From positions 1,426,001 to 1,490,000 of the forward strand of contig NZ_JAANOU010000001.1 in assembly GCF_011758765.1 (NCBI RefSeq): a stretch of DNA of 64,000 bases, in the 5' to 3' direction. The notes under the pieces were generated by a model. That model saw only the letters and a program-made list of their open reading frames with translations, searched no databases and had not been told where the DNA came from. The stretch is from Amycolatopsis viridis (lineage in GTDB: Bacteria > Actinomycetota > Actinomycetes > Mycobacteriales > Pseudonocardiaceae). The position numbers were made by a program, and so were the translations under genes. This document shows positions 1 to 64,000 of this stretch, one piece after another; within the stretch, counting starts at the first letter, position 1; every line of letters starts with the position of its first letter.

Positions 1-200
1 ATGATGTCACCCTCGTAGGACCCGTACGGGTGGACACCCGAGAGCACCTTCATCAGGGTGGACTTGCCGGCGCCGTTCTCCCCGCAGATCGCGTGGATCT
101 CGCCGCTGCGCACCGCGAGGTTGACGCCGGAGAGCGCGGTCACACCGGGAAACTTCTTCGTGATGGAGCGCATCTCCAAGATGTATGAACGTTGGGTCAT
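1..200 (-). CDS. Sugar ABC transporter ATP-binding protein (5' part only)
   Basis: The gene leaves the window at its left edge, so only the first 66 codons are present. The ATG at 200 follows AAGGGA seven bases upstream. Residues 40-48 are the Walker A loop GENGAGKST, preceded by the [17 protein letters not shown] stretch typical of carbohydrate ABC ATPases (XylG/MglA/RbsA type). The [10 protein letters not shown] stretch after the loop also fits XylG-like proteins. The protein would energise a sugar permease lying outside the window. It is last in the leftward run alcohol dehydrogenase, aldehyde dehydrogenase, dioxygenase, FAH hydrolase, 41 bp after the hydrolase, which suggests that the locus imports a sugar-like or glycosylated substrate. 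The exact substrate cannot be read from this fragment. Confidence 0.9.
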
Positions 201-241
201 CGTGTGGTCCCTTGGACATCGTTGTCGGACTCCGGAATCTG

Positions 242-1093
242 CTACCCGACCGAGGCGGGCCTTTCTCCCGCTGCGACCTCGTCGACGACTGTGCTCGTGA
301 TCCGCCCGATACCGTCGATCTCGACCCGGATCTCGTCACCGTTCTTGAGGAAGACCTGCGGATCCCTGCGGTAACCGACACCTCCGGGTGTCCCGGTGAG
401 GATCACGTCGCCGGGTTCGAGCGCGGTGAACTCGGACAGCTCCGACACCAGCCGCGGGACGTCGAAGATCAGCTTCGACAACGTGGACTCCTGCACGACT
501 TCATCGTTCAGGATCGTCCGGATGCCCGCGGTGGTCAGGTCCACCTGGTCGGGAGTCACGATCCACGGTCCGAGCGGGGTCGAGCCGTCCCATGCCTTCC
601 CCTGCAACCATTGGTGGGTCTTGTACTGGTAGTCCCGGACGGTGATGTCGTTGGCGATGGAGTATCCGAGGACGTGGTCCAGTGCCTCCGCGCGCGCGAT
701 GCGCCGCCCGGGCCTGCCGATGATCACGGCGAGCTCACCTTCCCAGTCCACCTGACGCGACTCGGGCGGAAGCTGGATGGGCGCGCCGGCTGCGATCAGG
801 TTGGAGGCGAACTTCGGGAAGAGCACTGGGTATCGGGGGAGTTCCCGCTTGGTTTCCTGGACGTGATCGAGGTAGTTGAGCCCGACGCAGAAGATCTTCT
901 TCGGGGCTGGGCTCGCCGGCAGCAGGCGCACCTGCGCGAGCGGGATGCGACGGGCCTCGTGCCGGGGGGCCGCTTGCAGGGCGTCGACTCCGGCGTTGAC
1001 GGTGAGCGTGGCGTCTCCGAGCGGGACGATCGTGTCCCCTTCGACGACGCCGACGCGTGCAGATCCCTCGATCTGGTAGCTGGCGTACTTCAC
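242..1093 (-). CDS. Fumarylacetoacetate hydrolase family protein
   Basis: This 283-residue protein has the FAH fold core: [13 protein letters not shown] near residue 66, the metal-binding [11 protein letters not shown] and [12 protein letters not shown] segments, and the closing [16 protein letters not shown]. Family members hydrolyse or decarboxylate acylpyruvate-type ring-cleavage products using a divalent metal held by the two Glu and one Asp seen here. The GTG start at 1093 overlaps the dioxygenase stop as GTGA and has GGAGG seven bases upstream; the open frame extends further upstream but without a better start. The neighbouring extradiol dioxygenase implies that it processes a meta-cleavage product. 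The specific reaction (hydrolase, decarboxylase or hydratase) is not determinable. Confidence 0.9.
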
Positions 1094-2043
1094 CGGCCCG
1101 CCTCCGCGACTCCGCGGTGGCCTTCGCTGGTCTTGCGCCAGTGGGGAAGCTGACCACCCCAGAGGTTCACGCTCTCGGGTACCGGATGCCACTTACGGGC
1201 CACGTACTCCACCTGGTCGTCGTAGAACTTCTCCATCTCGGCCGACAGCTCGATGTGGTTGCCGGCGGGGTCGTCGAAGAACACGAACAGGTTGTTGCCG
1301 GGTCCGTGTCGCCCCGGTCCCCACTGCACGGTGACACCGAGCTCGGTGAGCCGGTCACACCAGGACTTGAAGTCCTCCCACTCCGCGAGGTCGTACGAGT
1401 AGTGGTCCAGAACCCCGGACTTCCCCACGTTCACGATCGCGAGCGTGTGGTGGTCCTTGTTGCTGCGCAGCCAGCAGAAGCGGCCGTCGGAGAGCTGGTC
1501 GGTGACGCGGAAGCCGACGGCATTGGCGAAGAAGTCGACCTGCCGCTGCACGTCGTCCGTGCCGATGGTGGTGTGCTGGAACTTGACGGGACGCCGGCCG
1601 GTGTCGGCGGCGGTTTCGCCCTGCCGCCACACCGCCGAGTGGAAGTGCACGGGGACGCCGTCGGGGCTGACGGCCGAGATCGCCTCGACCGGTTCCGCGG
1701 CGAAGTCGACGAAACCCGGGTCCAGATCGGTGACCTGGAAACCCGCCGTCTTCAGCCGATAACGGATTCCGGCCACGCCCCCGGCGTCGCGGACCTCGAA
1801 CCCGAAGTGGTCCAGCCGTGACTCACCGGGCAGCAGGTCGACGACGTGGTGGCCGGTCCCCCACCCGAGCCGTACGCCGCCGTCGGGCAGCTCCTCCTGC
1901 CGGACCAGACCGAGGACGTTGGCGTAGAACGCCTCGCTCGCCGGTACGTCCGGCACCCGGAACCCGATGTGGGAAACTGCGGTGTCCCGCAAGATCCCGG
2001 CGTTGTCGTTCTCGATGATGGCAACGCGATTTTCTTCACCCAT
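1090..2043 (-). CDS. Two-domain extradiol (VOC) ring-cleavage dioxygenase
   Basis: The 317-residue product has two vicinal-oxygen-chelate domains, about residues 20-140 and 150-275. The expected Fe(II) ligands sit in the second domain: His157 in KFQHTTIG, His214 in LDHYSYDL and Glu265 in GNHIELSAE. This matches type I extradiol dioxygenases such as catechol or homoprotocatechuate 2,3-dioxygenase, which open a catechol ring next to the diol with O2. GAAGG lies eight bases before the ATG. It lies between aldehyde dehydrogenase (30-bp gap) and the FAH hydrolase (4-bp overlap), so cleavage and product processing are probably translated together. The substrate is unknown. Confidence 0.9.
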   Translation of the reverse strand: MGEENRVAIIENDNAGILRDTAVSHIGFRVPDVPASEAFYANVLGLVRQEELPDGGVRLGWGTGHHVVDLLPGESRLDHFGFEVRDAGGVAGIRYRLKTAGFQVTDLDPGFVDFAAEPVEAISAVSPDGVPVHFHSAVWRQGETAADTGRRPVKFQHTTIGTDDVQRQVDFFANAVGFRVTDQLSDGRFCWLRSNKDHHTLAIVNVGKSGVLDHYSYDLAEWEDFKSWCDRLTELGVTVQWGPGRHGPGNNLFVFFDDPAGNHIELSAEMEKFYDDQVEYVARKWHPVPESVNLWGGQLPHWRKTSEGHRGVAEAGR

Positions 2044-2073
2044 GTGTGAAACCTTCGTGTCGTGCTGGTGCGC

Positions 2074-3510
2074 TCAGGCAGCAGCGCGGTAGACGTGCTT
2101 GACTTCCTGGAATTCGGCGAGTCCGCCCGGGCCGTTGAGCCGGCCGACTCCGCTGTGCTTGTAGCCGCCTTCTTCGAACTGGTCGAATATCTGCGCCCAG
2201 GCGTTCGTCCAGACCGTGCCCGCCTCGATCGCGCGGGACACCCGGAGCGACCGCCCGCCGTCGGCGGTCCACACCGACGCGGACAGCCCGTAGTCGGTGG
2301 CGTTCGCCCTCCGCACCGCCTCGTCCTCGTCACCGAACGTCTCGAAGGTGGCGACGGGGCCGAACAGTTCCTGCTGGATCAGGGGTGACTGCAGGTCGGT
2401 CACGCCCACCAGGGAAGGACGGTAGAACGCGCCCGGACTGTCGACCGGACCGCCGGGCAGGATGACCTCCGCCTTGTTGCCGTTGACGAGCCGGTCGACG
2501 CGGTCGACCGAGGCGTGGTCGATCAGCGGGCCCATCTCGGTGGCCGGGTCGATGCCCGGGCCGAGCTTCACCGACGCGAGTGCGGCGGCGAGGCGGTCGC
2601 GCAGTTCGTCGGCGATCGCTTCGTGGGCCAGCACCCTGCTGCCGGTCATGCAGAACTGGCCGGCGAAGGTGGTCACTGCCGCGCGGAGCGTGGGGACCAC
2701 GGCGTCGAGGTCGGCGTCGTCGAACACGATCATCGGCGTCTTCCCGCCGAGCTCCAGGGACACTCGTTTGAGTTGCGGTGCCGCGGCGGCCATGATCCGG
2801 GCGCCGACGGCCGAGCTTCCGGTGTAGCTGATCACCCCGACGGCCCGGTTCGCGACGATCTCCTTGGCGCCCTCGTCGCCGGACTCGGTGAAGAAGTTCA
2901 CCACGCCCGCCGGCAACGACTCGGCCTGTGCGAACACCTCCGCGACGAGTGCGTTGGTGAGTGCCGTCTGGGCCGGCATCTTCACCGCGACGGTGCATCC
3001 GGCCGCCAGCGCCGGCGCGAGCGACCGGATGGTCAGTACCCCGGGGGAGTTCCACGGGACGATCACGCCGGCCACCCCCACCGGTTCCCGCAGCAGCATC
3101 GACATGCCGCCCGGGGTCTCGGCGGCCGTGCCCAGATCCGTCAGCGCGAGCCCGGCGAAGTAGCGGAGTTTCGGCGCTGCGATGCTGAGTTCGAACTGCG
3201 CCTCACGCAGCGGCTTGCCGTTCTCCAGGGTGATCGCGGTCGCGATCCGGTCGAGGTTGCGCTCCAGCACCAGCGACAGCTCCCACAGCGCCCGCGCCCT
3301 GGCTTCGCGGTCCGACCGCCACCAGCTCGTCCTGAACGCCACGTCTGCGGCCTCGATCGCGGCGTTGGCGGCTTCCGATCCACCGTCGTGGTAGGTGCCC
3401 AGAACTTCGTCCGTGGCCGGATTCCGCGATTCACGTACCGGACCGGTCGCGACCCACTCGCCGTCGATGTAGTGCCGAGCTGGTCCGGACGTGAACGGGT
3501 TCGATGGCAT
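2074..3510 (-). CDS. NAD(P)-dependent aldehyde dehydrogenase
   Basis: A full-length ALDH of 478 residues. It shows the general-base Glu in SLELGGKTPMIVFDDADLD, the nucleophilic Cys in FAGQFCMTGSRVL, the PWNSPG cofactor-entry motif and the C-terminal GPVATF/NATDYGL segments. It oxidises an aldehyde to the acid. The ATG at 3510 is preferred over a GTG two codons upstream because CAGGAG lies five bases before it. The alcohol dehydrogenase is 28 bp upstream, so the pair probably converts an alcohol via its aldehyde to an acid, as in benzyl- or aryl-alcohol breakdown. The order of genes supports one transcript from the promoter near 4.7 kb. Confidence 0.93.
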   Translation of the reverse strand: MPSNPFTSGPARHYIDGEWVATGPVRESRNPATDEVLGTYHDGGSEAANAAIEAADVAFRTSWWRSDREARARALWELSLVLERNLDRIATAITLENGKPLREAQFELSIAAPKLRYFAGLALTDLGTAAETPGGMSMLLREPVGVAGVIVPWNSPGVLTIRSLAPALAAGCTVAVKMPAQTALTNALVAEVFAQAESLPAGVVNFFTESGDEGAKEIVANRAVGVISYTGSSAVGARIMAAAAPQLKRVSLELGGKTPMIVFDDADLDAVVPTLRAAVTTFAGQFCMTGSRVLAHEAIADELRDRLAAALASVKLGPGIDPATEMGPLIDHASVDRVDRLVNGNKAEVILPGGPVDSPGAFYRPSLVGVTDLQSPLIQQELFGPVATFETFGDEDEAVRRANATDYGLSASVWTADGGRSLRVSRAIEAGTVWTNAWAQIFDQFEEGGYKHSGVGRLNGPGGLAEFQEVKHVYRAAA

Positions 3511-3538
3511 GTGCACTCCTGCCTGGTGGATGAACGGT

Positions 3539-4642
3539 CTAGAAGACCAGGACGGGCTTGACTGTCCGGCCCTGCTCGGAGTCGGCGAACGCGGTCGCGA
3601 TGTCGCTGAGCCGGTAGTGGCGGATGATCTTGTCGAACGGGAAACGCCCCTGCTGCCAGAGGCCGATCAGCTGCGGGATGAAGACCTGCGGCACCGAGCT
3701 GCCCTGGATGATCGTGCGGAACGACCACCCCTTGTTCAGGGATTCGCCGATCTCGAAGGAGACCTCGGTGCCCGGTAGCGATGCGCCGACGAGGGCGACC
3801 GCACCGCGTGTACCGAGCGCGTCGGCGGCGGCGCGGAGCACCTCGGGCCGTCCCGTCGTGTCCAGTGCGAAATCCAACCCGGCGCCACCGGTGATCACGT
3901 CGAGCCGGTCGGCGACGTCCTCGGTCCTGCTGTTGATCACGTCCGTGGCGCCGAGCTCGCGCGCGAGGTCGAGGCGGGAGTCGTTGATGTCCACGGCGAC
4001 GATGCGCGAACACCCGGCGATGACCGCGGCCATGATCGCGCCTGCACCGACCGCCCCGGCGCCGAACACGGCGAAGGTCGATCCCAGCGCCGGCTGCAAC
4101 TCGTTGAGAACGGCGCCGGCACCGGTCTGGATCCCGCACCCCAGGGGTGCAACGAGAGTCAGATCCACGTCCGGGTCGATCTTGACCAGGCTGCGCTCGG
4201 CGACATTGGCGTAACTCGCGAACGACGACTGGCCGAAGAAGTGGGAGGAGACGGTCTGCCCCTGGTCGTCGGTGAAAGACGTGCTGCCGTCCGGGCGCCG
4301 GCCGCCGAAGTTGCGGGCGAAGAGGTCCGCGCAATAGGCCGGGCTGCCGCTCAGACACGGTGTGCATTGCCCGCACGAGTTCGCCGACAGGAGCACGTGA
4401 TCGCCCACGCTGACCCGCGTCACCGCGGAACCGACGAGCTCGACGACCCCGGCACCTTCATGACCGAGGACCGCCGGCAGCGGCGTTGGGTACACCTGGT
4501 CGCGAATGATCGCATCGGTGTGACAGACGCCCGAGGCCACCATGCGCACGCGGACCTCATCCTCGCGGGGCGCGTCCAGCTCGACACGAGTGACGGTGGG
4601 CGTTGCGCCCCGGGAAGCGATGACGGCGGCTTCGACGTGCAT
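3539..4642 (-). CDS. Zinc-dependent alcohol dehydrogenase (class III / aryl-alcohol type)
   Basis: This 367-residue medium-chain dehydrogenase has the catalytic-zinc site GVCHTD and GHEGAGVVE, four structural-zinc cysteines in SCGQCTPCLSGSPAYC, and the Rossmann motif FGAGAVGAGA. The layout is that of benzyl-alcohol and formaldehyde/mycothiol dehydrogenases. A longer open frame begins at 4711, but the ATG at 4642 has AAGGAG eight bases upstream and gives the usual N-terminus. It is first in the leftward five-gene run and divergent from the GntR regulator, so its promoter should lie within 4643-4804. It probably starts the pathway by oxidising an alcohol. Confidence 0.92.
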   Translation of the reverse strand: MHVEAAVIASRGATPTVTRVELDAPREDEVRVRMVASGVCHTDAIIRDQVYPTPLPAVLGHEGAGVVELVGSAVTRVSVGDHVLLSANSCGQCTPCLSGSPAYCADLFARNFGGRRPDGSTSFTDDQGQTVSSHFFGQSSFASYANVAERSLVKIDPDVDLTLVAPLGCGIQTGAGAVLNELQPALGSTFAVFGAGAVGAGAIMAAVIAGCSRIVAVDINDSRLDLARELGATDVINSRTEDVADRLDVITGGAGLDFALDTTGRPEVLRAAADALGTRGAVALVGASLPGTEVSFEIGESLNKGWSFRTIIQGSSVPQVFIPQLIGLWQQGRFPFDKIIRHYRLSDIATAFADSEQGRTVKPVLVF

Positions 4643-4741
4643 CGATGGTGCTCCTTGTGGATCGGAAGTCGCGGAGGTGCCGCCCTGCGGCGCCTCTCCC
4701 TGGGGCATCATCGAAACAGGCGGTCAGCGAAAAAGCAAGAT

Positions 4742-4764
4742 TATTTCGAAAATTCCATGGAATT
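4742..4764. promoter_or_regulatory. Candidate operator in the adh/gntR divergent promoter
   Basis: An unusually AT-rich patch between the divergent genes contains TATTTCGAAAAT at 4742-4753, overlapping the perfect 14-bp palindrome AATTCCATGGAATT at 4751-4764. The same 12-mer recurs at 8229-8240 in the other divergent promoter of this locus. A TATGCT at 4776-4781 could be the -10 of the regulator gene, which would put the palindrome over its -35. The site is inferred to be bound by the adjacent GntR protein. Confidence 0.6.
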
Positions 4765-4804
4765 GAGGACGATGCTATGCTTGGCTCATCGAAGGAGGCA
4801 GACA

Positions 4805-5476
4805 ATGACTGAGGGCGCGGGGTCCGCCCCGATTGCCACAACTCGGAGCGCGGTCGTCTTCGAGGCGATCCGTGCGGAGATTCTGGGGGGACTCCTCAAG
4901 CCAGGGGCGCGCTTGCCCTTCGCGAAGCTGGTGGAGAAGTACGACTGCTCGATGGGAACGCTGCGCGAGGCCCTGCAACGACTTGCGGAGATCGGGCTCG
5001 TCGAGTCGTTTGCGCAACAAGGGTTCCGCGTGGTTCGCCTGTCGGACGAAGACCTGGCCGATCTGACCGAGGCGCGCATCGACATCGAGGTGGCGGCCTT
5101 GCGCCACGCCGTTCGCGAGGGCGACATCGCGTGGGAAGGCGCTGCTGTCGCGTCCCTGCACGTGCTCGAGCGCACGCCCCGGCACGACGAGACCTCGCCC
5201 GATCACCTCACCGAAGAGTGGGCGGTGGCCCATGCCGCCTTCCATCACGCCCTCCTCAGCGGCTGCCGCAATCGTCGCCTGCTCAACGTGGCAGCCCAGT
5301 TTCGCGATGCAGCCGAGCTGTACCGGCGATGGTCCGTACCACCCAGCCGCGATACCGCACGGGACCCGGACGAAGAGCACCGCGCGATCTTGAAGGCGGC
5401 GGTCGACCGCGACGAAGAGCTCGCCTGCCGGCTGCTGCGAGAGCACATCGAAAAGGCCGCGTCCCATCTGGAATGA
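4805..5476 (+). CDS. GntR family (FadR/FCD) transcriptional regulator
   Basis: The protein has 223 residues. A winged helix-turn-helix covers about residues 15-80 (LPFAKLVEKYDCSMGTLREALQRLAEIGLVE), and an all-helical FCD ligand-binding domain covers 95-220. The latter has the metal-site histidines in HAAFHHALLSG, DEEHRAIL and REHIEKA. FCD regulators usually repress a catabolic operon until a carboxylate ligand binds. The open frame reaches back to 4241, but the ATG at 4805 with AAGGAGG eight bases upstream is the convincing start. It is divergent from the alcohol-dehydrogenase run and is the likely regulator of both arms of the locus through the repeated element at 4742 and 8229. Confidence 0.93.
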   Translation: MTEGAGSAPIATTRSAVVFEAIRAEILGGLLKPGARLPFAKLVEKYDCSMGTLREALQRLAEIGLVESFAQQGFRVVRLSDEDLADLTEARIDIEVAALRHAVREGDIAWEGAAVASLHVLERTPRHDETSPDHLTEEWAVAHAAFHHALLSGCRNRRLLNVAAQFRDAAELYRRWSVPPSRDTARDPDEEHRAILKAAVDRDEELACRLLREHIEKAASHLE

Positions 5477-5500
5477 CCCGACGGGCGGTCTTCGCCGGTC

Positions 5501-6175
5501 TCACGGCCGGCGAGGTTCCCGCCGGGTCACCGGCGCGTCGCGGGTACTCGAGATCGTGACCGCCCCCGCGCTGCCGCTGACGGACACGTTCGTGAAATCC
5601 GGCAGTCTCGGAAGCGCATTGGCGCGCGGCGATTCGTGGTCGCCCACCACCACGGTGAACGCCCCGGCAGTCATCGCCGCGGCCAGCCCGGCTTCGGCGT
5701 CCTCGAACGCCAGGCACGCCGCTGCGGCGATCCGCAGTCGCCGTGCGGCCAGGAGATAGCCCTCCGGCGCCGGCTTGCCGGTGCGCACGTCGTCACCGCT
5801 GATGAGGACGTCGGGGATCGGCACCCCGGCCGCCGCCATCCGCGCCTCGGCGAGCCGGCGCGGAGCAGATGTCACGATGGCCACCGGCACCTGTGCGGCG
5901 ACCCGCCTCAGGAACTCCGGGGCCCCGGGAACCGGCTTGATCTCCTCGAGCCGGTTGAGTTCTTCCTCGAGGAGCGCGGCGGTGGCCGCGTCGACGCTCG
6001 TCTCGGGCAGGAACCGCGCGACGATGTCGCGGCTTTGCCGCCCGTGTGCGTAGCTCAAGATCCGGGCGGGTTCGATGCCGTGCCGCGCACCGAACTCCGT
6101 CCACAATGTTTCGACCACCTCGGTCGAGTCCACGAGGGTGCCGTCCATGTCGAAGAGGGCGGCACGGCCTGACAT
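5501..6175 (-). CDS. HAD-superfamily hydrolase (beta-phosphoglucomutase-like)
   Basis: The frame carries the HAD motifs in order: LFDMDGTLVDST (nucleophile and acid Asp), IVTSAPRR (motif II), K in TGKPAPEGY (motif III) and FEDAEAGLAAAMTAG (motif IV). A helical cap follows the first motif, as in phosphoglycolate phosphatase and beta-phosphoglucomutase relatives. It probably dephosphorylates or isomerises a sugar phosphate. The ATG at 6175 gives the normal family N-terminus; GTG codons near 6199, behind GAAGGGGG, and the ATG at 6229 are alternatives. It is third in the leftward run from the TIM-barrel gene and converges on the GntR gene. Sugar-phosphate chemistry fits the two adjacent Gfo/Idh/MocA enzymes. 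Confidence 0.85.
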   Translation of the reverse strand: MSGRAALFDMDGTLVDSTEVVETLWTEFGARHGIEPARILSYAHGRQSRDIVARFLPETSVDAATAALLEEELNRLEEIKPVPGAPEFLRRVAAQVPVAIVTSAPRRLAEARMAAAGVPIPDVLISGDDVRTGKPAPEGYLLAARRLRIAAAACLAFEDAEAGLAAAMTAGAFTVVVGDHESPRANALPRLPDFTNVSVSGSAGAVTISSTRDAPVTRREPRRP

Positions 6176-6253
6176 CGTGGGAATGCACCCGTCCCGCACC
6201 ACGCCCCCTTCGACATCGCCGGCTTCCATCCCGGTTCGGTCCGCAGACCTGGC

Positions 6254-7324
6254 TCAGACCTTGATTTCAGCTCCGCCCGCGGCAGAGGAGCGATACACGG
6301 TCTCGATCACGTGCGCCGCGTTGTAAGCGTCCCGCGGCGTAACGACAACCTGTGCTTCGCCCCTGACCGCGCGCAGGAAAGCGTCGCCCTCGATGTCGAA
6401 GAACTCGGTGTTCGCGATCTCCGCGAGCTCCGGAGAGTACTCGGTCGTGTGCGCGGCCCATGGCTCCGGGAACGCGCTTTCCGACCATCGCGTCCACCCC
6501 TTCGGATAACCCGCAGAACCGTTGGCGAGGAACAGGTCGAAGCCGACCGGGAGCGGGCGCGTGTACAGGCTGCCGCCCGTTCCGTGTGTCTCGACGACCC
6601 AGCTCTCCACCCAGGGCATGGAGTCCCAGGAGAAGAAGTCGATCGAGACGGCGCGGTCCGGGTAGTTGAGGATGGCGATCGCGGCGTCTTCGCGGTAAGC
6701 GGCACGCTGGTCGCCAGGAAGCTTCGACACCCGTCCGTTCACGGATGTCGGAAGCCCGAACTGGGACAGGACGAGGTCGACGATGTGTGAACCGATGACC
6801 CAGAACGCACCGCCCATGTCGTCCGGCAGGTTGATGTGCGATGTCGAAGCCTCGTCCAGCGAACAGGCGCCGTGCGCCCGTACCTGAAGCACGTCCCCGA
6901 GAGCGCCCGATCGCAGGATCTCGTTGGCCGCCGTGATCGCCGGTGAGAAGCGGTACGTGAACCCGACCTGGCAGACCGACCCGGTCTCTTCCGCCACCTC
7001 GGTGAGTTCCTCCAGGTCGGAGACCGACGCCCCGCCCGGCTTCTCGACCAGGACCGCCTTGCCCGCGCGCATGGCGCGTACTGCCAGTGGCGTCATGTCC
7101 TTGCTCTTCGAGTGGATCAACACCGCGTGGACGCCCGGATCCGCCAGCAGCTCGTCGGTGGACTTGCGCGGGATGTTCAGCAGCCGGGTGAACGGCTCGA
7201 TGACATCCGCGTCGTCGGCCGCGCCCATCACCCGCACGCCCGGCGTCCCGATCATCTTCCGGACCCGTCCGGAAGCGTGCGGATGAGTGACGCCGAGGCA
7301 GGCGATGCCAATCGTGTCCGTCAC
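6254..7324 (-). CDS. Gfo/Idh/MocA family oxidoreductase
   Basis: A 356-residue NAD(P)-dependent dehydrogenase. The N-terminal Rossmann half begins IGIACLGVTHPHASGR, where a less usual THPH sequence replaces the common GxGxxG loop. The EKPGG motif near residue 95 carries the conserved Lys. The C-terminal alpha/beta domain contains GSHIVDLVL. Such enzymes oxidise a sugar or polyol hydroxyl. The GTG start at 7324 overlaps the upstream TIM-barrel stop as GTGA and has AGGAGG five bases upstream, so the two are translationally coupled. The atypical nucleotide loop suggests a distant subgroup. The substrate is unknown. Confidence 0.88.
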   Translation of the reverse strand: MTDTIGIACLGVTHPHASGRVRKMIGTPGVRVMGAADDADVIEPFTRLLNIPRKSTDELLADPGVHAVLIHSKSKDMTPLAVRAMRAGKAVLVEKPGGASVSDLEELTEVAEETGSVCQVGFTYRFSPAITAANEILRSGALGDVLQVRAHGACSLDEASTSHINLPDDMGGAFWVIGSHIVDLVLSQFGLPTSVNGRVSKLPGDQRAAYREDAAIAILNYPDRAVSIDFFSWDSMPWVESWVVETHGTGGSLYTRPLPVGFDLFLANGSAGYPKGWTRWSESAFPEPWAAHTTEYSPELAEIANTEFFDIEGDAFLRAVRGEAQVVVTPRDAYNAAHVIETVYRSSAAGGAEIKV

Positions 7325-8172
7325 AGGAACCTCCTGGCCGTCCGGTAGGACTCGTGCGCCTGGTCCTTGAGCGGGCGAGCGCGGTGTTCGTCGGAGATGA
7401 TTTCCACGCCCCACGGACCGGAGAACCCGGTCGCACGGATCGCGGCGACGAAGCCCGCCACGTCCATCCCCCCTTCCCCGGTCAGGTTCCGGTCGTGCAG
7501 TGTCTCGTGGAGCAGATCGTCGCCGAGCGGCTCGGCGGGTCCGTCATCGAGTTCGACGCCGACCACGTAGTGGCCGGGCAGCGCCGCGATCTCCTCGAAC
7601 GTGCTGGCCGACCGGCTGATGTGCCAGAGATCGATCATCAACCCGGCATTCGCCCGGTTGGCCCGGTCGACGATGGCCACGCCCTTGTCGATCGTGTTCA
7701 CGTTGCCGTGCGGCATGATCTCGAATGCGACAGCGCAGCCCGCCTCGGCGAAGTCGTCGCACACCGAGCCGAGCGCATCACCGACGACGGCCACGTCGAG
7801 TACCTCACCGTCGATGCTGCCGCCGACCTTCACGTGCCGGGGGCGGAAGAAGTGAGCCGCCCGCAGGAGGTACGCGCGGTCCTCATCGGACTTCCGCCGC
7901 GCTGGGCCCGTGCGGAACCAGTCGTTGAGCATCTCGATCTCGATGTGCTCGATGCCCGAGGCGCGCAAGTGGTCGCGGACCTGGGACCACCCGACGGACT
8001 TCTCGGCGATCTGCAGGTCCTCCAGGAGCAGTCCGAAACCCGTGAAGCCCGCTTCGGCCGCTGCCGAGATCCGATCGAGGAGCCCGAACTCGCTGTGGTC
8101 GTTGCCGATGAGCGGGCCGGCGGAGCCAGCCGTCGTCCAACACGTTGCCAAGAGATCAACATCCTGCGCCAT
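7321..8172 (-). CDS. Sugar phosphate isomerase/epimerase family protein (AP-endonuclease-2 TIM barrel)
   Basis: The 283-residue product looks like a xylose-isomerase-type TIM barrel. It has GFTGFGLLLEDLQ near the N-terminus, then HVKVGGS, VAFEIMPHGN, LMIDLWHISRS, VVGVELDDG and PWGVEIISDE, which supply the Glu, Asp and His residues usually found as metal ligands. Members include IolE-like dehydratases, hydroxypyruvate and tagatose isomerases, and the C-deglycosidase subunits of aryl C-glucoside pathways. It heads the leftward trio TIM barrel, Gfo/Idh/MocA, HAD. The promoter region 8173-8298 is shared with a divergent inositol-dehydrogenase-like gene and contains the repeated operator. Confidence 0.85.
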   Translation of the reverse strand: MAQDVDLLATCWTTAGSAGPLIGNDHSEFGLLDRISAAAEAGFTGFGLLLEDLQIAEKSVGWSQVRDHLRASGIEHIEIEMLNDWFRTGPARRKSDEDRAYLLRAAHFFRPRHVKVGGSIDGEVLDVAVVGDALGSVCDDFAEAGCAVAFEIMPHGNVNTIDKGVAIVDRANRANAGLMIDLWHISRSASTFEEIAALPGHYVVGVELDDGPAEPLGDDLLHETLHDRNLTGEGGMDVAGFVAAIRATGFSGPWGVEIISDEHRARPLKDQAHESYRTARRFL

Positions 8173-8228
8173 TGCCTGGGGCCTTCCACGGTGAGGAGTC
8201 CGACGACTACGTAACGAATATCTCCGAC

Positions 8229-8240
8229 TATTTCGAAAAT
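8229..8240. promoter_or_regulatory. Second copy of the TATTTCGAAAAT element
   Basis: An exact copy of the 12-mer at 4742-4753 lies in the 126-bp gap between the divergent TIM-barrel and dehydrogenase genes. Its TTTCGAAA core is palindromic. A possible -10 (TATGGT) follows 13 bases later, so the element would overlap a -35. Recurrence in the only two divergent promoters of the locus argues for a common regulator, most simply the GntR protein at 4805. Confidence 0.6.
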
Positions 8241-8298
8241 ACAGGATCTGAGGCTATGGTCAAGCCACTGGTCACCAGCGGACACGAGGGAGTGCTCT

Positions 8299-9318
8299 AT
8301 GACCGACATCGCGCTACTGGGCTTCGGCCGGATCGCGCAGGTCCACGCGAAGGCCATCGCCAGCGGGAACCTGCCGATCAACGTCCGTGCGGTCGCGGAC
8401 GCGAATCCGGACGCGCGGGCAGCCGCCGCGCAGCTCGGGGCGAAAACCTTCGAGTCGGTGGACGAGCTCCTGTCCGCCGGTCTCGAACTCGATGCCGCTC
8501 TCGTCGCCTCGAGCACTCCGTTCCACGTCGAGCACACCACGCTGGCGCTCGACGCCGGCCTGCACGTGCTGTGTGAGAAACCGTTGTCCGAAGACGTTCA
8601 GGAAGTACGGCACCTCACGGAACTGGCCGCTGAGAAGGGTTTGGTGCTCCGGACGGCCTTCAACCGGCGGTTCGACCCGCTCTTCCGGGATCTCAAGTCG
8701 AGAATCGGCACGGAGACCGGACCGGTCCGCTCGGTCCACATCATCTCGCGCGATCCGTTCCCGCCGCCTCCCGGCTACCCGCGCTCGGCGGGCAGCATGC
8801 TGCGCGACATGACCATCCACGACTTCGACACGGCGCGGTATCTCGTCGATGACGACATCGTGGCCGTGACCGCCCGCGGGACCGGGACCTTCGACACCGA
8901 CGCGCTGGCCGTCGGCGACACCGACACCGTCTTCCTCATCCTCGAAATGGCCCGCGGCACGCTCATCGGGATCGACAACTGCCGCGCCACCTCGTACGGG
9001 TTCGACCAGCGCATCGAGGTGCACGGCGAAGCGGGCACGCTGCACGCCGGGAACGAGGCGCTCCCGCAGGCCACGCGAATCGGTGCGGCAGGATTCACGA
9101 CTCCGCGCCTCGTCGACTTCTTCCCCACGCGTTACGCGCAGTCCTACATCGACCAGCTCAGCTCGTTCGGCAACGCCATCGCTGCGGCCAAAGCGGGTGC
9201 GGCCCCGGACGACATCGCCGCCGACGGCCGCGACGCGCTGCAAGCCCTGCAAGCAGCGTTGGCAGGCTGGCGTTCGATTGTCGAAGGACGCCGGGTCACG
9301 TTGGAAGAAGTCGAGTGA
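8299..9318 (+). CDS. Gfo/Idh/MocA oxidoreductase, inositol 2-dehydrogenase-like
   Basis: The 339-residue enzyme begins IALLGFGRIAQVHAKAI (nucleotide loop GFGRIA), with the catalytic Lys in CEKPLS near residue 97. The stretch MLRDMTIHDFDTARYL near residue 170 closely matches the His/Asp active-site motif of myo-inositol 2-dehydrogenase (IolG). It therefore probably oxidises an inositol or a related cyclic polyol or pyranose. GAGGGAG lies seven bases before the ATG. It is divergent from the TIM-barrel trio across the shared operator. A sugar substrate cannot be excluded, because several IolG relatives act on glucose-type substrates. Confidence 0.88.
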   Translation: MTDIALLGFGRIAQVHAKAIASGNLPINVRAVADANPDARAAAAQLGAKTFESVDELLSAGLELDAALVASSTPFHVEHTTLALDAGLHVLCEKPLSEDVQEVRHLTELAAEKGLVLRTAFNRRFDPLFRDLKSRIGTETGPVRSVHIISRDPFPPPPGYPRSAGSMLRDMTIHDFDTARYLVDDDIVAVTARGTGTFDTDALAVGDTDTVFLILEMARGTLIGIDNCRATSYGFDQRIEVHGEAGTLHAGNEALPQATRIGAAGFTTPRLVDFFPTRYAQSYIDQLSSFGNAIAAAKAGAAPDDIAADGRDALQALQAALAGWRSIVEGRRVTLEEVE

Positions 9319-9379
9319 CGACCGGCCCCGCGCCGCTCGAACGCGTGGGTTGATCTGGCTGTCGTTCGGATCCCGGCGA

Positions 9380-9409
9380 GGCCGGACCGGGGCGGGGCCC
9401 GGTCCGGCC
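9380..9409. terminator. Bidirectional terminator-like hairpin
   Basis: A perfect 12-bp stem (GGCCGGACCGGG with its complement) and a 6-base loop sit between the converging dehydrogenase (ends 9318) and enoyl-CoA hydratase (ends 9442). No T-run follows, as is usual for actinobacterial terminators. Confidence 0.7.
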
Positions 9410-9441
9410 GGCCTGCGGTACGAGCGCGCTGAAGCGTGCTC

Positions 9442-10233
9442 CTACCGGCCGGTGAAAACGGCCTTGCGCCGCTCGATGAACGACTGGATGCCCTCCTGAC
9501 CGTCGGCGGTGGCGAACAGCCGGGTGACGGTGGGGGTGAGCTCCTCGATGGCGGCCGCGTCGCCGTGGTCGCGGGCGCGGTGTGCCGACTCGAGCACGGC
9601 GCGGACGCCCAGGGGTGCGGCGGTGTCGGCGATGCTGCGGGCGATCGCGACCGCGTGTGCCACGGGGTCGGCGCTGACGACCTCCTGGACGAGACCGATG
9701 CGGTGGGCCTCGGCGGCGTCGAACTCGTCGCCGGTGAGCATCCAGCGCATGGCGTTGCCCCAGCCGGTTTCGCGCGGGAAGCGCAGGGTCGCTCCGCCGA
9801 ACGGGTAGATGCCGCGGCGGACCTCGAGCTGGGAGAAGCGGGTGTCGCGGGCCGCGACCCGGATGTCGGCGGCGAGGAGCAGCTCGATGCCCAGCGTGAG
9901 CACGCGGCCCTGGGCGGCGGCGACGACCGGGGTGGTCCAGTCCCCGTCCAGGCGCCACGGATCGCGGCCGTCTTCGGGGTAGAAACCGGTGCCCGACTGG
10001 ATTGCCGGGCCGACGTCGGCCAGGTCCAGTCCGGCGGTGAAGTGCTCGCCGTGCGCGAACAGCACACCGCAGCGCAGGTCGTCGTCCGATTCGAGCAGAG
10101 CGTAGGCGCGGGAGAGGTCGTGCAGCATCGCGAGGTTGAACGCGTTGTGCTTCTGCGGCCGGTTGAGGCCGATCAGCAGGATGTGCCCGTCGCGTTCGAG
10201 CGTGATCGTGCCGTGCTCGGAGGTGGGGGTCAT
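9442..10233 (-). CDS. Enoyl-CoA hydratase/isomerase family protein
   Basis: A crotonase-fold protein of 263 residues. It has the oxyanion-hole segments HGEHFTAGLDLADVG and GRVLTLGIELLLAAD. Both catalytic-type acids of hydratases are kept: Glu in GIEL and Glu in QLEVRRG. It probably hydrates or isomerises an acyl-CoA; crotonase-fold function cannot be fixed further from sequence. The ATG at 10233 overlaps the stop of the quinone-oxidoreductase-like gene (ATGA), so it is the last gene of a coupled trio that starts at 12118 and is probably controlled by the divergent HxlR regulator. Confidence 0.9.
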   Translation of the reverse strand: MTPTSEHGTITLERDGHILLIGLNRPQKHNAFNLAMLHDLSRAYALLESDDDLRCGVLFAHGEHFTAGLDLADVGPAIQSGTGFYPEDGRDPWRLDGDWTTPVVAAAQGRVLTLGIELLLAADIRVAARDTRFSQLEVRRGIYPFGGATLRFPRETGWGNAMRWMLTGDEFDAAEAHRIGLVQEVVSADPVAHAVAIARSIADTAAPLGVRAVLESAHRARDHGDAAAIEELTPTVTRLFATADGQEGIQSFIERRKAVFTGR

Positions 10234-11270
10234 GTGGTCGCTCCCTTGGTGTCGGGACGATTCTGGTGGTCGGTGCTGGTCGGGTCGAGGAACACCCGGC
10301 CGGGCGGACGGTCCTCGACGACGCGCCGTTGCGCGTCGGCCGCCTGTTCGAGCGGGTAGATCCGGTCCACCGCCGGTTTCAGGGCCCCGGTGCCGAGCTG
10401 CTGCAGGAGGGTGCGGTAGGTGTCGGCGATGTCCTGCTGGGTGAACGCGGTGAAGAGGAATCCCGTGATCTTCGCCGTTTTCCAGATGAGGTCGGTGACG
10501 TCGATCGTGGCCTTGGTGCCCGCGGTGTAGCCGATGCTGACCAGGGTTCCGCCGGCCCGCAGGGTGCCCAGCGCCTGACCGGTGATGTCGCCGCCGAGCG
10601 GGTCGAGCACGATGTCCACGCCGGAGCCGCCAGTCACCCGTGCGACGCCCTCGGCCAGGGTCTCGCGGCCGAGGTCGATGATCGTGAGCTGGTCGTCGTG
10701 CGGTACCGCGGCGACCCGGTCGGCGCCGCGAGCGGTGGAGATGACCTGTGCGGCGCCGAGGATCGGCGCCACCTGAGCTGCGGCGGAGGCCACCGCGCCG
10801 TGGATGCCCGGTGCCAGCACGACCTGTCCCGGGCGCAGGGGCACGACGCTGGTGAGCGCCAGCCAGGCGGTGAGATATCCCGACCCGGCCACCAACGCCG
10901 CCGCCTCGTCGTCGGTCACGCCGTCGGGGATGGCCACCAGGTGGGTCGGCGGAACCGCCAGCACTTCCCGCCAGGTCCCGTCGGTCTTCGTGCCGTAACC
11001 CCACCCGCACAACAGAACTCGCGTTCCCGGCGCGTACCCGGAACCACCCGGATCGGTCACCCGGCCCACGGCGCTGGCGCCGGGTACCAGCGGCAGCGGC
11101 TTGCGCATCGACGGCGGCAGCACACCGGCCCGGACCTTGTCGTCGAGCGGGCTGACCCCGGCACGGGTGACCCGGATCAGCACGTGTTCGCCGTCCGGGT
11201 GCGGATCGGGCAGCTGCTCGACGCGAAGGTGTTCCGGTCCGCCGAACTCGTGGAATCGAACTGCCCGCAT
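10230..11270 (-). CDS. Medium-chain (quinone oxidoreductase-like) NADP-dependent dehydrogenase
   Basis: An MDR protein of about 346 residues without the structural-zinc cysteine loop. The N-terminus MRAVRFHEFGGPEHLRVEQLPDP and the catalytic-domain GDITGQALGTLRAGGTLVSIG are typical of NADPH:quinone reductase and enoyl reductase relatives. It reduces quinones or activated double bonds. The ATG at 11270 overlaps the upstream TGA by one base (TGATG); a GTG one codon earlier is also possible. It sits between the MBL hydrolase and the crotonase gene with overlaps on both sides, indicating one transcript. The substrate is unknown. Confidence 0.88.
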   Translation of the reverse strand: MRAVRFHEFGGPEHLRVEQLPDPHPDGEHVLIRVTRAGVSPLDDKVRAGVLPPSMRKPLPLVPGASAVGRVTDPGGSGYAPGTRVLLCGWGYGTKTDGTWREVLAVPPTHLVAIPDGVTDDEAAALVAGSGYLTAWLALTSVVPLRPGQVVLAPGIHGAVASAAAQVAPILGAAQVISTARGADRVAAVPHDDQLTIIDLGRETLAEGVARVTGGSGVDIVLDPLGGDITGQALGTLRAGGTLVSIGYTAGTKATIDVTDLIWKTAKITGFLFTAFTQQDIADTYRTLLQQLGTGALKPAVDRIYPLEQAADAQRRVVEDRPPGRVFLDPTSTDHQNRPDTKGATT

Positions 11271-12118
11271 CACGTCAGCCTCTGCGCGTTCAGCCAGACG
11301 GTGCCCGGGTTGAGCCGGTCCGGGTAGTGCCGGACCATCTCGTCGAAGAACTCGCGGGGGGCGGGTTTGCCGGCCAGCACCCGCTGGGCGGTGCGCAGGT
11401 AGTCGGCGGTCTCGTCGAGGATGCCGGGATCGTCGGCGCGGGCGGGATCCTTGTGACCGGCGACCACGGCCGTGGGCGCGAGGCCCCGCACCTTGTCGAG
11501 GGCTCGCAGCCAGGCGTCGATGCCGCCGGCGAGCCCGCCGTCGGCGAGGTACTGGTGCACGTTGTTGTAGGCGACGTCGCCGGCGACGACCAGCCCGAGG
11601 TCGGGCACGTGCAGCACGGTGGAGTCGTCGCAGTCGCTGTGGCCGACCTCGACCGGGATCAGCGGGTGTCCTTCCAGCACCAGGGTTTCGGCGGGCAGCG
11701 GCCGCGCGATCACCCGGGGATCGGGTATCTGCCCGGGAAAGAGCCTGTCCCAGAACGCTTTCCGCGCTCCGGACGCGGAGGCGTGCATGAGCGCGATGGT
11801 GCCTTGGGTGGCGTGCACGGTCGCAGTGGGGAAGCGCTCGACCAACGCCGCCGCGCCGAACCAGTGATCGCCGTGGCCGTGCGTCACGTAGATGTGCGTC
11901 AGCTGCTTGCCGGAGCGCTCGATCCAGTTACCGGCCCGCCGGGTCTGCTCGACCGTGAACGGCGGGTCGACCAGCACCGCGTCGGTCGCGCCGGAGATGA
12001 GCGTCGTCGAGAGTGGTGACCACAGTTGTGGCTTCCCGGTGGGGAGGATGCCGGTGGTGGGGATGGGCTCGGACACAAATACGTCGTACGACAGCGCAGC
12101 CGTAGGGGGCTCGGGCAT
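11270..12118 (-). CDS. MBL-fold metallo-hydrolase
   Basis: The 282-residue protein has the metallo-beta-lactamase signature THGHGDHW (HxHxDH) near residue 80. Further metal ligands are His in VEVGHSDCDDST, Asp in VVAGDVAYNN and His in VVAGHKDPA, so the dinuclear zinc site looks complete. The broader family includes lactonases, glyoxalases and thioester hydrolases. The ATG at 12118 follows GAGGAGAAGG. It is first in the MBL, MDR, crotonase operon, and its 5' region carries the inverted repeat at 12140-12164 next to the HxlR gene. The actual substrate is not evident. Confidence 0.9.
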   Translation of the reverse strand: MPEPPTAALSYDVFVSEPIPTTGILPTGKPQLWSPLSTTLISGATDAVLVDPPFTVEQTRRAGNWIERSGKQLTHIYVTHGHGDHWFGAAALVERFPTATVHATQGTIALMHASASGARKAFWDRLFPGQIPDPRVIARPLPAETLVLEGHPLIPVEVGHSDCDDSTVLHVPDLGLVVAGDVAYNNVHQYLADGGLAGGIDAWLRALDKVRGLAPTAVVAGHKDPARADDPGILDETADYLRTAQRVLAGKPAPREFFDEMVRHYPDRLNPGTVWLNAQRLT

Positions 12119-12139
12119 ATCCTTCTCCTCGGTCAAGTT

Positions 12140-12164
12140 AGTGACTATCCTGAAGATAGGCACT
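12140..12164. promoter_or_regulatory. Inverted repeat, likely HxlR operator
   Basis: AGTGACTATC and GATAGGCACT form 10-bp arms with one mismatch around the 5-base spacer CTGAA, in the 76-bp gap between the divergent MBL-hydrolase and HxlR genes. The symmetry, length and position fit the operator of a dimeric winged-helix regulator controlling both directions. Confidence 0.7.
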
Positions 12165-12194
12165 TTCGTTGTGCGAGTCGTCGAGGAGTGAGCC

Positions 12195-12545
12195 ATGACA
12201 CATCGGGAGCTGGACATCGACTCCATCCGGCCGTACTGCCCGTACTTCGCGTCGGCGATGGACATGCTGGGCCGTCGCTGGGCCGCGACGGTGTTGCGCG
12301 CGCTCCTGGCCGGGGCCACCCGGTTCAGCGACATCTCCAGCGCGGTTCCCGGCATGACCGACAAGCTGCTGTCGCAGCGCCTGAAGGACCTCGAAGCCGA
12401 CGGGCTCGTCGAGCGGACTGTGCAGGCCAGCACGCCGGTGCGCATCGAATACCGGTTGACCGAGAAGGGGGCGGCCCTCGGCAAGGTCCTGCTGGAACTC
12501 AACCAGTGGGCACTGGAGTGGATCGACCTTCCCGCGAGCCGTTGA
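12195..12545 (+). CDS. HxlR family winged-helix transcriptional regulator
   Basis: The 116-residue protein has the HxlR layout: a conserved Cys near the N-terminus (YCPYFASAMDMLGRRW), then TRFSDISSAVPGMTDKLLSQRLKDLEADGLVER as the recognition region and a beta-wing RIEYRLTEKG. HxlR proteins often sense aldehydes, redox state or aromatics through that Cys. It is divergent from the MBL, MDR, crotonase operon, with a near-perfect inverted repeat between them. The ATG at 12195 gives a normal family length. Confidence 0.93.
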   Translation: MTHRELDIDSIRPYCPYFASAMDMLGRRWAATVLRALLAGATRFSDISSAVPGMTDKLLSQRLKDLEADGLVERTVQASTPVRIEYRLTEKGAALGKVLLELNQWALEWIDLPASR

Positions 12546-12618
12546 TGCCCCGCGCCGGTCTGTGCTGGACGTCGACCAATTCCGGCGGTTCGGCGGCATC
12601 GAGCCCGGAAAGCGAAAA

Positions 12619-12640
12619 CCCCAGGCCCTAGGACCTGGGG
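12619..12640 (-). terminator. Terminator downstream of tRNA-Lys
   Basis: CCCCAGG and CCTGGGG form a 7-bp stem around an 8-base loop. Read on the minus strand it is followed by TTTT, which suits termination of the tRNA-Lys transcript. It also lies between the converging HxlR gene and the tRNA. Confidence 0.75.
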
Positions 12641-12646
12641 TGACTG

Positions 12647-12719
<73 letters not shown>

Positions 12720-12895
12720 TGGCGTTGGCCGCCTGGTCTCCCTGGCGACGTGGAAAAGATTAGCACGCCCTGCGGGGACCCTTGGCGGAGGGTCCCGTAA
12801 CACGTTTCGGCAGGTCGCGCGTCTGCGCGGGCGCTGATCGGGCAAACTGGAGCTACAGGTCCGAAGCGGACGATCTTCACCCGGTTGGGGGCACG

Positions 12896-14086
12896 ATGCG
12901 GCGTTCGGTGGTGGCGGGCGGATGGGCAGGGCTGGTGCTGGCGGCCGCGTTGCTGGTGGGGTGCACGGCGGGGCCGGCACAGGGCGGCGCCGGCGGGCAT
13001 GACGCTCCGGCGGGCCAGTCCGAGGTGGCCAAGCCGGCGTCGCTGGCCGTGGTTCCCCCGGCCGGTGCCGTGGACGTCGCGCCCGGGGAGCCCGTGTCGG
13101 TGCAGACGACCGACGGCAAGCTGACCGAGGTCACGCTCCGCAATCCCGAGGGTGCGGCGGTCCCGGGCGTGCTGTCGCCGGATGGCAGGTCGTGGGAGTT
13201 CGCCGGAGGGCTCGGCTACGGCAAGCAGTACGCGCTCACCGTCGTGGCGGTGGGGGCGGACGGGAAGCCGGTCACCTCGACCTCGGGGTTCACCACAGTC
13301 GGGAAGCCGCGGCGGACGGTCTCCGTCTCGCTGAACGTGCAGGAGGGCGAGACGGTCGGCGTGGGGATGCCGTTGATCTTCACGTTCGCCTCGAAGGTGG
13401 CTGATCGGGCGGCGGCGGAGCGCGCGTTGCGGGTGGTGACCGAGCCGGTCACCGAGGGCGCCTTCCGCTGGACGGAGGACAGTACGGTGATCTGGCGGCC
13501 GAAGGACTACTGGCGGCCGGGCACGAAGATCTCGGTGGACGCGGCGATCTACGGCAAGCCGCTGGGTGGCGGCGCGTTCGGCCTGGAGGACCGGTCGGCG
13601 CACGTCACGGTGGGCGACAAGGTGGTCGTGGTCGCGGATGGTGGCTCGCACCGGGCGACGGTGTCGGTGAACGACGCCGAGGTGCGGACCCTGCCGATCT
13701 CGATGGGCAAGCCGGGGCACACGACGCCGGCGGGTACGTACACCGTGATGAGCGAGCACGAGGGTTACACCATGGATTCCGGGACCTACGGTGTCCCGGC
13801 CGACACGCCGGGTGGTTATCGCACGTTCGTGAAGTACGCGGTGCGGTTGTCGAACAGCGGGATCTTCTACCACTCGGCGCCGTGGTCGGTGGGTTCGCAG
13901 GGACGCCGGAACGTGAGCCACGGCTGCATCAACCTGTCGAACGACAACGCCAAGTGGCTGATGGACTTGTCGAAGAAGGGCGATGTGTTCACCGTCGTCA
14001 ACAGCGGCGGCCCGTCGCTGGAGCCGACCGACGGCTGGTCGGTCTGGCAACTGAGCTGGCCCGCCTGGACCACCCCAGCAAACTAA
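12896..14086 (+). CDS. L,D-transpeptidase lipoprotein
   Basis: The 396-residue protein starts with a lipoprotein signal (MRRSVVAGG...LLVGC, lipobox Cys23). Two immunoglobulin-like domains of the LdtMt type follow, then a YkuD catalytic domain whose active-site motif SHGCINLSNDNAKW holds the nucleophilic Cys and conserved His. It makes 3-3 meso-diaminopimelate cross-links in peptidoglycan outside the membrane. The length matches mycobacterial LdtB-type enzymes. The ATG at 12896 is chosen because the lipoprotein signal starts there; the open frame extends upstream to 12782 without one. No operon partner is visible, as the tRNA-Lys gene lies divergently upstream. Confidence 0.93.
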   Translation: MRRSVVAGGWAGLVLAAALLVGCTAGPAQGGAGGHDAPAGQSEVAKPASLAVVPPAGAVDVAPGEPVSVQTTDGKLTEVTLRNPEGAAVPGVLSPDGRSWEFAGGLGYGKQYALTVVAVGADGKPVTSTSGFTTVGKPRRTVSVSLNVQEGETVGVGMPLIFTFASKVADRAAAERALRVVTEPVTEGAFRWTEDSTVIWRPKDYWRPGTKISVDAAIYGKPLGGGAFGLEDRSAHVTVGDKVVVVADGGSHRATVSVNDAEVRTLPISMGKPGHTTPAGTYTVMSEHEGYTMDSGTYGVPADTPGGYRTFVKYAVRLSNSGIFYHSAPWSVGSQGRRNVSHGCINLSNDNAKWLMDLSKKGDVFTVVNSGGPSLEPTDGWSVWQLSWPAWTTPAN

Positions 14087-14214
14087 GCCCGCCAGCCAGC
14101 CGCAACTACCGAAAGCGGCAGCGCGGGGCCGGAGAGTGAGGTTCGCCAGCCCGTTAGGCCGAGCGACGCGACCTCTGGCCCACGAGGCCGCGACGCGCCG
14201 AGTGGGGCTTTACC

Positions 14215-14499
14215 TGATGCTGGTCAGTCGTCAACGTCACCAGCGCCCGCCCAGGTGAGGAGCTCGCACCGTGGGGGTCTGGGGGCTCGGCCCCCGGAAG
14301 CAATGACGAACCCCACCCCAGCGAGGCCGCGAAGCGACCGAGCAGGGTGGGGCCTCACGTGATGCTGGTCAGTCGTCAACGTCACCAGCGCCCGCCCAGG
14401 TGAGGAGCTCGCACCGTGGGGGTCTGGGGGCTCGGCCCCCGGAAGCAATGACGAACCCCACCCCAGCGAGGCCGCGAAGCGACCGAGCAGGGTGGGGCC
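14215..14499. repeat. Tandem 145-bp repeat, two full copies plus a decayed third
   Basis: A 140-bp unit at 14215-14354 recurs without visible change at 14360-14499, giving a period of 145 bp. A degenerate partial copy precedes it (CGAGGCCGCGACGCGCCGAG at about 14183-14202). Each unit contains a GGGGG-CTCGG-CCCCC hairpin and a CCCCACC...GGTGGGG stem enclosing a REP-like palindrome, GCGAGGCCGCGAAGCGACCG. Copy two ends two bases before the encoded CCA of tRNA-His, so on the minus strand the array is the tRNA 3' trailer. It explains the otherwise empty 14087-14500 interval. Confidence 0.9.
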
Positions 14500-14500
14500 A

Positions 14501-14576
14501 TGGGGTGAGTGACGGGACTCGAACCCGCGACTTCCTGGACCACAACCAGGTGCTCTACCAACTGAGCTACACCCAC
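14501..14576 (-). tRNA. tRNA-His (anticodon GTG)
   Basis: The minus-strand cloverleaf has acceptor stem GTGGGTG/CACTCAC and anticodon stem CCTGG/CCAGG around TTGTGGT (anticodon GTG). The T-arm contains TTCGAGT, C73 is present and the 3' CCA is encoded. The base before position 1 is G, matching the extra G-1 required for histidyl-tRNA identity. Confidence 0.97.
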
Positions 14577-14648
14577 CGCGCGGGGCGTCTTTCGATCGCC
14601 ACCAGCCGGGATATCGTAGCGTGGCCGCGGCGCGGGCCACGCGCGGGG

Positions 14649-15257
14649 TCACTTGCCGTGTTCGAGCTGCACTTTCGCGGCGGCGGCGCGGGCTTGTTCG
14701 CTGCTCGGGCCGGGCATGGGCACGAACGCGGTGCGCCGGTAGTAGTCGAGTTCGCTGATGGATTCCTTGATGTCGGCGAGGGCCCGGTGGGCGAGGCCCT
14801 TCTCGGGCTTGGCGTAGTAGATGCGCGGGTACCAGCGCCGGACCAGTTCCTTGACGGAGGACACGTCGACCATGCGGTAGTGCAGGTGGGCGTCGAGCGC
14901 CGGCATGTCGCGGGCGATGAACCCGCGGTCGGTGGCGATGGAGTTGCCGGCGAGCGGGGCGCTGTTGGGTTCGGGGACGTGGGTCCGGATGTAGTCGAGG
15001 ACGTGTTGTTCGGCTTCTTGGAGGGTGATGGCGGAGCGGCGGACTTCGTCGGTGAGCCCGGATTTCGCGTGCATCTCGCGCACGATGTCGGGCATGCCGG
15101 CGAGCGCGTCGTCGTCGGCGTGGATGACGAGGTCGAGGCCGTCGCCGAGGATGTTGAGGTCGGCGTCGGTCACCAGGGCGGCGATTTCGATCAGGGCGTC
15201 CTTCGCGAGGTCCAGCCCGGTCATCTCGCAGTCGATCCAGACAAGACGGTCGGTCAC
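14649..15257 (-). CDS. orn: Oligoribonuclease
   Basis: The 202-residue DEDDh exonuclease shows its four motifs. [10 protein letters not shown] supplies Asp and Glu, [11 protein letters not shown] supplies the second-block Asp region, and [11 protein letters not shown] supplies the His and last Asp. [19 protein letters not shown] is the usual Orn/REXO2 C-terminal signature. It degrades 2-5-nt RNA fragments and linear dinucleotides such as pGpG in the cytoplasm. It is a monocistronic core gene next to tRNA-His. The length and start are typical of actinobacterial Orn. Confidence 0.96.
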
Positions 15258-15305
15258 CGGGAAACCCTAACGCGGTCCGCGCGCGGGGACCGCCCGGCAC
15301 AGCGA

Positions 15306-15332
15306 TTCGGGCCGCCCCGACCGCGGCCCGAA
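15306..15332. terminator. Hairpin after the HtrA-like gene
   Basis: A perfect 10-bp stem (TTCGGGCCGC and its complement) with a 7-base loop lies 9 bases beyond the stop of the leftward protease gene. It probably ends that transcript. Confidence 0.7.
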
Positions 15333-15340
15333 CCGGTGTG

Positions 15341-16267
15341 TCAGCTGTTCTCGATCTGCTGGACGATCGTTTTGGCGTCGTTGCTGGGGATGGCGAACCC
15401 GATGCCGACCGATCCGGCGGAGGTGGGCGAGGGGCTGTAGAGGGCCGAGTTGATGCCGATGACCTCGCCGTTCGTGTCGACGAGCGGGCCGCCCGAGTTG
15501 CCTTGGTTGATGGGTGCGTCGGTTTGGATGGCGGTGTAGCTGGGGCTGTCGCCGGTGCGGTGCGCGGTCTGTCCGAACGGGCTGTTCTGTTCGCCGCTGG
15601 AGATGTCGGAGAGCTGCCGGCCGAGGGCGCTGACGATGCCGGAGGTGACTGTGTTCTGCAGGCCGCCGGGGGAGCCGATGGCGACGACCGGCTCGCCGAC
15701 CTGCAGTTTGCTGGAGTCGCCGAGTTGGGCGGGGGTGAGTCCGCTGGCGCCCTTGGCCTGCAGGAGGGCGATGTCGGCTTTGGTGTCGGCGCCGAGCACG
15801 GCGGCCCGGTACTTGGTGCCGTCGGACAGCGTGATGGTGACGTCACCCTCGGCGCCGGACACGACGTGGGCGTTGGTGAGGATCTTGCCGTCGGCGGTGA
15901 GGATCACCCCGGAACCGATGGCTTCGCCGTCGCCGGTGGTGACGTTGACCTGGACGACGCTGGGCAGCACCTTCGCGGCGACCGCGCTGACGTCGGTGTT
16001 GGTGGTGCTGGAGATGGTGGTCGCGGCGGACGGCGTGAGCGCGCTGGTCGACGTCGCGTGGTCGAGGCCCACGATGGCAGCTCCGACGGCGCCGCCGACG
16101 ACGGCCGCGGTGAGTGTGCCGGCGGTGACGAGGACGGCGAGGCGCTTCTTCTTCGGCCGCGGGGGCGTGAGCACCGGTGCGGCCGCGACCGGCTGCTGGT
16201 GGTGGGGGTGGCCGTGGGCCGGCGGGTTCCCGCCGGCCTGGCTCGCCGGGAACTGGTTCTCGTTCAT
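15341..16267 (-). CDS. Membrane-anchored HtrA/DegP-like trypsin-fold serine protease without PDZ domain
   Basis: The 308-residue protein has a Pro/His-rich cytosolic N-terminus ending in PKKKR and one transmembrane helix at about residues 43-65. An S1C protease domain follows with the complete triad: His in ILTNAHVV, Asp in KADIALLQ and Ser in NQGNSGGPL. The chain ends at NDAKTIVQQIENS, where HtrA proteins normally continue into a PDZ domain, so it is a short form. It should act outside the membrane on misfolded proteins or a specific target. The ATG at 16267 has CGAGG close upstream; a stronger AAGGAGG is too distant. An unrelated erm gene lies upstream. Confidence 0.9.
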   Translation of the reverse strand: MNENQFPASQAGGNPPAHGHPHHQQPVAAAPVLTPPRPKKKRLAVLVTAGTLTAAVVGGAVGAAIVGLDHATSTSALTPSAATTISSTTNTDVSAVAAKVLPSVVQVNVTTGDGEAIGSGVILTADGKILTNAHVVSGAEGDVTITLSDGTKYRAAVLGADTKADIALLQAKGASGLTPAQLGDSSKLQVGEPVVAIGSPGGLQNTVTSGIVSALGRQLSDISSGEQNSPFGQTAHRTGDSPSYTAIQTDAPINQGNSGGPLVDTNGEVIGINSALYSPSPTSAGSVGIGFAIPSNDAKTIVQQIENS

Positions 16268-16347
16268 GTCCTCGAGGTTGGTCGGCCTCCTTGTGAGAAT
16301 GCTGTGGAAGGACCTGGAAATCCGCTGAGAAGAATTTCCTGAGAGCG

Positions 16348-17127
16348 TCAGGTCCGGAGCCTCCGGGGGAGGGCGGGCCAAGTCCGTCCGGGGGACAGGT
16401 CGCGGGCGAGCTGGGCCCACTGGTGGGGTGGGACGGTCGCCGTCGGCTGGGACGGCCGGATTCCGGCCCGGCGCAGTGCGTGGCGGTCGAACAGCGTCCG
16501 TGCCGGTGTGGCGGGTTGCCGGTAGGCGGTGGACAAAATCGTCCACAGTGCTTCTTCCGCCGACCGGGGGAAGTGGTTCCGGCGGATCGACAGGTGTGCG
16601 GAGTCGATGCGCGGTGGCGGCGAGAAGTGGTGGGCACCGACGCGGGACACCAGGTGGAGGTCGAAGCGTGCGGCCCACCACGCCTGTTCCGCGTGCCGTG
16701 GCACGGTGGCGCAGATCCGTTTCGCGAAGCCCCACTCGACGAGCATTTCCGCGCGGTGGAGTGCGGTCCGCGGTGTGAGCAGGCGGCGCAGGAGAGTGGT
16801 TGACAGCGCGTACGGAATGTTCGCCACGACCAGGAACCGTCGCCGGGGCAAGGGGATCTGCCTGGCATCGGCGTGCACGACGCGCACATTGGGCTGGTCT
16901 CGGAACCGGGCGGTCAGCCGGCGCGCGAACCGGTCGTCTCGTTCGACGGCGAGGATGCGCGCTCCGGTGGTGGCGAGGTGGCGGGTGAGGGCGCCTTGTC
17001 CGGCGCCGATCTCGAGGACGAGATCGTCACGGCCGATGGCGCAGGACTGGACGAGATGTGCGGCGATCGCTGGTGTGGCGAGGAAATGCACACCGGCCGA
17101 CCGCCCGGCACCAGGTGCCGAGGGCAT
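16348..17127 (-). CDS. Erm-type 23S rRNA (adenine-N6) methyltransferase
   Basis: The 259-residue protein has the KsgA/Erm layout: FLATPAIAAHLV at the N-terminus, SAM motif I LEIGAGQGALTRHL near residue 38, acidic motif VERDD, VVHADARQI, the catalytic NIPY, and FSPPPRIDSAHLSIRR. Erm enzymes methylate A2058 of 23S rRNA and give macrolide-lincosamide-streptogramin B resistance; a housekeeping KsgA would be longer and differ in context. The ATG at 17127 has GTGGAG five bases upstream. The 5' region encodes a 17-residue leader and overlapping inverted repeats, so translational attenuation is likely. Resistance itself is inferred, not shown. Confidence 0.88.
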   Translation of the reverse strand: MPSAPGAGRSAGVHFLATPAIAAHLVQSCAIGRDDLVLEIGAGQGALTRHLATTGARILAVERDDRFARRLTARFRDQPNVRVVHADARQIPLPRRRFLVVANIPYALSTTLLRRLLTPRTALHRAEMLVEWGFAKRICATVPRHAEQAWWAARFDLHLVSRVGAHHFSPPPRIDSAHLSIRRNHFPRSAEEALWTILSTAYRQPATPARTLFDRHALRRAGIRPSQPTATVPPHQWAQLARDLSPGRTWPALPRRLRT

Positions 17128-17138
17128 GGGTACTCCAC

Positions 17139-17216
17139 GTCATGAGAGCGGGCAGGGGGCTCATGACGCAGCGACTGGCGCGAAGCGCTGTCGTGCAGGA
17201 GGCAGCCGCTGCGTCA
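17139..17216 (-). promoter_or_regulatory. Overlapping inverted repeats between leader ORF and erm (putative attenuator)
   Basis: Two perfect inverted repeats lie in the 86 bases between the leader stop and the erm start. One has 10-bp arms (TGACGCAGCG) at 17164-17173 and 17207-17216, the latter covering the leader stop codon. The other has 8-bp arms (GTCATGAG) at 17139-17146 and 17160-17167, ending just before the erm ribosome-binding site. They share 17164-17167, so the two helices exclude each other. This is the arrangement expected of a ribosome-controlled switch, although which helix is the off state is not clear. Confidence 0.6.
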
Positions 17217-17267
17217 GCCTCGCCGCAGGCGGGCGAACACGACGCAGGAGCGGGACAACGTACCCAT
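17214..17267 (-). CDS. Putative erm leader peptide (17 residues, RLR stalling motif)
   Basis: The short frame reads MGTLSRSCVVFARLRRG and stops 86 bases before the erm start. The Arg-Leu-Arg near its end is the +x+ motif at which macrolide-bound ribosomes stall in ErmDL-type leaders. It has no ribosome-binding site, but TAGTCT lies six bases before the ATG, a spacing that fits a leaderless transcript beginning at the start codon, as known for ermE. The stop codon is embedded in one arm of the downstream inverted repeats. Translation is inferred; the peptide is too short to judge by composition. Confidence 0.6.
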   Translation of the reverse strand: MGTLSRSCVVFARLRRG

Positions 17268-17363
17268 GGGCTCAGACTACCGGCGCCGCCAAGTGGTTTT
17301 CCGGAATTGTCGGTGGGCCCCGCTACCGTCGTCCCATCGTCCTCGAGCCGAAGGAGAACAACG

Positions 17364-18347
17364 ATGACGAACACTGTGCCGACAGCCGTGACGAGCGCTG
17401 CACGGCGCACTGTGGAGATCCCGGTGCCGGGGCCGTTCGACCTCGCCGCTGCGGCCCGATTCCTGGAGGGGTTCACGCCCGCGGCGCGACCGGATGCGGC
17501 GGAAGAGCCGGGCACGCTCCGGTTCGCGTTCCCGCTGCCCGGCAGCTGGGTCCCGTGCGCGGCGCGGGTACGGCAGCGGTCACCGGGAGTGGTGGAAGTG
17601 TCCGTGCCGGCGGGCGAATCGGGTCTCGCGAAAGCCGCTGACTTCACGGAGGTGGCGCGTCAGGTGGCGCGCATCCTCTCGCTGGACGTGGACGGTTCCG
17701 GCTTCGGCTCGGTCGGTGAGCGTGACCCCGTCGTGGGTGCGTTGCAGAAGCGGTATCCGGGTCTGCGGCCCGTGCTGTTCACGTCGCCGTACGAGGCTGC
17801 CTGCTGGGCGATCATCGGGCAGCGGATCCGGTTCGGGCAGGCCGCGCTGTTCAAGCAGCGTCTCGCCGAAACGCACGGTACGCGGCTGAACGTCGACGGC
17901 CGTCCATTGTGGTCCTTTCCCGCGCCCGCCGAGTTGCTGGCGATGCCGGCGCCGCCGTGGTTGCCGGAGATCAAAGTGGACCGTTTGCGCGCGGTGGCCG
18001 AGGCAGCTCTCGCTGGGCTCCTCGATCCCGTGACGTTGCGCGCCGCCGAACCCGAAGACGCGCTGGAGGCGTTGCGCGGGCTGCCCGGAATCGGGGCGTT
18101 TTCGGCGCAGCTGATCCTGATCCGCGGCGCCGGCCACCCGGACGTCTTTCCGCGGGACGAGCGTTACCTGCTCGAGGAGATGCGGCGGGCTTACGACCGT
18201 CCTGGTGCTTCCGTCGCGGAGTTGGTCACCGTCGCCGACGCGTGGCGCCCCTACCGCAGTTGGGTCGCCCTCCTGTTCCGCGTGAGCCGCAGTCACCGCA
18301 CCGCGCCGAAGGGAGGTGACTCGCGCAGCCAGGTGCAGGCCGCCTGA
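17364..18347 (+). CDS. DNA-3-methyladenine glycosylase II (AlkA-like, HhH-GPD)
   Basis: The 327-residue protein has a central helical HhH-GPD fold. SPYEAACWAIIGQRI begins the fold, and LRGLPGIGAFSAQLILIRGAGHPDVFP is the helix-hairpin-helix with the catalytic Asp (PDVFP). The N-terminal third is an AlkA-N-like beta domain. It excises alkylated bases in base-excision repair. The open frame runs back to 17058, but the ATG at 17364 with AAGGAGA upstream gives the natural start. It is divergent from the erm leader, sharing a short intergenic region. The C-terminal tail after SHRTAP is low-complexity and probably not part of the fold. Confidence 0.9.
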   Translation: MTNTVPTAVTSAARRTVEIPVPGPFDLAAAARFLEGFTPAARPDAAEEPGTLRFAFPLPGSWVPCAARVRQRSPGVVEVSVPAGESGLAKAADFTEVARQVARILSLDVDGSGFGSVGERDPVVGALQKRYPGLRPVLFTSPYEAACWAIIGQRIRFGQAALFKQRLAETHGTRLNVDGRPLWSFPAPAELLAMPAPPWLPEIKVDRLRAVAEAALAGLLDPVTLRAAEPEDALEALRGLPGIGAFSAQLILIRGAGHPDVFPRDERYLLEEMRRAYDRPGASVAELVTVADAWRPYRSWVALLFRVSRSHRTAPKGGDSRSQVQAA

Positions 18348-18483
18348 GGCGCGACGATCTGTGCTGTCCACGGCGACCGCTGATCGGTCGTGCGCGGCCG
18401 GCTCACCCCGTGCTGATGGCGCGCTCCGCGCCGAGGGCTGATCCTGGGGGCGGTTGGTGCGGCTGGCGGTTGGTCCGACGGAG

Positions 18484-18568
18484 GGCTGGTCGCGGTGCCT
18501 GTTGTCGAGGGGCGGGTGTGGTTGTTGCGGCTCGCGGCTGGTCACGGTGCCGGTCGTCGACGGGCGGG
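18484..18568. repeat. Imperfect 33-bp direct repeat
   Basis: The copies 18484-18516 and 18536-18568 (beginning GGCTGGTC) differ at 4 of 33 positions and are spaced 52 bp apart. They lie just downstream, on the minus strand, of the carboxypeptidase remnant and may reflect local slippage during its decay. Confidence 0.7.
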
Positions 18569-18609
18569 CGCGACCGATCCCCGGCTCTGATCACGCTGGT
18601 GCGCACCAC

Positions 18610-18753
18610 ACCGCCGCTGATCGCGGTGCGCAGCTCCGCCGTGTCCAGCACCGCGTCGACCCCGAGCGGGACGGTCAGCGACCCCTCGACGTGCCCGAAC
18701 GGCACCCCGGCCAGCACCGGAACCCCCAGCGGCGCCAGCTGCTCCAGCATCAA
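18610..18753 (-). pseudogene. LD-carboxypeptidase (LdcA/MccF family) C-terminal remnant
   Basis: About 48 codons read LEQLAPLGVPVLAGVPFGH, then SLTVPLGVDAVLDT and a short end, closely resembling the last strand-helix segment of LD-carboxypeptidases, which ends in LPFGHG followed by LPLG and the terminal strand. The rest of the roughly 300-residue enzyme (nucleophile-elbow Ser and the Glu/His region) is not found upstream in any frame, and downstream the frame dissolves into Arg/Pro-rich sequence to 18403. This is best read as a decayed gene end. The intact family trims peptidoglycan tetrapeptides. Confidence 0.6.
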
Positions 18754-19286
18754 CGCACCCGTTCGCGCGTGGCCTCCCGACTGTCGTGCCGCCGGTCGGG
18801 ACGCCGGTGATCGCGCACTGCCGGTGCCCGCTGTCGCTGCCGGATCGCGCGGCGGCTGACCACCGGTTGGCGCCTGGCCACGCGCCTGTGGCTGGCCGCG
18901 CTGGGATTCGGCTCACCTGTGGTCGATGCTGCTCGTGGCGGGGCGGGTGATGTTCCAGGAGGTGCCGGGCGGCGGTCGTTGAGGTGGTTGCGGGTCCAAC
19001 CGCGCCGGCGTGCGTGCACCCCGCACTCGCGGACAGGCCTCGCGGTGGCCGGCCGCTGCCGGGCGCTCCGGAACGGGTCTATCCGACGCGGACGGGCCCG
19101 GCCGGGCCGGCAGCGGCCGCTCGGGCGCGCCGCTGGATTCGTGCGCGCAGCGGTGCGCTCTGAGCTCCCCGCCCGCGGGTGGCGCGTGGGAGGCGACATC
19201 GATCGGTTCGAACTACCAGGGAAGGAGCTGTGCACGTGATGGGGGTGATAACAGGGAGTGCACCTGGTATGTGGTGAGCTTCGCGC

Positions 19287-20015
19287 GTGAACGAGGCAAC
19301 GGCAGAGCTCCACGTGCTGGCGGGTCTCTTCGGGGCGCAGCCCGCTCCGTCCATTCCGGTGCCGCTGGTGACCGGCGGTATCGCGCTGCTGCTGGTGCTG
19401 TCCGGCGCGCCGTGGCGGCTGGCTCGCAACGTGGTGACGATCGTCCACGAGGCGGGCCACGCGCTGGTCGCGGTGCTGGCCGGGCGGCGGCTGCAGGGGA
19501 TCAAGCTGCACTCGGACACGTCGGGTGTCACGGTCTCCCGGGGCAAGCCGGAAGGCCCCGGCATGGTGCTGACCGCGCTCGCGGGCTATCCGGCGCCGGG
19601 GATCCTCGGGCTGGTGTTCGCGAGTTTGCTGGCCGCCGGGCGGATCACGGCGCTGCTCGTGCTCGCCGCGTTGCTGTTGCTCGGCGTGCTGGTCATGGTC
19701 CGCAACGCCCACGGCGTGCTGTCCGTGGTGCTCACGGCCGCCGGGCTCGCGGTGGTGGCGCTGGTGGCCGGGCCGGAGGTGCAGGCGTGGTTCGTGTACC
19801 TGATCACGTGGTTCCTGCTCCTCGGTGCGCTCCGCCCGGTCGTCGAGCTGCAGATGAAGCGGCGACGGGGCGCGGCGCGGGACTCGGACGCGGACCAGCT
19901 GGCCCGGCTCACCGAGGTGCCGGCCGCGCTGTGGATGCTGATGCTGGCCGTGATCGCGATCACCTGCCTGGTGGTCGGTGGCGCCTGGCTGCTCGAACCC
20001 GCGCTGACGCCGTGA
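19287..20015 (+). CDS. M50 family (site-2-like) membrane metallopeptidase
   Basis: The 242-residue protein is mostly hydrophobic with about six membrane spans. It carries HEAGHALVAVLAG, the HExxH zinc motif, at the start of the second span (about residues 55-60). The rest resembles the M50B peptidase-like family of actinobacteria, in which the downstream Asp/Asn ligand is less conserved. It may cleave membrane proteins within the bilayer, but many members are uncharacterised. The GTG at 19287 is the assigned start. It lies 51 bp before proA and on the same strand. Confidence 0.8.
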   Translation: MNEATAELHVLAGLFGAQPAPSIPVPLVTGGIALLLVLSGAPWRLARNVVTIVHEAGHALVAVLAGRRLQGIKLHSDTSGVTVSRGKPEGPGMVLTALAGYPAPGILGLVFASLLAAGRITALLVLAALLLLGVLVMVRNAHGVLSVVLTAAGLAVVALVAGPEVQAWFVYLITWFLLLGALRPVVELQMKRRRGAARDSDADQLARLTEVPAALWMLMLAVIAITCLVVGGAWLLEPALTP

Positions 20016-20066
20016 CCTGCTCGTGCGGCACACTGGTGTCTCCTGGTTTCACGTGTGGAGGTAGCG

Positions 20067-21308
20067 GTGTCCGACGAGGTGGCGAAGGCTGTTGAGGAAT
20101 GCGCGCGGGCGGCCAAGGCGGCGGCTCCGTCGTTGGCCACCGCGTCGGATGCGGCCATCGACGCGGCACTGACCGCCATGGCCGACCGTCTCCTCGACGC
20201 GCGGGAGGGTGTCCTGGAAGCCAACCGGGCCGACGTGGCGCGCGCCCGGCAGGACGGCATGAGCGCCGGCCTGCTCGACCGGCTCACGATCACCGAGGAA
20301 CGGCTCACCGGCATGGCCGAGCAGCTGCGCCTGCTCGCCGGCGCGCCGCACGCGGAGCGCGAGATCCCGGTGAAGGCGCTCTCCGGCGGTCTGCGGCTGG
20401 TCGAGCGGCGCCGCCCCGTCGGGGTGATCGGCGCGAACTACGAGGCGCGGCCGAACGTGACGGTCGACGTCGCGTCGCAGCTGGTCAAGTCCCGCAACGC
20501 CGGGGTGCTGCGCACCGGTTCCGCCGCGCTGGGTTCCGCGCAGCGGCTGCTCGAGGTCGTCATCGTGCCGGCGCTGGCCGACGCGGGGATCGACCCCGCC
20601 GTCGTGCAGCTGGTGCCGCGCGTCGAGCGGGAGGCCGCCGCGGCCCTCGTCCGGTTCCCGGACTTGGTGCCGCTGGTCATCCTGCGCGGCAGCGGTGAGA
20701 GCACCCGTGCGCTCGCGCTCGAGGCCGCCCAGCACGGCGTCCGGACGCTGGCCCACGCCGACGGCGGTGGCGTGCTGTACGTCGACGAGGCCGCCGACGC
20801 CGGCAAGGTGCGCGACCTGGTCTTCCACAGCCTCGACCGGCTGGGCGTGTGCAACCGGCTGAACCTGCTGCTCATCCACTCCGCGGTGCACGACCAGCTG
20901 TGGCCGGTGATCGCCGAGGCACTGGCCGAGCGGAACGTGACGCCTTCCCTTCCGCCCCACGACCACCCCATCGGCTACGAGTGGGCCCTCGACTCCGAGC
21001 GCGAGGCCACGGTCACGATCGCGCAGGTCACGGGCGTGACCGAGGCCGTCGAGATCGCCAACGAGCGGACCTCCGGCCTCGCCGCGGGCATCGCCACCGA
21101 GGACGCCGGGACCGCCCAGGCGTTCTTCGACGGCTACACCGGCACGGGCGTGTTCTGGAACGCCCCGACCCGCCTGCTCGACGGCTTCAAGCTCCTCGCC
21201 GTGCCCGAGACCGGAATCAACCTGGACAAGGTGCCGGGCCCCCGCGGGCCGGTCACCTACACCGACCTGTACGTGCGCCAGTTCGCGGTCCTGCCCGAGA
21301 ACCAGTGA
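20067..21308 (+). CDS. proA: Glutamate-5-semialdehyde dehydrogenase
   Basis: This 413-residue enzyme catalyses the NADPH-dependent reduction of gamma-glutamyl phosphate in proline synthesis. Family blocks are clear: RRPVGVIGANYEARPNVTVDVA, LRGSGESTRALALEAAQHG, and the catalytic Cys in SLDRLGVCNRLNLLLIH. The C-terminal block is TGTGVFWNAPTRLLDGFKL, a variant of the usual SRF motif, with the normal end beyond it. The GTG at 20067 has GGAGG five bases upstream and is preferred over a GTG at 20055. proB is not adjacent. Confidence 0.95.
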   Translation: MSDEVAKAVEECARAAKAAAPSLATASDAAIDAALTAMADRLLDAREGVLEANRADVARARQDGMSAGLLDRLTITEERLTGMAEQLRLLAGAPHAEREIPVKALSGGLRLVERRRPVGVIGANYEARPNVTVDVASQLVKSRNAGVLRTGSAALGSAQRLLEVVIVPALADAGIDPAVVQLVPRVEREAAAALVRFPDLVPLVILRGSGESTRALALEAAQHGVRTLAHADGGGVLYVDEAADAGKVRDLVFHSLDRLGVCNRLNLLLIHSAVHDQLWPVIAEALAERNVTPSLPPHDHPIGYEWALDSEREATVTIAQVTGVTEAVEIANERTSGLAAGIATEDAGTAQAFFDGYTGTGVFWNAPTRLLDGFKLLAVPETGINLDKVPGPRGPVTYTDLYVRQFAVLPENQ

Positions 21309-21314
21309 GCACGA

Positions 21315-21343
21315 GTGGCTGCCGGGATGCGCCCGGCAGCCAC
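21315..21343. terminator. Hairpin between converging proA and cyclase genes
   Basis: A perfect 12-bp stem (GTGGCTGCCGGG and its complement) with a 5-base loop begins 6 bp past the proA stop. It can serve both converging transcripts. Confidence 0.75.
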
Positions 21344-21368
21344 CACCGGCCACCACCGGCACTCGACC

Positions 21369-22322
21369 TCAGCCGCGCATGAGCACGTACGGGTGCAGTC
21401 GCGGGTAGCCCCGCACCGCCACCGGCCGCCGGGACCGCACCGCGAACCCCGGCACATCGGCCAGTGCATCGGCCAAGGCGCGGTCGGCCAGCACGGTTCC
21501 CGGGCGCGCGACGGACGTGAGCCGGGCGGCCACGTTCACCACCGACCCGTACACGTCACCGAATCGGCTCAGGATCCGGCCCGCCGCCAGTCCGGCCCGC
21601 ACCTCGGGCAGCTCTGCGTCCGCCGCTGTGCGTTCGGTCAGCGTCAACGCGATCTCGGCGGCGTCGGCGGGCGCGTCCGCCACGAACAGCACCTCGTCGC
21701 CGATCATCTTCACCACCCGGCCGTGGTGATCGGCGATCACCTCGGTGGCGAGCAGCTCGAAGCTCTCCAGCACGGCGCTGAGCTCGCCTTCACCGAGACG
21801 GCGGGTCATCCGGGTGTAGCCGACCATGTCGACGAACCCGACGGCCTCGGTTCGCGCCTCCAGGTTCTCCTCCGGCGAGGCCAGCGCCCGCCCCGCGAAC
21901 GCTGCCAGGTGGCGGCGCCACACGAAGTCCTGCACGCGTTGCAGTTCCGGGAGCAGCCGTTCGACGAGCGTGACGACCTGCGCATCGTCCTCGCCGAGGT
22001 TCCCGGTCTCGGTGATCAGCGTCCACAGCATCCGCACCTGCCACTCGGCCAGCCGCGACAGGTGCAGGCCGAGCGTGCGGGCGACCGGAGCCTCCAGGCG
22101 CTCGTCGAGCAGCCCGGAGGAGATCAGCTGGTCGGTGGTGCGGACAGCATCGATGTCGGCGTCGGTGAAGACGACCTCGTCATCCCCGACCGTGGCGAAC
22201 CCGAGCGCCCGCCACAGCCGGGTGGCCCGCTCGATCGGTACGCCCGCCCGCTCGGCCACCTCGAGCCGGGTGTACCGGCGCTTGCCGCCGAGCAGGATGC
22301 CTTCCAGACGCTCGGAATCCAC
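21369..22322 (-). CDS. Class III adenylate cyclase with helical N-terminal regulatory domain
   Basis: The 317-residue protein has an N-terminal winged-helix/MerR-like segment (YTRLEVAERAGVPIERATRLWRALGF), then helices and a CHD catalytic domain from about residue 160. Metal-binding Asp residues are in VGFVDMVGYTRMT and KMIGDEVLFVAD. The Lys of KMIGDE and the Asp of RFGDVYG are the adenine-selecting pair, and NVAARL gives the transition-state Asn/Arg. The layout and length resemble mycobacterial Rv1647 and Rv1264, the latter regulated by pH. It should make cAMP as a homodimer. The start is 5 bp past the adjacent usp stop... on the same strand, so co-transcription is likely. Confidence 0.9.
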   Translation of the reverse strand: MDSERLEGILLGGKRRYTRLEVAERAGVPIERATRLWRALGFATVGDDEVVFTDADIDAVRTTDQLISSGLLDERLEAPVARTLGLHLSRLAEWQVRMLWTLITETGNLGEDDAQVVTLVERLLPELQRVQDFVWRRHLAAFAGRALASPEENLEARTEAVGFVDMVGYTRMTRRLGEGELSAVLESFELLATEVIADHHGRVVKMIGDEVLFVADAPADAAEIALTLTERTAADAELPEVRAGLAAGRILSRFGDVYGSVVNVAARLTSVARPGTVLADRALADALADVPGFAVRSRRPVAVRGYPRLHPYVLMRG

Positions 22323-22329
22323 GCCCGGC

Positions 22330-22779
22330 CTACGTCGTGTGCACGATCAGGACGTCGACGCCGGACTTGCGGGCCGCCTCGGACGGCACCGAACCGAGCA
22401 GCCGGCCGGTGAGGGTGTTCAGCCCGCGGTTGCCGACCACCAGCAGGTCGGCCGACCGGTCGGCGACGACCTTGCGCAGCGCCTCCACCGGCTCGCCGAC
22501 CACCGCGACCGTCTCGGTCTTCTCCGCGCCGGCCTTGCGGGCGCGGTCCTGCGCGCTGCGGAGGGTGTCCTCGGCCGGTGCGGAGCCGACCACCTGGTAG
22601 GCCTCGTCCCCCAGGACGTCCTGGGCCTTCTCCACGTCCTGCCTGGTCGCCGGGTAGTAGGCGCACACGATGACCAAGGTGGCACCGGAGTCCGCCGCGA
22701 CGGCGGCCGCGCGATCGACCGCGCGGAACGATGAATCAGACCCGTCCGTACCGACGACCACGGTCCGGTATGCAGCCAT
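22330..22779 (-). CDS. Universal stress protein (UspA family)
   Basis: The 149-residue protein begins YRTVVVGTDGSDSSFRAVDRA and ends with the ATP-binding motif LVVGNRGLNTLTGRLLGSV (G-2x-G-9x-G-S/T) and VDVLIVHTT, so it belongs to the ATP-binding Usp class. The role is stress tolerance through nucleotide or, in some members, cAMP binding. GGAGG lies seven bases before the ATG at 22779. Its stop is 7 bp before the start of the adenylate cyclase gene, so the two are probably one transcript; some mycobacterial Usp proteins bind cAMP, which makes the pairing suggestive. Confidence 0.92.
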   Translation of the reverse strand: MAAYRTVVVGTDGSDSSFRAVDRAAAVAADSGATLVIVCAYYPATRQDVEKAQDVLGDEAYQVVGSAPAEDTLRSAQDRARKAGAEKTETVAVVGEPVEALRKVVADRSADLLVVGNRGLNTLTGRLLGSVPSEAARKSGVDVLIVHTT

Positions 22780-23096
22780 CCCAATACCTCCGGCAAGGGT
22801 GCGCGCCCTGTGCGCATTCGCGAGTGGCGCCAGGTTACTCGCCAGTCGGTTCCGGCGCAGCCCCAGCACCAGGACGTGCTCCCGGCCGGGTCTGCTGGTC
22901 GCCGGGAGGTTGCTGACCCGGTGGCGCAGCGGTGTGGCGGGGCGCGTCGTCGTGGCCGGCCGGTGGTGCGGCGTGGCCGGCGGGTGCCGGCCTAAGCGCG
23001 ATCCGGCGGCGCTCACGGGCGGCCAACCCCGGCAGGCCGCTGAACCGGGCACCGCCGCGCTGTCGCCCGGCCGGTGCCGACGGGCGGAGCCGCGGG
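22780..23096. other. 317-bp intergenic gap, no feature recognised
   Basis: This GC-rich stretch lies downstream of the DivIVA-like gene and upstream of usp. It has no convincing coding frame. It should contain the usp/cyclase promoter near its left end, although no clear -35/-10 pair was found. Confidence 0.6.
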
Positions 23097-24158
23097 TTAC
23101 TGGCGTCCGGCCGGCTTGCCCGCCGACGTGGCCTCGCGTTCCTCCGGCAGCGGTTCGATCACCGGTTCGGCGTCGCCGAGGACCGAGTTCGCCTCGACGA
23201 GCACTGCGCGCGCCGCCTTGACCTGTTCGGCTATTCCGGCTCGCAGTTTGCGCAGGGCCTCGACCCGGTCGGCCGCCGCGTTGATGCGGCGGTTCGACTC
23301 TTCGGTGGCCTCGCGCACGCGGCGCGCCGCCTCGTCGGACGCCTCCGCCAGCCGGGCGTTCGCCTCGGTGATCGACTCCGTCTTGCGCCGGTTGGCGTCC
23401 TCGACGGACTCCCGGCGGCGGCGCTCGATCTCGGCGTTCGCGGCGGCCTCCTCCTCGGCGACCTTCTTGCGGATCGCCGCGGCCTCGTCCGACGCTTCGC
23501 GCACGCGCCGCTCGGCTTCCGCCTTGCTGGTCGCCTCCTGCTCGGCGAGCACCTGCATCGCCTCCGCGCGGCGCGTCGCCATCGCGATTTCGAAGTCCTC
23601 TTCGACCTGGGTGCGGCGCTGCTCGGCCTCGCGGTCGAGGCGGTCGCGCTCCTCCCTGGCCTTGGTCGTGATCGACTCGGCCTCGGCGCGCGCGGTCTCC
23701 AGCACCGTGCGGTGCTCGGCCTCCATCTCCTTGCGCCGGGCGTCCAGCTCGGCCAGCAGCTGCTCGTAGCGGGCGCGCATGGCGCTGGCGTCCGCCTCGG
23801 CCTTGGCCCGGATGTGCCCGGCCTCGGCCTCCGCGCGGGCGCGGGTGTCGGCGGCTTCCTCCTGCGCCAGCCGCAGCATGCGCTGCAGCCGCTCGGACAG
23901 CCCCTCGACGGTGGTCGGCGGCTGGCCCAGCCGTTCCACCTGCCCCCGCAGGTTCTCGATCTCCCCACGAGCCTGCTCCAGCTGCCGGGCGAGGTCGCCG
24001 GCCTGCGAGATGGCGGCGTCCCGGTCGGCGGCGAGCATCTTCAGATCGCTGTCCAGCCGTTCGAGGTGCTCGTCGACCTGGTGGCGGTCGTAGCCGCGCT
24101 TGACCAGGTCGAAACCCGCGCCGAGCGGTACCAGCTCTCGTTCGTCGCCAAGGCTCAT
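23097..24158 (-). CDS. DivIVA-like coiled-coil protein
   Basis: The 353-residue protein has an N-terminal DivIVA-type block (ELVPLGAGFDLVKRGYDRHQVDEHLERLD, about residues 7-35), followed by near-continuous coiled coil rich in Ala, Glu and Arg to about residue 330. The N-terminal block is shared with the larger protein at 48474, so the two are paralogues. Such proteins scaffold polar growth or envelope synthesis in filamentous actinobacteria (DivIVA, Scy, FilP); some are annotated as cellulose-binding. The open frame extends upstream to 24263, but the ATG at 24158 gives the usual N-terminus. Cytoplasmic; no signal or membrane segment. Confidence 0.82.
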   Translation of the reverse strand: MSLGDERELVPLGAGFDLVKRGYDRHQVDEHLERLDSDLKMLAADRDAAISQAGDLARQLEQARGEIENLRGQVERLGQPPTTVEGLSERLQRMLRLAQEEAADTRARAEAEAGHIRAKAEADASAMRARYEQLLAELDARRKEMEAEHRTVLETARAEAESITTKAREERDRLDREAEQRRTQVEEDFEIAMATRRAEAMQVLAEQEATSKAEAERRVREASDEAAAIRKKVAEEEAAANAEIERRRRESVEDANRRKTESITEANARLAEASDEAARRVREATEESNRRINAAADRVEALRKLRAGIAEQVKAARAVLVEANSVLGDAEPVIEPLPEEREATSAGKPAGRQ

Positions 24159-24436
24159 GCGGCTCAGACTACTGAGGTCCGGCGGAACAAACTGATCCGG
24201 TCGAGGTGCTCCGGCCGCATCCGCGGGTCGCGCGCTCGCGTTCCCGCCGACCGGCCAAGGCACTCACCTCGGCTTTCCGCTCCCGGCAGGTCCCGGAAAT
24301 CCGCGAAATGCGAACAAACATCGTGTTCGAATTCATCCCCGGGGGAGTTTGACCGGGCGGCCAATCAAGGCGCACCATGGACCTGCGGAGACCGCGGAAC
24401 GCGGCCTCCCGGATCGGGTTTCGGAGGTGATCACGA

Positions 24437-24811
24437 ATGGCTGTTCGGTCGAAGCGGGCGTGGACCCGTCCGCACGACTGGGCCGAGGTCGTGCTCGGAC
24501 TGGTGGCCCTGCTGACGCCGTTGTGGGCGAGTACCGACAACGCCGCGATGTGGACGATGATCGTGCTCGGCGCCCTCATCGCCCTGGACGGTCTGCTGTC
24601 GCTGGCCGTGCCGGGTCTGGTGTACGGCGAGGGACTCCAGGTCGTCCTCGGCGCGCTGCTGTTCATCGCACCGTGGGTGATGACCTACACGGGCCTGGGC
24701 GTGGCGGCCTGGTCGTCGTGGATCATCGGTGCCCTGACGGTGATCGCCGGCCTGGCGGCCCTGCCGGTGGCGAACTCCGTGCACCGCGGCGGAATGAGGA
24801 CCGCGCACTGA
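24437..24811 (+). CDS. SPW repeat membrane protein
   Basis: The 124-residue protein has four hydrophobic segments arranged as two repeats. Each repeat contains a small-Pro-Trp element at the end of a helix (LLTPLWAS and LFIAPWVMTY), which defines the SPW family. Function is unknown. GGAGG lies seven to eight bases before the ATG. The TetR gene starts 29 bp downstream on the same strand, so the pair may be an operon in which TetR controls this membrane protein. The 278-bp gap upstream (24159-24436) contains only AT-richer sequence near 24300-24345 that could hold its promoter. Confidence 0.85.
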   Translation: MAVRSKRAWTRPHDWAEVVLGLVALLTPLWASTDNAAMWTMIVLGALIALDGLLSLAVPGLVYGEGLQVVLGALLFIAPWVMTYTGLGVAAWSSWIIGALTVIAGLAALPVANSVHRGGMRTAH

Positions 24812-24840
24812 GCGCGGTGGGGAAGCGAGAGGCGGGCGGA

Positions 24841-25431
24841 GTGGCGCGGTCCGATCACGAGGACGATCTCCCGGCCAAGGAGCGCATCCTGCGCGCGGCC
24901 GAGGACCTGTTCGCGGAAAGCGGTTTCGACGCCACTCCGACCTCCCGGATCGCCGAGCGCGCGGGGGTGCCCAAGGGGCTCGTGCACTATTACTTCCGCC
25001 GCAAACCGGACCTGCTCAGTGCGCTGGTCAAGCGGCTGCCCGAGGAGCAGGTCGACGCCGCCCGCGTCGTGGTGCCGGGCGACATCGCGGAAAGCCTGCG
25101 GCGGCTGGTTTCCGAGCTCGACGCACGCCTGGCCCGGTCCCGGATGCTGTCGCACCTGCTGTGGCGCGAGGCGGACACGCACCGGGCGGTGCGGGACGCG
25201 TTGCACGAGCGGTTCCAGCAACTGGTCCGGCAGGTGCGGGCGGTGATCGTCGCCGCCGGGGGTGGTGAGCTGGCGGTCGCCGACGTGGACAGCGCGGCCG
25301 GGCTGCTCGCGCTCGCGGTGAGCTACCGGCATTCGGTGGCGCGGCACGCCGCCGACGACCCGCAAGACCTGATGGAACGCGAGCTGAACTTCGTCGCCGA
25401 GGCTCTGACGGCCCGGCCCGCACCGGGTTAG
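24841..25431 (+). CDS. TetR family transcriptional regulator
   Basis: The 196-residue protein has a TetR N-terminal domain ([48 protein letters not shown], about residues 12-58) and a helical ligand-binding C-terminus. The GTG at 24841 has GAGAGG upstream; an in-frame GTG at 24817 is possible. It follows the SPW gene by 29 bp. Its TAG overlaps the stop of the converging methylmalonyl-CoA epimerase gene by 4 bp. No operator was recognised. Confidence 0.9.
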
Positions 25432-25871
25432 TGCGCGGCGGCCGGTTCCACCAGTTCGACGAGGACGCCACCGGCGTCCTTGGGGTGCACGAAGTTGACC
25501 TTGCTGTTCGCGGTGCCGCGCCGGGCCTTGTCGTACAGCAGCCGCAGTCCCTTGGCCCGCAGCGCCTCCGCCGCGGCTTCGACGTCGGTGACGCGGTAGG
25601 CGAGCTGCTGCAGGCCCGGCCCCTTGGTGTCCAGGAACTTGCCGATCGTCGAGTCCGGGCGCAGCGGGGCGAGCAGCTGGATCGCCGGGCCGGACTCGTC
25701 GCCGGGCGCGTGCAGCATCGCCTCGCGCACGCCCTGCTCCTCGTTGACCTCGGAGTGCGTGGCGACCAGGCCGAAGTTCGACGCGTAGAACTCGATCGCG
25801 GCGTCCAGGTCGGCGACGGCGACACCGACGTGGTCGATGGTCGTCACGAACGGCTTCAGCGCGTCATCCAT
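25428..25871 (-). CDS. mce: Methylmalonyl-CoA epimerase
   Basis: The 147-residue VOC protein begins [18 protein letters not shown] with the first metal-ligand His. It contains [30 protein letters not shown] and ends [20 protein letters not shown] with the metal-ligand Glu, as in actinobacterial Mce. It interconverts (S)- and (R)-methylmalonyl-CoA on the propionyl-CoA route. The ATG at 25871 is used although the open frame runs further upstream. It is divergent from thiolase and MeaB, genes of the same metabolic area. The mutase itself is not in the window. Confidence 0.95.
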
Positions 25872-25988
25872 GGTGGTCAGGATAGGCCGCGGGGTCCGGG
25901 TCCGGTCGTGCCGCGGCTCACACCTGTACTGGACGGCCGCTCCGGGTATCGTCGAAGCGACCGCCGTTGCTCGTTTTTGGAGGCTGCC

Positions 25989-27176
25989 GTGTCCGGTTCC
26001 GTCATCCTGGGTGCCGCTCGTACCCCGATCGGGCGTCTGCTCGGATCCCTCAAGGACTTCACCGGGGCCCAGCTCGGCGGGATCGCCATCAAGGCGGCGC
26101 TGGAGCAGGCCGGGGTGTCGCCGGACGCCGTCCAGTACACGATCATGGGCCAGGTCCTCACCGCGGGCGCGGGGCAGATCCCGGCGCGGCAGGCCGCGGT
26201 CGCCGCCGGCATCCCGATGGACGTGCCCGCGCTGACCATCAACAAGGTGTGCCTGTCCGGTCTGGACGCGATCGCGCTGGCCGACCAGCTCATCCGCGCC
26301 GGCGAGTTCGACCTGGTGGTGGCGGGCGGCCAGGAGTCGATGACCCAGGCGCCGCACCTGCTGCCCAAGTCGCGTTCCGGCTTCAAGTACGGCGACACCA
26401 CGCTGCTCGACCACATGGCCTACGACGGCTTGTTCTGCGCGTTCGACCAGTGCGCGATGGGTGCCTCGACCGAGAAGTACAACTCCCGCTACGGCATCAC
26501 CCGCGAGGATCAGGACGCCTTCTCGGCCCGCTCGCACGAGCGCGCGGTGGCTGCCGCCGGCGCCGGCCGGTTCAAGGCCGAGATGGCCCCGGTGACGATC
26601 CCGCAGCGCAAGGGCGACCCGATCGTCTTCGACACCGACGAGGGCGTGCGTGCCGGCACCACGGCGGAGAGCCTGGCGAAGCTGCGCCCGGCGTTCGCCT
26701 CCGACGGCACCATCACCGCGGGCTCGGCTTCGCAGATCTCCGACGGCGCAGCCGCGGTAGTCGTCGCCAGCCGGGCCAAGGCGGAGGAGCTGGGTCTGGA
26801 GCCGCTGGCCGAGATCGGCGCGCACGGGGTGGTCGCCGGTCCGGACGCGAGCCTGCACGAGCAGCCGGCCAACGCGATCAAGGCCGCGCTCGCGAAGGCG
26901 AAGCTCGACGCGAGCGCGCTGGACCTGGTGGAGATCAACGAGGCGTTCGCCGCGGTGGGCCTGGTGTCGACCGAGAAGCTCGGCATCGACCCGGAGATCG
27001 TCAACGTCGACGGCGGTGCCATCGCCCTCGGCCACCCGATCGGCGCGTCCGGCGCCCGGCTGGCCGTGCACCTGGTGCACGAACTGCGCCGCCGCGGTGG
27101 CGGCCTCGGTGCGGCCGGCCTGTGCGGTGGCGGTGGCCAGGGTGACGCGCTGCTGATCAAGGTGCCCACCCGGTAG
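25989..27176 (+). CDS. Acetyl-CoA C-acetyltransferase (thiolase)
   Basis: The 395-residue thiolase has all catalytic residues: Cys in [13 protein letters not shown], His in [16 protein letters not shown] and Cys in [13 protein letters not shown]. It joins or cleaves acetyl-CoA units in short-chain acyl-CoA metabolism. The GTG at 25989 has GGAGG upstream. Its TAG overlaps the GTG of meaB by one base, so the two are translationally coupled; the thiolase, MeaB and divergent Mce arrangement is common in actinomycetes. An assimilatory or a degradative direction cannot be decided. Confidence 0.95.
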
Positions 27177-28141
27177 TGCCGCTGGACGTCGCGGACCTCG
27201 TCGACCGCGCGCGGAACGGGCAACCGCGCGCGGTCGCCAGGCTGATCTCCCTGGTCGAGGACGCGCACCCGGCTTTGCGCGAGGTGGCCGCGGCGCTCAC
27301 GCCGCACACCGGGCACGCGCGGGTGATCGGCCTGACCGGGCCGCCCGGGGTCGGCAAGTCGACCTCGACGTCGGTGCTGGTGTCGGCGTTGCGCGCGGAG
27401 GGCAAGCGGGTGGGCGTGCTCGCGATCGACCCGTCGTCACCGTTCTCCGGGGGTGCGCTGCTCGGCGACCGGATCCGGATGACCGAGCACGCGAGCGATT
27501 CCGGCGTTTTCATCCGATCCATGGCGACCCGCGGCCATCTCGGCGGCCTGTCCTGGGCGACGCCGCAGGCGGTGCGGGTGCTCGACGCCGCCGGGTTCGA
27601 CGTCGTGCTGATCGAGACCGTGGGCGTCGGGCAGTCCGAAGTGGACGTCGTGCGGCTCGCCGACACCACGGTGGTGCTGCTGGCACCCGGTCTCGGCGAC
27701 GGTGTCCAGGCGGCGAAGGCCGGGGTGCTCGAGATCGCCGACGTGTTCGTGGTGAACAAGGCCGACCGCGAGGGCGTGGACACCGTGGTGCGCGATCTGA
27801 AGCAGCTGATCGCCTTCGCCCGCCGCGAGATCCGGGGGGAGAGCTGGCGGCAGCCGGTCGTGCGGACCGTGGCCGCCCGCGGCGAGGGTGTGCCGGAGCT
27901 GGTGAAGGCGTTGTCCGGGCACCACGACTGGCTGGTCGCGCACGGGGAGCTGGCTCGCCGCCGGGCCGACCGTGCCGCGAGCGAGGTGGCGGCGATCGCG
28001 TTGCGGGAGCTACGGGCCCGCCTGACCGACCCGCACCGCGGTGGACATCTGCCGTCGGTTGCGAAGAAGGTGGCCGACCAGGCGCTGGACCCCTACGCCG
28101 CCGCGGACGAGCTGCTGGCCGCGCTCAGGGACGAGGCGTAG
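27176..28141 (+). CDS. meaB: Methylmalonyl-CoA mutase-associated GTPase MeaB
   Basis: The 321-residue G protein has the P-loop GLTGPPGVGKST, the MeaB-specific RSMATRGHLGGLS, IETVGVGQSEVDVV (switch region and base-binding site) and VVNKADREG (G4). It gates cobalamin loading and protects methylmalonyl-CoA mutase. The GTG start overlaps the thiolase stop by one base. Its 3' end overlaps the 3' end of the converging MocR gene by 17 bp. Confidence 0.95.
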   Translation: MPLDVADLVDRARNGQPRAVARLISLVEDAHPALREVAAALTPHTGHARVIGLTGPPGVGKSTSTSVLVSALRAEGKRVGVLAIDPSSPFSGGALLGDRIRMTEHASDSGVFIRSMATRGHLGGLSWATPQAVRVLDAAGFDVVLIETVGVGQSEVDVVRLADTTVVLLAPGLGDGVQAAKAGVLEIADVFVVNKADREGVDTVVRDLKQLIAFARREIRGESWRQPVVRTVAARGEGVPELVKALSGHHDWLVAHGELARRRADRAASEVAAIALRELRARLTDPHRGGHLPSVAKKVADQALDPYAAADELLAALRDEA

Positions 28142-29492
28142 CGACGGCGCGCAGCCCCTCCACCAGCGCCGCCACCGCGGGGCCGAACGCGTGCTCGGCG
28201 GGGGTTCCGTAGCCGACCACGATTCCGCCGGGGCCGCTCGTCATCCAATGGCGGCTGAGCTGGTCCACCGCCACCGAACGCCTGCGCACCGCCCGCACGG
28301 CCGCTTCCTCGTCCGGCACCTTCAGCACCAGGTGCAAGCCGGCGGAAATGCCCTCCGGGACGAACTCCGGTGGCAGCGCGGCGAGCAGCCGGTCGCGGCG
28401 ACGGCGGTAGGCGGTCCGGCGCTGGCGAACGTGCCGGTCGTAGGCGCCCGAGGTCAGCAGGTCGGCGAGGATCAGGTGGTCCAGCACGGGGGGCCGCCAG
28501 CCCAGCTCCGCCATCCGGTCGCGCACCGGCGTGACCAGCCGGCGGGGGAGGACCAGCCAGCCGATGCGCAACGACGGCGCGAGCGTCTTGCTCACCCCGC
28601 CGGCGTAGACGATCCGTTCCGGCGCCAGGGACTGCACCGCGCCGAGTGGCTGGCGGTCGAACCGGAACTCGCCGTCGTAGTCGTCCTCGATCACGAGGCC
28701 GCCTGCCGCCGCCCAGCCGGCGAGCGCCGACCGGCGTTCCGGCGCGAGCGTGACGCCCAGCGGGTACTGGTGCGCGGGCGTCACCACCACGACCGGACTG
28801 TCCAGTTCGGACACGCGGAGGCCGCGCTCGTCCACCGGCACCGGGACGGTCTTCGCTCCGCCCCGCGCCGCGGCCAGGCGGAATTCGGGCAGCGAGGGGT
28901 CCTCGAAGGCGATCTCGCCGTACAACTGCCCCAGCACGGTGATGGCTTGCAAGTACCCGCCGCAGACCACGATGCGGTCCGGTTCGGCGAGGACGCCGCG
29001 GCTGCGCGCGAGGTACCGCGCCAGCGCTTCGCGGAGCGCGGCCGGCCCGGCCGGGTCGCCGTAGTCGAACGAGCCGGCCGGCATCGCGTGCAGGACGCGC
29101 CGGGTGGCCGAGGCCCAGGCCGCGCGCGGGAAGGACGACAGGTCGGGCCGCCCGGGGAACAGGTCCCAGCGCGCGTCGCGCAGCCACGCCGCCGATGCCG
29201 GTCCGGCCTTCTCGCGGGCTTCGGCGGGAGCGCGGGTGACAGCGGCGACCCGGGTGGGGGCGCCCTGGCGGCTGCGCAGGTAGCCCTCGGCCGTCAGGTC
29301 GCCGTACACACGGGTGATGGTGCCGCGGGCGACGCCGAGGTCGGCCGCGAGCGCGCGGGTGGACGGCAGCGCCGTGCCGGGTGCGAGGCGGCCGTCACGG
29401 ATGGCGGAGCGCAGCGCGCCGGTCAGTCCGCGGCGGCCCGTACCTGGATCCCAGTCGAGGTGGAGATCGGAACTGGACCACGAACGTGCCAT
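28125..29492 (-). CDS. MocR/PdxR-type regulator (GntR helix-turn-helix fused to aminotransferase)
   Basis: The 455-residue fusion has an N-terminal GntR winged helix (LTGALRSAIRDGRLAPGTALPSTRALAADLGVARGTITRVYGDL). A class I aminotransferase fold follows from about residue 110, including VTPAHQYPLG, IEDDYDGEFRF and GGVSKTLAPSLRIGW with the PLP-binding Lys. MocR proteins use PLP as a sensor and often control the adjacent divergent gene. Divergent here are a carboxymuconolactone-decarboxylase-family gene and an isocitrate-lyase-family gene. Direct repeats of TGGTCCAGTT at its 5' end are the probable operator. The ATG at 29492 is the likely start; the open frame extends to 29540. Confidence 0.92.
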   Translation of the reverse strand: MARSWSSSDLHLDWDPGTGRRGLTGALRSAIRDGRLAPGTALPSTRALAADLGVARGTITRVYGDLTAEGYLRSRQGAPTRVAAVTRAPAEAREKAGPASAAWLRDARWDLFPGRPDLSSFPRAAWASATRRVLHAMPAGSFDYGDPAGPAALREALARYLARSRGVLAEPDRIVVCGGYLQAITVLGQLYGEIAFEDPSLPEFRLAAARGGAKTVPVPVDERGLRVSELDSPVVVVTPAHQYPLGVTLAPERRSALAGWAAAGGLVIEDDYDGEFRFDRQPLGAVQSLAPERIVYAGGVSKTLAPSLRIGWLVLPRRLVTPVRDRMAELGWRPPVLDHLILADLLTSGAYDRHVRQRRTAYRRRRDRLLAALPPEFVPEGISAGLHLVLKVPDEEAAVRAVRRRSVAVDQLSRHWMTSGPGGIVVGYGTPAEHAFGPAVAALVEGLRAVATPRP

Positions 29493-29504
29493 GAAACTGG
29501 ACCA
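29471..29504. promoter_or_regulatory. Direct repeats, probable MocR operator
   Basis: AACTGGACCA occurs exactly at 29471-29480 and 29495-29504, 24 bp apart, close to the divergent start of the partner gene. Directly repeated half-sites fit the head-to-tail DNA recognition of MocR/PdxR dimers. One copy overlaps the first codons of the regulator gene itself, implying autoregulation or a slightly later start codon. Confidence 0.65.
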
Positions 29505-29525
29505 TACCCGTAGGCCAGCGCGGGC

Positions 29526-29531
29526 TAGGTT
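29526..29531 (+). promoter_or_regulatory. -10 element of a probable leaderless transcript
   Basis: TAGGTT (TANNNT) lies seven bases before the ATG at 29539, the spacing that puts transcription start on the start codon. No ribosome-binding site precedes that ATG. It is 22 bp downstream of the second MocR half-site. Confidence 0.55.
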
Positions 29532-29538
29532 GGGTGTC

Positions 29539-30003
29539 ATGACGAAGCGAATCCAGTTGTCGGCCGCGCTGCCCGACGCCTACCGCGCGATCCGCGACCT
29601 GCACACCGTGGTCGAGAAGGCGGCCGCGAACGCCGGTCTCGACCAGCGGCTGATCGAGCTGGTCAAGATCCGCGCGTCGATGCTCAACGGGTGTGCCTTC
29701 TGCCTCGACATGCACTCCCAGGACGCGCGCAAGCTCGGTGAGAGCGAGCGCCGGATCGTCATGGTCAGCGCGTGGCGGGAGACCGACCTCTACACCGAGC
29801 AGGAGCGGGCCGCGCTCGCGCTGACCGAGGCGATAACCCGGCTGTCGGAGCACCAGGACGTGCCCGACGACGTGTACGAGCAGGCGACGAGCGTGTTCAC
29901 CGAGGAGCAGTACGTCGCAGTCGCCTGGGCGGCGGCGGTGATCAACACGTTCAACCGGGTCGGCGTGACCAGCCGCAAGGCGCTGCCGGCGGAGCCGAAG
30001 TGA
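29539..30003 (+). CDS. Carboxymuconolactone decarboxylase (AhpD-like) family protein
   Basis: The 154-residue helical protein has the redox CxxC with its usual partners, MLNGCAFCLDMHSQDARKLG (about residues 50-68), and the later EQYVAVAWAAAVINTFNR block. This places it in the AhpD/peroxidase-like branch of the family, not among true decarboxylases. It probably acts in peroxide or carbonyl detoxification. It is coupled to the next gene by a GTGA overlap and is divergent from the MocR regulator, its likely controller. Confidence 0.92.
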   Translation: MTKRIQLSAALPDAYRAIRDLHTVVEKAAANAGLDQRLIELVKIRASMLNGCAFCLDMHSQDARKLGESERRIVMVSAWRETDLYTEQERAALALTEAITRLSEHQDVPDDVYEQATSVFTEEQYVAVAWAAAVINTFNRVGVTSRKALPAEPK

Positions 30004-30713
30004 CGGCCGCGGCGTTGCGGGCACTGCACGTGCCGGGTGACCCGCTGATCCTGCCGAACGCGTGGGACGCCGACAGCGCCCGGCTCGTCGCGGAGGCCAA
30101 CTTTCCCGTGGTGGCCACGTCGTCGGTCGCGGTGGCCGCGTCGCTCGGCTACCCCGACGGGGAGGTGGCGCCGGTGCAGGAGATGTTCGCCGCCGCGGCA
30201 CGCATCGCGCGGGCCGTGCCGGTGCCGGTGACGGTGGACGCCGAGGGCGGGTACGGCTTGCCCGGGCCCGAGTTCGCCGACCGGCTGCTCGCGACCGGGG
30301 CGGTCGGGTGCAACTACGAGGACACCGATCACGCCGGTGGCGGGCTGCGACCGGTGGACGAGCAGGCCGCCCGCCTCGCCGCGATCCGCGAAGCCGCGGG
30401 CGCGGACCTGGTCCTCAACGCCCGCATCGACGTGTTCCTGACAGCCGCCGACGCGCGCGCCGTGCTGCCCGAGGCGATCGAGCGGGCCCGCGCCTACCTC
30501 GACGCCGGCGCGGACTGCGTGTACCCGATCCTGCTGCGCGACCGCGACGTGCTGGCCGAATTCGTGCAGGCGGTGCGCCCGGCCGCGGTGAACGCGAACG
30601 GCCCGGACTTCGCGGCGCTGGCGGAACTGGGCGTGGCGCGGATCTCGCTGGGCGCCGGCCTGTGGCGGGACGCGCGCGGCTGGCTGGCCGAGCACCTGAA
30701 GTCCCTGCGCTGA
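30000..30713 (+). CDS. Isocitrate lyase/phosphoenolpyruvate mutase family protein
   Basis: The 237-residue TIM barrel has LILPNAWDADSARLV at the start, VPVTVDAEGGYG (metal-binding Asp/Glu region), GCNYEDTDHAGGG, and LNARIDVFL. It belongs to the oxaloacetate-decarboxylase-like or carboxyvinyl-phosphonate mutase-like group that forms or cleaves C-C bonds next to a carboxylate. The KKCGH loop of true isocitrate lyase is absent, so that activity is unlikely. The GTG start overlaps the previous stop (GTGA). The substrate is unknown. Confidence 0.9.
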   Translation: MTAAALRALHVPGDPLILPNAWDADSARLVAEANFPVVATSSVAVAASLGYPDGEVAPVQEMFAAAARIARAVPVPVTVDAEGGYGLPGPEFADRLLATGAVGCNYEDTDHAGGGLRPVDEQAARLAAIREAAGADLVLNARIDVFLTAADARAVLPEAIERARAYLDAGADCVYPILLRDRDVLAEFVQAVRPAAVNANGPDFAALAELGVARISLGAGLWRDARGWLAEHLKSLR

Positions 30714-30714
30714 A

Positions 30715-30744
30715 CGCCCGGGGAGGAGCGCACCTCCCCGGGCG
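30715..30744. terminator. Strong hairpin between converging genes
   Basis: A perfect 12-bp stem (CGCCCGGGGAGG and its complement) with a 6-base loop begins two bases after the isocitrate-lyase-family stop and precedes the stop of the converging manA-like gene by 18 bp. It suits both strands. Confidence 0.8.
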
Positions 30745-30762
30745 CCGGGCCGGACGAACCCG

Positions 30763-31788
30763 TCAGCGCGCCCGCGGGACCGGCGGCCGGCAGCGGATGA
30801 CGGTCAGGTCGCCGGACAGTTCGAGCTGCCCGGCGGCGTGCGGCACCACGAGCGTCTCGCCCTTGGCGAGGGACAGCTCGCCACCGCGCTCCGTGCGCAG
30901 CGTGCCCTGCCCGTCGAGCACCACCAGCACGGCGAACGACGGGTCGAGCGCGAGCGCGGGCGCGGGGCGCAGCTGGTCGGCGCGGAAGAACTCCGCCGAC
31001 CCGGCCGCCAGCAGGTCCACAGTGGACCCTTCGGCGCCGGCGGTGCGCTTGACGATCGACGCCAGCCGCTCGTCGTCCCAGCCCGAGGTGTCCAGCGCCT
31101 GCAACGCGGTGTCGAACCCGAGCCCGAGGTGTGCCTGGTCCGGGTCGTCCAGGAAGTCCCGCCACTCGATGCTCAACGAGAAGTCCGTCGGCTGTTGCAG
31201 CTCGACGACGAACACGCCCGCACCGATGGCGTGCGGCAGCCCGGCCGGGATGTAGACCGTGTCGCCGGGACGGACCGCGACGCTGTTGAGCGCGCCGAGC
31301 ATCGTGCCGGTGTCCTGCTCACGCACCCACTCGTGCACGGTGGCGGGGCTGACCGTCTCGCGGAAACCGGGGTAGACGCGCGGGTCCTCGCCGCTGGTGC
31401 CGACCACGATCCACGCCTCGGTCTTGCCGAAGTGCGAGTCGAAGTGCTTGCGCGCGAAGCCGTCAGTGGGGTGGAAGTGCACCGGTAGCCGCTGACCTGC
31501 GTCGAGCAGCTTCACGAGGAGCGCGGTGGAATCGTGGAACGCGGCGACGTGCTCGGCGCCCAGCCAGGACTCCGGGTCGGCGCGGACCGCGTCGCGCAGC
31601 CACCGGCCGTCGGGCAGCCGGGTCAGCCCGGCCTCCTCCTGGCCGAAGCGGGTGGTGGTCGAGGCGACCCAGTCCTCGGGGCCGAACGCGGAGTCCGGTC
31701 CGGACACCCCGCGCAGGGCGGCGATCGCGGCACCACCGCGGTAGAACTGGGCCGGCTGGTTGGCCGGGAGCTTGATCGGGGCGGTCAC
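30763..31788 (-). CDS. Class I mannose-6-phosphate isomerase-like protein
   Basis: A cupin-fold protein of 341 residues. Zinc ligands are in VHFHPTDGFARKHF and KTEAWIVVG, and the later HAIGAGVFVVELQQPTD region carries the conserved His and Gln. It probably interconverts mannose-6-phosphate and fructose-6-phosphate or a related sugar phosphate. Its ATG overlaps the stop of the upstream LacI-type gene by 4 bp, so regulator and enzyme form one operon controlling a specific sugar supply, unlike the housekeeping manA usually near GDP-mannose genes. No transporter is adjacent. Confidence 0.88.
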   Translation of the reverse strand: MTAPIKLPANQPAQFYRGGAAIAALRGVSGPDSAFGPEDWVASTTTRFGQEEAGLTRLPDGRWLRDAVRADPESWLGAEHVAAFHDSTALLVKLLDAGQRLPVHFHPTDGFARKHFDSHFGKTEAWIVVGTSGEDPRVYPGFRETVSPATVHEWVREQDTGTMLGALNSVAVRPGDTVYIPAGLPHAIGAGVFVVELQQPTDFSLSIEWRDFLDDPDQAHLGLGFDTALQALDTSGWDDERLASIVKRTAGAEGSTVDLLAAGSAEFFRADQLRPAPALALDPSFAVLVVLDGQGTLRTERGGELSLAKGETLVVPHAAGQLELSGDLTVIRCRPPVPRAR

Positions 31789-32816
31789 GGGGACACCTCT
31801 CCGGAGCCGCGGGGAACGAGACGCACGGGCAGCACAACCTTTCTCGGTGCGGAGGCATCACCGTTGATGCGGGCGAACAACAGCTCGGCCGCTGCCGATC
31901 CGAGACGGCTCACGTCGTGCGCGACGACGGTCACCGGCGGGTCGAGCAGATCGGCGAGTTCGAAGTCGTCGAAGCCGACGACCGCGGGGCGCGGCGTGAC
32001 GTGGGCCAGCGCGCGCAGCAGGTGGACCGTGACGCGGTTGTTGCCGGCGATGATCGCGGTGGCCGGGTCCGGGTCGGCGAGCAGCCGGGCCACCGCGTCC
32101 GCGACGCCCTGCCGGGTGGGCGGGCGCATGATCACCAGGCGCTCGTCGGGGCGCAGGCCGGCGCGAGCGCACCCGTCCCGGTAGCCGCGCAGGCGCTCGG
32201 CGGCGGTGTGGATCTCGGGCCGGTCACCGAGGAAGGCGATGCGGCGGTGACCGTGCCGGACCAGGTGGGCCACCGCCTGCACGGTGCCGCCGACGTTGTC
32301 GACCAGGACGGTGTCGGCCGCGATGTCCCCGGGCGGGCGGTCCACGAAGACCACCGGCGTGCCGGCGCGCACTTCGGGCAGGAGGTAGCCGTGCTCGCGG
32401 CCGGCCGGGACCACCAGCAGGCCGTCCACCCGGCGCGCGCAGAACTCCAGGGCCAGTTCGCGCTCGCGGTCGGGGTCCTCACCGGACGAGCCGGACAGCA
32501 GGCGCCGCCCGAACGCGGTGGCGACCTGCTCCGCCGCGCGGGTGAGCTCGGAGTAGAACGGGTTGCCCACGTCCTCCAGCACCAGGCCGATCGTGCCGGT
32601 GGTCGAGCCGCGGCGCAGGTTGCGCGCGCCGAGGTTGCGCCGGAACCCGAGCTCGTCGATGGCGGCGAGGACACGCTCGGCCGTGTCCGGGTGCACCGCG
32701 GGCTCGTCGTTGACCACGCGCGACACCGTCTTGACGCTCACTCCGGCCAGCCGGGCGACGTCGTTCATCGTGGCGCGCCGGGACGCCTTGCCCGCACCGG
32801 ACGACAACGTTGTCAT
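31785..32816 (-). CDS. LacI family transcriptional regulator
   Basis: The 343-residue protein has a LacI helix-turn-helix with hinge (MNDVARLAGVSVKTVSRVVNDEPAVHPDTAERVLAAI, split here over about residues 17-53) and a periplasmic-binding-like effector domain (GTIGLVLEDVGNPFYSEL, GLLVVPAG, AFLGDRPEIHTA, VVGFDDFELADLL). It probably binds a sugar or sugar phosphate. The ATG at 32816 sits inside a 12-bp palindrome; the internal ATG at 32768 (MNDVARL) is an alternative that would leave the palindrome in the 5' region. It is first in an operon with the mannose-6-phosphate-isomerase-like gene. Confidence 0.92.
   Translation of the reverse strand: MTTLSSGAGKASRRATMNDVARLAGVSVKTVSRVVNDEPAVHPDTAERVLAAIDELGFRRNLGARNLRRGSTTGTIGLVLEDVGNPFYSELTRAAEQVATAFGRRLLSGSSGEDPDRERELALEFCARRVDGLLVVPAGREHGYLLPEVRAGTPVVFVDRPPGDIAADTVLVDNVGGTVQAVAHLVRHGHRRIAFLGDRPEIHTAAERLRGYRDGCARAGLRPDERLVIMRPPTRQGVADAVARLLADPDPATAIIAGNNRVTVHLLRALAHVTPRPAVVGFDDFELADLLDPPVTVVAHDVSRLGSAAAELLFARINGDASAPRKVVLPVRLVPRGSGEVSP
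32803..32814. promoter_or_regulatory. LacI-type operator overlapping the regulator start
   Basis: GACAACGTTGTC is a perfect 12-bp palindrome with the central CG typical of LacI-family operators. It overlaps the first codons of the LacI gene, consistent with autoregulation and with repression of the coupled isomerase gene. Confidence 0.7.
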
Positions 32817-33026
32817 AGCGGGTGGATTCCACACCACCGGGCAGCGCGGTGTCAACCGGTGGTCACCGTGCGTCGGCCGCGTCCGCCAGTCGTGAGGATG
32901 ATCACGACCCCCGGAGTTCCGGTGACCACGATCACGGCTCACACTGGGTACCGGAACGTCCGACAGCGTGGTTGACGTCAGCGAAGTCGGACGTTTTTCC
33001 ATGTGCTTCTCACGAGGAGGAAAGCA

Positions 33027-33389
33027 GTGACCAGCAAGGCCGCTCTCGTGTTCCGCGTGGCCGCCGTCGCCGAGGCGCTGTCCTGGGCGGGTTTGCTGAT
33101 CGGGATGTTCCTGAAGTACGTCGTGGACGCCCCGAACGATGGTGGCGTGCCGGTGCTCGGGATGGTGCACGGCGTCGTCTTCGTCGTGTACGTCGTCGTC
33201 ACGCTCGCCGTGTTCAAGCCGCTGGGCTGGCGCCCGCGCGTGCTCGCCATGGCGCTGCTGGCCAGCATCCCACCGCTGTTCACCTGGTGGTTCGAGACCT
33301 GGGCGCTGCGCACCGGGAAGCTCGACGGCCCGGAGCGCCTGACCTACGGCGGCACCGGCCTGATCGTCCGGGACACCGTCTCCGCCTGA
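33027..33389 (+). CDS. DUF3817 membrane protein
   Basis: The 120-residue protein has three to four membrane helices. The N-terminal VFRVAAVAEALSWAGLLIGMFLKY and the internal MVHGVVFVVYVV with conserved His match the DUF3817 (YdzA-like) family, whose function is unknown. The GTG at 33027 follows the strong site GAGGAGG; the open frame begins at 33003. It stands alone, converging on the MarR gene. Confidence 0.9.
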   Translation: MTSKAALVFRVAAVAEALSWAGLLIGMFLKYVVDAPNDGGVPVLGMVHGVVFVVYVVVTLAVFKPLGWRPRVLAMALLASIPPLFTWWFETWALRTGKLDGPERLTYGGTGLIVRDTVSA

Positions 33390-33400
33390 CCCCGCGGCAT

Positions 33401-33438
33401 CGAAGCGCCGCCTCCGCACGCGCCGGGGCGGCGCTTCG
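33401..33438. terminator. Hairpin between converging DUF3817 and MarR genes
   Basis: CGAAGCGCCGCC pairs perfectly with GGCGGCGCTTCG over a 14-base loop. It begins 12 bp after the DUF3817 stop. Confidence 0.75.
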
Positions 33439-33446
33439 CGCTGCCG

Positions 33447-33947
33447 TCAGCCGTTGAAGTCGCCGGTGGCCTTGCGCACCTTGGTGAGCAGCTCGGACAG
33501 CTGCTCGGTCTGCTTGGGCGTGAGACCGACCAGCCCGAAGTCGATCGCGGTGACCGCCTTCGTCGCCTCCTCCAGCCGCGCATGACCGTCGCTGGTGATC
33601 TCCACCAGCGTGGTGCGCCGGTCGGTCGGGTGCGGCATCCGCTTGACCAGCCCGTCCTTCTCCAGCCGGTCCACGATGTTGGTCACGCTCGTCGGGTGCA
33701 GTTGCAGCCGTTCGCCCATCACGCGCATCGGCAGTGCGCCGCGCCGCGCGAACGACAGCAGCACCAGCGCTTCGTAGCGCGCGAAGGTCAGGCCGTGTGG
33801 TTTGAGCGCGGCGTCGACGGCCGACTGGACGATCTGCTGGACCCGCATCACGCCGGTGACCGCCGCCATCGCCCCGGACGGCCCGATCCGTTCCTCCCAC
33901 AGCTGCGCGGCGCGGGCGATCGGGTCGAAAGGCAGCGGGCGGTTCAT
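33447..33947 (-). CDS. MarR family transcriptional regulator
   Basis: The 166-residue protein has the MarR winged helix: FARYEALVLLSFARRGALPMRVMGERLQLHPTSVTNIVDRLEKDGLVKR is the DNA-binding half, followed by the DRRTTLVEITSDG wing and a C-terminal dimer helix. The ATG at 33947 gives the normal length; the frame extends upstream to 34007. It is divergent from the disrupted thiamine-binding gene. Its ligand and targets are not evident. Confidence 0.9.
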   Translation of the reverse strand: MNRPLPFDPIARAAQLWEERIGPSGAMAAVTGVMRVQQIVQSAVDAALKPHGLTFARYEALVLLSFARRGALPMRVMGERLQLHPTSVTNIVDRLEKDGLVKRMPHPTDRRTTLVEITSDGHARLEEATKAVTAIDFGLVGLTPKQTEQLSELLTKVRKATGDFNG

Positions 33948-34183
33948 GGCAGGGAAGCTACCAGCGGGTTCTTGACCGGCGGGGCAGGGTAGTGCGCAAA
34001 GTGTCACAAGTGTGAGGAGAGCCGATGATCGTCGCGTTCAGCGTGAGCCCGTCCGGCGGTGACCCGGACGGCGGAGTCAGCGAAGCCGTCGCCCGTGCGG
34101 TGCGGGTCGTGCGCGAGTCCGGCCTGCCGAACTCCACCAACGGTGGTTGATGTCAAGACGTACCGTGCGGCAAGCTTGGCGCT

Positions 34184-34498
34184 GTGAACCGATACGTTGC
34201 CCCGTGTTGCCGCATCTCAATCGACCGCCAGGGCCGCCAAGAGGGCGTCATGCGCCAGGGAACGCTGGGGACGTGATTACGCCCGTCAGGCGTCGCCTGG
34301 GCTGCCTATCGGGTGTTCTCGGACAACGACCTGTCCGCGGCTGACGACGAGGTCGTACGACCGGCTTATGACGATCTTCGCGAGGCCATCCGTCGAGTGC
34401 TCGACGGCCTGTTGAACCTTCCTTCGCAGCAGAATGTCGCTCGGATGCTTGAAACGACTGACAACCAGCTCCCGCGCGCAAGCTGGCCATGCAGTTGA
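34184..34498 (+). pseudogene. Serine recombinase N-terminal fragment with in-frame stop
   Basis: In one frame the sequence reads VNRYVAPCCRISIDRQGRQE then GVMRQ, a stop at 34274-34276, and then YRVFSDNDLSA with RPAYDDLREAIRRVL. This matches the resolvase domain of large serine recombinases, which run YCRIS.DR.G...GV.RQ and then VYVDND.SAY...RP.Y. The nucleophilic Ser region (CCRIS) is present. The resolvase core after about residue 90, the recombinase domain and the zinc ribbon are missing. It is a clear relic of an integrase or transposon resolvase, not an active gene. Confidence 0.75.
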
Positions 34499-34542
34499 AT
34501 TAGGAACCGCGATGAGTGAACTCTCAATGAGTGTCCGAGAGC

Positions 34543-35190
34543 TCAGTTCCTCGGCCCGGGGTGGAATGAGCCTGTCTCGGGATTCCACCCCTTGACCAAG
34601 ACTGCGTCGGTGGGTTCGGCAGGCCAGCACTGAATCCGGACGTGTGGCCAATCACCGGGCGTCCGCGTCAGAGACAGGCGCAATCGCAACCACCCCCTCG
34701 GAACTGTTACCAGATCACCGTCGTCCTCGCCGTAGGTCGGAGAAGTAAGCCTCAACGCGCCAGAGGCGGCTCGCAGGCTGCACTCCGTGACAATGTCGAA
34801 GGCATCCTTGTCATCGGCGGGCGCCACATCGGTCACATCGATGGTGACGATCACATCGCCGTTGACCCCTGTCCAGATACCAATTGCGTCGTCCGCCAGC
34901 GCGAGGTAGTGAAACAGTGCGGAATCTGACCATTGGTCTGCCAGTTCGGTGGACGAGCCGCTATCCAGGAGGTGGATCTGCCGGTAGTCGGAGAACACAG
35001 TCAGGTCAGTCGCCACAGTTCCGTTTATACCAGGATTCAGGGGCTCGACCTGGCCGGGAACGGCCTTGCAGATAGAGAAGTTCCGGACGCTCACTGAGGT
35101 CGTGTGCTTGATATGGTTGAACAACTCACGAAAATGCGCACCGCGCGCGTTGCCCGTATGTGTCGAGTTCGTGTTCCAGTTCAGACGCAA
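34543..35190 (-). CDS. Hypothetical cargo protein of the insertion (possibly 5'-truncated)
   Basis: The frame has up to 215 codons but begins at a TTG exactly at the right junction. Residues 1-35 look non-conserved, so the gene may be truncated or start at a GTG at 35094 (VSVRNFSICK). The rest alternates short beta-strand-like stretches (DLTVFSDYRQIHLLDSG, DDAIGIWTGV, DVIVTIDV, WLRLRLSLT, VRIQCWPAE). The strand pattern vaguely recalls ComJ and other small immunity-type beta-sandwich proteins, but no family can be claimed. Codon usage is less GC-biased than in its neighbours, as expected of transferred DNA. Confidence 0.5.
   Translation of the reverse strand: MRLNWNTNSTHTGNARGAHFRELFNHIKHTTSVSVRNFSICKAVPGQVEPLNPGINGTVATDLTVFSDYRQIHLLDSGSSTELADQWSDSALFHYLALADDAIGIWTGVNGDVIVTIDVTDVAPADDKDAFDIVTECSLRAASGALRLTSPTYGEDDGDLVTVPRGWLRLRLSLTRTPGDWPHVRIQCWPAEPTDAVLVKGWNPETGSFHPGPRN
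34558..34591. repeat. Perfect 10-bp inverted repeat at the end of the cargo frame
   Basis: GGGGTGGAAT and ATTCCACCCC flank a 14-base loop inside the last codons of the cargo gene. It could act as a terminator for either strand or be a recombination relic. No T-run follows. Confidence 0.6.
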
Positions 35191-35383
35191 CCATGTTCAC
35201 CAACGTCGATGGACGTGGTGAAGCGGGCGGTGCAGGCGGCCGGCGAAGGCGCGGCCCGGGTGTCGCTGGTCCTCAAGGCCGACATCCGGCCCGGGTTCGA
35301 CAGCGGTCAGCTGGAGGCGAAAGTGGACCGGCTGGAGGAGCACCTCCGGTGAAACGTCGGACCGTACATGCCAGGATGGAAGC

Positions 35384-36337
35384 GTGACAAATCCACGCGC
35401 ACAAGCAGCGAAGTCAGCCGCCATGTCCGCCGCGCTGTCCGGCGCGGTGGACCTGTCCGCGCTCAAGGCCCGGGCCGAGGCGCAGCGCAACGCCCCGCCG
35501 CCGTCGAGTGGTGCTCCGGCCGGGGGTGGTGGCGCCGCCGGTGCGGTCATCGACGTCACCGAGGCCACGTTCCAGACCGAGGTCGTCGAGCGGTCGATGC
35601 GGCAGCTCGTGGTGGTGGACCTGTGGGCCGAGTGGTGCGGGCCGTGCAAGCAGCTCAGCCCGGTGCTGGAGCGGCTGGCCGAGCAGTCCGGTGGTGCCTG
35701 GGTGCTGGCGAAGGTCGACGTGGACGCCAACCCGCGCATCGCGCAGGTCTTCGGGGTCCAGTCGATCCCGATGGTCGTCGCGATCGCCGGTGGCCAGCCG
35801 GTGAACGCGTTCCAGGGCGCGCTGCCCGAGCCGGAGATCCGCCAGTGGCTGGACCAGCTGCTGGAGGCGCTGCAGGGCAAGCTGCCCGGCGTCCCGCCGT
35901 CCGGCGCGGAGGACGCCGAGCAGCCCGAGGACCCGCGGTTCACCGAGGCCGAGACCGCGTTCGAGCGCGGCGACTTCGCCGCGGCGGAGGCCGCCTACCA
36001 GCGCATCCTGGACACCGAGCCGGCCAACGACCTGGCCAGGGAAGGACTCGCGCAGGTCCGGTTCGCCGCCCGCGCCGCCGAGGCCGACCCGTCGGCCGTC
36101 GCCAGGGCGGACGCGGCACCCGACGACCTGGAGGCCCAGTTCGCGGCGGCCGACTACGAGGTGGCGACCGGCAAGGTCGAGGACGGCTTCTCGCGGCTCG
36201 TCGAGGCGGTGCGCCGCACCGCGGGCCCGGACCGCAACCGCGTCCGCGAGCACCTGGTGGGGCTCTTCGAGCTCTTCGACCCGGCCGACGAGCGGGTGGC
36301 CGTGGCGCGGCGCAACCTCGCCTCGGCCCTGTTCTGA
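35384..36337 (+). CDS. Thioredoxin/TPR co-chaperone-like protein (YbbN/CnoX-type)
   Basis: The 317-residue protein has an Ala/Pro-rich N-terminus, a thioredoxin domain at about residues 55-165 with the intact active site [11 protein letters not shown] and the cis-Pro in QSIPMVV, and a C-terminal TPR-like helical region (about 190-315: [35 protein letters not shown]). E. coli CnoX/YbbN has this layout and holds unfolded proteins, delivering them to GroEL; actinobacterial members usually keep both Cys, as here. Cytoplasmic. The GTG start follows a weak GGA site. The decayed thiamine-binding gene lies upstream. Confidence 0.92.
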
Positions 36338-36355
36338 CCGGACGCCCGGCGCTTC

Positions 36356-36380
36356 CCCTCCCGCACCCGGTGCGGGAGGG
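36356..36380. terminator. Hairpin between converging genes
   Basis: CCCTCCCGCACC and GGTGCGGGAGGG are complementary with a minimal loop, just after the YbbN-like stop and before the stop of the converging peptidase gene (36382). Confidence 0.75.
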
Positions 36381-36381
36381 A

Positions 36382-37794
36382 TCAGCCGTACCGCTGCGAG
36401 CAGGGTTGTGAGCCCTGCAGGTACCCGGTCCGCATGGCCTCCACCCGGTTGAACCCGCTGGCCGCCGGCTTGCCGTGCACGTCGGCGGCCACCAGCGAAT
36501 CCGGCCGCAGCAGGTCCGAGATCGCCTCGTCCAGATCGCCGGCGGACAGCCGGAGCTGTTGGCCGGGCTGCGCGGCCACCGCCGCCCACGCCCCGACCAG
36601 GCAGGCCGTCCGCAATCCCGCGTTGGGGTTGTCCAGCGACGCCCCCACGCCCTTCTGAATGCCCAGCGCGTAGCGGGAGGCGACCTCGGCGAACGCCGCG
36701 AAGTCGCCGTGCCCGCCGCTGCCGGAACCGCTGAGCTCGCTGCGCTGGTCGACCGGGCGGCCCAGTGCGGCCAGCGCCGCCAGGTCGATGCTGACCGTGT
36801 TGCCGTCGGCGCAGTAGGACGCGGGCGGGGTGGACGCGCCGCCCGGGCAGCTGCCGCCGTCGTCGGTGATCCGCGGCGACGGCACCTTGGCACCCGCGAA
36901 CGCCCGGTCGAGGCTCGCCCCGAGCAGCGTGATCGCCTCCCGGTCGACCCTGAGGTCACCGTCCCGGTCGTCGGCGTCGAAGGGCCGCTCGGTCAGTCGC
37001 GGGCGGATGCTGTCCATCGTCATCGCCGCACACTTCTTCGGGCCGCGCTCGAAGCCGATCTGGAAGGCGTAGGTGCGGTCGAACCCGGTGCCGTGCGCCG
37101 CCCGGTCCGTCGCCGAGGTGCCGGCGTCGTCCCGCACCAGGAACAGCGACGAGAGCGCCGAGTTGAGTCCGTCGGAGGTGGACACGGCGAAGTACTTGCT
37201 CCGGCCTTCGGCGACCCAGCGGTAGTAGCCGCCGGCGAAGCAGTCCGCCTGCTGCTCCTTGACGATCGTCGGCGTGTTGCGGGTGATGCCGGCCTGGTCG
37301 CCAAGCCGGTACTGCACGGCGTGGCCGAACTCGTGCGCGAGCACCGTGACCACCGACAGCGGCCCGAACTTGTCCATCATCGTGGGCAGCAGCGCACCGC
37401 GGTCCCAGGCGATGGAATCGTCGGTGCTGCAGTAGAACGCGTTGACGTTGCCCTTGGTGTCGCCGCAGCCGTTCTTCTGGTTCGCGCCGCCGGAGTCGTA
37501 GGACAGCAGGGACTTCACCGGCCGGAACGTGACGCCGAAGCCGGAGGGCAGGGCGTCCGACCAGTAGTCCTCGACGTCGGCGATGGTGGCGACCGCGATG
37601 CGGTCGGCCTCGTCGTCGCTGACGTTGGTCACGTTCAGGTCGGGGTCGGGCGCGTCCCGTTTGAGGCCGCTGTCGAAGTGCGTGATCGGCAGGCCGGCCA
37701 CGTCACTCTCGATGGTCAGCGCGGCCGTACCGCCGCCGCACCCGGTCAGGGCCAGCGCCAGCACCCCGCTCAGCGCCACCAGCGTTCGCCGCAC
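36382..37794 (-). CDS. Neutral zinc metallopeptidase lipoprotein
   Basis: The 470-residue protein has a lipoprotein signal (VRRTLVALSG...LALTGC, lipobox Cys19), then an extracytoplasmic domain with the zinc motif VVTVLAHEFGHAVQYRL (HExxH) and the downstream Glu in EQQADCFAGGYY. This fits the neutral zinc metallopeptidase (YpfJ-like) group common in actinobacteria. Disulphide-prone Cys residues are spread through the C-terminal half. GTG 37794 has GAGGGGG upstream; the open frame continues to 38082 on the opposite strand of glgP. Substrate unknown; located on the outer face of the membrane. Confidence 0.88.
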   Translation of the reverse strand: MRRTLVALSGVLALALTGCGGGTAALTIESDVAGLPITHFDSGLKRDAPDPDLNVTNVSDDEADRIAVATIADVEDYWSDALPSGFGVTFRPVKSLLSYDSGGANQKNGCGDTKGNVNAFYCSTDDSIAWDRGALLPTMMDKFGPLSVVTVLAHEFGHAVQYRLGDQAGITRNTPTIVKEQQADCFAGGYYRWVAEGRSKYFAVSTSDGLNSALSSLFLVRDDAGTSATDRAAHGTGFDRTYAFQIGFERGPKKCAAMTMDSIRPRLTERPFDADDRDGDLRVDREAITLLGASLDRAFAGAKVPSPRITDDGGSCPGGASTPPASYCADGNTVSIDLAALAALGRPVDQRSELSGSGSGGHGDFAAFAEVASRYALGIQKGVGASLDNPNAGLRTACLVGAWAAVAAQPGQQLRLSAGDLDEAISDLLRPDSLVAADVHGKPAASGFNRVEAMRTGYLQGSQPCSQRYG

Positions 37795-37855
37795 CCGGCC
37801 CCCTCGATGTTCGTCACGCTTGTCGCAGCGCACCTTACCGATATCGTCGATCCTC

Positions 37856-40396
37856 ATGAGAGCAATCCGCCGGTTCACCGTCCGCGCGAGCCTGCCCGAG
37901 CCGCTGGCCGGGCTGCGCGCGCTGGCCACCAACCTGCGCTGGACGTGGCACCCGCCGACCCGTGACCTGTTCGCGTCGATGGACGACGAGCTGTTCCGTC
38001 GCGTGCGGGACCCGCTCCGGATGCTCACCGCGGTGTCCCCCGCCCGCCTGGAGGAGCTCGCCGCGGACGAGGACTTCCTCACCCGCGCCCGCGCGATGAC
38101 CGAGGACCTGGACCGCTACCTGACCGAGCGCCGCTGGTACCAGCAGCGCCCGCAAGGGGAGCAGGCGCCGGCGGCGATCGCGTACTTCTCCATGGAGTTC
38201 GGGGTGCACGAGGCGCTGCCGAACTACTCCGGTGGTCTCGGCGTGCTCGCCGGCGACCACCTCAAGGCGGCCTCCGACCTCGGCGTGCCGCTGATCGGTG
38301 TCGGGCCGCTCTACCGGTCGGGGTACTTCCGGCAGTCACTGTCGCTGGACGGCTGGCAGGTCGAGCACTACCCGGTGATCGAGCCGAGCGCGCTGCCGCT
38401 GGAGCTGCTGACCGGCCCCGATTCCGAGCCGGTGCTGGTGCACGTCGCCATGCCCGGTGGCCGCGACCTGTATGCGCAGGTGTGGCAGGCGCAGGTCGGA
38501 CGGGTGCCGCTGCTGCTGCTGGACACCGACGTCGACGCCAACGACGAGGACCTGCGCCGGGTCAGCGACCGGCTCTACGGCGGCGACGCCGACCACCGCA
38601 TCCGCCAGGAGATCCTGGCCGGCATCGGCGGGATGCGCGCGGTGCGGCGGTACTGCGAGCTGACCGGCCACCCGCAGCCCGAGGTCTTCCACACCAACGA
38701 GGGCCACGCCGGGTTCCTCGGCCTGGAGCGGGCGCGCGAGGTGATCGCCGAGCACGGGCTGGCCTTCGACGAGGCGCTGTCCGCGGTCCGCGCCGGCACG
38801 GTGTTCACCACCCACACGCCGGTCCCGGCCGGCATCGACCGGTTCCCGGTGGACCTGGTGCAGCACTACTTCGGTGACGGCCGCCTGCTGCCCGGCCTGG
38901 AGCTGCCGCGCATCCTCGCGCTGGGCGCCGAGGACAACCCGGGCATGTTCAACATGGCGCACATGGGGTTGCGGCTCGCGCAGCGGTCCAACGGCGTGTC
39001 CCAGCTGCACGGCCGGGTGTCGCGGCGCATGTTCGCGCGGCTGTGGCCCGGGTTCGACGACGCCGAGGTGCCGATCTCGTCGGTCACCAACGGGGTGCAC
39101 GGGCCGACGTGGGTGGCGCGTGAGCTGACCGCGCTCCTGGGTGGCAAGCACAAGGCGTGGGGGCACGACGGCAAGCTGCCCAGTCAGATGGGCGTGTCCG
39201 ACGAGGAGCTGTGGGCGCTGCGACGGGACCTGCGGCAGAAGCTCGTGCTCGAGGTGCGCCGCCGGGTGCGCAACGCGTGGTTGCAGCGGGGCGCGTCGGC
39301 GTTGGAGCTGGGCTGGGTGAACCAGGTGTTCGACCCGGACGTGCTGACCGTCGGGTTCGCGCGGCGCGTGCCGACGTACAAGCGGCTGACGCTGATGCTG
39401 CGCGATCCGGAGCGGCTGCGTGCGTTGCTGCTGGACGAGGAACGGCCGATCCAGATCGTGGTGGCCGGCAAGTCCCATCCGGCGGACGAGGGCGGCAAGG
39501 CGCTGATCCAGCAGGTCGTCCGGTTCACCGACGACCCCGCGATCCGCCGGCGCATGGTGTTCCTGCCCGACTACGACATGTCGATGGCCCGCTACCTCTA
39601 CCGCGGCTGCGACGTGTGGCTGAACAACCCGACCCGGCCGCTGGAGGCGTGCGGCACGTCGGGCATGAAGTCGGCGCTCAACGGCGGGCTCAACCTGTCC
39701 ATCCGGGACGGCTGGTGGGAGGAGTGCTACGACGGCAGCAACGGCTGGGCCATCCCGACGGCGGACGGCGTCACCGACCCGTTGCGCCGGGACGAGCTGG
39801 AGTCCGCTGCGCTGTACGACCTGCTGGGGCAGCAGGTGGCGCCGCTGTTCTACGAGCGCGACGCCGCGCGCGTGCCGCGCGGGTGGATGTCGATGGTGTG
39901 GCACACGCTCGACGTGCTGGGGCCGCGGGTGCAGGCGTCGCGGATGGTGCGGGAGTACGTGGAGACCGCGTACCACCCGGCGGCGGTGACGAGCGCGGCG
40001 GCGGCCGCCAACGGCTACTCCGGGGCGCGGTCCCTGGCGGCGTACCGGCGCCGGATCGACACCGTGTGGCGGCAGGTGCGGGTGCTCGACACCGAGCTGA
40101 CGGTGGAGGCGCAGGAGCGCCTGGTGGTCGGCGACGAGGTCCGGGTGCGCGCGAAGGTCGACCTGGCGGGGCTCGCGCCGTCCGAAGTGGACGTTCAGAC
40201 GGTGGTGGGCCGCGTCGGGGACACGGACGAGCTCGCCGAGCCGGTGACGGTGCCGATGGTGGCCGCCCAGGAAGGCGAGTACGTGGCGACCGTGCGGCTG
40301 CCGCGGGCGGGTTCGCTCGGGTACACCGTGCGGATCCTGCCGCGGCACGACCTCCTCGCGACCCCGGCGGAGCTGGGCAAGGTGGTGCTCGCCTGA
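37856..40396 (+). CDS. glgP: Alpha-glucan phosphorylase
   Basis: The 846-residue enzyme is of the bacterial maltodextrin/glycogen phosphorylase type (about 850 residues). Blocks include YFSMEFGVHEALPNYSGGLGVLAGDHLK near the N-terminus, VFHTNEGHAGFLGLERAR, FARRVPTYKRLTL, and the PLP-Lys motif CGTSGMKSALNGGLNLS. It releases glucose-1-phosphate from glycogen or maltodextrins. It shares a short divergent region with the peptidase lipoprotein gene. The N-terminal DUF3417 domain typical of actinobacterial GlgP is present (LRALATNLRWTWHPPTRDLF). Confidence 0.95.
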   Translation: MRAIRRFTVRASLPEPLAGLRALATNLRWTWHPPTRDLFASMDDELFRRVRDPLRMLTAVSPARLEELAADEDFLTRARAMTEDLDRYLTERRWYQQRPQGEQAPAAIAYFSMEFGVHEALPNYSGGLGVLAGDHLKAASDLGVPLIGVGPLYRSGYFRQSLSLDGWQVEHYPVIEPSALPLELLTGPDSEPVLVHVAMPGGRDLYAQVWQAQVGRVPLLLLDTDVDANDEDLRRVSDRLYGGDADHRIRQEILAGIGGMRAVRRYCELTGHPQPEVFHTNEGHAGFLGLERAREVIAEHGLAFDEALSAVRAGTVFTTHTPVPAGIDRFPVDLVQHYFGDGRLLPGLELPRILALGAEDNPGMFNMAHMGLRLAQRSNGVSQLHGRVSRRMFARLWPGFDDAEVPISSVTNGVHGPTWVARELTALLGGKHKAWGHDGKLPSQMGVSDEELWALRRDLRQKLVLEVRRRVRNAWLQRGASALELGWVNQVFDPDVLTVGFARRVPTYKRLTLMLRDPERLRALLLDEERPIQIVVAGKSHPADEGGKALIQQVVRFTDDPAIRRRMVFLPDYDMSMARYLYRGCDVWLNNPTRPLEACGTSGMKSALNGGLNLSIRDGWWEECYDGSNGWAIPTADGVTDPLRRDELESAALYDLLGQQVAPLFYERDAARVPRGWMSMVWHTLDVLGPRVQASRMVREYVETAYHPAAVTSAAAAANGYSGARSLAAYRRRIDTVWRQVRVLDTELTVEAQERLVVGDEVRVRAKVDLAGLAPSEVDVQTVVGRVGDTDELAEPVTVPMVAAQEGEYVATVRLPRAGSLGYTVRILPRHDLLATPAELGKVVLA

Positions 40397-40412
40397 GCGC
40401 GGGTCCCGCGGT

Positions 40413-40445
40413 CGCCGGCACCGTCGCCTTCGGACGGTGCCGGCG
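40413..40445. terminator. Hairpin between converging glgP and rhodanese genes
   Basis: A perfect 13-bp stem (CGCCGGCACCGTC and its complement) with loop GCCTTCG starts 16 bp after the glgP stop. Confidence 0.8.
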
Positions 40446-40472
40446 GCACCGACGGCCGGCGGCCGGGCGCGC

Positions 40473-40865
40473 CTAGGGAACCGCCGGAGTGCCACCCGGC
40501 CGCACCGGCAGCCCGGCCGCCCGCCAGGCCCGGAACCCGCCCACCAGGTCGGTCGCCCGGGACAACCCGAGCCGCCGGAGGTCGGCGGCGGCCAGGCTGG
40601 ACGCGTACCCCTCGTTGCACACGACGATCACCGGCAGGTCCGCGTGCACCCCCGGCAGCCGGTGTTCGCCCGCCGGGTCGAGGCGCCACTCCAGGTGGAT
40701 CCGCTCGACCGGCACCGACCCGGGGATCTCGCCCTCGGCCTCGCGGTAGGCGATCGGCCGGATGTCCACGATCAGCGCGCCCTCGGCCTGCAAGCGCCAC
40801 GCGTCGGCGGGCTCCGCCCGGTCCAGCGCGGACCGGGCGGCTGCCAGCATCTCGTCGACGGTCAT
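40473..40865 (-). CDS. Rhodanese-like domain protein
   Basis: The 130-residue single-domain rhodanese has VDIRPIAYREAEGEIPGSV near residue 28 and the active-site loop VVCNEGYASSLAA with the catalytic Cys. It transfers sulfane sulfur. Its ATG overlaps the stop of the cysteine dioxygenase gene by one base (TGATG), so the two are coupled. Together they fit cysteine and sulfur disposal, under the Cys-containing leader peptide at 41458-41571. Confidence 0.92.
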   Translation of the reverse strand: MTVDEMLAAARSALDRAEPADAWRLQAEGALIVDIRPIAYREAEGEIPGSVPVERIHLEWRLDPAGEHRLPGVHADLPVIVVCNEGYASSLAAADLRRLGLSRATDLVGGFRAWRAAGLPVRPGGTPAVP

Positions 40866-41404
40866 CAGCGCAGCACGCCGGGCAGCGGCGGGATCTCGGC
40901 AGGCACGTCGTCCAGGCTCGCGTACTCCCGGGTGGGCACCAGCGGCGGCGAGTAGGCGTGGATGCTCGCGGAACCCCCGGCGGCCGCGCCGGTCACCCGG
41001 TGCGCCCGCCCGGCACCGAATCCGATTCCGTCGCCGGCCACGTGCACCCGCTGCCGGACCGGCCCGCCCGGGTAGCGGTACTCCTCGGCCAGCTCGCCCC
41101 GCAGGACGGTGAACGAGCCGGCCGCGCCGCCGTGGTCGTGCGGCGCGGTGCCCTGCCCGGGCAGCCAGGTCAGCACCCACAGCTCGAGCCCCTCGGTGAG
41201 GGCGAGCCGTGCCCACCACCGCCGGTCCTGGTCGAAGTGCAGGAACTCGGCGATCCGCTCGCCGAGATCCAGGGTCACGGTGCGGGTGAGGCCCGCGAGC
41301 TGGGTGGGCGTCCAGATCAGTCGTTCGGGGTGCAGCAGCTCGTCGAGCTCGGTTCCGGCCAGGCGGGGGTGGATTTCGGACGGACGCAGGACGGACTGGG
41401 TCAT
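40865..41404 (-). CDS. Cysteine dioxygenase family protein
   Basis: The 179-residue cupin has TAPHDHGGAAGSFTVLRGEL (two iron-ligand His) and GRAHRVTG (third His), as in bacterial cysteine dioxygenase type I, which oxidises cysteine to cysteine sulfinate. The Cys that forms the Cys-Tyr cofactor in mammals is replaced (GSF after the His pair), usual in bacterial forms. It is first gene after the leader peptide, and the rhodanese gene follows with a 1-bp overlap. A thiol other than cysteine, such as 3-mercaptopropionate, is possible. Confidence 0.9.
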   Translation of the reverse strand: MTQSVLRPSEIHPRLAGTELDELLHPERLIWTPTQLAGLTRTVTLDLGERIAEFLHFDQDRRWWARLALTEGLELWVLTWLPGQGTAPHDHGGAAGSFTVLRGELAEEYRYPGGPVRQRVHVAGDGIGFGAGRAHRVTGAAAGGSASIHAYSPPLVPTREYASLDDVPAEIPPLPGVLR

Positions 41405-41457
41405 GACGGTCTCCCGGATTGGTCGCGTGAACAACGGCGCGGCGAGACGCGGCAGGG

Positions 41458-41571
41458 TCAGCAACCCCGCCGCGTCGGGCGACACCCGCACGACGCGACC
41501 AGCACCAGATCCACAGCGCGATTGCGCCAGAAACGGCGCCGACGGAACCGGGAGGTGCTCACGAAGCGCAT
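41458..41571 (-). CDS. Cysteine-containing leader peptide upstream of cysteine dioxygenase
   Basis: A 37-codon frame starts at 41571 (MRFVSTSRFRRRRF) and ends AVDLVLVASCGCRPTRRGC, stopping 53 bp before the dioxygenase start. The stretch VDLxxVAS followed by Cys is the signature of the short putative leader peptides that precede sulfur-metabolism operons in Streptomyces and relatives. Three Cys codons lie near the end, one immediately before the stop, so ribosome progress would report charged tRNA-Cys. No dedicated terminator hairpin was identified. It is too short to expect independent recognition, so translation is inferred from this match and position. Confidence 0.65.
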   Translation of the reverse strand: MRFVSTSRFRRRRFWRNRAVDLVLVASCGCRPTRRGC

Positions 41572-41665
41572 ACTGCCACGGCGCCGGGGTCACCGGTTGT
41601 GACGTCCCACCAAGTGGTACGGGGGCGGCGGGACCGCGGCCGCGCCCGGCCGCCACAATGGGCTC

Positions 41666-42469
41666 GTGAGCGAGCCGAACGACCTTGACGATCTCGTGGT
41701 GCGCATGGCCGGGGTGGGGGTCCGCCGCGGGCGCACCGACCTCCTGGCCGGCCTCGACTGGTCCGTGGAACTGGACGAGCGCTGGGTGGTGCTGGGTCCC
41801 AACGGCGCGGGCAAGACCACACTGCTCCGGCTCGCGGCCGCCGAGCTGCACCCCACCACCGGGACGGTGCACCTGCTGGGCGAGCAGATCGGCCGCACCA
41901 ACATCTTCGACCTGCGCCCGCGCATCGGCTTCAGCTCGGCCGCGATCGCCGCGCGCGTGCCCGTGGACGAGAAGGTCGGTGACGTCGTGGTGAGCGCCGG
42001 GTACGCGGTGATCGGCCGGTGGCGCGAACAGTACGACCAGCTCGACACCGGCCGCGCCGGGGAACTGCTGGCCGCGATGGGCATCCGGCACCTGGCGGAG
42101 CGCGACTACGGCACCCTGTCCGAGGGCGAACGCAAACGCGCCCTCATCGCCCGCGCCCTGATGACCGATCCCGAGCTGCTGCTGCTCGACGAGCCGGCCG
42201 CGGGCCTGGACCTGGGCGGCCGCGAGGACCTGGTGGCGCGGCTGTCCGAGCTGGCCCTCGACCCGGACGCGCCGGCCATGGTCCTCGTCACACACCACGT
42301 CGAGGAGATCCCGCCCGGCTTCACCCACGCGCTGCTGCTGCGTGACGGTCGGGCCGTGGTCGCGGGCCTGGTCGACGACGTCCTCACGGCCGAGAACCTG
42401 TCCAAGACGTTCGACCAGGATCTGGTGCTCGAACGTTCGGGTGACCGCTTCTTCGCGCGTCGCCGGTAA
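41666..42469 (+). CDS. ABC transporter ATP-binding protein (orphan)
   Basis: The 267-residue ATPase has Walker A LGPNGAGKTT, signature TLSEGERKRALIARAL, Walker B LLLLDEPAAGLD and the H-loop VLVTHHVEEIP. It resembles the ModF/iron-type single-domain ATPases. No permease or binding protein is adjacent, so its partner is elsewhere or it acts as a soluble ABC-F-like or regulatory ATPase. The GTG start is preceded by CACAAT at a spacing that fits a leaderless transcript. It is divergent from the cysteine leader. Confidence 0.9.
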   Translation: MSEPNDLDDLVVRMAGVGVRRGRTDLLAGLDWSVELDERWVVLGPNGAGKTTLLRLAAAELHPTTGTVHLLGEQIGRTNIFDLRPRIGFSSAAIAARVPVDEKVGDVVVSAGYAVIGRWREQYDQLDTGRAGELLAAMGIRHLAERDYGTLSEGERKRALIARALMTDPELLLLDEPAAGLDLGGREDLVARLSELALDPDAPAMVLVTHHVEEIPPGFTHALLLRDGRAVVAGLVDDVLTAENLSKTFDQDLVLERSGDRFFARRR

Positions 42470-42520
42470 GGTCAACCCCTACCAGCCGGTAGGCACCGCA
42501 CGATCAAGGAGGATGCCAGC

Positions 42521-43300
42521 GTGGGCGAGTTCGTTCGGCTCGAGGTGGACGGCGGGATCGGCACGATCCGGCTGGAGCGGCCCCCGGTCAACGCGATCAA
42601 CGGGCAGGTCACGGCGGAGCTCGCGGTGGCCGCGCAGGAGGCCACCGAACGGGCCGACGTGCGCGCGGTCATCCTCTACGGCGGCGAGAAGACGTTCTGC
42701 GGCGGCGCCGACGTCAAGGAGATGGTCACCCGCTCCTACGTCGAGATGCGGTCGTTCGGCGCCAAGCTGCAGAACACGGTGGCCGCGGTGGCCGCGATCC
42801 CGAAGCCGGTCGTCGCCGCGATCACCGGCTACGCCCTGGGCGGCGGGCTCGAGCTGGCGCTGGGTGCGGACTACCGGATCGCCGGGGACAACGTGAAGGT
42901 CGGCCAGCCGGAGATCCTGCTCGGCATCATCCCCGGCGCTGGCGGCACGCAGCGGCTGTCCCGGCTGATCGGCCCCAGCAAGGCCAAGGACCTGGTGTTC
43001 ACCGGTCGCTTCGCCAAGGCCGAGGAGGCCCTCTCGCTCGGCATCGTGGACCAGCTGGTCGCGGCCGACGACGTCTACTCCGCGGCGCAGAAGTGGGCCG
43101 GCCAGTTCGTGAACGGCCCGGCGGTCGCGCTCGCGCAGGCCAAGGCCGCCATCGACGGCGGCCTCGACATGGACCTGGCCAGCGCCCTGAAGCTGGAGAC
43201 CCAGCTGTTCACCGCGCTGTGGGCCACCGAGGACCAGACCACGGGCATGACCTCGTTCGTGGAGAACGGTCCCGGCAAGGCCACCTTCGAGGGGAAGTGA
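42521..43300 (+). CDS. Enoyl-CoA hydratase
   Basis: The 259-residue crotonase has the oxyanion blocks KTFCGGADVKEM and ITGYALGGGLELALGAD. Both catalytic Glu residues are kept, in GGGLEL and VGQPEILLGIIPGAGGTQRL, as in hydratases of beta-oxidation. GTG 42521 follows a GGAGGA site. The next gene (methyltransferase) starts 1 bp after its stop, giving an operon with two methyltransferases. The link between them is not obvious from function. It hydrates trans-2-enoyl-CoA. Confidence 0.94.
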   Translation: MGEFVRLEVDGGIGTIRLERPPVNAINGQVTAELAVAAQEATERADVRAVILYGGEKTFCGGADVKEMVTRSYVEMRSFGAKLQNTVAAVAAIPKPVVAAITGYALGGGLELALGADYRIAGDNVKVGQPEILLGIIPGAGGTQRLSRLIGPSKAKDLVFTGRFAKAEEALSLGIVDQLVAADDVYSAAQKWAGQFVNGPAVALAQAKAAIDGGLDMDLASALKLETQLFTALWATEDQTTGMTSFVENGPGKATFEGK

Positions 43301-43301
43301 C

Positions 43302-44255
43302 GTGACCGCCGATCCCGCGCCCAACCCGCACGCGACCGAGGAAGAGGTCCAGGCGGCGTACTCGGACCCCAAGCTGGCCAACATCCTCTACCACGACTGG
43401 GAGGCCGGCACCTACGACGAGAAGTGGTCGATCTCCTACGACGAGCGCTGCATCTCCTACGCGACCGACGTGTTCACCGCGGTCGCCGGCGAGGCGGGCC
43501 GGCCCTACCCGACCGCGATGGAGCTGGGCAGCGGCACCGGGTTCTTCCTGCTCAACCTGATGCAGGGCGGCGTGATCAAGAAGGGGTTCGTCACCGACCT
43601 CTCGCCGGGCATGGTGCAGGTCGCCTTGCGCAACGCGCGGAACCTGGGACTGGACGTGGACGGCCGGGTCGCCGACGCCGAGCGCATCCCGTACCCGGAC
43701 GACAGCTTCGACCTGGTGGTCGGGCACGCGGTGCTGCACCACATCCCGGACGTGCCGGGCGCGCTGCGCGAGGTGCTGCGGGTGCTCAAACCGGGTGGCC
43801 GGTTCGTGTTCGCCGGTGAGCCGACAAGGATCGGCAACTTCTACGCGCGCAAGCTGGGCCAGCTGACCTGGTGGCTGACCACGAACATCACCAGGGTCCC
43901 GGCGCTGAGCGGCTGGCGCCGCCCGCAGGAGGAGCTGGACGAGTCGTCCCGCGCCGCGGCCCTCGAGGCGGTCGTCGACCTGCACACGTTCGACCCGTCG
44001 GAGCTGGAGCGGATGGCCCTCGGCGCCGGTGCGGTGGACGTCCGGGCGGTCACCGACGAGTTCAGCGCAGCCCTGGCCGGCTGGCCGATCCGGACGTTCG
44101 AGGCGGCGGTGCCGCCGGAGAAGCTGACCGTGCGCTGGCGGATGTTCGCCTACCACCTGTGGCTGCGGCTGTCCGCGCTGGACAAGAAGGTGCTGGCCAA
44201 GGTCCTGCCGCGGCAGCTGTTCTACAACGTGATGATCACCGGCACCAAGCCGTAA
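43302..44255 (+). CDS. Class I SAM-dependent methyltransferase
   Basis: The 317-residue protein has a Rossmann SAM-binding core: MELGSGTGFFLLNL near residue 72 (motif I), DLSPGMVQVALRNA, VADAERIPYPDDSFDLVVGHAVLHHI and LKPGGRFVFAGEP. The N-terminal YSDPKLANILYHDWEAGTYDEKWSISYD is shared with actinobacterial methyltransferases of unknown substrate. It is coupled to the enoyl-CoA hydratase before it, and the next gene starts directly after its stop. The C-terminal helices may bind a hydrophobic acceptor. Substrate unknown. Confidence 0.88.
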   Translation: MTADPAPNPHATEEEVQAAYSDPKLANILYHDWEAGTYDEKWSISYDERCISYATDVFTAVAGEAGRPYPTAMELGSGTGFFLLNLMQGGVIKKGFVTDLSPGMVQVALRNARNLGLDVDGRVADAERIPYPDDSFDLVVGHAVLHHIPDVPGALREVLRVLKPGGRFVFAGEPTRIGNFYARKLGQLTWWLTTNITRVPALSGWRRPQEELDESSRAAALEAVVDLHTFDPSELERMALGAGAVDVRAVTDEFSAALAGWPIRTFEAAVPPEKLTVRWRMFAYHLWLRLSALDKKVLAKVLPRQLFYNVMITGTKP

Positions 44256-45401
44256 GTGCCCTACGCGTTCACCCTCGACGACGTCGCCTTCCTCCGCTCG
44301 GCGGACGGCGCGCGTGCGCTGGCCGCGGTCGCCCGGCTGCCGTTGACCGACCGGGTCGCGGACGTGGCGGCCGTGCGCAAGCTCGTGGGCGAGCGGTTCG
44401 CGCCGGTGCTGGAGACCGTGCTGTTGCGCCGCAAGGGCAAGCTCGACCCGGACTGGCTCTACACCTCCGACGCGCTCCAGCAGGCCAGCGTGCCGCCGGT
44501 CGCCCGGCACCGGGCCACGCGGCTGGCCGGCCGGGACGTGCACGACGTGACCTGTTCGATCGGCGCCGACCTGGCGGAACTGGCCCGGGTCGCGCGGCGC
44601 TGCGTCGGTTCCGACCTGGACCCGGTGCGGCTGGCGATGGCCCGGCACAACTGCCCGGACGTCCCGGTGGTCCGGGCCGACGCGCTGAACCCGGTGACCC
44701 GGGACGCGGTGGTCGTCGCCGACCCGGCGCGCCGCGACTCCGCGGGCCGGCGCACCTGGCGGCCGGCGGACTTCGCCCCGCCCCTGGACGCGCTCGCGGA
44801 CGTGTACGCGGGCCGCGACCTGGCCGTGAAGTGCGCACCCGGCCTCGACCCGGCCGCGGTGCCGTGGGCGGCGGAGATCGAGCTGGTCTCCCTCGACGGG
44901 CAGGTCCGCGAGGCGTGCGTGTGGAGTGCCGGGCTGGCCACCGCGCGCCGCCGCGCCACCGTGCTGCGCTCGGACGGGCCGGGGTGGACGGTGACCGACC
45001 GGGACCCGGACGACGTCGGCGCGGCCGCACCCGGGGAGTGGATCGTCGACCCGGACGGCGCCGTCGTGCGGGCCGGCCTGGTCAAGCACTACGCCGCCCG
45101 GCACGGGCTGTGGCAGCTCGACGAGCGCATCGCCTACCTCACCGGGCACACACCACCGCCCGGTGTGCGCGCGTTCCGGGTCGCCGAGCACGGCCACTAC
45201 CAGGAGAAGTCGCTGCGCACGCTGCTGCGCGCCCGCGGCGTGGGGCGGCTGGAAATCCTGGTACGTGGTCTGGACGTCGACCCCGACGCGCTGCGCAAGC
45301 GGCTCAAGCTGACCGGCGCCGAGGAGGCCACGGTGGTGCTCACCCGCATCGGGCGGACTCCGCACTTCTTCCTCTGTCGCGCGGAACGGGTTCCCCGGTA
45401 G
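44256..45401 (+). CDS. THUMP-like-domain class I SAM methyltransferase
   Basis: This 381-residue protein of an actinobacterial family starts at the GTG immediately following the previous TAA. A degenerate SAM-binding half (VTCSIGADLAELARVARRCVGSDLDPVRLAMARHNC, then VVVADPARRDSAGRRTW) is followed by a C-terminal THUMP-like region (EHGHYQEKSLRTLLRARGVGRLEILVRG). The DPAR motif resembles the catalytic DPPR/NPPY of nucleic-acid methyltransferases. RNA methylation is therefore plausible, but the substrate is unproven. It ends the hydratase/methyltransferase operon. Confidence 0.85.
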   Translation: MPYAFTLDDVAFLRSADGARALAAVARLPLTDRVADVAAVRKLVGERFAPVLETVLLRRKGKLDPDWLYTSDALQQASVPPVARHRATRLAGRDVHDVTCSIGADLAELARVARRCVGSDLDPVRLAMARHNCPDVPVVRADALNPVTRDAVVVADPARRDSAGRRTWRPADFAPPLDALADVYAGRDLAVKCAPGLDPAAVPWAAEIELVSLDGQVREACVWSAGLATARRRATVLRSDGPGWTVTDRDPDDVGAAAPGEWIVDPDGAVVRAGLVKHYAARHGLWQLDERIAYLTGHTPPPGVRAFRVAEHGHYQEKSLRTLLRARGVGRLEILVRGLDVDPDALRKRLKLTGAEEATVVLTRIGRTPHFFLCRAERVPR

Positions 45402-45436
45402 GTTCTCGCCTCGTGCACAGTCCACGGGGAGGAACC

Positions 45437-46192
45437 ATGTTCCGCAAGAAGATGACCGGATTGGTGAAGCTGGCGGCGGCGGCCGCGGTCGGCGCGGCCA
45501 TCGCCGGAGGCACCACCGCGATGGCGACCTCCGGCGGCGGCCACGAACCGGCGAACCTCGGCCAGGTCAAGCTGGACGTCAAGGCCTACTACGGCGACCG
45601 GATCGACGCCGAGGGCAGGCACCACGAGTCCGGCGACAGCCGGTGGGCCACCGACCTGCGGCGGCAGGTCGACGGCGCCCGGCACTACCTCGCGGTCCGC
45701 CTCCAGCAGGGCGTGCGCAACCCGGCGATCGTGCTCGACATCGACGACACCTCCGAGGTCACCTACGGCTGGGAGGCGGACAACGACTTCGGCTTCGACC
45801 CGGTCAAGCAGGAGAAGGCCATCGCGGACGGGGCGTTCCCGGCGATCAAGCCGACCCTCGAGCTGGCGAACTGGGCCGCGCAGCACGGGGTCAAGGTCTA
45901 CTTCCTGACCGGCCGCAAGGAACACCAGGGCCCGGCCTCGCTGAAGAACCTGGCCAACGAGGGTTACCCGGCGCCGGCCGCCGCCTTCTTCAAACCGGAG
46001 ACCGCGGCGCCGGACTACCTGTCGTGCGGCCTGACCTGCACCACCGTGCAGTACAAGTCCGGGACGCGGGCGCACATCGAGTCGCTCGGGTCGACGATCG
46101 TGCTCAACCTCGGCGACCAGTACAGCGACCTCGACGGCGGCCACGCCGAGCGGCCGGTCAAACTGCCGAACCCGATGTACTACCTGCCCTGA
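45437..46192 (+). CDS. Secreted HAD acid phosphatase (class B-like)
   Basis: The 251-residue protein has a signal peptide (MFRKKMTGLVKLAAAAAVGA...TTAMATSGG, cleavage near residue 31) and a HAD IIIB domain with the nucleophile motif AIVLDIDDTSEVT. VYFLTGRKEHQ (motif II), Lys in YKSGTRAH and NLGDQYSDLDGG (motif IV) follow. It probably removes phosphate from extracellular organic substrates. GGGGAGG lies before the ATG. It follows the methyltransferase operon by 35 bp but may be a separate unit. Confidence 0.92.
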   Translation: MFRKKMTGLVKLAAAAAVGAAIAGGTTAMATSGGGHEPANLGQVKLDVKAYYGDRIDAEGRHHESGDSRWATDLRRQVDGARHYLAVRLQQGVRNPAIVLDIDDTSEVTYGWEADNDFGFDPVKQEKAIADGAFPAIKPTLELANWAAQHGVKVYFLTGRKEHQGPASLKNLANEGYPAPAAAFFKPETAAPDYLSCGLTCTTVQYKSGTRAHIESLGSTIVLNLGDQYSDLDGGHAERPVKLPNPMYYLP

Positions 46193-46229
46193 GGCGGAAG
46201 CGGACCGGCGGCGCGTGAGCTGCCACCGG

Positions 46230-47636
46230 CTACCTGCCCACCAGCGTGTCGGTGTTGATCAGCCACTTCCCGTCGCGCTGGATCATGCCGAGGTGGTGCC
46301 GTTCCCGCGAGTGCGAGCCGCCCTTCACGAAGTCGAGCGTGACCTCGACGGCGCTGTCGTCGATCTGCCGGGGGCCGCCGACGATCGTGACCGCGGTGAT
46401 CGTGGACCAGAAGTTCACGTAGCTCGCCTTGCCCTGTGCCTGCAAGGCGGGACCGAGGCGCGCCCAGCCGGCGTCGGTGCCGCCCGGCATCAGGGCGTAG
46501 TAGTCGCTGACCGCCTGGGCCGCGGAGGCGGTGGCCGGGCTGGGACGGACGCTCGTGGTCCCGGCCGTCGTGGTGATGCTGCGGGAGGGCGGGGCGGTGC
46601 TGGCCGGCGGGAGGGTGCTGGTGGACGGGAGGGTGCCGGCGGTGTCGGCGGGGGCCGGGTTGTCGCCGCTGAACGAGGGCAGCAGGACCACCAGCGCGAC
46701 CACGAGAGCGGCGACCACCGCCAGCGCGGCGCCGACGTAGGCGGATCTCCGCCCGGACGGTCTCGGCTGCGGGACCGGCTCCTCGACCTCGGTGCCGGCC
46801 GTCATCAGGGCGAGTTTGCCCAGCTCCGCCGCCAATTCGGGCATCGTCGGCCGGTCCGTCGGGTTCACCTGGAGCATCCGGGTGAGCACGCCGGTGAGCG
46901 GCCCGGCCTGCTCCGGTGGGGCGACCCGGCCGGCGGCGGCCGCGTAGAGGAGCGCCATCTGGTTGTCGAGGTCGCCGTAGGGCATGCGGCCCTCGACGGC
47001 GGTGTAGAGGGTGGCGCCGAGGGAGTAGACGTCGGACTCCGGGCCGGGCTGCTCGCCGCGGGCGGCTTCCGGGGAGAGGAACGCGGGGGTGCCGGCGAAG
47101 CGGCCGCTGCCGGTGAGAGTGCCGTCGTCTGCGGCCTTCGAGATGCCGAAGTCGGTGATCTTGGCCGTGCCGTCCGCGCCGAGCAGGATGTTGCCGGGTT
47201 TCACGTCGCGGTGCACGATCCCGGCGGCGTGGGCCGCAGCCAGGGCGGAAGCCGCGTGGGCGCCGATGCGCGCGACGTCGCCCGGCGGGAGGCTGCCCCG
47301 CTCGGCGAGGACCTCGGCCAGGCTGTGGGAGGGCAGGTACTCCATCACCAGCACGGGCCGGCCGTCGTCATCGGCCACGTCGAAGATGCTGATCGCGTGC
47401 GGGTGCTGCAACCGCGCGGCCAGGCGGGCCTCGCGGAACGACCGCTTGCGGGCCTGCTCGGCCTCGTCGTCGGTGAGCCGCGGCGGGAGCAGGAGTTGTT
47501 TCACCGCAACGGTCCGGTCGAGCAGCTGATCGCTCGCCTCCCACACGACGCCCATCGCGCCCCCGCCGATGTGCCGCCGCAGCCGGTACCGCCCCGCGAT
47601 GACGCGCTCGTGGTCCTGCCCCTCGGTCTCCGTCAC
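46230..47636 (-). CDS. Membrane Ser/Thr protein kinase (PknB-type)
   Basis: The 468-residue protein has a cytosolic kinase domain (about residues 15-275): glycine loop HIGGGAMGVVWEA, Lys in VAVKQLL, the VHRDVKPGNILL catalytic loop, DFGISK, and SPEAARGE. After a Pro-rich linker come a single membrane helix (about 315-337, ALAVVAALVVALVVLL) and an extracellular domain ending with an NTF2-like stretch (VSDYYALMPGG...WLINTDTL). No PASTA repeats are present. It should sense an external ligand and phosphorylate cytosolic proteins. The start is the GTG at 47636. Confidence 0.92.
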   Translation of the reverse strand: MTETEGQDHERVIAGRYRLRRHIGGGAMGVVWEASDQLLDRTVAVKQLLLPPRLTDDEAEQARKRSFREARLAARLQHPHAISIFDVADDDGRPVLVMEYLPSHSLAEVLAERGSLPPGDVARIGAHAASALAAAHAAGIVHRDVKPGNILLGADGTAKITDFGISKAADDGTLTGSGRFAGTPAFLSPEAARGEQPGPESDVYSLGATLYTAVEGRMPYGDLDNQMALLYAAAAGRVAPPEQAGPLTGVLTRMLQVNPTDRPTMPELAAELGKLALMTAGTEVEEPVPQPRPSGRRSAYVGAALAVVAALVVALVVLLPSFSGDNPAPADTAGTLPSTSTLPPASTAPPSRSITTTAGTTSVRPSPATASAAQAVSDYYALMPGGTDAGWARLGPALQAQGKASYVNFWSTITAVTIVGGPRQIDDSAVEVTLDFVKGGSHSRERHHLGMIQRDGKWLINTDTLVGR

Positions 47637-48473
47637 CCGGCAAGGTTACGGTGTGGTCCCAACCCCGCGCGCGGCAAGCACCGGGTGCCGGGCAGGGGTA
47701 CCGGTCGCACCGTCACGGATCCTCCCACCTGGCGGTTTCCGCTGGCCACCGCACCGCGTGGCGGCCATTGGCGGGTTGCCGACCTCAACACCTACTTGAC
47801 CCTTTTCGCGGCACCGTCGCCCGGGAGCACGGGGCAACCGAGGGCCGCCTGGCCGGTGCGCGACGCGGAGATGGCGGACGACAACCGCATGGCGGCGCGC
47901 CAACAGACACCACCACTCCCGCAACGGGAAACGGCGCGGCACAAGCCGCTGGTGACGCGTGCGACCCGCGGGCCCGGTGCGGATGCGCCGCCCGAACAGC
48001 GCTGCGGCCGGCCCGCCTCGCTCGACGGCGGGCGTCTTCCTCGTGGTGCCGCCCGGTCGCGAGCACCGGCTTTCGCCAGTTCCGCGGGGCGGCGCGCCGC
48101 ACCTATGCCTGCGAGGAACCGATTCATGGCGATGAGGTGCCGACGGTGCGCGTCGGTTTTGCCGGAATGGGCGCGAGGTCGGCATTGCGCAGGCGGCTCG
48201 GCGCGGAAATCGGGGCGTCCGAAGGCTGTCCGTGGTGCGGCGTCGTGGTGAACCCGGAAACCGATTCGCGGTGGCACAGCAGCGTTCTCGCCGCCCGGAG
48301 GTGGTGCCGGAGCGCGCCGTCGGGTGAAGCCGGACCCGGTTCCGCGAGCGTCACACGGGAAAATTGCCTTTGCCCGGCCCCAGCGAGTGGACGGCGGGCA
48401 CGGATGAGAGGATGCTAGACGGTGGCAGGCTTTCAGCTTTGTCCATTCAGGACAGTCTCTTCGGGAGGTGCGG
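47637..48473. other. 837-bp gap, no recognised gene
   Basis: The interval lies between the divergent kinase and coiled-coil genes. Several frames are open but none matches a family; one plus-strand frame near 48127 has a CxxC...C pattern (MRCRRCASVLPEW) that could be a small zinc ribbon, yet it lacks a good start signal. The right end should hold the promoter of the gene at 48474. Confidence 0.6.
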
Positions 48474-50282
48474 ATGACGGCCGTGGACGCTCGCGAGGAT
48501 CTGGTGCCACTGCGGACGGATTTCGACCGCTCGTGGCGAGGCTACGATGCTCGGCAGGTGCAGGCGTACGTCCACGCCGTGGAGGCCGACCTGCGGATGG
48601 TGATCGCTGATCGCGACGCGGCGGCCGCGGCCGCGGAGCGTCTTGCCGTTCAGCTCGAGGATCTGCGCTCCGAAAACGACGCCCTGCGGGAGAAGATCGA
48701 CCGGATCAGCCGGAGCCCGATCGACGCGGAGGGGCTGACCGAGCGGCTGCTGCGGATGGTGGAGCTGGCCGAGGACGAGGCCGCGGAGGTCACCGAGCGG
48801 GCTCGGCTGGCGGCCGAGCGGAGCTGGGCCGCGGCCGAGCAGGCGGCCGGGCGGCTGCGTGAGCGGCACGAGCGTCTGGTGGCCGAACTGGATGCCCGCC
48901 GCCGGCAGATGGCCGAGGAGCAGGCCGAGCTGATGCGTCGCACCCAGGCCGAGGTGGACCTGATGACTCGGCAGGCGACGCAGAGCAGGCACAAGCTGGA
49001 CGAGCAGGCCGCCCGCCGCCGCGCCGCGGTGGAAAAGGACTTCGAAGAGGCGATGGCGGTGCGCCGCGCCACGTCGCTCCGCGCCATTGCCGAACGCGAA
49101 GCCGAAGCCCGTGCCAAGGCCGACGAGCTGGTCACCACCGCCCAGACCCGCGCTGACAAGCTCCTCGCGGCCGCCCGCGCGGAGGCCGAAGAGGCCGTGA
49201 CGTCGGCCCGTGCCGAGGCCGAGCAGACCCTGACCTCGGCTCGTGCCGAGGCCGAGCGGAGGCTGGCCGCGGCACGCGCCGAGGCTGAGCAGACCGTGAC
49301 CTCGGCCAGGGCTGAAGCGGACGAGACGTTGACCTCGGCTCGTGCCGAGGCGGAGGAGACGCTGACGTCGGCGCGTACGGAAGCCGACCGGCTGGTCACC
49401 TCGGCCCGTACCCGGTCCGACGACCTGCTCGCCTCCGCTCGTGCTGAAGCCGAAGCCACGGTCGCTTCGGCCCGCGCGAAGGCGGACGACCTGGTCAGCT
49501 CCGCGCGCAAGGAGGCCGACAAGCTGCTGACCTCCGCCCGCGCTGAGGCGGAGGAGACGCTGACGTCGGCGCGGCGCGAGGCGGAACAGACGCTGAGCGC
49601 GGCCCGCGAGGAGGCCGACACCTTGCAGGCCGAGGCCACGAAGCAGGAGGCCGACGCCCGCGCCAGGGCCGAGGACTTGGTGTCCCGGGCCACGGCCGAG
49701 GCCGACGAGCTGGCCGCCGACGCCCGGTCCCGGGCCGACGAGCTCCTCGCCGACGCCACCGCGCGCGCCGACGCCAAGCTCGCTGATGCTGATTCCCGGC
49801 TGTCCGACGCGACCCGGCGTGCCGACGCGATGGTCGCTGAAGCCACCGACCGGGCGAGCTCGCTGGTCGCGTCGGCGACTGCTCGTGCCGAGGACAAGGT
49901 CAGCAGGGCCAGTGCCCAGGCCGAGCGGCTGCTGGCCGAAGCCACCGCCGAGGCCCGCCGCCGCGCCGAGGAGGCTGCGGCCAAGGTCGCCGAGCTGACC
50001 CAGATCCGCGAGGACACCGCCAGCAGGCTTCGTGCCGTCAACGCCCTCCTGGCCGAGGCGACTCCGCTCTGGGCGGAAACTGCGCCAGGTACGCCGGACT
50101 CGCGAGGAGCTTCGCAGGACAGCGTTGCCGCTCACGAGGAAGGCGAGGAACCACGGCCCGGGACGGCGGTGCCCGCCGGGTCCGGAGCCGAAGGCCGGTC
50201 ACCAGCGCTCCCGCGCATCGACATCGCCGTCCCGGTGCAGTCCGCGCCCGCCGACAAGGCCCCGGTGGAAGCGGCTCCCTGA
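48474..50282 (+). CDS. Long DivIVA-like coiled-coil protein with hendecad repeats (Scy/FilP-like)
   Basis: The 602-residue protein has a DivIVA-type N-terminus (DLVPLRTDFDRSWRGYDARQVQAYVHAVEADLRMV, about residues 8-42), then one long coiled coil. From about residue 235 to 390 it is built of thirteen near-exact 11-residue units such as LTSARAEAEET. Eleven-residue periodicity is the hallmark of the streptomycete polarity scaffold Scy and of FilP. It is a paralogue of the protein at 23097. It probably organises hyphal tips or cell wall assembly. GGGAGG precedes the ATG. The acidic/Pro-rich tail (about 540-602) looks disordered. Confidence 0.85.
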   Translation: MTAVDAREDLVPLRTDFDRSWRGYDARQVQAYVHAVEADLRMVIADRDAAAAAAERLAVQLEDLRSENDALREKIDRISRSPIDAEGLTERLLRMVELAEDEAAEVTERARLAAERSWAAAEQAAGRLRERHERLVAELDARRRQMAEEQAELMRRTQAEVDLMTRQATQSRHKLDEQAARRRAAVEKDFEEAMAVRRATSLRAIAEREAEARAKADELVTTAQTRADKLLAAARAEAEEAVTSARAEAEQTLTSARAEAERRLAAARAEAEQTVTSARAEADETLTSARAEAEETLTSARTEADRLVTSARTRSDDLLASARAEAEATVASARAKADDLVSSARKEADKLLTSARAEAEETLTSARREAEQTLSAAREEADTLQAEATKQEADARARAEDLVSRATAEADELAADARSRADELLADATARADAKLADADSRLSDATRRADAMVAEATDRASSLVASATARAEDKVSRASAQAERLLAEATAEARRRAEEAAAKVAELTQIREDTASRLRAVNALLAEATPLWAETAPGTPDSRGASQDSVAAHEEGEEPRPGTAVPAGSGAEGRSPALPRIDIAVPVQSAPADKAPVEAAP

Positions 50283-51142
50283 CGGCCGGTGTCACCACGC
50301 CAGTCCAGCTGGGTGAGCGGCGGGAGGCTTGATCGCCTCCGCTTCAGGTGGCACGTCCCGTTCGGACGGGGCTCGACGGCTGGTGGCGCTGGTGGTGCCG
50401 TGTCGCCCTGCCCAGTAGCAGGCGCGCACGCCTTGCCAGCACGCGCGCCTCTTGCCGGACGTGCACCTCTCGCCAGCACGCGCACCCCTTGCCGGGCGCG
50501 CTGGTCAGGGCTACTCACCGCTCAGCTGTACTCACCGCTCAGCTGTACTCGCTGTCCTGGCGTGCTCACTGCCCTGCGCGTGCCGCACCTGCGCGGCCCC
50601 GGCCATCCAGCCGGCCGGGGTGAGTGACGCGGTCTGGATCACCCGCGCCGCGTTCGTCAAGACCCCAATGGAAGGGTCCCTCCCGCGTCCGGGAGTTGCT
50701 TCCCGGGCCCAGACGCTGGTTCGCCCAGTCCGGTGGCGTCCGGGGCTGTCGGAAAGTTGCGTCGATACCTCCTCGGGGTGGTCGGAGCTGTGTACCTGTT
50801 TTCGGACGCCGCGCTGCCGGATGATCGGCCCTTCCCGACGGCTCGCCCAGGATGGTGCCGAGCCGACACGCCTGCGGATTCTTGCCGGTACCGACCCCGG
50901 ACCGGACCTCGTCGTCGAGGGGTGTGGCGGTCACCTGCCCGCTCTTCCTGAGCCTGCCGCTGCCGCTGCCGCTGCCGCTCGTCGTCCCGCGGTCACTCGG
51001 CCTGCCGTGTCACTCAACCTGCCGCGTCGCTCGACCTGTCGTGTCACCTGACCACCCGCTGTCGGTTGACCTGCTGTGTCGCTTGGCCTGCCGCTCTCAC
51101 TCGGGCTGTCCGTCATTCGGCCCGCGGGCATGGGTGATCCGG
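50283..51142. other. 860-bp low-complexity gap
   Basis: No gene was recognised. The sequence contains short tandem repeats (see 50512), CTGCCG runs near 50950 and degenerate CCTGCCGTGTCACT-like units near 51000-51090. It separates the coiled-coil gene from the stop of the leftward HSP18-type regulator. It resembles a region decaying by slippage. Confidence 0.65.
50512..50554. repeat. Tandem 17-bp repeat
   Basis: TACTCACCGCTCAGCTG occurs twice head-to-tail at 50512-50528 and 50529-50545, followed by a partial third copy (TACTCGCTG). It lies in the gene-free stretch. Confidence 0.85.
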
Positions 51143-51763
51143 TCAGGAACCGTTGGTCGTGCGTGAAGACTGCCTCCTTTCCTGGGTCTCCCGGCGGACC
51201 CGGTCCATGTGTTCGTGCAAGGCCGTCACCTCGACGGCCAGTTCGGGGTACACCTGGTCGAGGTGCTGGCTGACCCCGGCCAGCGGCGACAACAGTGCCG
51301 AGGCGTCGTCCTCGGCCAGTGCACGCCGGACCCGTCCGACTCCCGGCACTCCCTCCAAGGCGCTGATCTGCCCGGCCAACCGGCGCAGCGAAGCGGAGTT
51401 CTCGCGTGCCCATCGGGTGACCGCCTTCTCCTCCGCGCGGCGGTCACGTGTCTCCTGTACTCGTTGATCGGCCGTGTTGCCGCTGCCCGTGGCATCCCGG
51501 AGCCGCAGGTAACGACGCTCGGCCGCCTGTCTGCTGGCCACGCCGAGCGCCGGCGCCAGCTCCGCCCAGCTGACTCCCGCGTCGCGCGCGGCCTTGATGA
51601 GCTGGGGCTCCCAGGCCGTCAACTCGTCGCGCAGTGCTCGCAGTACGCGGAGCGCCGCGAGCACCTCCGCCGGTTCGTGCTCGCCGGCATCCTCGCCGAG
51701 CACGTCCACCAGCAGTTCCACTGCGTCATGCATGTTCTCGTAGGGCGGCACGAATGTCATCAT
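51143..51763 (-). CDS. HSP18 transcriptional regulator-like protein
   Basis: The protein has about 206 residues. The central WEPQLIKAARDAGVSWAELAPALGVASRQAAERRYLRLR is a helix-turn-helix of the type seen in actinobacterial proteins encoded beside hsp20 genes. A helical region follows (VGRVRRALAEDDASALLSPLAGVSQHLDQVYPELAVEV). It is divergent from the Hsp20 gene and is its probable regulator. The longest frame starts at a TTG at 51787, which is instead part of a TTGACA promoter-like sequence. The ATG at 51763, or that at 51733 (MHDAVELL), is likelier. Confidence 0.75.
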   Translation of the reverse strand: MMTFVPPYENMHDAVELLVDVLGEDAGEHEPAEVLAALRVLRALRDELTAWEPQLIKAARDAGVSWAELAPALGVASRQAAERRYLRLRDATGSGNTADQRVQETRDRRAEEKAVTRWARENSASLRRLAGQISALEGVPGVGRVRRALAEDDASALLSPLAGVSQHLDQVYPELAVEVTALHEHMDRVRRETQERRQSSRTTNGS

Positions 51764-51780
51764 TCCGATGACGGACGGAC

Positions 51781-51809
51781 TTGTCAACTGGAGGACGACG
51801 CGCTATAAC
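51781..51809 (+). promoter_or_regulatory. Promoter of the Hsp20 gene
   Basis: TTGTCA (51781-51786) and TATAAC (51804-51809) are spaced 17 bp apart, a good sigma-70 type pair for an actinobacterium. The transcript would start about 50 bases before the Hsp20 gene. The same -35 overlaps the start region of the divergent regulator, so binding there could control both genes. Confidence 0.65.
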
Positions 51810-51865
51810 TGTGGTGTGCGACGTCAACGCCAAGGAGATACCGGACCCGAGGAGGTGTGACCCAG

Positions 51866-52303
51866 ATGTTGATGCGCACTGATCCCTTCCGCGAACTGGA
51901 CCGCCTGACCCAGCAGGTGTTCGGCCAGGGGCCTGGAACGTGGTCACGCCCGGCGATGATGCCGATGGACGCCTACCGTGCGGGCGACGAATTCGTCGTG
52001 GTGTTCGACCTGCCCGGTGTGGATCCGGACGCGATCGAGCTGGACATCGAGCGCAACGTGCTGACCGTCAAGGCGGAGCGGCGTCCCGCTGCTACCGGGG
52101 ACGACGTCGAGATGCAGGTGGCCGAGCGGCCGCTCGGGGTGTTCTCCCGGCAGCTCTTCCTGGGCGACACGCTGGACACCGAGAACATCAAGGCGAACTA
52201 CGAGGCGGGTGTGCTGACGCTGCGGATCCCGGTTGCCGAGGCCGCCAAGCCGCGCAAGATCGCAGTCGAGAGTGGTGAGAGCCGCAAGGAGATCACCGCT
52301 TGA
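51866..52303 (+). CDS. Hsp20/alpha-crystallin family small heat shock protein
   Basis: The 145-residue protein has the alpha-crystallin domain at about residues 38-130: [80 protein letters not shown]. The GVLTLRIP motif and the C-terminal IxI-like KIAV are seen. It binds unfolding proteins as large oligomers. The ATG at 51866 has GAGGAGG upstream. It is divergent from the HSP18-regulator gene. Confidence 0.95.
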
Positions 52304-52308
52304 GATTG

Positions 52309-52374
52309 CTGCGGGAGGGGTGATGCTCGGACAACCGTGGACGAGCACCCGGGCATCACCCGGTTCTCCCGCTG
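52309..52374 (+). terminator. Nested stem-loop after hsp20
   Basis: GCGGGAG/CTCCCGC encloses GGGTGATGC/GCATCACCC and an inner GCTCG/CGAGC, forming a long interrupted stem that starts 5 bp past the Hsp20 stop. Confidence 0.65.
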
Positions 52375-52386
52375 CTCGTCGCTCGA

Positions 52387-52392
52387 TACGGT
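52387..52392 (+). promoter_or_regulatory. -10 element of a probable leaderless transcript
   Basis: TACGGT (TANNNT) lies six bases before the GTG at 52399, and no ribosome-binding site precedes that GTG, so the oxidoreductase mRNA probably starts at its first codon. Confidence 0.5.
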
Positions 52393-52398
52393 GAGTTG

Positions 52399-53763
52399 GT
52401 GGGACTCATCGCCGAGCTCGAAGCCGATTTCGTGACGACCGACCGGGATGTGCTGGCCGGTTACCGCTTCGACCAGGCCGGATTCGGCACTGCGGGTGTG
52501 CCGATCGCCCTGGCCCGGCCGTCCAGGACCGAAGACGTCGTAAGAATCATGCGTGTCGCTTCCCGGCACCGGACCCCTGTCGTCCCGCAAGGTGCCCGGA
52601 CGGGACTGTCCGGAGGGGCGAACGCGGTGGATGGGGCGATCCTGCTCTCCATGGAGCGGATGACCCGCATCCTGGAGATCGACGAGATCAACCACACGGC
52701 GACGGTGCAGCCGGGAGTTGTGAACGCCGTGCTGTCCCGCGCCGTCGAGGACAAGGGCCTGTTCTATCCGCCCGACCCCGGCTCGTGGGAGTCGTCGACG
52801 ATCGGTGGCAACGTCGCCACCAACGCCGGCGGGCTCTGCTGCGTGAAATACGGCGTCACCGCTGACTTCGTCCGGGAGCTGGAGGTGGTGCTGGCCGACG
52901 GTCGAGTGCTGCGGACCGGGCGCCGTACGGCGAAGGGGGTTGCGGGGTACGACCTGGTCCGGTTGTTCACCGGCTCGGAGGGAACGCTCGCGGTGATCAC
53001 CGAGATCACCGTGGCGCTGAGGCCCGTGGCGGAGGCGCCGTTGACGGCGGTCGCGTTCTTCGCGACCCCGCCGGCGGCGTGCCGGACGGTCACGGAGTAC
53101 CTCGGCACGGGGCAACGTCCGTCAGTACTGGAGCTGATGGACAAGCCGACGATCGACGCGGTCGCGGCGTACCGGGACCTGGGTTTCCCAGCCGACGTCG
53201 AGGCCGTGCTGATCGCCCAGTCGGACCGTGGTCCGGCGGCGCCGCGGGATCTCGAGACCTTCGCCAAGGTCGCCCGAAGCTGCGGAGCGACCGACGTGCT
53301 GGTGGCGAGCGACCGCGCCGAGGCGGACATGCTCATCGCGGCACGACGGCTCGCCGGTGTGGCCATGGAACGGCTGGGTGACCGGCTCGTCGACGACGTG
53401 TGCGTGCCACGCTCGCGGTTGGCGGAGTTCTTCGAGGGAGTCACCGCCATCTCGCGCGAGCACGACGTGCTGATCCCGACATGCGGGCACGCGGGGGACG
53501 GCAACATGCACCCGAACGTGGTCTTCGACGGCGCAGACCCGGACTCGGTGCGGCGTGGCAGGGCCGCGTTCGACGCGATCATGGCGCTCGGTCTCCGGCT
53601 CGGCGGCACGATCACCGGCGAACACGGCGTAGGCACGTTGAAGCGGGATTGGCTGGAGACGGAGCTGGGCGAGGTGGGTGTCTCGGTCCACCAGGCGGTC
53701 AAACAGGCGTTCGACCCGCTGGGGATTCTGAACCCCGGCAAGGTCGTTCGCCCGCTACCGTGA
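52399..53763 (+). CDS. FAD-linked oxidase, GlcD / D-lactate dehydrogenase type
   Basis: A 454-residue flavoprotein. The N-terminal FAD-binding half (PVVPQGARTGLSGGANAVDGAILLSMERM, PPDPGSWESSTIGGNVATNAGG) and the C-terminal half with metal and substrate His residues (CGHAGDGNMHPNVVF, GEHGVGTLKRDWL) match glycolate oxidase GlcD and D-2-hydroxyacid dehydrogenases. It oxidises a 2-hydroxy acid to a 2-oxo acid. The aminotransferase gene starts 4 bp after the stop, so the 2-oxo product may be transaminated. The substrate is unknown. Confidence 0.93.
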   Translation: MGLIAELEADFVTTDRDVLAGYRFDQAGFGTAGVPIALARPSRTEDVVRIMRVASRHRTPVVPQGARTGLSGGANAVDGAILLSMERMTRILEIDEINHTATVQPGVVNAVLSRAVEDKGLFYPPDPGSWESSTIGGNVATNAGGLCCVKYGVTADFVRELEVVLADGRVLRTGRRTAKGVAGYDLVRLFTGSEGTLAVITEITVALRPVAEAPLTAVAFFATPPAACRTVTEYLGTGQRPSVLELMDKPTIDAVAAYRDLGFPADVEAVLIAQSDRGPAAPRDLETFAKVARSCGATDVLVASDRAEADMLIAARRLAGVAMERLGDRLVDDVCVPRSRLAEFFEGVTAISREHDVLIPTCGHAGDGNMHPNVVFDGADPDSVRRGRAAFDAIMALGLRLGGTITGEHGVGTLKRDWLETELGEVGVSVHQAVKQAFDPLGILNPGKVVRPLP

Positions 53764-53767
53764 GGGG

Positions 53768-55030
53768 ATGGAGACAGCACTGTGGCATCCGTTCTCGGAC
53801 ATGGCAGTGGTCCGGGACGAGGAATTCGTCCTCGAACGAGGCGAGGACGTGTGGGTCTACGACGCCGCCGGCAACCGCTACCTGGATGCCACGGCCAGCC
53901 TGTGGTACGCCAACGCGGGCCACGGCCGGACGGAGATCGCCGACGCCGCCGCCGAGCAGATGCGCAAGCTCGCCGGCTACTCGATATTCGGCGACTTCGC
54001 CAATGAACCGGCCCGCGCGCTCGCGGGACGGCTCGCGGACCTCGCACCGATGCCGGATGCCAAGGTATTCCTCACCACCGGAGGTGGCGAGGCGATCGAC
54101 AGTGCGGTCAAGATCGCCCGCCGGTACCACGACGCGCAGGGGCAGCCCGAGCGCGTGCACGTCATCAGTCGTACGAACTCCTACCACGGCACGAACGGCA
54201 TTGGCACCGGCGTCGCCGGCATCGACGCCAACCGAATCGGGTTCGGCGAAATCCTGCCCTCCTCGTCACGCGTTGCCTACGACTCGGTGGACGCGTTGCG
54301 CGAGGAGATCCGGCGCGTCGGTCCGGACCGCGTCGCGGCGTTCCTGTTCGAGCCCGTCATCGGCGCGGGCGGTGTGCTCGCGCCGCCCGAGGGATACGTG
54401 CAGGGCGTGGTGGACGTGTGCCGCGAGTACGGCGTCCTGGTGATCGCCGATGCGGTGATCTGCGGGTTCGGCAGGCTCGGCACCTGGTTCGGCGTCGAGC
54501 GGTGGGGCGTGGAGCCGGACCTGATCACCTTCGCCAAGGGGGTCACCAGCGGCTACCTGCCGATGGGCGGTGTGGTCGTGCACGGGCGCGTGGCCGAGCC
54601 GTTCTGGGAGCGGCCCGGAACGACCCTCCGGCACGGCGCCACCTACTCGGGCCACCCGGCCTGCTGCGCCGCGGCGCTGGCCAACCTCGACATCCTCGCG
54701 CGGGACAACCTGGTCGAGCGGGGCCGGCTCCTGGAAGACGAGCTCGCCGCGGCCCTGAAGCCACTGACGGCGCACCCCCTGGTGCGCGAGGTGCGGGCGG
54801 GAGTCGGCCTGCTGGCGGCCGTCGAGTTGCAGCCGGAGCTGTTCGACCGGCTACCTTCCGCCGTACCCGACCTCAGCCTGCTCATCCGTCAGCGCGGTGT
54901 GCTCACCCGGACACTCGCCAAGGCGCTGGCCGTGTCGCCGCCGTTGACGATCCGGAGCCCGGAGATCAACGAGATCGGCCGGGCGTTCGCAGCCGGACTC
55001 GATGAGCTGGCGCAGAAGGCAGGGGAGTGA
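53768..55030 (+). CDS. Class III (omega) aminotransferase
   Basis: The 420-residue PLP enzyme has LWHPFSDMAVVRDEEFVLERGEDVWVYDAAGNRYLDA at the start, VFLTTGGGEAIDSAVKIAR, FEPVIGAGGV, the ADAVICGFGRLG variant of the DExxxGxGRTG motif and the PLP Lys in ITFAKGVTSGYLPMGG. Asp of DAVICGFG keeps the pyridine-N contact. Many relatives use 2-oxo acids or omega-amines. It is coupled to the FAD oxidase before it, suggesting oxidation then amination of one compound. It is not the housekeeping BioA or ArgD. Confidence 0.93.
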   Translation: METALWHPFSDMAVVRDEEFVLERGEDVWVYDAAGNRYLDATASLWYANAGHGRTEIADAAAEQMRKLAGYSIFGDFANEPARALAGRLADLAPMPDAKVFLTTGGGEAIDSAVKIARRYHDAQGQPERVHVISRTNSYHGTNGIGTGVAGIDANRIGFGEILPSSSRVAYDSVDALREEIRRVGPDRVAAFLFEPVIGAGGVLAPPEGYVQGVVDVCREYGVLVIADAVICGFGRLGTWFGVERWGVEPDLITFAKGVTSGYLPMGGVVVHGRVAEPFWERPGTTLRHGATYSGHPACCAAALANLDILARDNLVERGRLLEDELAAALKPLTAHPLVREVRAGVGLLAAVELQPELFDRLPSAVPDLSLLIRQRGVLTRTLAKALAVSPPLTIRSPEINEIGRAFAAGLDELAQKAGE

Positions 55031-55146
55031 GCCAGGGCCGGTGACGCACCGAGCGCGCGCGGCGTCCCGGCGCACGGGATGGGTGCGTGGCGGCGGTTCG
55101 GTGACCTTGGCGCGTGACCTCGTGCCGGCCGCCCCGTGCCCGGGGC

Positions 55147-55176
55147 CGACACCCCTACCAGCGACACCCCTACCAG
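55147..55176. repeat. Tandem 15-bp repeat
   Basis: CGACACCCCTACCAG occurs twice head-to-tail in the gap between the aminotransferase and FMN-reductase genes. Confidence 0.85.
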
Positions 55177-55308
55177 CGGGCCTGGGCCGGTGACTGGCGA
55201 TGGGACAACGGCGATCGCTGGCTGGGTGCCCCTCTCGAGCGGGCGGGCGCGGATCAGCCGGCGACGGCCCTCGCGAGTGGAGGCGAGGCCAGGCCGGCTG
55301 CGACAGGG

Positions 55309-55342
55309 GGCCGGTCACCCGCTTGCGAGCGGGTGACCGGCC
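55309..55342. terminator. Long perfect hairpin
   Basis: A 15-bp perfect stem (GGCCGGTCACCCGCT and its complement) with loop TGCG lies six bases beyond the stop of the leftward FMN-reductase gene and can also end the rightward aminotransferase transcript. Confidence 0.85.
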
Positions 55343-55348
55343 CTGGGG

Positions 55349-55927
55349 TCAGCTGGCGTAGGGCCGCACTCGCCGCGCGTCGCGGAGAGCGTGGGCCCAC
55401 CAGGACAGCTGGTCGAGCAGAGCCTTGGCCGCCGCTGTGGCCGCGTCGGGGCTCACCAGCTCGCCCTGGTCGTCGAACTGGCCCCAGGCACCGTGGAAGC
55501 TCACGGTCTCCCGGATCGTCGTCGCGTGCAGCTCGGCGAAAACCGGCCGCAGGTGCTCCACCGCCCGCAACCCACCGGACAGCCCGCCGTACGACACGAA
55601 CGCCACCGGCTTCGCCTGCCACTGCGTCCCGTGCCAGTCGAGCAGCGTCTTCAGCGACGCCGGGTAGCTGTGGTTGTACTCCGGGGTCACCACGACGAAC
55701 GCGTCCGCCCGCTCCAGCCGCTCGCTGATCGCCCGCACCTCGTCGGTCACCTGGCCGGAGAGCGCCGCGGGAAGGTTCGCCTCGGCGAGGTCGATCACGT
55801 CGAGCCGGTAGCCGCCGTGGGCGGACGCCTGCTTGGCGAACCACCTCGCGACCACCGGCCCGAACCGGCCCTCCCGCGTGCTCCCGACGATTACCGCAAC
55901 ATCAAGTTGGTCCATGCCGGCCAGCAT
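55349..55927 (-). CDS. NADPH-dependent FMN reductase family protein
   Basis: The 192-residue flavodoxin-like protein has VAVIVGSTREGRFGPVVARWF (phosphate loop), VVVTPEYNHSYPASLKTLLDW (isoalloxazine loop) and VSYGGLSGGLRAVEHL. These enzymes reduce FMN, quinones or azo compounds with NADPH. The ATG at 55927 has GAGG four bases upstream, so the N-terminus is MLAGMDQLDV; MDQLDV (55915) is possible. It is in line with the next NAD(P)-binding gene (23-bp gap) and an HxlR regulator, a common redox-stress trio. Confidence 0.92.
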   Translation of the reverse strand: MLAGMDQLDVAVIVGSTREGRFGPVVARWFAKQASAHGGYRLDVIDLAEANLPAALSGQVTDEVRAISERLERADAFVVVTPEYNHSYPASLKTLLDWHGTQWQAKPVAFVSYGGLSGGLRAVEHLRPVFAELHATTIRETVSFHGAWGQFDDQGELVSPDAATAAAKALLDQLSWWAHALRDARRVRPYAS

Positions 55928-55942
55928 GTAACCTCGACAATA

Positions 55943-55954
55943 CTTGAAGTCAAG
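55943..55954. promoter_or_regulatory. Palindromic candidate operator upstream of FMN reductase
   Basis: CTTGAAGTCAAG has 5-bp arms around AG and lies 16 bp before the reductase ATG. It overlaps the 3' end of the NAD(P)-binding gene. Its position suggests a local regulatory site, perhaps for the nearby HxlR protein. Confidence 0.45.
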
Positions 55955-56570
55955 CGCCGCTGATCACGACGTGCTGCCGCTGGTGACGCCCGTTCAGAGC
56001 CTCGTCGACCAGCGCGATCGCGAAGTCGGCATAGGAAATCCGGTCCGCTGGGTTGCCGTGCGGAGCCACCCGGTAGGCGCCGGTGCGCCCCGCGGAGTGA
56101 TCGAAATCTCCGGCCGGGCTGACGTACAACCAGTTCACCTCGCTGTCGCGCAGCACCGCCAACCCGGCCGCGTGTGCCGCGGAGAACGGGCGGAACTCGG
56201 CCGGGAACCCGGGTGCGTCCATCCACGCCTGCCCCGACGCGTCCGCCGCCAGCGACGCGATGCCCACGACGACCAGGCGCGCGGGCGCGGCCGCGACCAG
56301 CGCCCGTGCCGACTCCGTGAAGAAGGCGTGCGGGTCGGTGCCCTCGCCGTAGACGGCGGCCGCCGAGATCACCGCGTCCTGGTCCTTCACCAGGGCGGCG
56401 ACGGCCGCCGGATCGGTGACGTCGCCCGCGACCAGTTCCACCCCGTCCGGCGCCGCGTGCTGGGCCGGGTCGCGGACCACGGCCGTCACGTCGTGTCCAC
56501 GCCCCGAAGCCTCCGTGACCACCTGCCGTCCCGCTCGCCCACCGGCGCCGAAAACCACGATTCTGCTCAT
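55950..56570 (-). CDS. NAD(P)-binding oxidoreductase (SDR-like, YwnB type)
   Basis: The 206-residue Rossmann protein has the nucleotide loop VFGAGGRAGRQVVTEA, DVTDPAAVAALVKDQDAVISAAA, RLVVVGIASL and WLYVSPAGDFD. It lacks the YxxxK pair of classical SDRs and fits the NmrA/flavin-reductase-like group that binds NAD(P)H. It is divergent from the HxlR regulator and precedes the FMN reductase on the same strand, so the three form one redox-responsive unit. Confidence 0.88.
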   Translation of the reverse strand: MSRIVVFGAGGRAGRQVVTEASGRGHDVTAVVRDPAQHAAPDGVELVAGDVTDPAAVAALVKDQDAVISAAAVYGEGTDPHAFFTESARALVAAAPARLVVVGIASLAADASGQAWMDAPGFPAEFRPFSAAHAAGLAVLRDSEVNWLYVSPAGDFDHSAGRTGAYRVAPHGNPADRISYADFAIALVDEALNGRHQRQHVVISGA

Positions 56571-56626
56571 GACGCGACCGTAGCCAGCACCCTGGTTTCC
56601 TCCCGGATACCGACTATCGTGGCAGT

Positions 56627-56992
56627 ATGCGTGAACCCCTGCCGCCGGACATGTTCGACGAGATCTGCCCGTCGGGCCTGGTGCCGATCCGGTTCGGCGA
56701 CAAGTGGGCGCCGCTGGTGATCGCCTGCCTGGAGGGCGGGCCGCGCCGGTTCTCCGAACTGCGCGTGCCGTTGCAGCGGGTGACGCCGAAGATGCTGACC
56801 AAGTCGCTGCGCGGTCTCGAACGCGACGGTCTCGTCCGCCGCACCAGCCACTGCGGGACACCGGCGCGCGTTGAATACGAGCTCACGCCCCTCGGCCGCA
56901 GCATGCTGGCGCCGATGAAAGCGGTCTACGCCTGGGCGGGCGAGCACTGGGAGGAGCTGCTCGACGCGCGGGAGTCCTACGCGCAGCGCTAG
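56627..56992 (+). CDS. HxlR family transcriptional regulator
   Basis: The 121-residue protein has the conserved Cys (FDEICPSGLVPIRFGDKW) and recognition helix (RRFSELRVPLQRVTPKMLTKSLRGLERDGLVRR) of HxlR proteins, ending with the usual wing and helix. Such regulators respond to oxidants or aldehydes through that Cys. It is divergent from the SDR and FMN-reductase pair, its probable target. The 56-bp gap contains ATAC...GTAT symmetry around 56610-56631 but no strict palindrome. Confidence 0.93.
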   Translation: MREPLPPDMFDEICPSGLVPIRFGDKWAPLVIACLEGGPRRFSELRVPLQRVTPKMLTKSLRGLERDGLVRRTSHCGTPARVEYELTPLGRSMLAPMKAVYAWAGEHWEELLDARESYAQR

Positions 56993-57040
56993 CCGGGCCG
57001 GAGAGCCGGCGGCTCCCGCGGTGGCCTGGGCGGGCACCGC

Positions 57041-58051
57041 TCAGGGCGTCAGCCGCGCCGAGGCTCGGGCCAGGGCCTCGGTGAGCGGGGTCGTGCCGTT
57101 GTCGCGCGCAGCCGTCAGGACCGCGGACACCGTGTCCCCGATCGACTCGACGCGGGACATCGCCGCGGTGTGGGACAGGCCCTCGACCTCCCGGAGCAGG
57201 ACGTACACCGCGCCGCCCGCGCTCGCCACGAAGTCCGGCACCCACACGATCCCCCGGGCAGCCAGGCCCCCGGCGACCGAATCCTCCGTGAGCTGGTTGT
57301 TCGCCGGGCCCACGATCAGCGGCACGGACAACTCCGGCACCAGCTCCGCCGGCAGCACCCCACCCACAGCGGCCGGCACCAGGATGTCCGCGGGCGTCCG
57401 CAACGCCTTGGCCGGCTCCACCCACTCGAACTCGCCCGTACGCTTCGCAGGGTCCACATCGGACACCAGGACCCGCGCGCCAGCCTCCGACACGTGCCGC
57501 GCCACCAGTCCGCCCACCGAACCCAGCCCGCTGACGACCACCGTGCGGCCGACGAGGTCGGCAGTGCCGAACACGTGCCGCGCTCCCGCGCGCACCGCCG
57601 CGAACACCCCCGCCGCCGTCGGCACGCTCGACGAACCCGTCCCGCCGTGCTCCGCCGGCAGGCAGAACACCCGCGACGTCGCGCGCCGCACCACCACCAT
57701 GTCGTCCGGGCCCGTCCCCACATCCGGGCCACCGAAGTAGGAACCGCCGAAGGAGTCGATCATCTCGCCCAGATCGAGCAACGCCGCCTCGCGCAGCTCC
57801 GGTGTCAGTGACGTCCCCGGTTCGAGTGCGATCACGCTCTTGCCGCCGCCGAAATCCAGTCCGGCCGCGGCGTTCTTCAACGTCATCGCCTCCGACAGGC
57901 GCAACGCGTCGGCCAGCCCGTCCCGCCAGTCCGGGTACCGGCGCAACCGGATGCCGCCCGCCGCGGGACCCAGCGCCCGCGAGTGGACCGCGACGATCAA
58001 CGCCAGGCCGGAACGGGGACCACGCCGCACCTTCACCTCTTCATGGTTCAT
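57041..58051 (-). CDS. Leucine/valine dehydrogenase family protein
   Basis: The 336-residue enzyme has the Glu/Leu/Phe/Val dehydrogenase core: SGLALIVAVHSRALGPAAGGIRLRRY, LKNAAAGLDFGGGKSVI with the catalytic Lys, PDVGTGPDDM, and Rossmann VVVSGLGSVGGLVARHV. It reversibly deaminates branched-chain amino acids with NAD. Valine dehydrogenase supplies antibiotic precursors in streptomycetes. The ATG at 58051 yields a slightly short N-terminus. It is divergent from an Lrp gene, the usual control arrangement. Confidence 0.92.
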   Translation of the reverse strand: MNHEEVKVRRGPRSGLALIVAVHSRALGPAAGGIRLRRYPDWRDGLADALRLSEAMTLKNAAAGLDFGGGKSVIALEPGTSLTPELREAALLDLGEMIDSFGGSYFGGPDVGTGPDDMVVVRRATSRVFCLPAEHGGTGSSSVPTAAGVFAAVRAGARHVFGTADLVGRTVVVSGLGSVGGLVARHVSEAGARVLVSDVDPAKRTGEFEWVEPAKALRTPADILVPAAVGGVLPAELVPELSVPLIVGPANNQLTEDSVAGGLAARGIVWVPDFVASAGGAVYVLLREVEGLSHTAAMSRVESIGDTVSAVLTAARDNGTTPLTEALARASARLTP

Positions 58052-58093
58052 GGGCCGGACGCTAGGCTGATGCCCAATGGAATAGCGACTTGA

Positions 58094-58108
58094 CCGAACG
58101 ATATTCGG
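58094..58108. promoter_or_regulatory. Inverted repeat, candidate Lrp site
   Basis: CCGAA and TTCGG flank CGATA in the 79-bp gap between the divergent dehydrogenase and Lrp/AsnC genes. This 15-bp symmetric site fits the operator type of Lrp dimers. Confidence 0.5.
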
Positions 58109-58130
58109 CGCGAGCATCGGAGCTGCGAAC

Positions 58131-58598
58131 ATGGACGAACTTGATTCGGCGATCGTACGGCTTCTCCAGGAGGATGCGCGGCAGTCGAACCGGGACATCG
58201 CGCGCAAGGTCGGGATCGCGGCGTCGACGTGCCTGGAACGGATCCGCCTGCTGCGCCAGCGCGGCGTCATCCGCGGCTACCACGCCGACATCGACCTGAC
58301 CGCTCTCAACCGCGGGGTGCAGGCGCTCGTCGCGACGCAGCTCCGGCCGCTGACCCGGGACGTGGTGGACGCCTTCGAACGCTCGATGGCGCAACTGCCC
58401 GAGGTGATCGCGGTGTTCTCGATGGCGGGCAGCGACGACTTCCTCGTGCACGTCACCGCGCAGGACATCGACCAGCTGCACGCGTTCCTCCTGGAACGCT
58501 TCACCAGCCGCCGGGAGATCTTCGCCTTCCGGACCTCGATCATCTACCAGCACCGCAGCAAGCAGGTGCTCGAGCCGCTACCCGCGCCGCGTCACTGA
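58131..58598 (+). CDS. Lrp/AsnC family transcriptional regulator
   Basis: The 155-residue protein has an N-terminal helix-turn-helix (LDSAIVRLLQEDARQSNRDIARKVGIAASTCLERIRLLRQRGVIRGY) and a C-terminal RAM domain (AQLPEVIAVFSMAGSDDFLVHVTA) that binds an amino acid. It probably controls the divergent leucine/valine dehydrogenase in response to branched-chain amino acids. Its stop overlaps the 3' end of the converging NAD-binding gene by 7 bp. Confidence 0.95.
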   Translation: MDELDSAIVRLLQEDARQSNRDIARKVGIAASTCLERIRLLRQRGVIRGYHADIDLTALNRGVQALVATQLRPLTRDVVDAFERSMAQLPEVIAVFSMAGSDDFLVHVTAQDIDQLHAFLLERFTSRREIFAFRTSIIYQHRSKQVLEPLPAPRH

Positions 58599-59206
58599 TC
58601 GGGGTGCAACGCGGCGAACACCGACGGCCAGTCCGGGAGCGGCGAGTCCGCGTCGTCGTACAGCTCGAACGTCTTGCCCGACGCGGCCGGGTCGAACAGC
58701 GCTGCGACCGAGGCGTCGGCCACCGCGTCGCGGCTCACCCGGCCCTCGCCGGTGTCGCCCTGTTCGACGCGGATCCCGGTGACCGGCAGGTCGTGCAACC
58801 AGCTCGGCCGGACGATCGTGTACTGCGCGCCGCTGTCGCGCAGCGCCTGCTCGCCGCGGGCGCGCGCCTCGATGCGCGCGCTCATCTCCGGGTGCGCGGC
58901 CGGCCGGGTGAGGTAGATCTGCGACACCAGCACCACCGGGATGTCCTCGCGCGCCGCGATCTCGGCGATGGCCGCGACCCCGTGGTGCATCGCGGCCTCG
59001 GCGGCCGCCGGGTCCTTCGGCGGCTCCGCCACGATCACGACACCCTCGGCGCCGGTGAACAGGGCCGGGTCCGGTTTGCCGGTGAGGTCCAGTGCGGGTT
59101 CCGAACTGCGGCTCGCCGCCACGACCCGGTGGCCGCCACCGCTGAGCCGGTCCGCGATCCGTCGGCCGGTCCGGCCGGTACCGCCGACCACGACGAACGT
59201 GCTCAT
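58592..59206 (-). CDS. NAD(P)H-binding (NmrA-like) protein
   Basis: The 204-residue Rossmann protein has FVVVGGTGRTGRRIADRL and later QYTIVRPSWLHDLP, which place it in the NAD(P)H-binding/NmrA-like group. The ATG at 59206 overlaps the SARP stop as ATGA and follows GGGAGG, so it is translationally coupled to that regulator. It may be its direct target or a redox co-sensor. No catalytic Tyr-Lys pair is obvious. Confidence 0.87.
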   Translation of the reverse strand: MSTFVVVGGTGRTGRRIADRLSGGGHRVVAASRSSEPALDLTGKPDPALFTGAEGVVIVAEPPKDPAAAEAAMHHGVAAIAEIAAREDIPVVLVSQIYLTRPAAHPEMSARIEARARGEQALRDSGAQYTIVRPSWLHDLPVTGIRVEQGDTGEGRVSRDAVADASVAALFDPAASGKTFELYDDADSPLPDWPSVFAALHPDQ

Positions 59207-62052
59207 CGCCGCCTCCCGGCTGTCTCCGAAGTCACTGGGGTTGCTGAGGGCAGCATGGACCCGCCGGTGATCATGGTCAATGGCTGGTGACACAACCGTT
59301 CCCGCAGTGCGGCCGCCGCTTCGTCGGCCCCGAGCTCCGACCAGATCTCCAGCGACCGCCGGAACAGGCCCTGGGCCTCGTGCACCTGCCCGAGCCGCTC
59401 GTGCAGCTCACCCAGCAGCTGTCCCGCCTCCGCCTCGGACCGCCGGTCACCGTCGCGCCGGTGGACCGCCAGCGAGTTGACCAGCAGGAGCTTCGCGTGC
59501 GTGAGCTCGCCGCTGCGCAGGCACAGTTCGCCGAGACTCCGGTGCGCGTAGCCCACGCAGCGGTCGTCGCCCAGCTCGCCGAAGATCGTGATCGCCCGGT
59601 CCAGTTCTTCGCGGGCCGTGCCGAGGTTGCCGCGGTGCTGGTGCAGCAGCGCGATGCGGTGCCGCGCGTGCGCCTCCCGGTGCCGATCGCCGATCTCCGT
59701 GCACATCTCGCGCGCATCGGTCAGCCACCGCAAGGCGGTGGCCCCGCAGCCGCGCGCGAGCCACACGGACCCGATGGCGATCCGCACCACCGCCTCGCCG
59801 TGCCGGTCGCCGTGGCGGACGAACAACTCCAGTGCGTCGTGACAGTGCGACAGCGCCGCCTCGTACTCGCCCGCCATCCGCCGGATCGTGCTCAACCCGG
59901 CCAGCGCGACGGCCGCACCCTGGTCGTCGCCGATGCTCCGGAACAAGGCCAGCGCACGCGTGAACGCGCTGTGCGCGGCGGCGTAGTCGTCCTGGTAGAC
60001 CTCGAGCTGCCCGAGGTTGCGCAGGACCACCGCCTGCCCGCGCGGGTCCCCGGTGCGTTCCGCCGCGCCGAGTGCCAGCTCGTGCGTGCGGCGCCAGTCC
60101 TCGTGGTGCCCGCGCAGGTCGAAGTACGGGGCGAAGGCCGTCGCCAGCTGCCACGCGAGCGCGTCGAGCCCGTGGCGGACGGCCAGTTCGACGAGCGCGA
60201 CGGGTTGTTCCCCCGCGTACCACGCCACGGGGTCGGCGAGCACCGTCCGATCCGGACACCACAGGCCCGGCGGCAGCGGTCCTGGCGTGGCGCCGAAGAA
60301 CCGCACCGGCATCCGCTCCGCCGCCTCGGTGGCCAGCGACAGGCAGCCCTCGACCACGCGCCGGACGCCGTCGTCGGCCGGGTCGGCGAGTTCCCGCGCG
60401 TAGCAGCGCACCAGGTCGTGCAGCCGGTACCGCCGGCCCACCGACTCCACCAGGTGCGCGTCGACGAGCGCGTCCAGCACCTCGTCGGCGCATTCCCGGC
60501 CGAGGAGCGCACCGACCATCCAGCCCGGGAACGGCAGCGGCCCCAGCGCGGCCAGCGCGCGGAAGGCGCGGGCGCAGCTGCCCGGCAGTTGCTCGTAGCT
60601 GAGCGTGAGGCTCGCGCGCACGGCGAGATCGCCGACGCGCAGCTCGTCGAGGCGGCGGCGTTCGTCGGCGAGCCGGCGGGCGAGCGTCCGGAGTGTCCAT
60701 TCGCGACGGAGCGACAGGCGGGCCCCGGCGATGCGGATGGCCAGCGGCAGCCGGCCGCACGCCTCGACGATCTCGGCCGCCGCCGCGGGTTCCGCCTGCG
60801 TGCGCGCCGGTCCGGCGATCCGCGTCAGCAGTTCCGCGGCCTCCGCTCCGGACAGCACACCGACGTCGGCGTGCCGGGCGCCGGTGAGATCCGGCAGCCG
60901 TCCGCGGCTGGTCACCAGCACCGCGCACGCGCCCGCGCCGGGCAGCAACGGGCGCACCTGGGCCGCGCAGCCGGCGTCGTCGAGCACCACGCACACCCGG
61001 CGCCCGGCGAGCCGCGACCGCAGCAGGGCGGATCGTTCGCCGAGCTCACGCGGGATCGCCGGGTCCGGCACGCCGAGCGCGTGCAGCAACTCGGCCAAGA
61101 CGTCCAGAGGCCGCCGGGGCGAGTCCGACGTGCCGCGCAGGTCGACGTAGAGCTGACCGTCCGGGTAGCGGTCACGGACGACGTGGGCGGCGTGCACGGC
61201 CAGCGCGGACTTCCCGGCACCGGGCGGCCCGGACAGCACGACGACCGACGTCCGTTCGCCGTCGAGCACCCCGGTCAGTTCCGCGAGCGGCTCCGCCCGG
61301 CCGGTGAAGTCCGGCAGGTCGAGCGGCAGCTGGCACACCGGTGTGACCGTGCCGACCTCGGCGACGGCCTGCCGCAGCCGGGCGCCGGGCTCGGTGTCCA
61401 GTTCCGCCCGCAGCAACTGCTCGGCCTCGGCGTAGGCGGCGAGCGCCTCGACCTGGCGCCCGGCCGCACCCAGCGCGACGATGAGCAGCCGCCACAGCTC
61501 CTCGCGCAGCGGGTGCTCGGCGAGCAGACCGCGCAGGTCGGCGACCGCCTCGTCGTGCCGCCCGGACTCGACGCGCAACCGCAGCCGGTGCTCCTGCACG
61601 GACAGGCGCAGCTCACGCAAGCGGGCCACTGTGGACAACCAGGTGTGGTGGTGCGGCAGGTCTTCGAGCACTTCGCCACGCCACAACCCCGCCGCGCGGT
61701 CGAGGAGCGCGGCCGCGGGTTCGGTGTGCGCCCGGGCCGCCAGCTGCTCGGCGAGGGTGGCGTCCAGCTCGTCCGGCGCGACGCGCAGCAGGTAACCGCC
61801 CGCGCGGCCCTCGATGCGGTCGCCGAGCAGCCGGCGCAGACCGTGCACATAGGTCCGCAGGTTCGCCGCGGCGGATCGCGGCGCCCGGTCCGGCCACAAC
61901 ACGTCGGTCAGCGTGTCCGCGGAGACCGTGGCGTTGGGCTGGAGCAGCAGCGCGGCCAGCAGCAGGCGCGGCTTCGGACCACCGAGGGGTGCCGGCCGCC
62001 CGCGAACCTCCACCTCGAGCGGTCCCAGGACTCGGAAGAACACCAACGGCAT
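59203..62052 (-). CDS. AfsR/SARP family regulator with NB-ARC and TPR domains
   Basis: The 949-residue protein has an OmpR-like winged helix at residues 1-95 (FRVLGPLEVEVRGRPAPLGG, LLAALLLQPNATVSADTLTDVLW). The BTAD follows to about 240, then an NB-ARC ATPase (P-loop VVLSGPPGAGKSALAVHA near 275, VVLDDAG, LVTSRGRLPDL) and a C-terminal TPR array from about 640. It resembles AfsR of Streptomyces, which activates secondary-metabolite genes. No biosynthetic cluster is in the window, only a coupled NAD-binding gene and a DUF6401-like gene upstream. The ATG at 62052 has GGAGG only two bases before it, so the start could be a GTG nearby. Confidence 0.93.
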   Translation of the reverse strand: MPLVFFRVLGPLEVEVRGRPAPLGGPKPRLLLAALLLQPNATVSADTLTDVLWPDRAPRSAAANLRTYVHGLRRLLGDRIEGRAGGYLLRVAPDELDATLAEQLAARAHTEPAAALLDRAAGLWRGEVLEDLPHHHTWLSTVARLRELRLSVQEHRLRLRVESGRHDEAVADLRGLLAEHPLREELWRLLIVALGAAGRQVEALAAYAEAEQLLRAELDTEPGARLRQAVAEVGTVTPVCQLPLDLPDFTGRAEPLAELTGVLDGERTSVVVLSGPPGAGKSALAVHAAHVVRDRYPDGQLYVDLRGTSDSPRRPLDVLAELLHALGVPDPAIPRELGERSALLRSRLAGRRVCVVLDDAGCAAQVRPLLPGAGACAVLVTSRGRLPDLTGARHADVGVLSGAEAAELLTRIAGPARTQAEPAAAAEIVEACGRLPLAIRIAGARLSLRREWTLRTLARRLADERRRLDELRVGDLAVRASLTLSYEQLPGSCARAFRALAALGPLPFPGWMVGALLGRECADEVLDALVDAHLVESVGRRYRLHDLVRCYARELADPADDGVRRVVEGCLSLATEAAERMPVRFFGATPGPLPPGLWCPDRTVLADPVAWYAGEQPVALVELAVRHGLDALAWQLATAFAPYFDLRGHHEDWRRTHELALGAAERTGDPRGQAVVLRNLGQLEVYQDDYAAAHSAFTRALALFRSIGDDQGAAVALAGLSTIRRMAGEYEAALSHCHDALELFVRHGDRHGEAVVRIAIGSVWLARGCGATALRWLTDAREMCTEIGDRHREAHARHRIALLHQHRGNLGTAREELDRAITIFGELGDDRCVGYAHRSLGELCLRSGELTHAKLLLVNSLAVHRRDGDRRSEAEAGQLLGELHERLGQVHEAQGLFRRSLEIWSELGADEAAAALRERLCHQPLTMITGGSMLPSATPVTSETAGRRR

Positions 62053-62146
62053 CACCTCCGGACGCCCGGCTGGAAAAAAGGAAATATGATAGTAGGCAAG
62101 CCTGTCAGGGATTCACCAGTACCGGCGCGGAGCTTTTTCCCGAAGT

Positions 62147-62590
62147 TCAGCCGAAGAACTCGCGTCGATTGTTCACTTGTTCACCAGTTCGCGGGGACGG
62201 GTCCCGGGCGACCTCGGCGGCGCGCGGCAGCTTCGGCCCGTGCGGCTCCGCGGCGGCGAGCCGGAGGCACGCCAGCAGGCGCAGGCCCGTCCACTCCCGT
62301 TCGCTCCAGGAGGCACTGTCGAGCGGCGGCTGCCAGCCCGTGCGTTCGGCCTCGGTCCACACGTCGTGCGCGTGCCCGGCGAGCAGGACGAGCCTGCTCA
62401 CCGGATCCTGGCGCGGGACCACGTCCTGCTCGCACCGCACCGCGTCCGCGACCGCGGCCTCGTGCCGGTTCACCGCACGCGACAACGAGGGGTCCGCGGC
62501 CAGCGCTTGCCAGCCCGGGCCCAGCCGGCCGGCGACACCGCGCAGCCACCGCCGCGCGGATCGATCCGCCAGGAAATCGGCCCACCGCAC
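62147..62590 (-). CDS. DUF6401-like protein
   Basis: The frame reads VRWADFLADRSARRWLRGVAG then ALAADPSLSRAVNRHEAAVADAV and RLVLLAGHAHDVWTEAERTGW, a helical pattern that matches the DUF6401 family often found beside natural-product genes in actinomycetes. The family has no known activity; the conserved His (NRHEAAV) may be functional. The longest frame starts at 62758, but the GTG at 62590 fits the family N-terminus. It lies 28 bp after the tex stop and upstream of the SARP gene on the same strand. Confidence 0.6.
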   Translation of the reverse strand: MRWADFLADRSARRWLRGVAGRLGPGWQALAADPSLSRAVNRHEAAVADAVRCEQDVVPRQDPVSRLVLLAGHAHDVWTEAERTGWQPPLDSASWSEREWTGLRLLACLRLAAAEPHGPKLPRAAEVARDPSPRTGEQVNNRREFFG

Positions 62591-62618
62591 CCTTCGATGA
62601 TGGACCCCGGACAGCGCT

Positions 62619-64000
62619 TCAGCGACCGTAGCCGGCCTTCCGGAGTGCCTCGGCCAGCGCGCCACCGCCGCCGGCCGGCTCGCGCCGCTTCGGCTGACCA
62701 CCCTTGCGCGGCTGGCCGCCACGGCGCTCACCGCCGCCCTGACCCGCGGGTTTGCCACCCTGACCAGCGGGTTTCGCGCGTCCGCCGGTGACTTCGTCGT
62801 CCAGCCGCAGGGTCAGCGAGATCCGCTTGCGCGCGATGTCGACCTCGAGCACCTTCACCTTCACGATGTCACCCGGTTTGACCACCTCGCGCGGGTCCTT
62901 GACGAAGTTCTTCGACATCGCCGAGACGTGGACCAGACCGTCCTGGTGCACCCCGATGTCGACGAACGCGCCGAACGCGGCCACGTTGGTGACCACACCC
63001 TCCAGCCGCATGCCGGGCTCGAGGTCGCCGATCTTCTCCACGCCCTCGGCGAACGTCGCGGTCTTGAACGCCGGGCGCGGGTCGCGGCCGGGTTTCTCCA
63101 GTTCGGCCAGGATGTCGGTGACCGTCGGCAGGCCGAACGTGTCGTCGACGAAGTCCTCCGGGCGCAGCGTGCGCAGCACCCGCTCGTTGCCGATCAGCTC
63201 ACGCAGCTCGACACCGGTCCTGGACAGGATCCGCCGCACCACCGGGTACGCCTCCGGGTGCACGCTGGAGGAATCCAGCGGGTCGTCGCCGCCGCGGATG
63301 CGCAGGAAGCCGGCGCACTGCTCGAACGCCTTCGGGCCGAGCCGCGGCACCTCCTTCAGCGCCGAGCGCGACCGGAACGGGCCGTGCGTGTCGCGGTGGC
63401 TGACGATGTTCTCCGCCAGTCCCGCGGTGATGCCGGAAACCCGGGTCAGCAGCGGCGTCGAAGCGGTGTTGACGTCCACGCCGACGGCGTTCACGCAGTC
63501 CTCCACCACCGCGTCCAGCGAGCGGGACAGCGCCACCTCGGACACGTCGTGCTGGTACTGCCCGACACCGATCGACTTTGGGTCGATCTTCACCAGCTCG
63601 GCCAGCGGGTCCTGCAGCCGCCGCGCGATCGAGACCGCGCCGCGCAGCGAGACGTCCAGTTCCGGCAGCTCCTGCGAGGCGAACGCGGACGCCGAGTACA
63701 CCGACGCGCCCGCCTCGGAGACGACGGCCTTGGTCAGCTTCAGCTCGGGGTGCCGCTTGATCAGCTCGATGGCCAGCTTGTCGGTCTCCCGGGACGCGGT
63801 GCCGTTGCCGATCGCGATGAGGTCGACCGAGTGGGCGGCGCACAGCTTCGCCAGCTCGTCGATCGACTGATCCCACCGGTTCTGCGGCTGGTGCGGGTAG
63901 ATCGTGTGGGTGTTGACCACCTTGCCGGTCGCGTCCACGACCGCGACCTTCACCCCGGTGCGGAAGCCCGGGTCCAGGCCCATCGTCGCGCGGGTGCCCG
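62619..64000 (-). CDS. tex: Tex family transcription accessory RNA-binding protein (3' part)
   Basis: The gene runs off the right edge, leaving about 459 C-terminal residues. A YqgF/RuvC-like domain ([40 protein letters not shown]), a helix-hairpin-helix region ([42 protein letters not shown]) and an S1 domain ([39 protein letters not shown]) occur in the Tex order. The tail is Gly/Lys/Arg-rich with a repeated KPAGQGG unit. It binds RNA and affects transcription and translation quality. The N-terminal Tex domain is outside the window. Confidence 0.95.

Follow-up and report, generated by a model that had tools for sequence, protein, structure and literature searches.

The window analysed here is a 64,000-nucleotide stretch of Amycolatopsis viridis DNA, in which an erm-type gene for a 23S rRNA adenine-N6-methyltransferase is preceded by a short leader ORF, promoter elements and two inverted repeats, all on the reverse strand (Table 1). 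The encoded protein scored 176 bits with the broad Erm model of NCBIfam, under the curated cut-off of 212, and 119 bits with the KsgA model; KsgA itself is encoded separately in the same genome (242 bits vs a cut-off of 171). Its closest solved relatives were Erm(38) first, then 6nvm (an rRNA adenine N-6-methyltransferase) and ErmC'. The comparison suggests an Erm-type gene, for which methylation of A2058 and macrolide resistance are only predicted. The short intergenic region holding the erm leader is shared with a divergent gene (17364-18347, plus strand), which is DNA-3-methyladenine glycosylase-like (57.8 bits, under the cut-off of 229).

Table 1 Features of the erm leader region in the window
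Feature	Position	Strand	Remarks
erm-type 23S rRNA adenine-N6-methyltransferase gene	16348..17127	-	259 aa; ATG at 17127
erm Shine-Dalgarno (SD) GGAG	17133..17136	-	Predicted from sequence
IR2 3' arm (segment 4)	17139..17146	-	Two bases before erm GGAG
IR2 5' arm	17160..17167	-	GTCA (17167-17164) common with IR1 3' arm
IR1 3' arm (segment 3)	17164..17177	-	
IR1 5' arm (segment 2)	17203..17216	-	Contains leader stop codon
Leader ORF MGTLSRSCVVFARLRRG, predicted leaderless start	17214..17267	-	ATG 17267, stop 17216-17214, 17 codons
Arg13-Leu14-Arg15 codons, putative +X+ macrolide arrest motif	17223..17231	-	Register from PMC8298421
Leader segment pairing with erm SD and start in ribosome-free window fold	17238..17267	-	Minimum-energy fold
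-10 box TAGTCT (TANNNT)	17274..17279	-	Ends six bases before leader ATG
Conserved promoter block GAAAACCACTTGG	17289..17301	-	Fits GAAAWY-N2-4-TKGM only with a 4-nt gap and a 6-bp spacer

The preliminary description of this DNA had reported a 17-residue frame with RLR upstream of erm, a TANNNT element at a distance of six bases from its ATG, and a pair of inverted repeats with four bases in common, one over the leader stop and the other beside the erm ribosome-binding site; all of these elements were found in the window, the common bases being GTCA. Repeat 1 (IR1) pairs TGACGCAGCG with CGCTGCGTCA (17216-17207 with 17173-17164), perfectly over 10 bp and over 14 bp counting wobble, and repeat 2 (IR2) pairs GTCATGAG with CTCATGAC (17167-17160 with 17146-17139). 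Since IR2 ends two bases before GGAG, any effect of it on erm would have to be steric or exerted via wobble pairs with GUGG. The leader RNA of the window had a folding energy of -84.8 kcal/mol, below all 200 shuffles (z -3.61), and an Rfam scan of 16000-18400 returned 0 matches at E<=5. The predicted transcript start, placed by the TANNNT box, coincides with the leader ATG, because a spacing of 6 or 7 nt from the box would put transcription initiation at the start codon; the transcript start given in a passage of PMC7157823 lies 7-8 bp downstream of the -10 element.

Conservation was strongest within the genus. An Erm match at E<=1e-30 was obtained in 14 of 19 Amycolatopsis genomes, and 12 of these 14 loci (12 of the 19 genomes) had both CTCATGACGTGGAG before the gene and a leaderless leader; the other two, L015 (G008) and L016 (G002), had neither, and both of their Erm matches were partial. 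CATGAGC and CTCATGACGTGGAGT were invariant across the 12 leaders, the 3' arm of IR2 included. Examples of the leaders are MGTLSQSCTVFARLRRA, MGTLCRHCVMCARPRRA and MGTLLESCVVCARLRPRLT, and one of them, MGTLCQPCFAARRPWARAV, is without a strict R-x-R. When eight genus leaders were compared, codons 11-16 showed 2 extra amino acids vs 4 extra synonymous codons, and codons 2-10 showed 13 vs 4. The few amino-acid changes at codons 11-16, together with the varied codons of R-x-R, make it appear that the peptide end is kept. The pN/pS over the whole leader frame of eight genus members was 0.98, which counts against the attenuator proposed below. Both sides had changed in only 3 of 28 pairs of the genus alignment, and this scarcity of covariation is due to the invariance of the IR2 pairs inside the genus.

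Apparent decay or truncation of erm recurs in Amycolatopsis (L126, L127, L130 and L072, in G013, G014, G008 and G002, respectively) and takes the form of internal loss with an intact leader, of general decay, or of a partial match without leader. G013, which has no Erm match at E<=1e-30, retains an intact leader next to an erm from which internal parts are missing, and in G014, where erm is decayed, the hairpin survives only as a weak remnant. A leader ORF was not detected in G014, G008 or G002, all of which have truncated or decayed erm matches, and G005, G010 and G011 gave neither a leader match nor an Erm match at E<=1e-30.

In the Pseudonocardiaceae (family f1), to which Amycolatopsis belongs, 76 of 390 genomes had an Erm match at E<=1e-25, and in a sample of the class an Erm match was found in 35 of 394 genomes, the genome of the window included. 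The set examined comprised 105 loci, namely the 76 of the family and 29 from the class sample, which had 34 matches apart from that of the window's own genome; L016, being the same gene as L072, was dropped before this count, and the named loci L080-L086 were left out of the counts as repeats of searched genomes. A leaderless uORF, defined by a TANNNT 5-8 nt before an ATG or GTG and a length of 5-35 codons, was present upstream of erm at 87 of the 105 loci and absent from 18, and it occurred in 72 of 2100 Markov-shuffled regions and in none of the 278 window tiles or the 105 opposite strands. A uORF of this kind ending in R-x-R, i.e., the predicted macrolide arrest motif before erm that is expected of a translational attenuator, was found at 80 of the 105 loci (60 of 76 in the family, 20 of 29 elsewhere), as against 6 of 2100, 0 of 278 and 0 of 105 in the same three controls. 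Among these 80, the spacing from TANNNT to the start was 6 or 7 nt in 76 and 8 nt in 4. Seven leaderless uORFs were without R-x-R (L012, L017, L018, L045, L108, L111, L113). L057, where MGRTSLMRLRR is present at a different spacing, is missed by the rule.

Modelling covered 83 leaders, 63 of them from Pseudonocardiaceae, with the exclusion of L037, which has no start codon, and of L108, L111 and L113. R-x-R was present in 79 of the 83, with X being Leu in 46, Pro in 23, Ile in 5, Thr in 2, Asp in 2 and Arg in 1, and in 74 of these 79 its distance from the stop was 2, 4 or 5 residues. Its codons vary, with five in use for Leu and four for Arg. In four Pseudonocardiaceae leaders (L012, L017, L018, L045) the motif is replaced by RPW, and these leaders may differ from the rest in the macrolides that they sense.

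The leader is tied to some erm subfamilies rather than to all actinobacterial erm genes, as judged from its presence and absence across 17 scanned loci of low identity, all 17 of which scored higher with an Erm model than with that of KsgA. It is present in six Erm46/38/55-like loci (L073, L075-L079); by the uORF rule no leader was found at three Erm37/41-like loci (L074, L107, L111), at L058, or at seven loci of the ErmE/H/O/R group (L108-L110, L112-L115). The same rule yielded no leaderless R-x-R leader at several loci of other genera (L039-L041, L044, L046, L059 and L060). In six of the eight genomes of genus g22 (L062-L065, L067, L070) the Erm match crosses one to three stop codons, which represent either decay or the ends of a shorter protein, and the leader and hairpins are retained. 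A model built from the 12 genus leaders matched 22 of the 390 family genomes under strict filters. Four matches fell off the family erm loci. Two of them adjoin an erm that is damaged, in one case by internal loss and in the other by decay, and the other two were weak and without erm; no second leader-regulated gene was thus seen. A search for related loci in a collection of genome contigs returned no relative.

A second leader architecture was seen in the leaders of a second family, f22 (L087-L106), of which 14 of 20 contain W-R-x-R and 19 of 20 end in TA. No stem at the stop codon beyond shuffles was found among those listed (z -1.4 to 0.7), and these 20 leaders, in which R-x-R is kept, showed no switch at the stop between stalling and termination in the folding model described below (5 up, 9 down).

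To describe the family hairpins uniformly, the erm-proximal helix, which is formed by the intergenic RNA with the SD region and corresponds to IR2 in the window, is here called 3:4. Among the Pseudonocardiaceae leaders, contact of the IR1 stem with the leader stop codon was seen in 54 of 63; the stem is at least 9 bp long in 62, and its mean energy was -24.0 kcal/mol vs -17.1 in shuffled intergenic regions. The arms differ by clade and yet pair, TGACAGCGATGGCC with GGCTGTCGCTGTC and TGAGGCGCGCGACCC with GGGTCGTTGTCGCCTCA being two examples. In a partner-swap test, in which helix arms were exchanged between sequence clusters with no alignment fitted, native IR1 averaged -24.0 kcal/mol vs -18.2 for the chimeras and native 3:4 averaged -19.4 vs -16.3, and in 61 of 63 leaders each helix was more stable than the average of its swaps. 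By cluster, which is the fairer count because one cluster contains 34 leaders, the result was 14 of 15 for IR1 and 14 of 15 for 3:4. An overlap of 3 nt or more between the 3' arm of IR1 and 3:4 was present in 55 of 63 leaders vs 506 of 1260 shuffled ones (mean overlap 7.75 vs 2.54 nt), so that IR1 and 3:4 tend toward mutual exclusion. Mutually exclusive helices, one of them at the erm SD, were therefore found, and in the genus this helix abuts GGAG without covering it. Engagement of the SD bases in 3:4 was not above that of shuffles (3.12 vs 3.46 nt), and 3:4 taken alone was weak against mononucleotide shuffles (mean z -0.76, with 15 of 83 below -2).

A ribosome was then modelled on the leader by masking all RNA up to its edge (P+12) and folding the rest, a ribosome whose P site holds the X of R-x-R being taken as stalled. 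In the family, mean IR1/3:4 pairing was 9.9/8.9 bp in the stalled state and 1.8/13.6 bp in the terminating state, and in ribosome-free RNA it was 4.7/11.0 bp. The gain of 3:4 from stall to termination was +4.75 bp, compared with 0.36-0.86 in ten shuffled sets; it rose in 51 and fell in 2 of 63 leaders, and in the genus it rose in 11 and fell in 0 of 12. These means indicate that 3:4, the helix at erm, is favoured in free RNA and at termination, and IR1 when a ribosome is stalled. In the window itself, IR1/3:4 went from 13.6/0.3 bp stalled to 0.02/9.7 bp terminating. It is to be noted that the window flips between edges of +12 and +15, its stalled state at +15 being already that of IR2 (IR1/IR2 0.1/10.9 bp), and that the family exchange was 51 up and 2 down at +12, 47 and 4 at +15, and 30 and 9 at +18. 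The preliminary description had left the pairing logic unsettled, on the ground that a ribosome stalled at RLRR would free the helix nearest erm; the reverse is probable, since a ribosome holding Leu in its P site would extend only as far as the leader stop, leaving IR1 formed and repeat 2 blocked, a result that for the window depends on the assumed footprint.

Helix exchange was the clearer measure and was adopted after the measures of openness, all of which are reported here. Openness of the four SD bases changed little in the family (0.254 stalled vs 0.214 terminating; 27 up, 18 down of 63) and in the genus (0.323 vs 0.336; 4 up, 7 down of 12). For the 16-nt erm start region, openness in the family went up in 40 and down in 9, with an effect of 0.079 vs 0.0004 (sd 0.0066) in shuffles; by cluster it was 8 up and 3 down of 15, in the genus 3 up and 6 down, and the window alone was not beyond its own shuffles. 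Two read-outs based on the erm start were rejected. Under the first mask (edge +12) openness was 0.350 with a stall, 0.290 at the stop, 0.309 in free RNA and 0.352 with an early ribosome (codon 4), and the stall exceeded the early ribosome in only 38 of 83 leaders; with all upstream RNA masked there was a family signal and none in the genus.

On this comparative and modelling evidence, we consider it probable that the leader and its hairpins constitute a macrolide-sensing translational attenuator of erm. Sequence comparison shows an R-x-R only a few codons ahead of the end of the leader, a leader stop codon within the 5' arm of IR1, and an overlap of the 3' arm of IR1 with 3:4, whose end adjoins or covers the erm SD. 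Without drug, ribosomes would reach the leader stop and melt IR1, allowing 3:4 to form and leaving erm poorly translated; RNA free of ribosomes would likewise be mostly in 3:4 across the family. A macrolide-bound ribosome, in turn, would arrest once its P site is occupied by the X of R-x-R, with its leading edge at about the leader stop codon, in which case IR1 would remain, 3:4 would be excluded and erm would be translated, until methylated ribosomes ceased to stall. As the fate of IR1 differs with the position of the ribosome, the RNA would in effect compare stalling with termination only a few codons apart. The preliminary description had regarded the RLR leader with its mutually exclusive hairpins as probably a macrolide-inducible switch; comparison supports that view, the frame and the repeats being kept in orthologues.

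The closest competitor, for which we see a modest chance, is a four-segment order, as is known from ermC, in which free RNA is held OFF by 1:2 (the Arg codons with the 5' arm of IR1) plus 3:4, and a stalled ribosome covers segment 1 so that 2:3, i.e., IR1, forms. It overlaps the attenuator preferred above and differs from it only in the ribosome-free state, and the two are not exclusive. The family means of free RNA, in which 3:4 exceeds IR1, are in its favour, as is the swap test of the last leader codons with the 5' arm of IR1, in which native 1:2 beat the mean swap in 44 of 63 leaders; this is, however, poorer support than that for 2:3 or 3:4, and the free RNA of the window also retains IR1 (14.2 bp). 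A long-range switch, in which the 5' part of the leader (AUGGGU, CUCCUGCGUCGUG) forms a helix with the SD and start codon of erm as the OFF state, any ribosome on the leader breaks this pairing and IR2 belongs to the ON state, appears unlikely. Such pairing is indeed the minimum-energy fold of the window, with 15.3 leader:SD pairs in free RNA, and openness of the erm start in the window rose from 0.12 free to 0.40 stalled. However, it was not conserved, for in no more than 38 of 63 leaders was the native pairing of leader and SD region more stable than the average of the swaps, and 44% of the swaps were at least as stable; nor could it distinguish a stalled from a translating ribosome. The long-range helix was therefore rejected as a conserved OFF state, despite being the best fold of the window.

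The promoter bears on a reading that we regard as improbable, namely that control is transcriptional only, by a WblC/WhiB7-like activator, with the leader RNA being no drug sensor. GAAAWY-N2-4-TKGM, which resembles the published WblC site plus -35 (PMC7157823, in the section on that site), was found in 25 of 83 promoters vs 1 of 4150 shuffles, and the same paper reports that WblC raises the mRNA of an Erm(O)-type gene. Nevertheless, 21 of the 25 promoters had a 3-nt gap and a 7-bp spacer to TANNNT, not one of 16-19 bp, and in the window the WblC/WhiB7 layout (GAAAWY, 3 bp, -35, 16-19 bp, TANNNT) was not found, its spacer being 6 bp despite the site and a TTG. Control of this kind would also leave the conserved R-x-R end, the stop codon in the hairpin and the overlapping helices unexplained. 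GAAAWY-N3-TTGC looks like a WblC/WhiB7 site plus -35 but stands about one helical turn too near TANNNT; the short spacing may reflect either a compressed promoter or another regulator. The f22 promoter of L089 has an 18-bp spacer between its WblC-like site with -35 and TANNNT, and a sigma-70 scan of the region found nothing. Finally, transcription attenuation of the ermK or ABC-F type is very improbable here, for although two mutually exclusive hairpins precede a resistance gene, a terminator scan found 0 terminator-like sites in 17000-17450 and IR2 leads directly into the SD without a U run.

A broader reading, on which we are evenly divided, would see leaderless +X+ leaders as a class of long standing that is spread across the lineage. 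They would govern most window-type erm genes of Pseudonocardiaceae and would occur, as leaders alone, in the second family (f22); in the Pseudonocardiaceae the stop codon would lie in the switch helix, and the mRNA would read, to within two to five codons, whether its last ribosome is stalling or terminating. A leaderless start would make the sensor independent of an SD, and RLR, RPR and RPW would tune which macrolides are sensed. Soil actinomycetes are the makers of many macrolides, and if this reading is true, R-x-R arrest leaders would be common among them, beyond the few known erm genes. Nature would have provided, in these leaders, a set of arrest peptides (RLR, RPR, RIR, RTR, RPW) at set distances from one hairpin, by which the principles behind macrolide arrest, and behind the sensing of stalling as opposed to termination, become directly testable, and leaderless leaders that sense drugs would also suit the study of leaderless mRNA translation.

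A macrolide-arrest leader before erm is already known as a kind. In ermC the last helix lies over the erm SD, and in both ermC and ermB the stall occurs well inside the leader. These translational attenuators are like the one proposed here in having a uORF and hairpins that switch on macrolide stalling (PMC11264731), and differ from the window-type leaders in their arrest peptides. The survey in that paper reports, in the portion bearing on this, uORFs in many erm genes with no universal pattern of conservation across families, and a term search of its main text retrieved neither 'leaderless' nor 'RLR'. The uORF attenuators of Streptomyces wblC and ABC-F genes are similarly actinobacterial sensors of ribosome drugs (PMC12421871, PMC7157823), but as described in the relevant sections they act mainly by transcription attenuation with terminator and antiterminator, and those sections hold no RXR leader before erm. 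Mycobacterial leaderless mRNAs share the start codon at +1 and the short uORFs (PMC4633059), while the attenuator candidates presented in that part of the paper are cysteine-rich and no drug sensors.

A further likeness is to ErmDL, the leader of ermD, which is likewise a short leader before erm and has the Arg-Leu-Arg arrest motif and the refolding of downstream RNA that are predicted here (PMC8298421). In the experiments of that paper relevant here, the arrested ribosome had Leu7 in its P site and Arg8 in its A site; arrest by telithromycin was relieved when Trp stood in the A site, and arrest by erythromycin needed no intact motif. Some relatives of the window leader also have RLR at residues 6-8, e.g., MSASIRLRRR of L048. 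The window leader, in contrast, is predicted to be leaderless and has RLR at residues 13-15; the RXR of the modelled leaders is placed close to the stop, with RPR in 23 of 79, and most Pseudonocardiaceae leaders (54 of 63) carry the stop codon inside the switch hairpin. A literature search of open-access titles and abstract openings retrieved no description of such leaders, which is weak evidence of novelty. As far as seen, the new elements are thus the leaderless start, the R-x-R near the stop, the stop codon in the switch helix and the family-wide spread.
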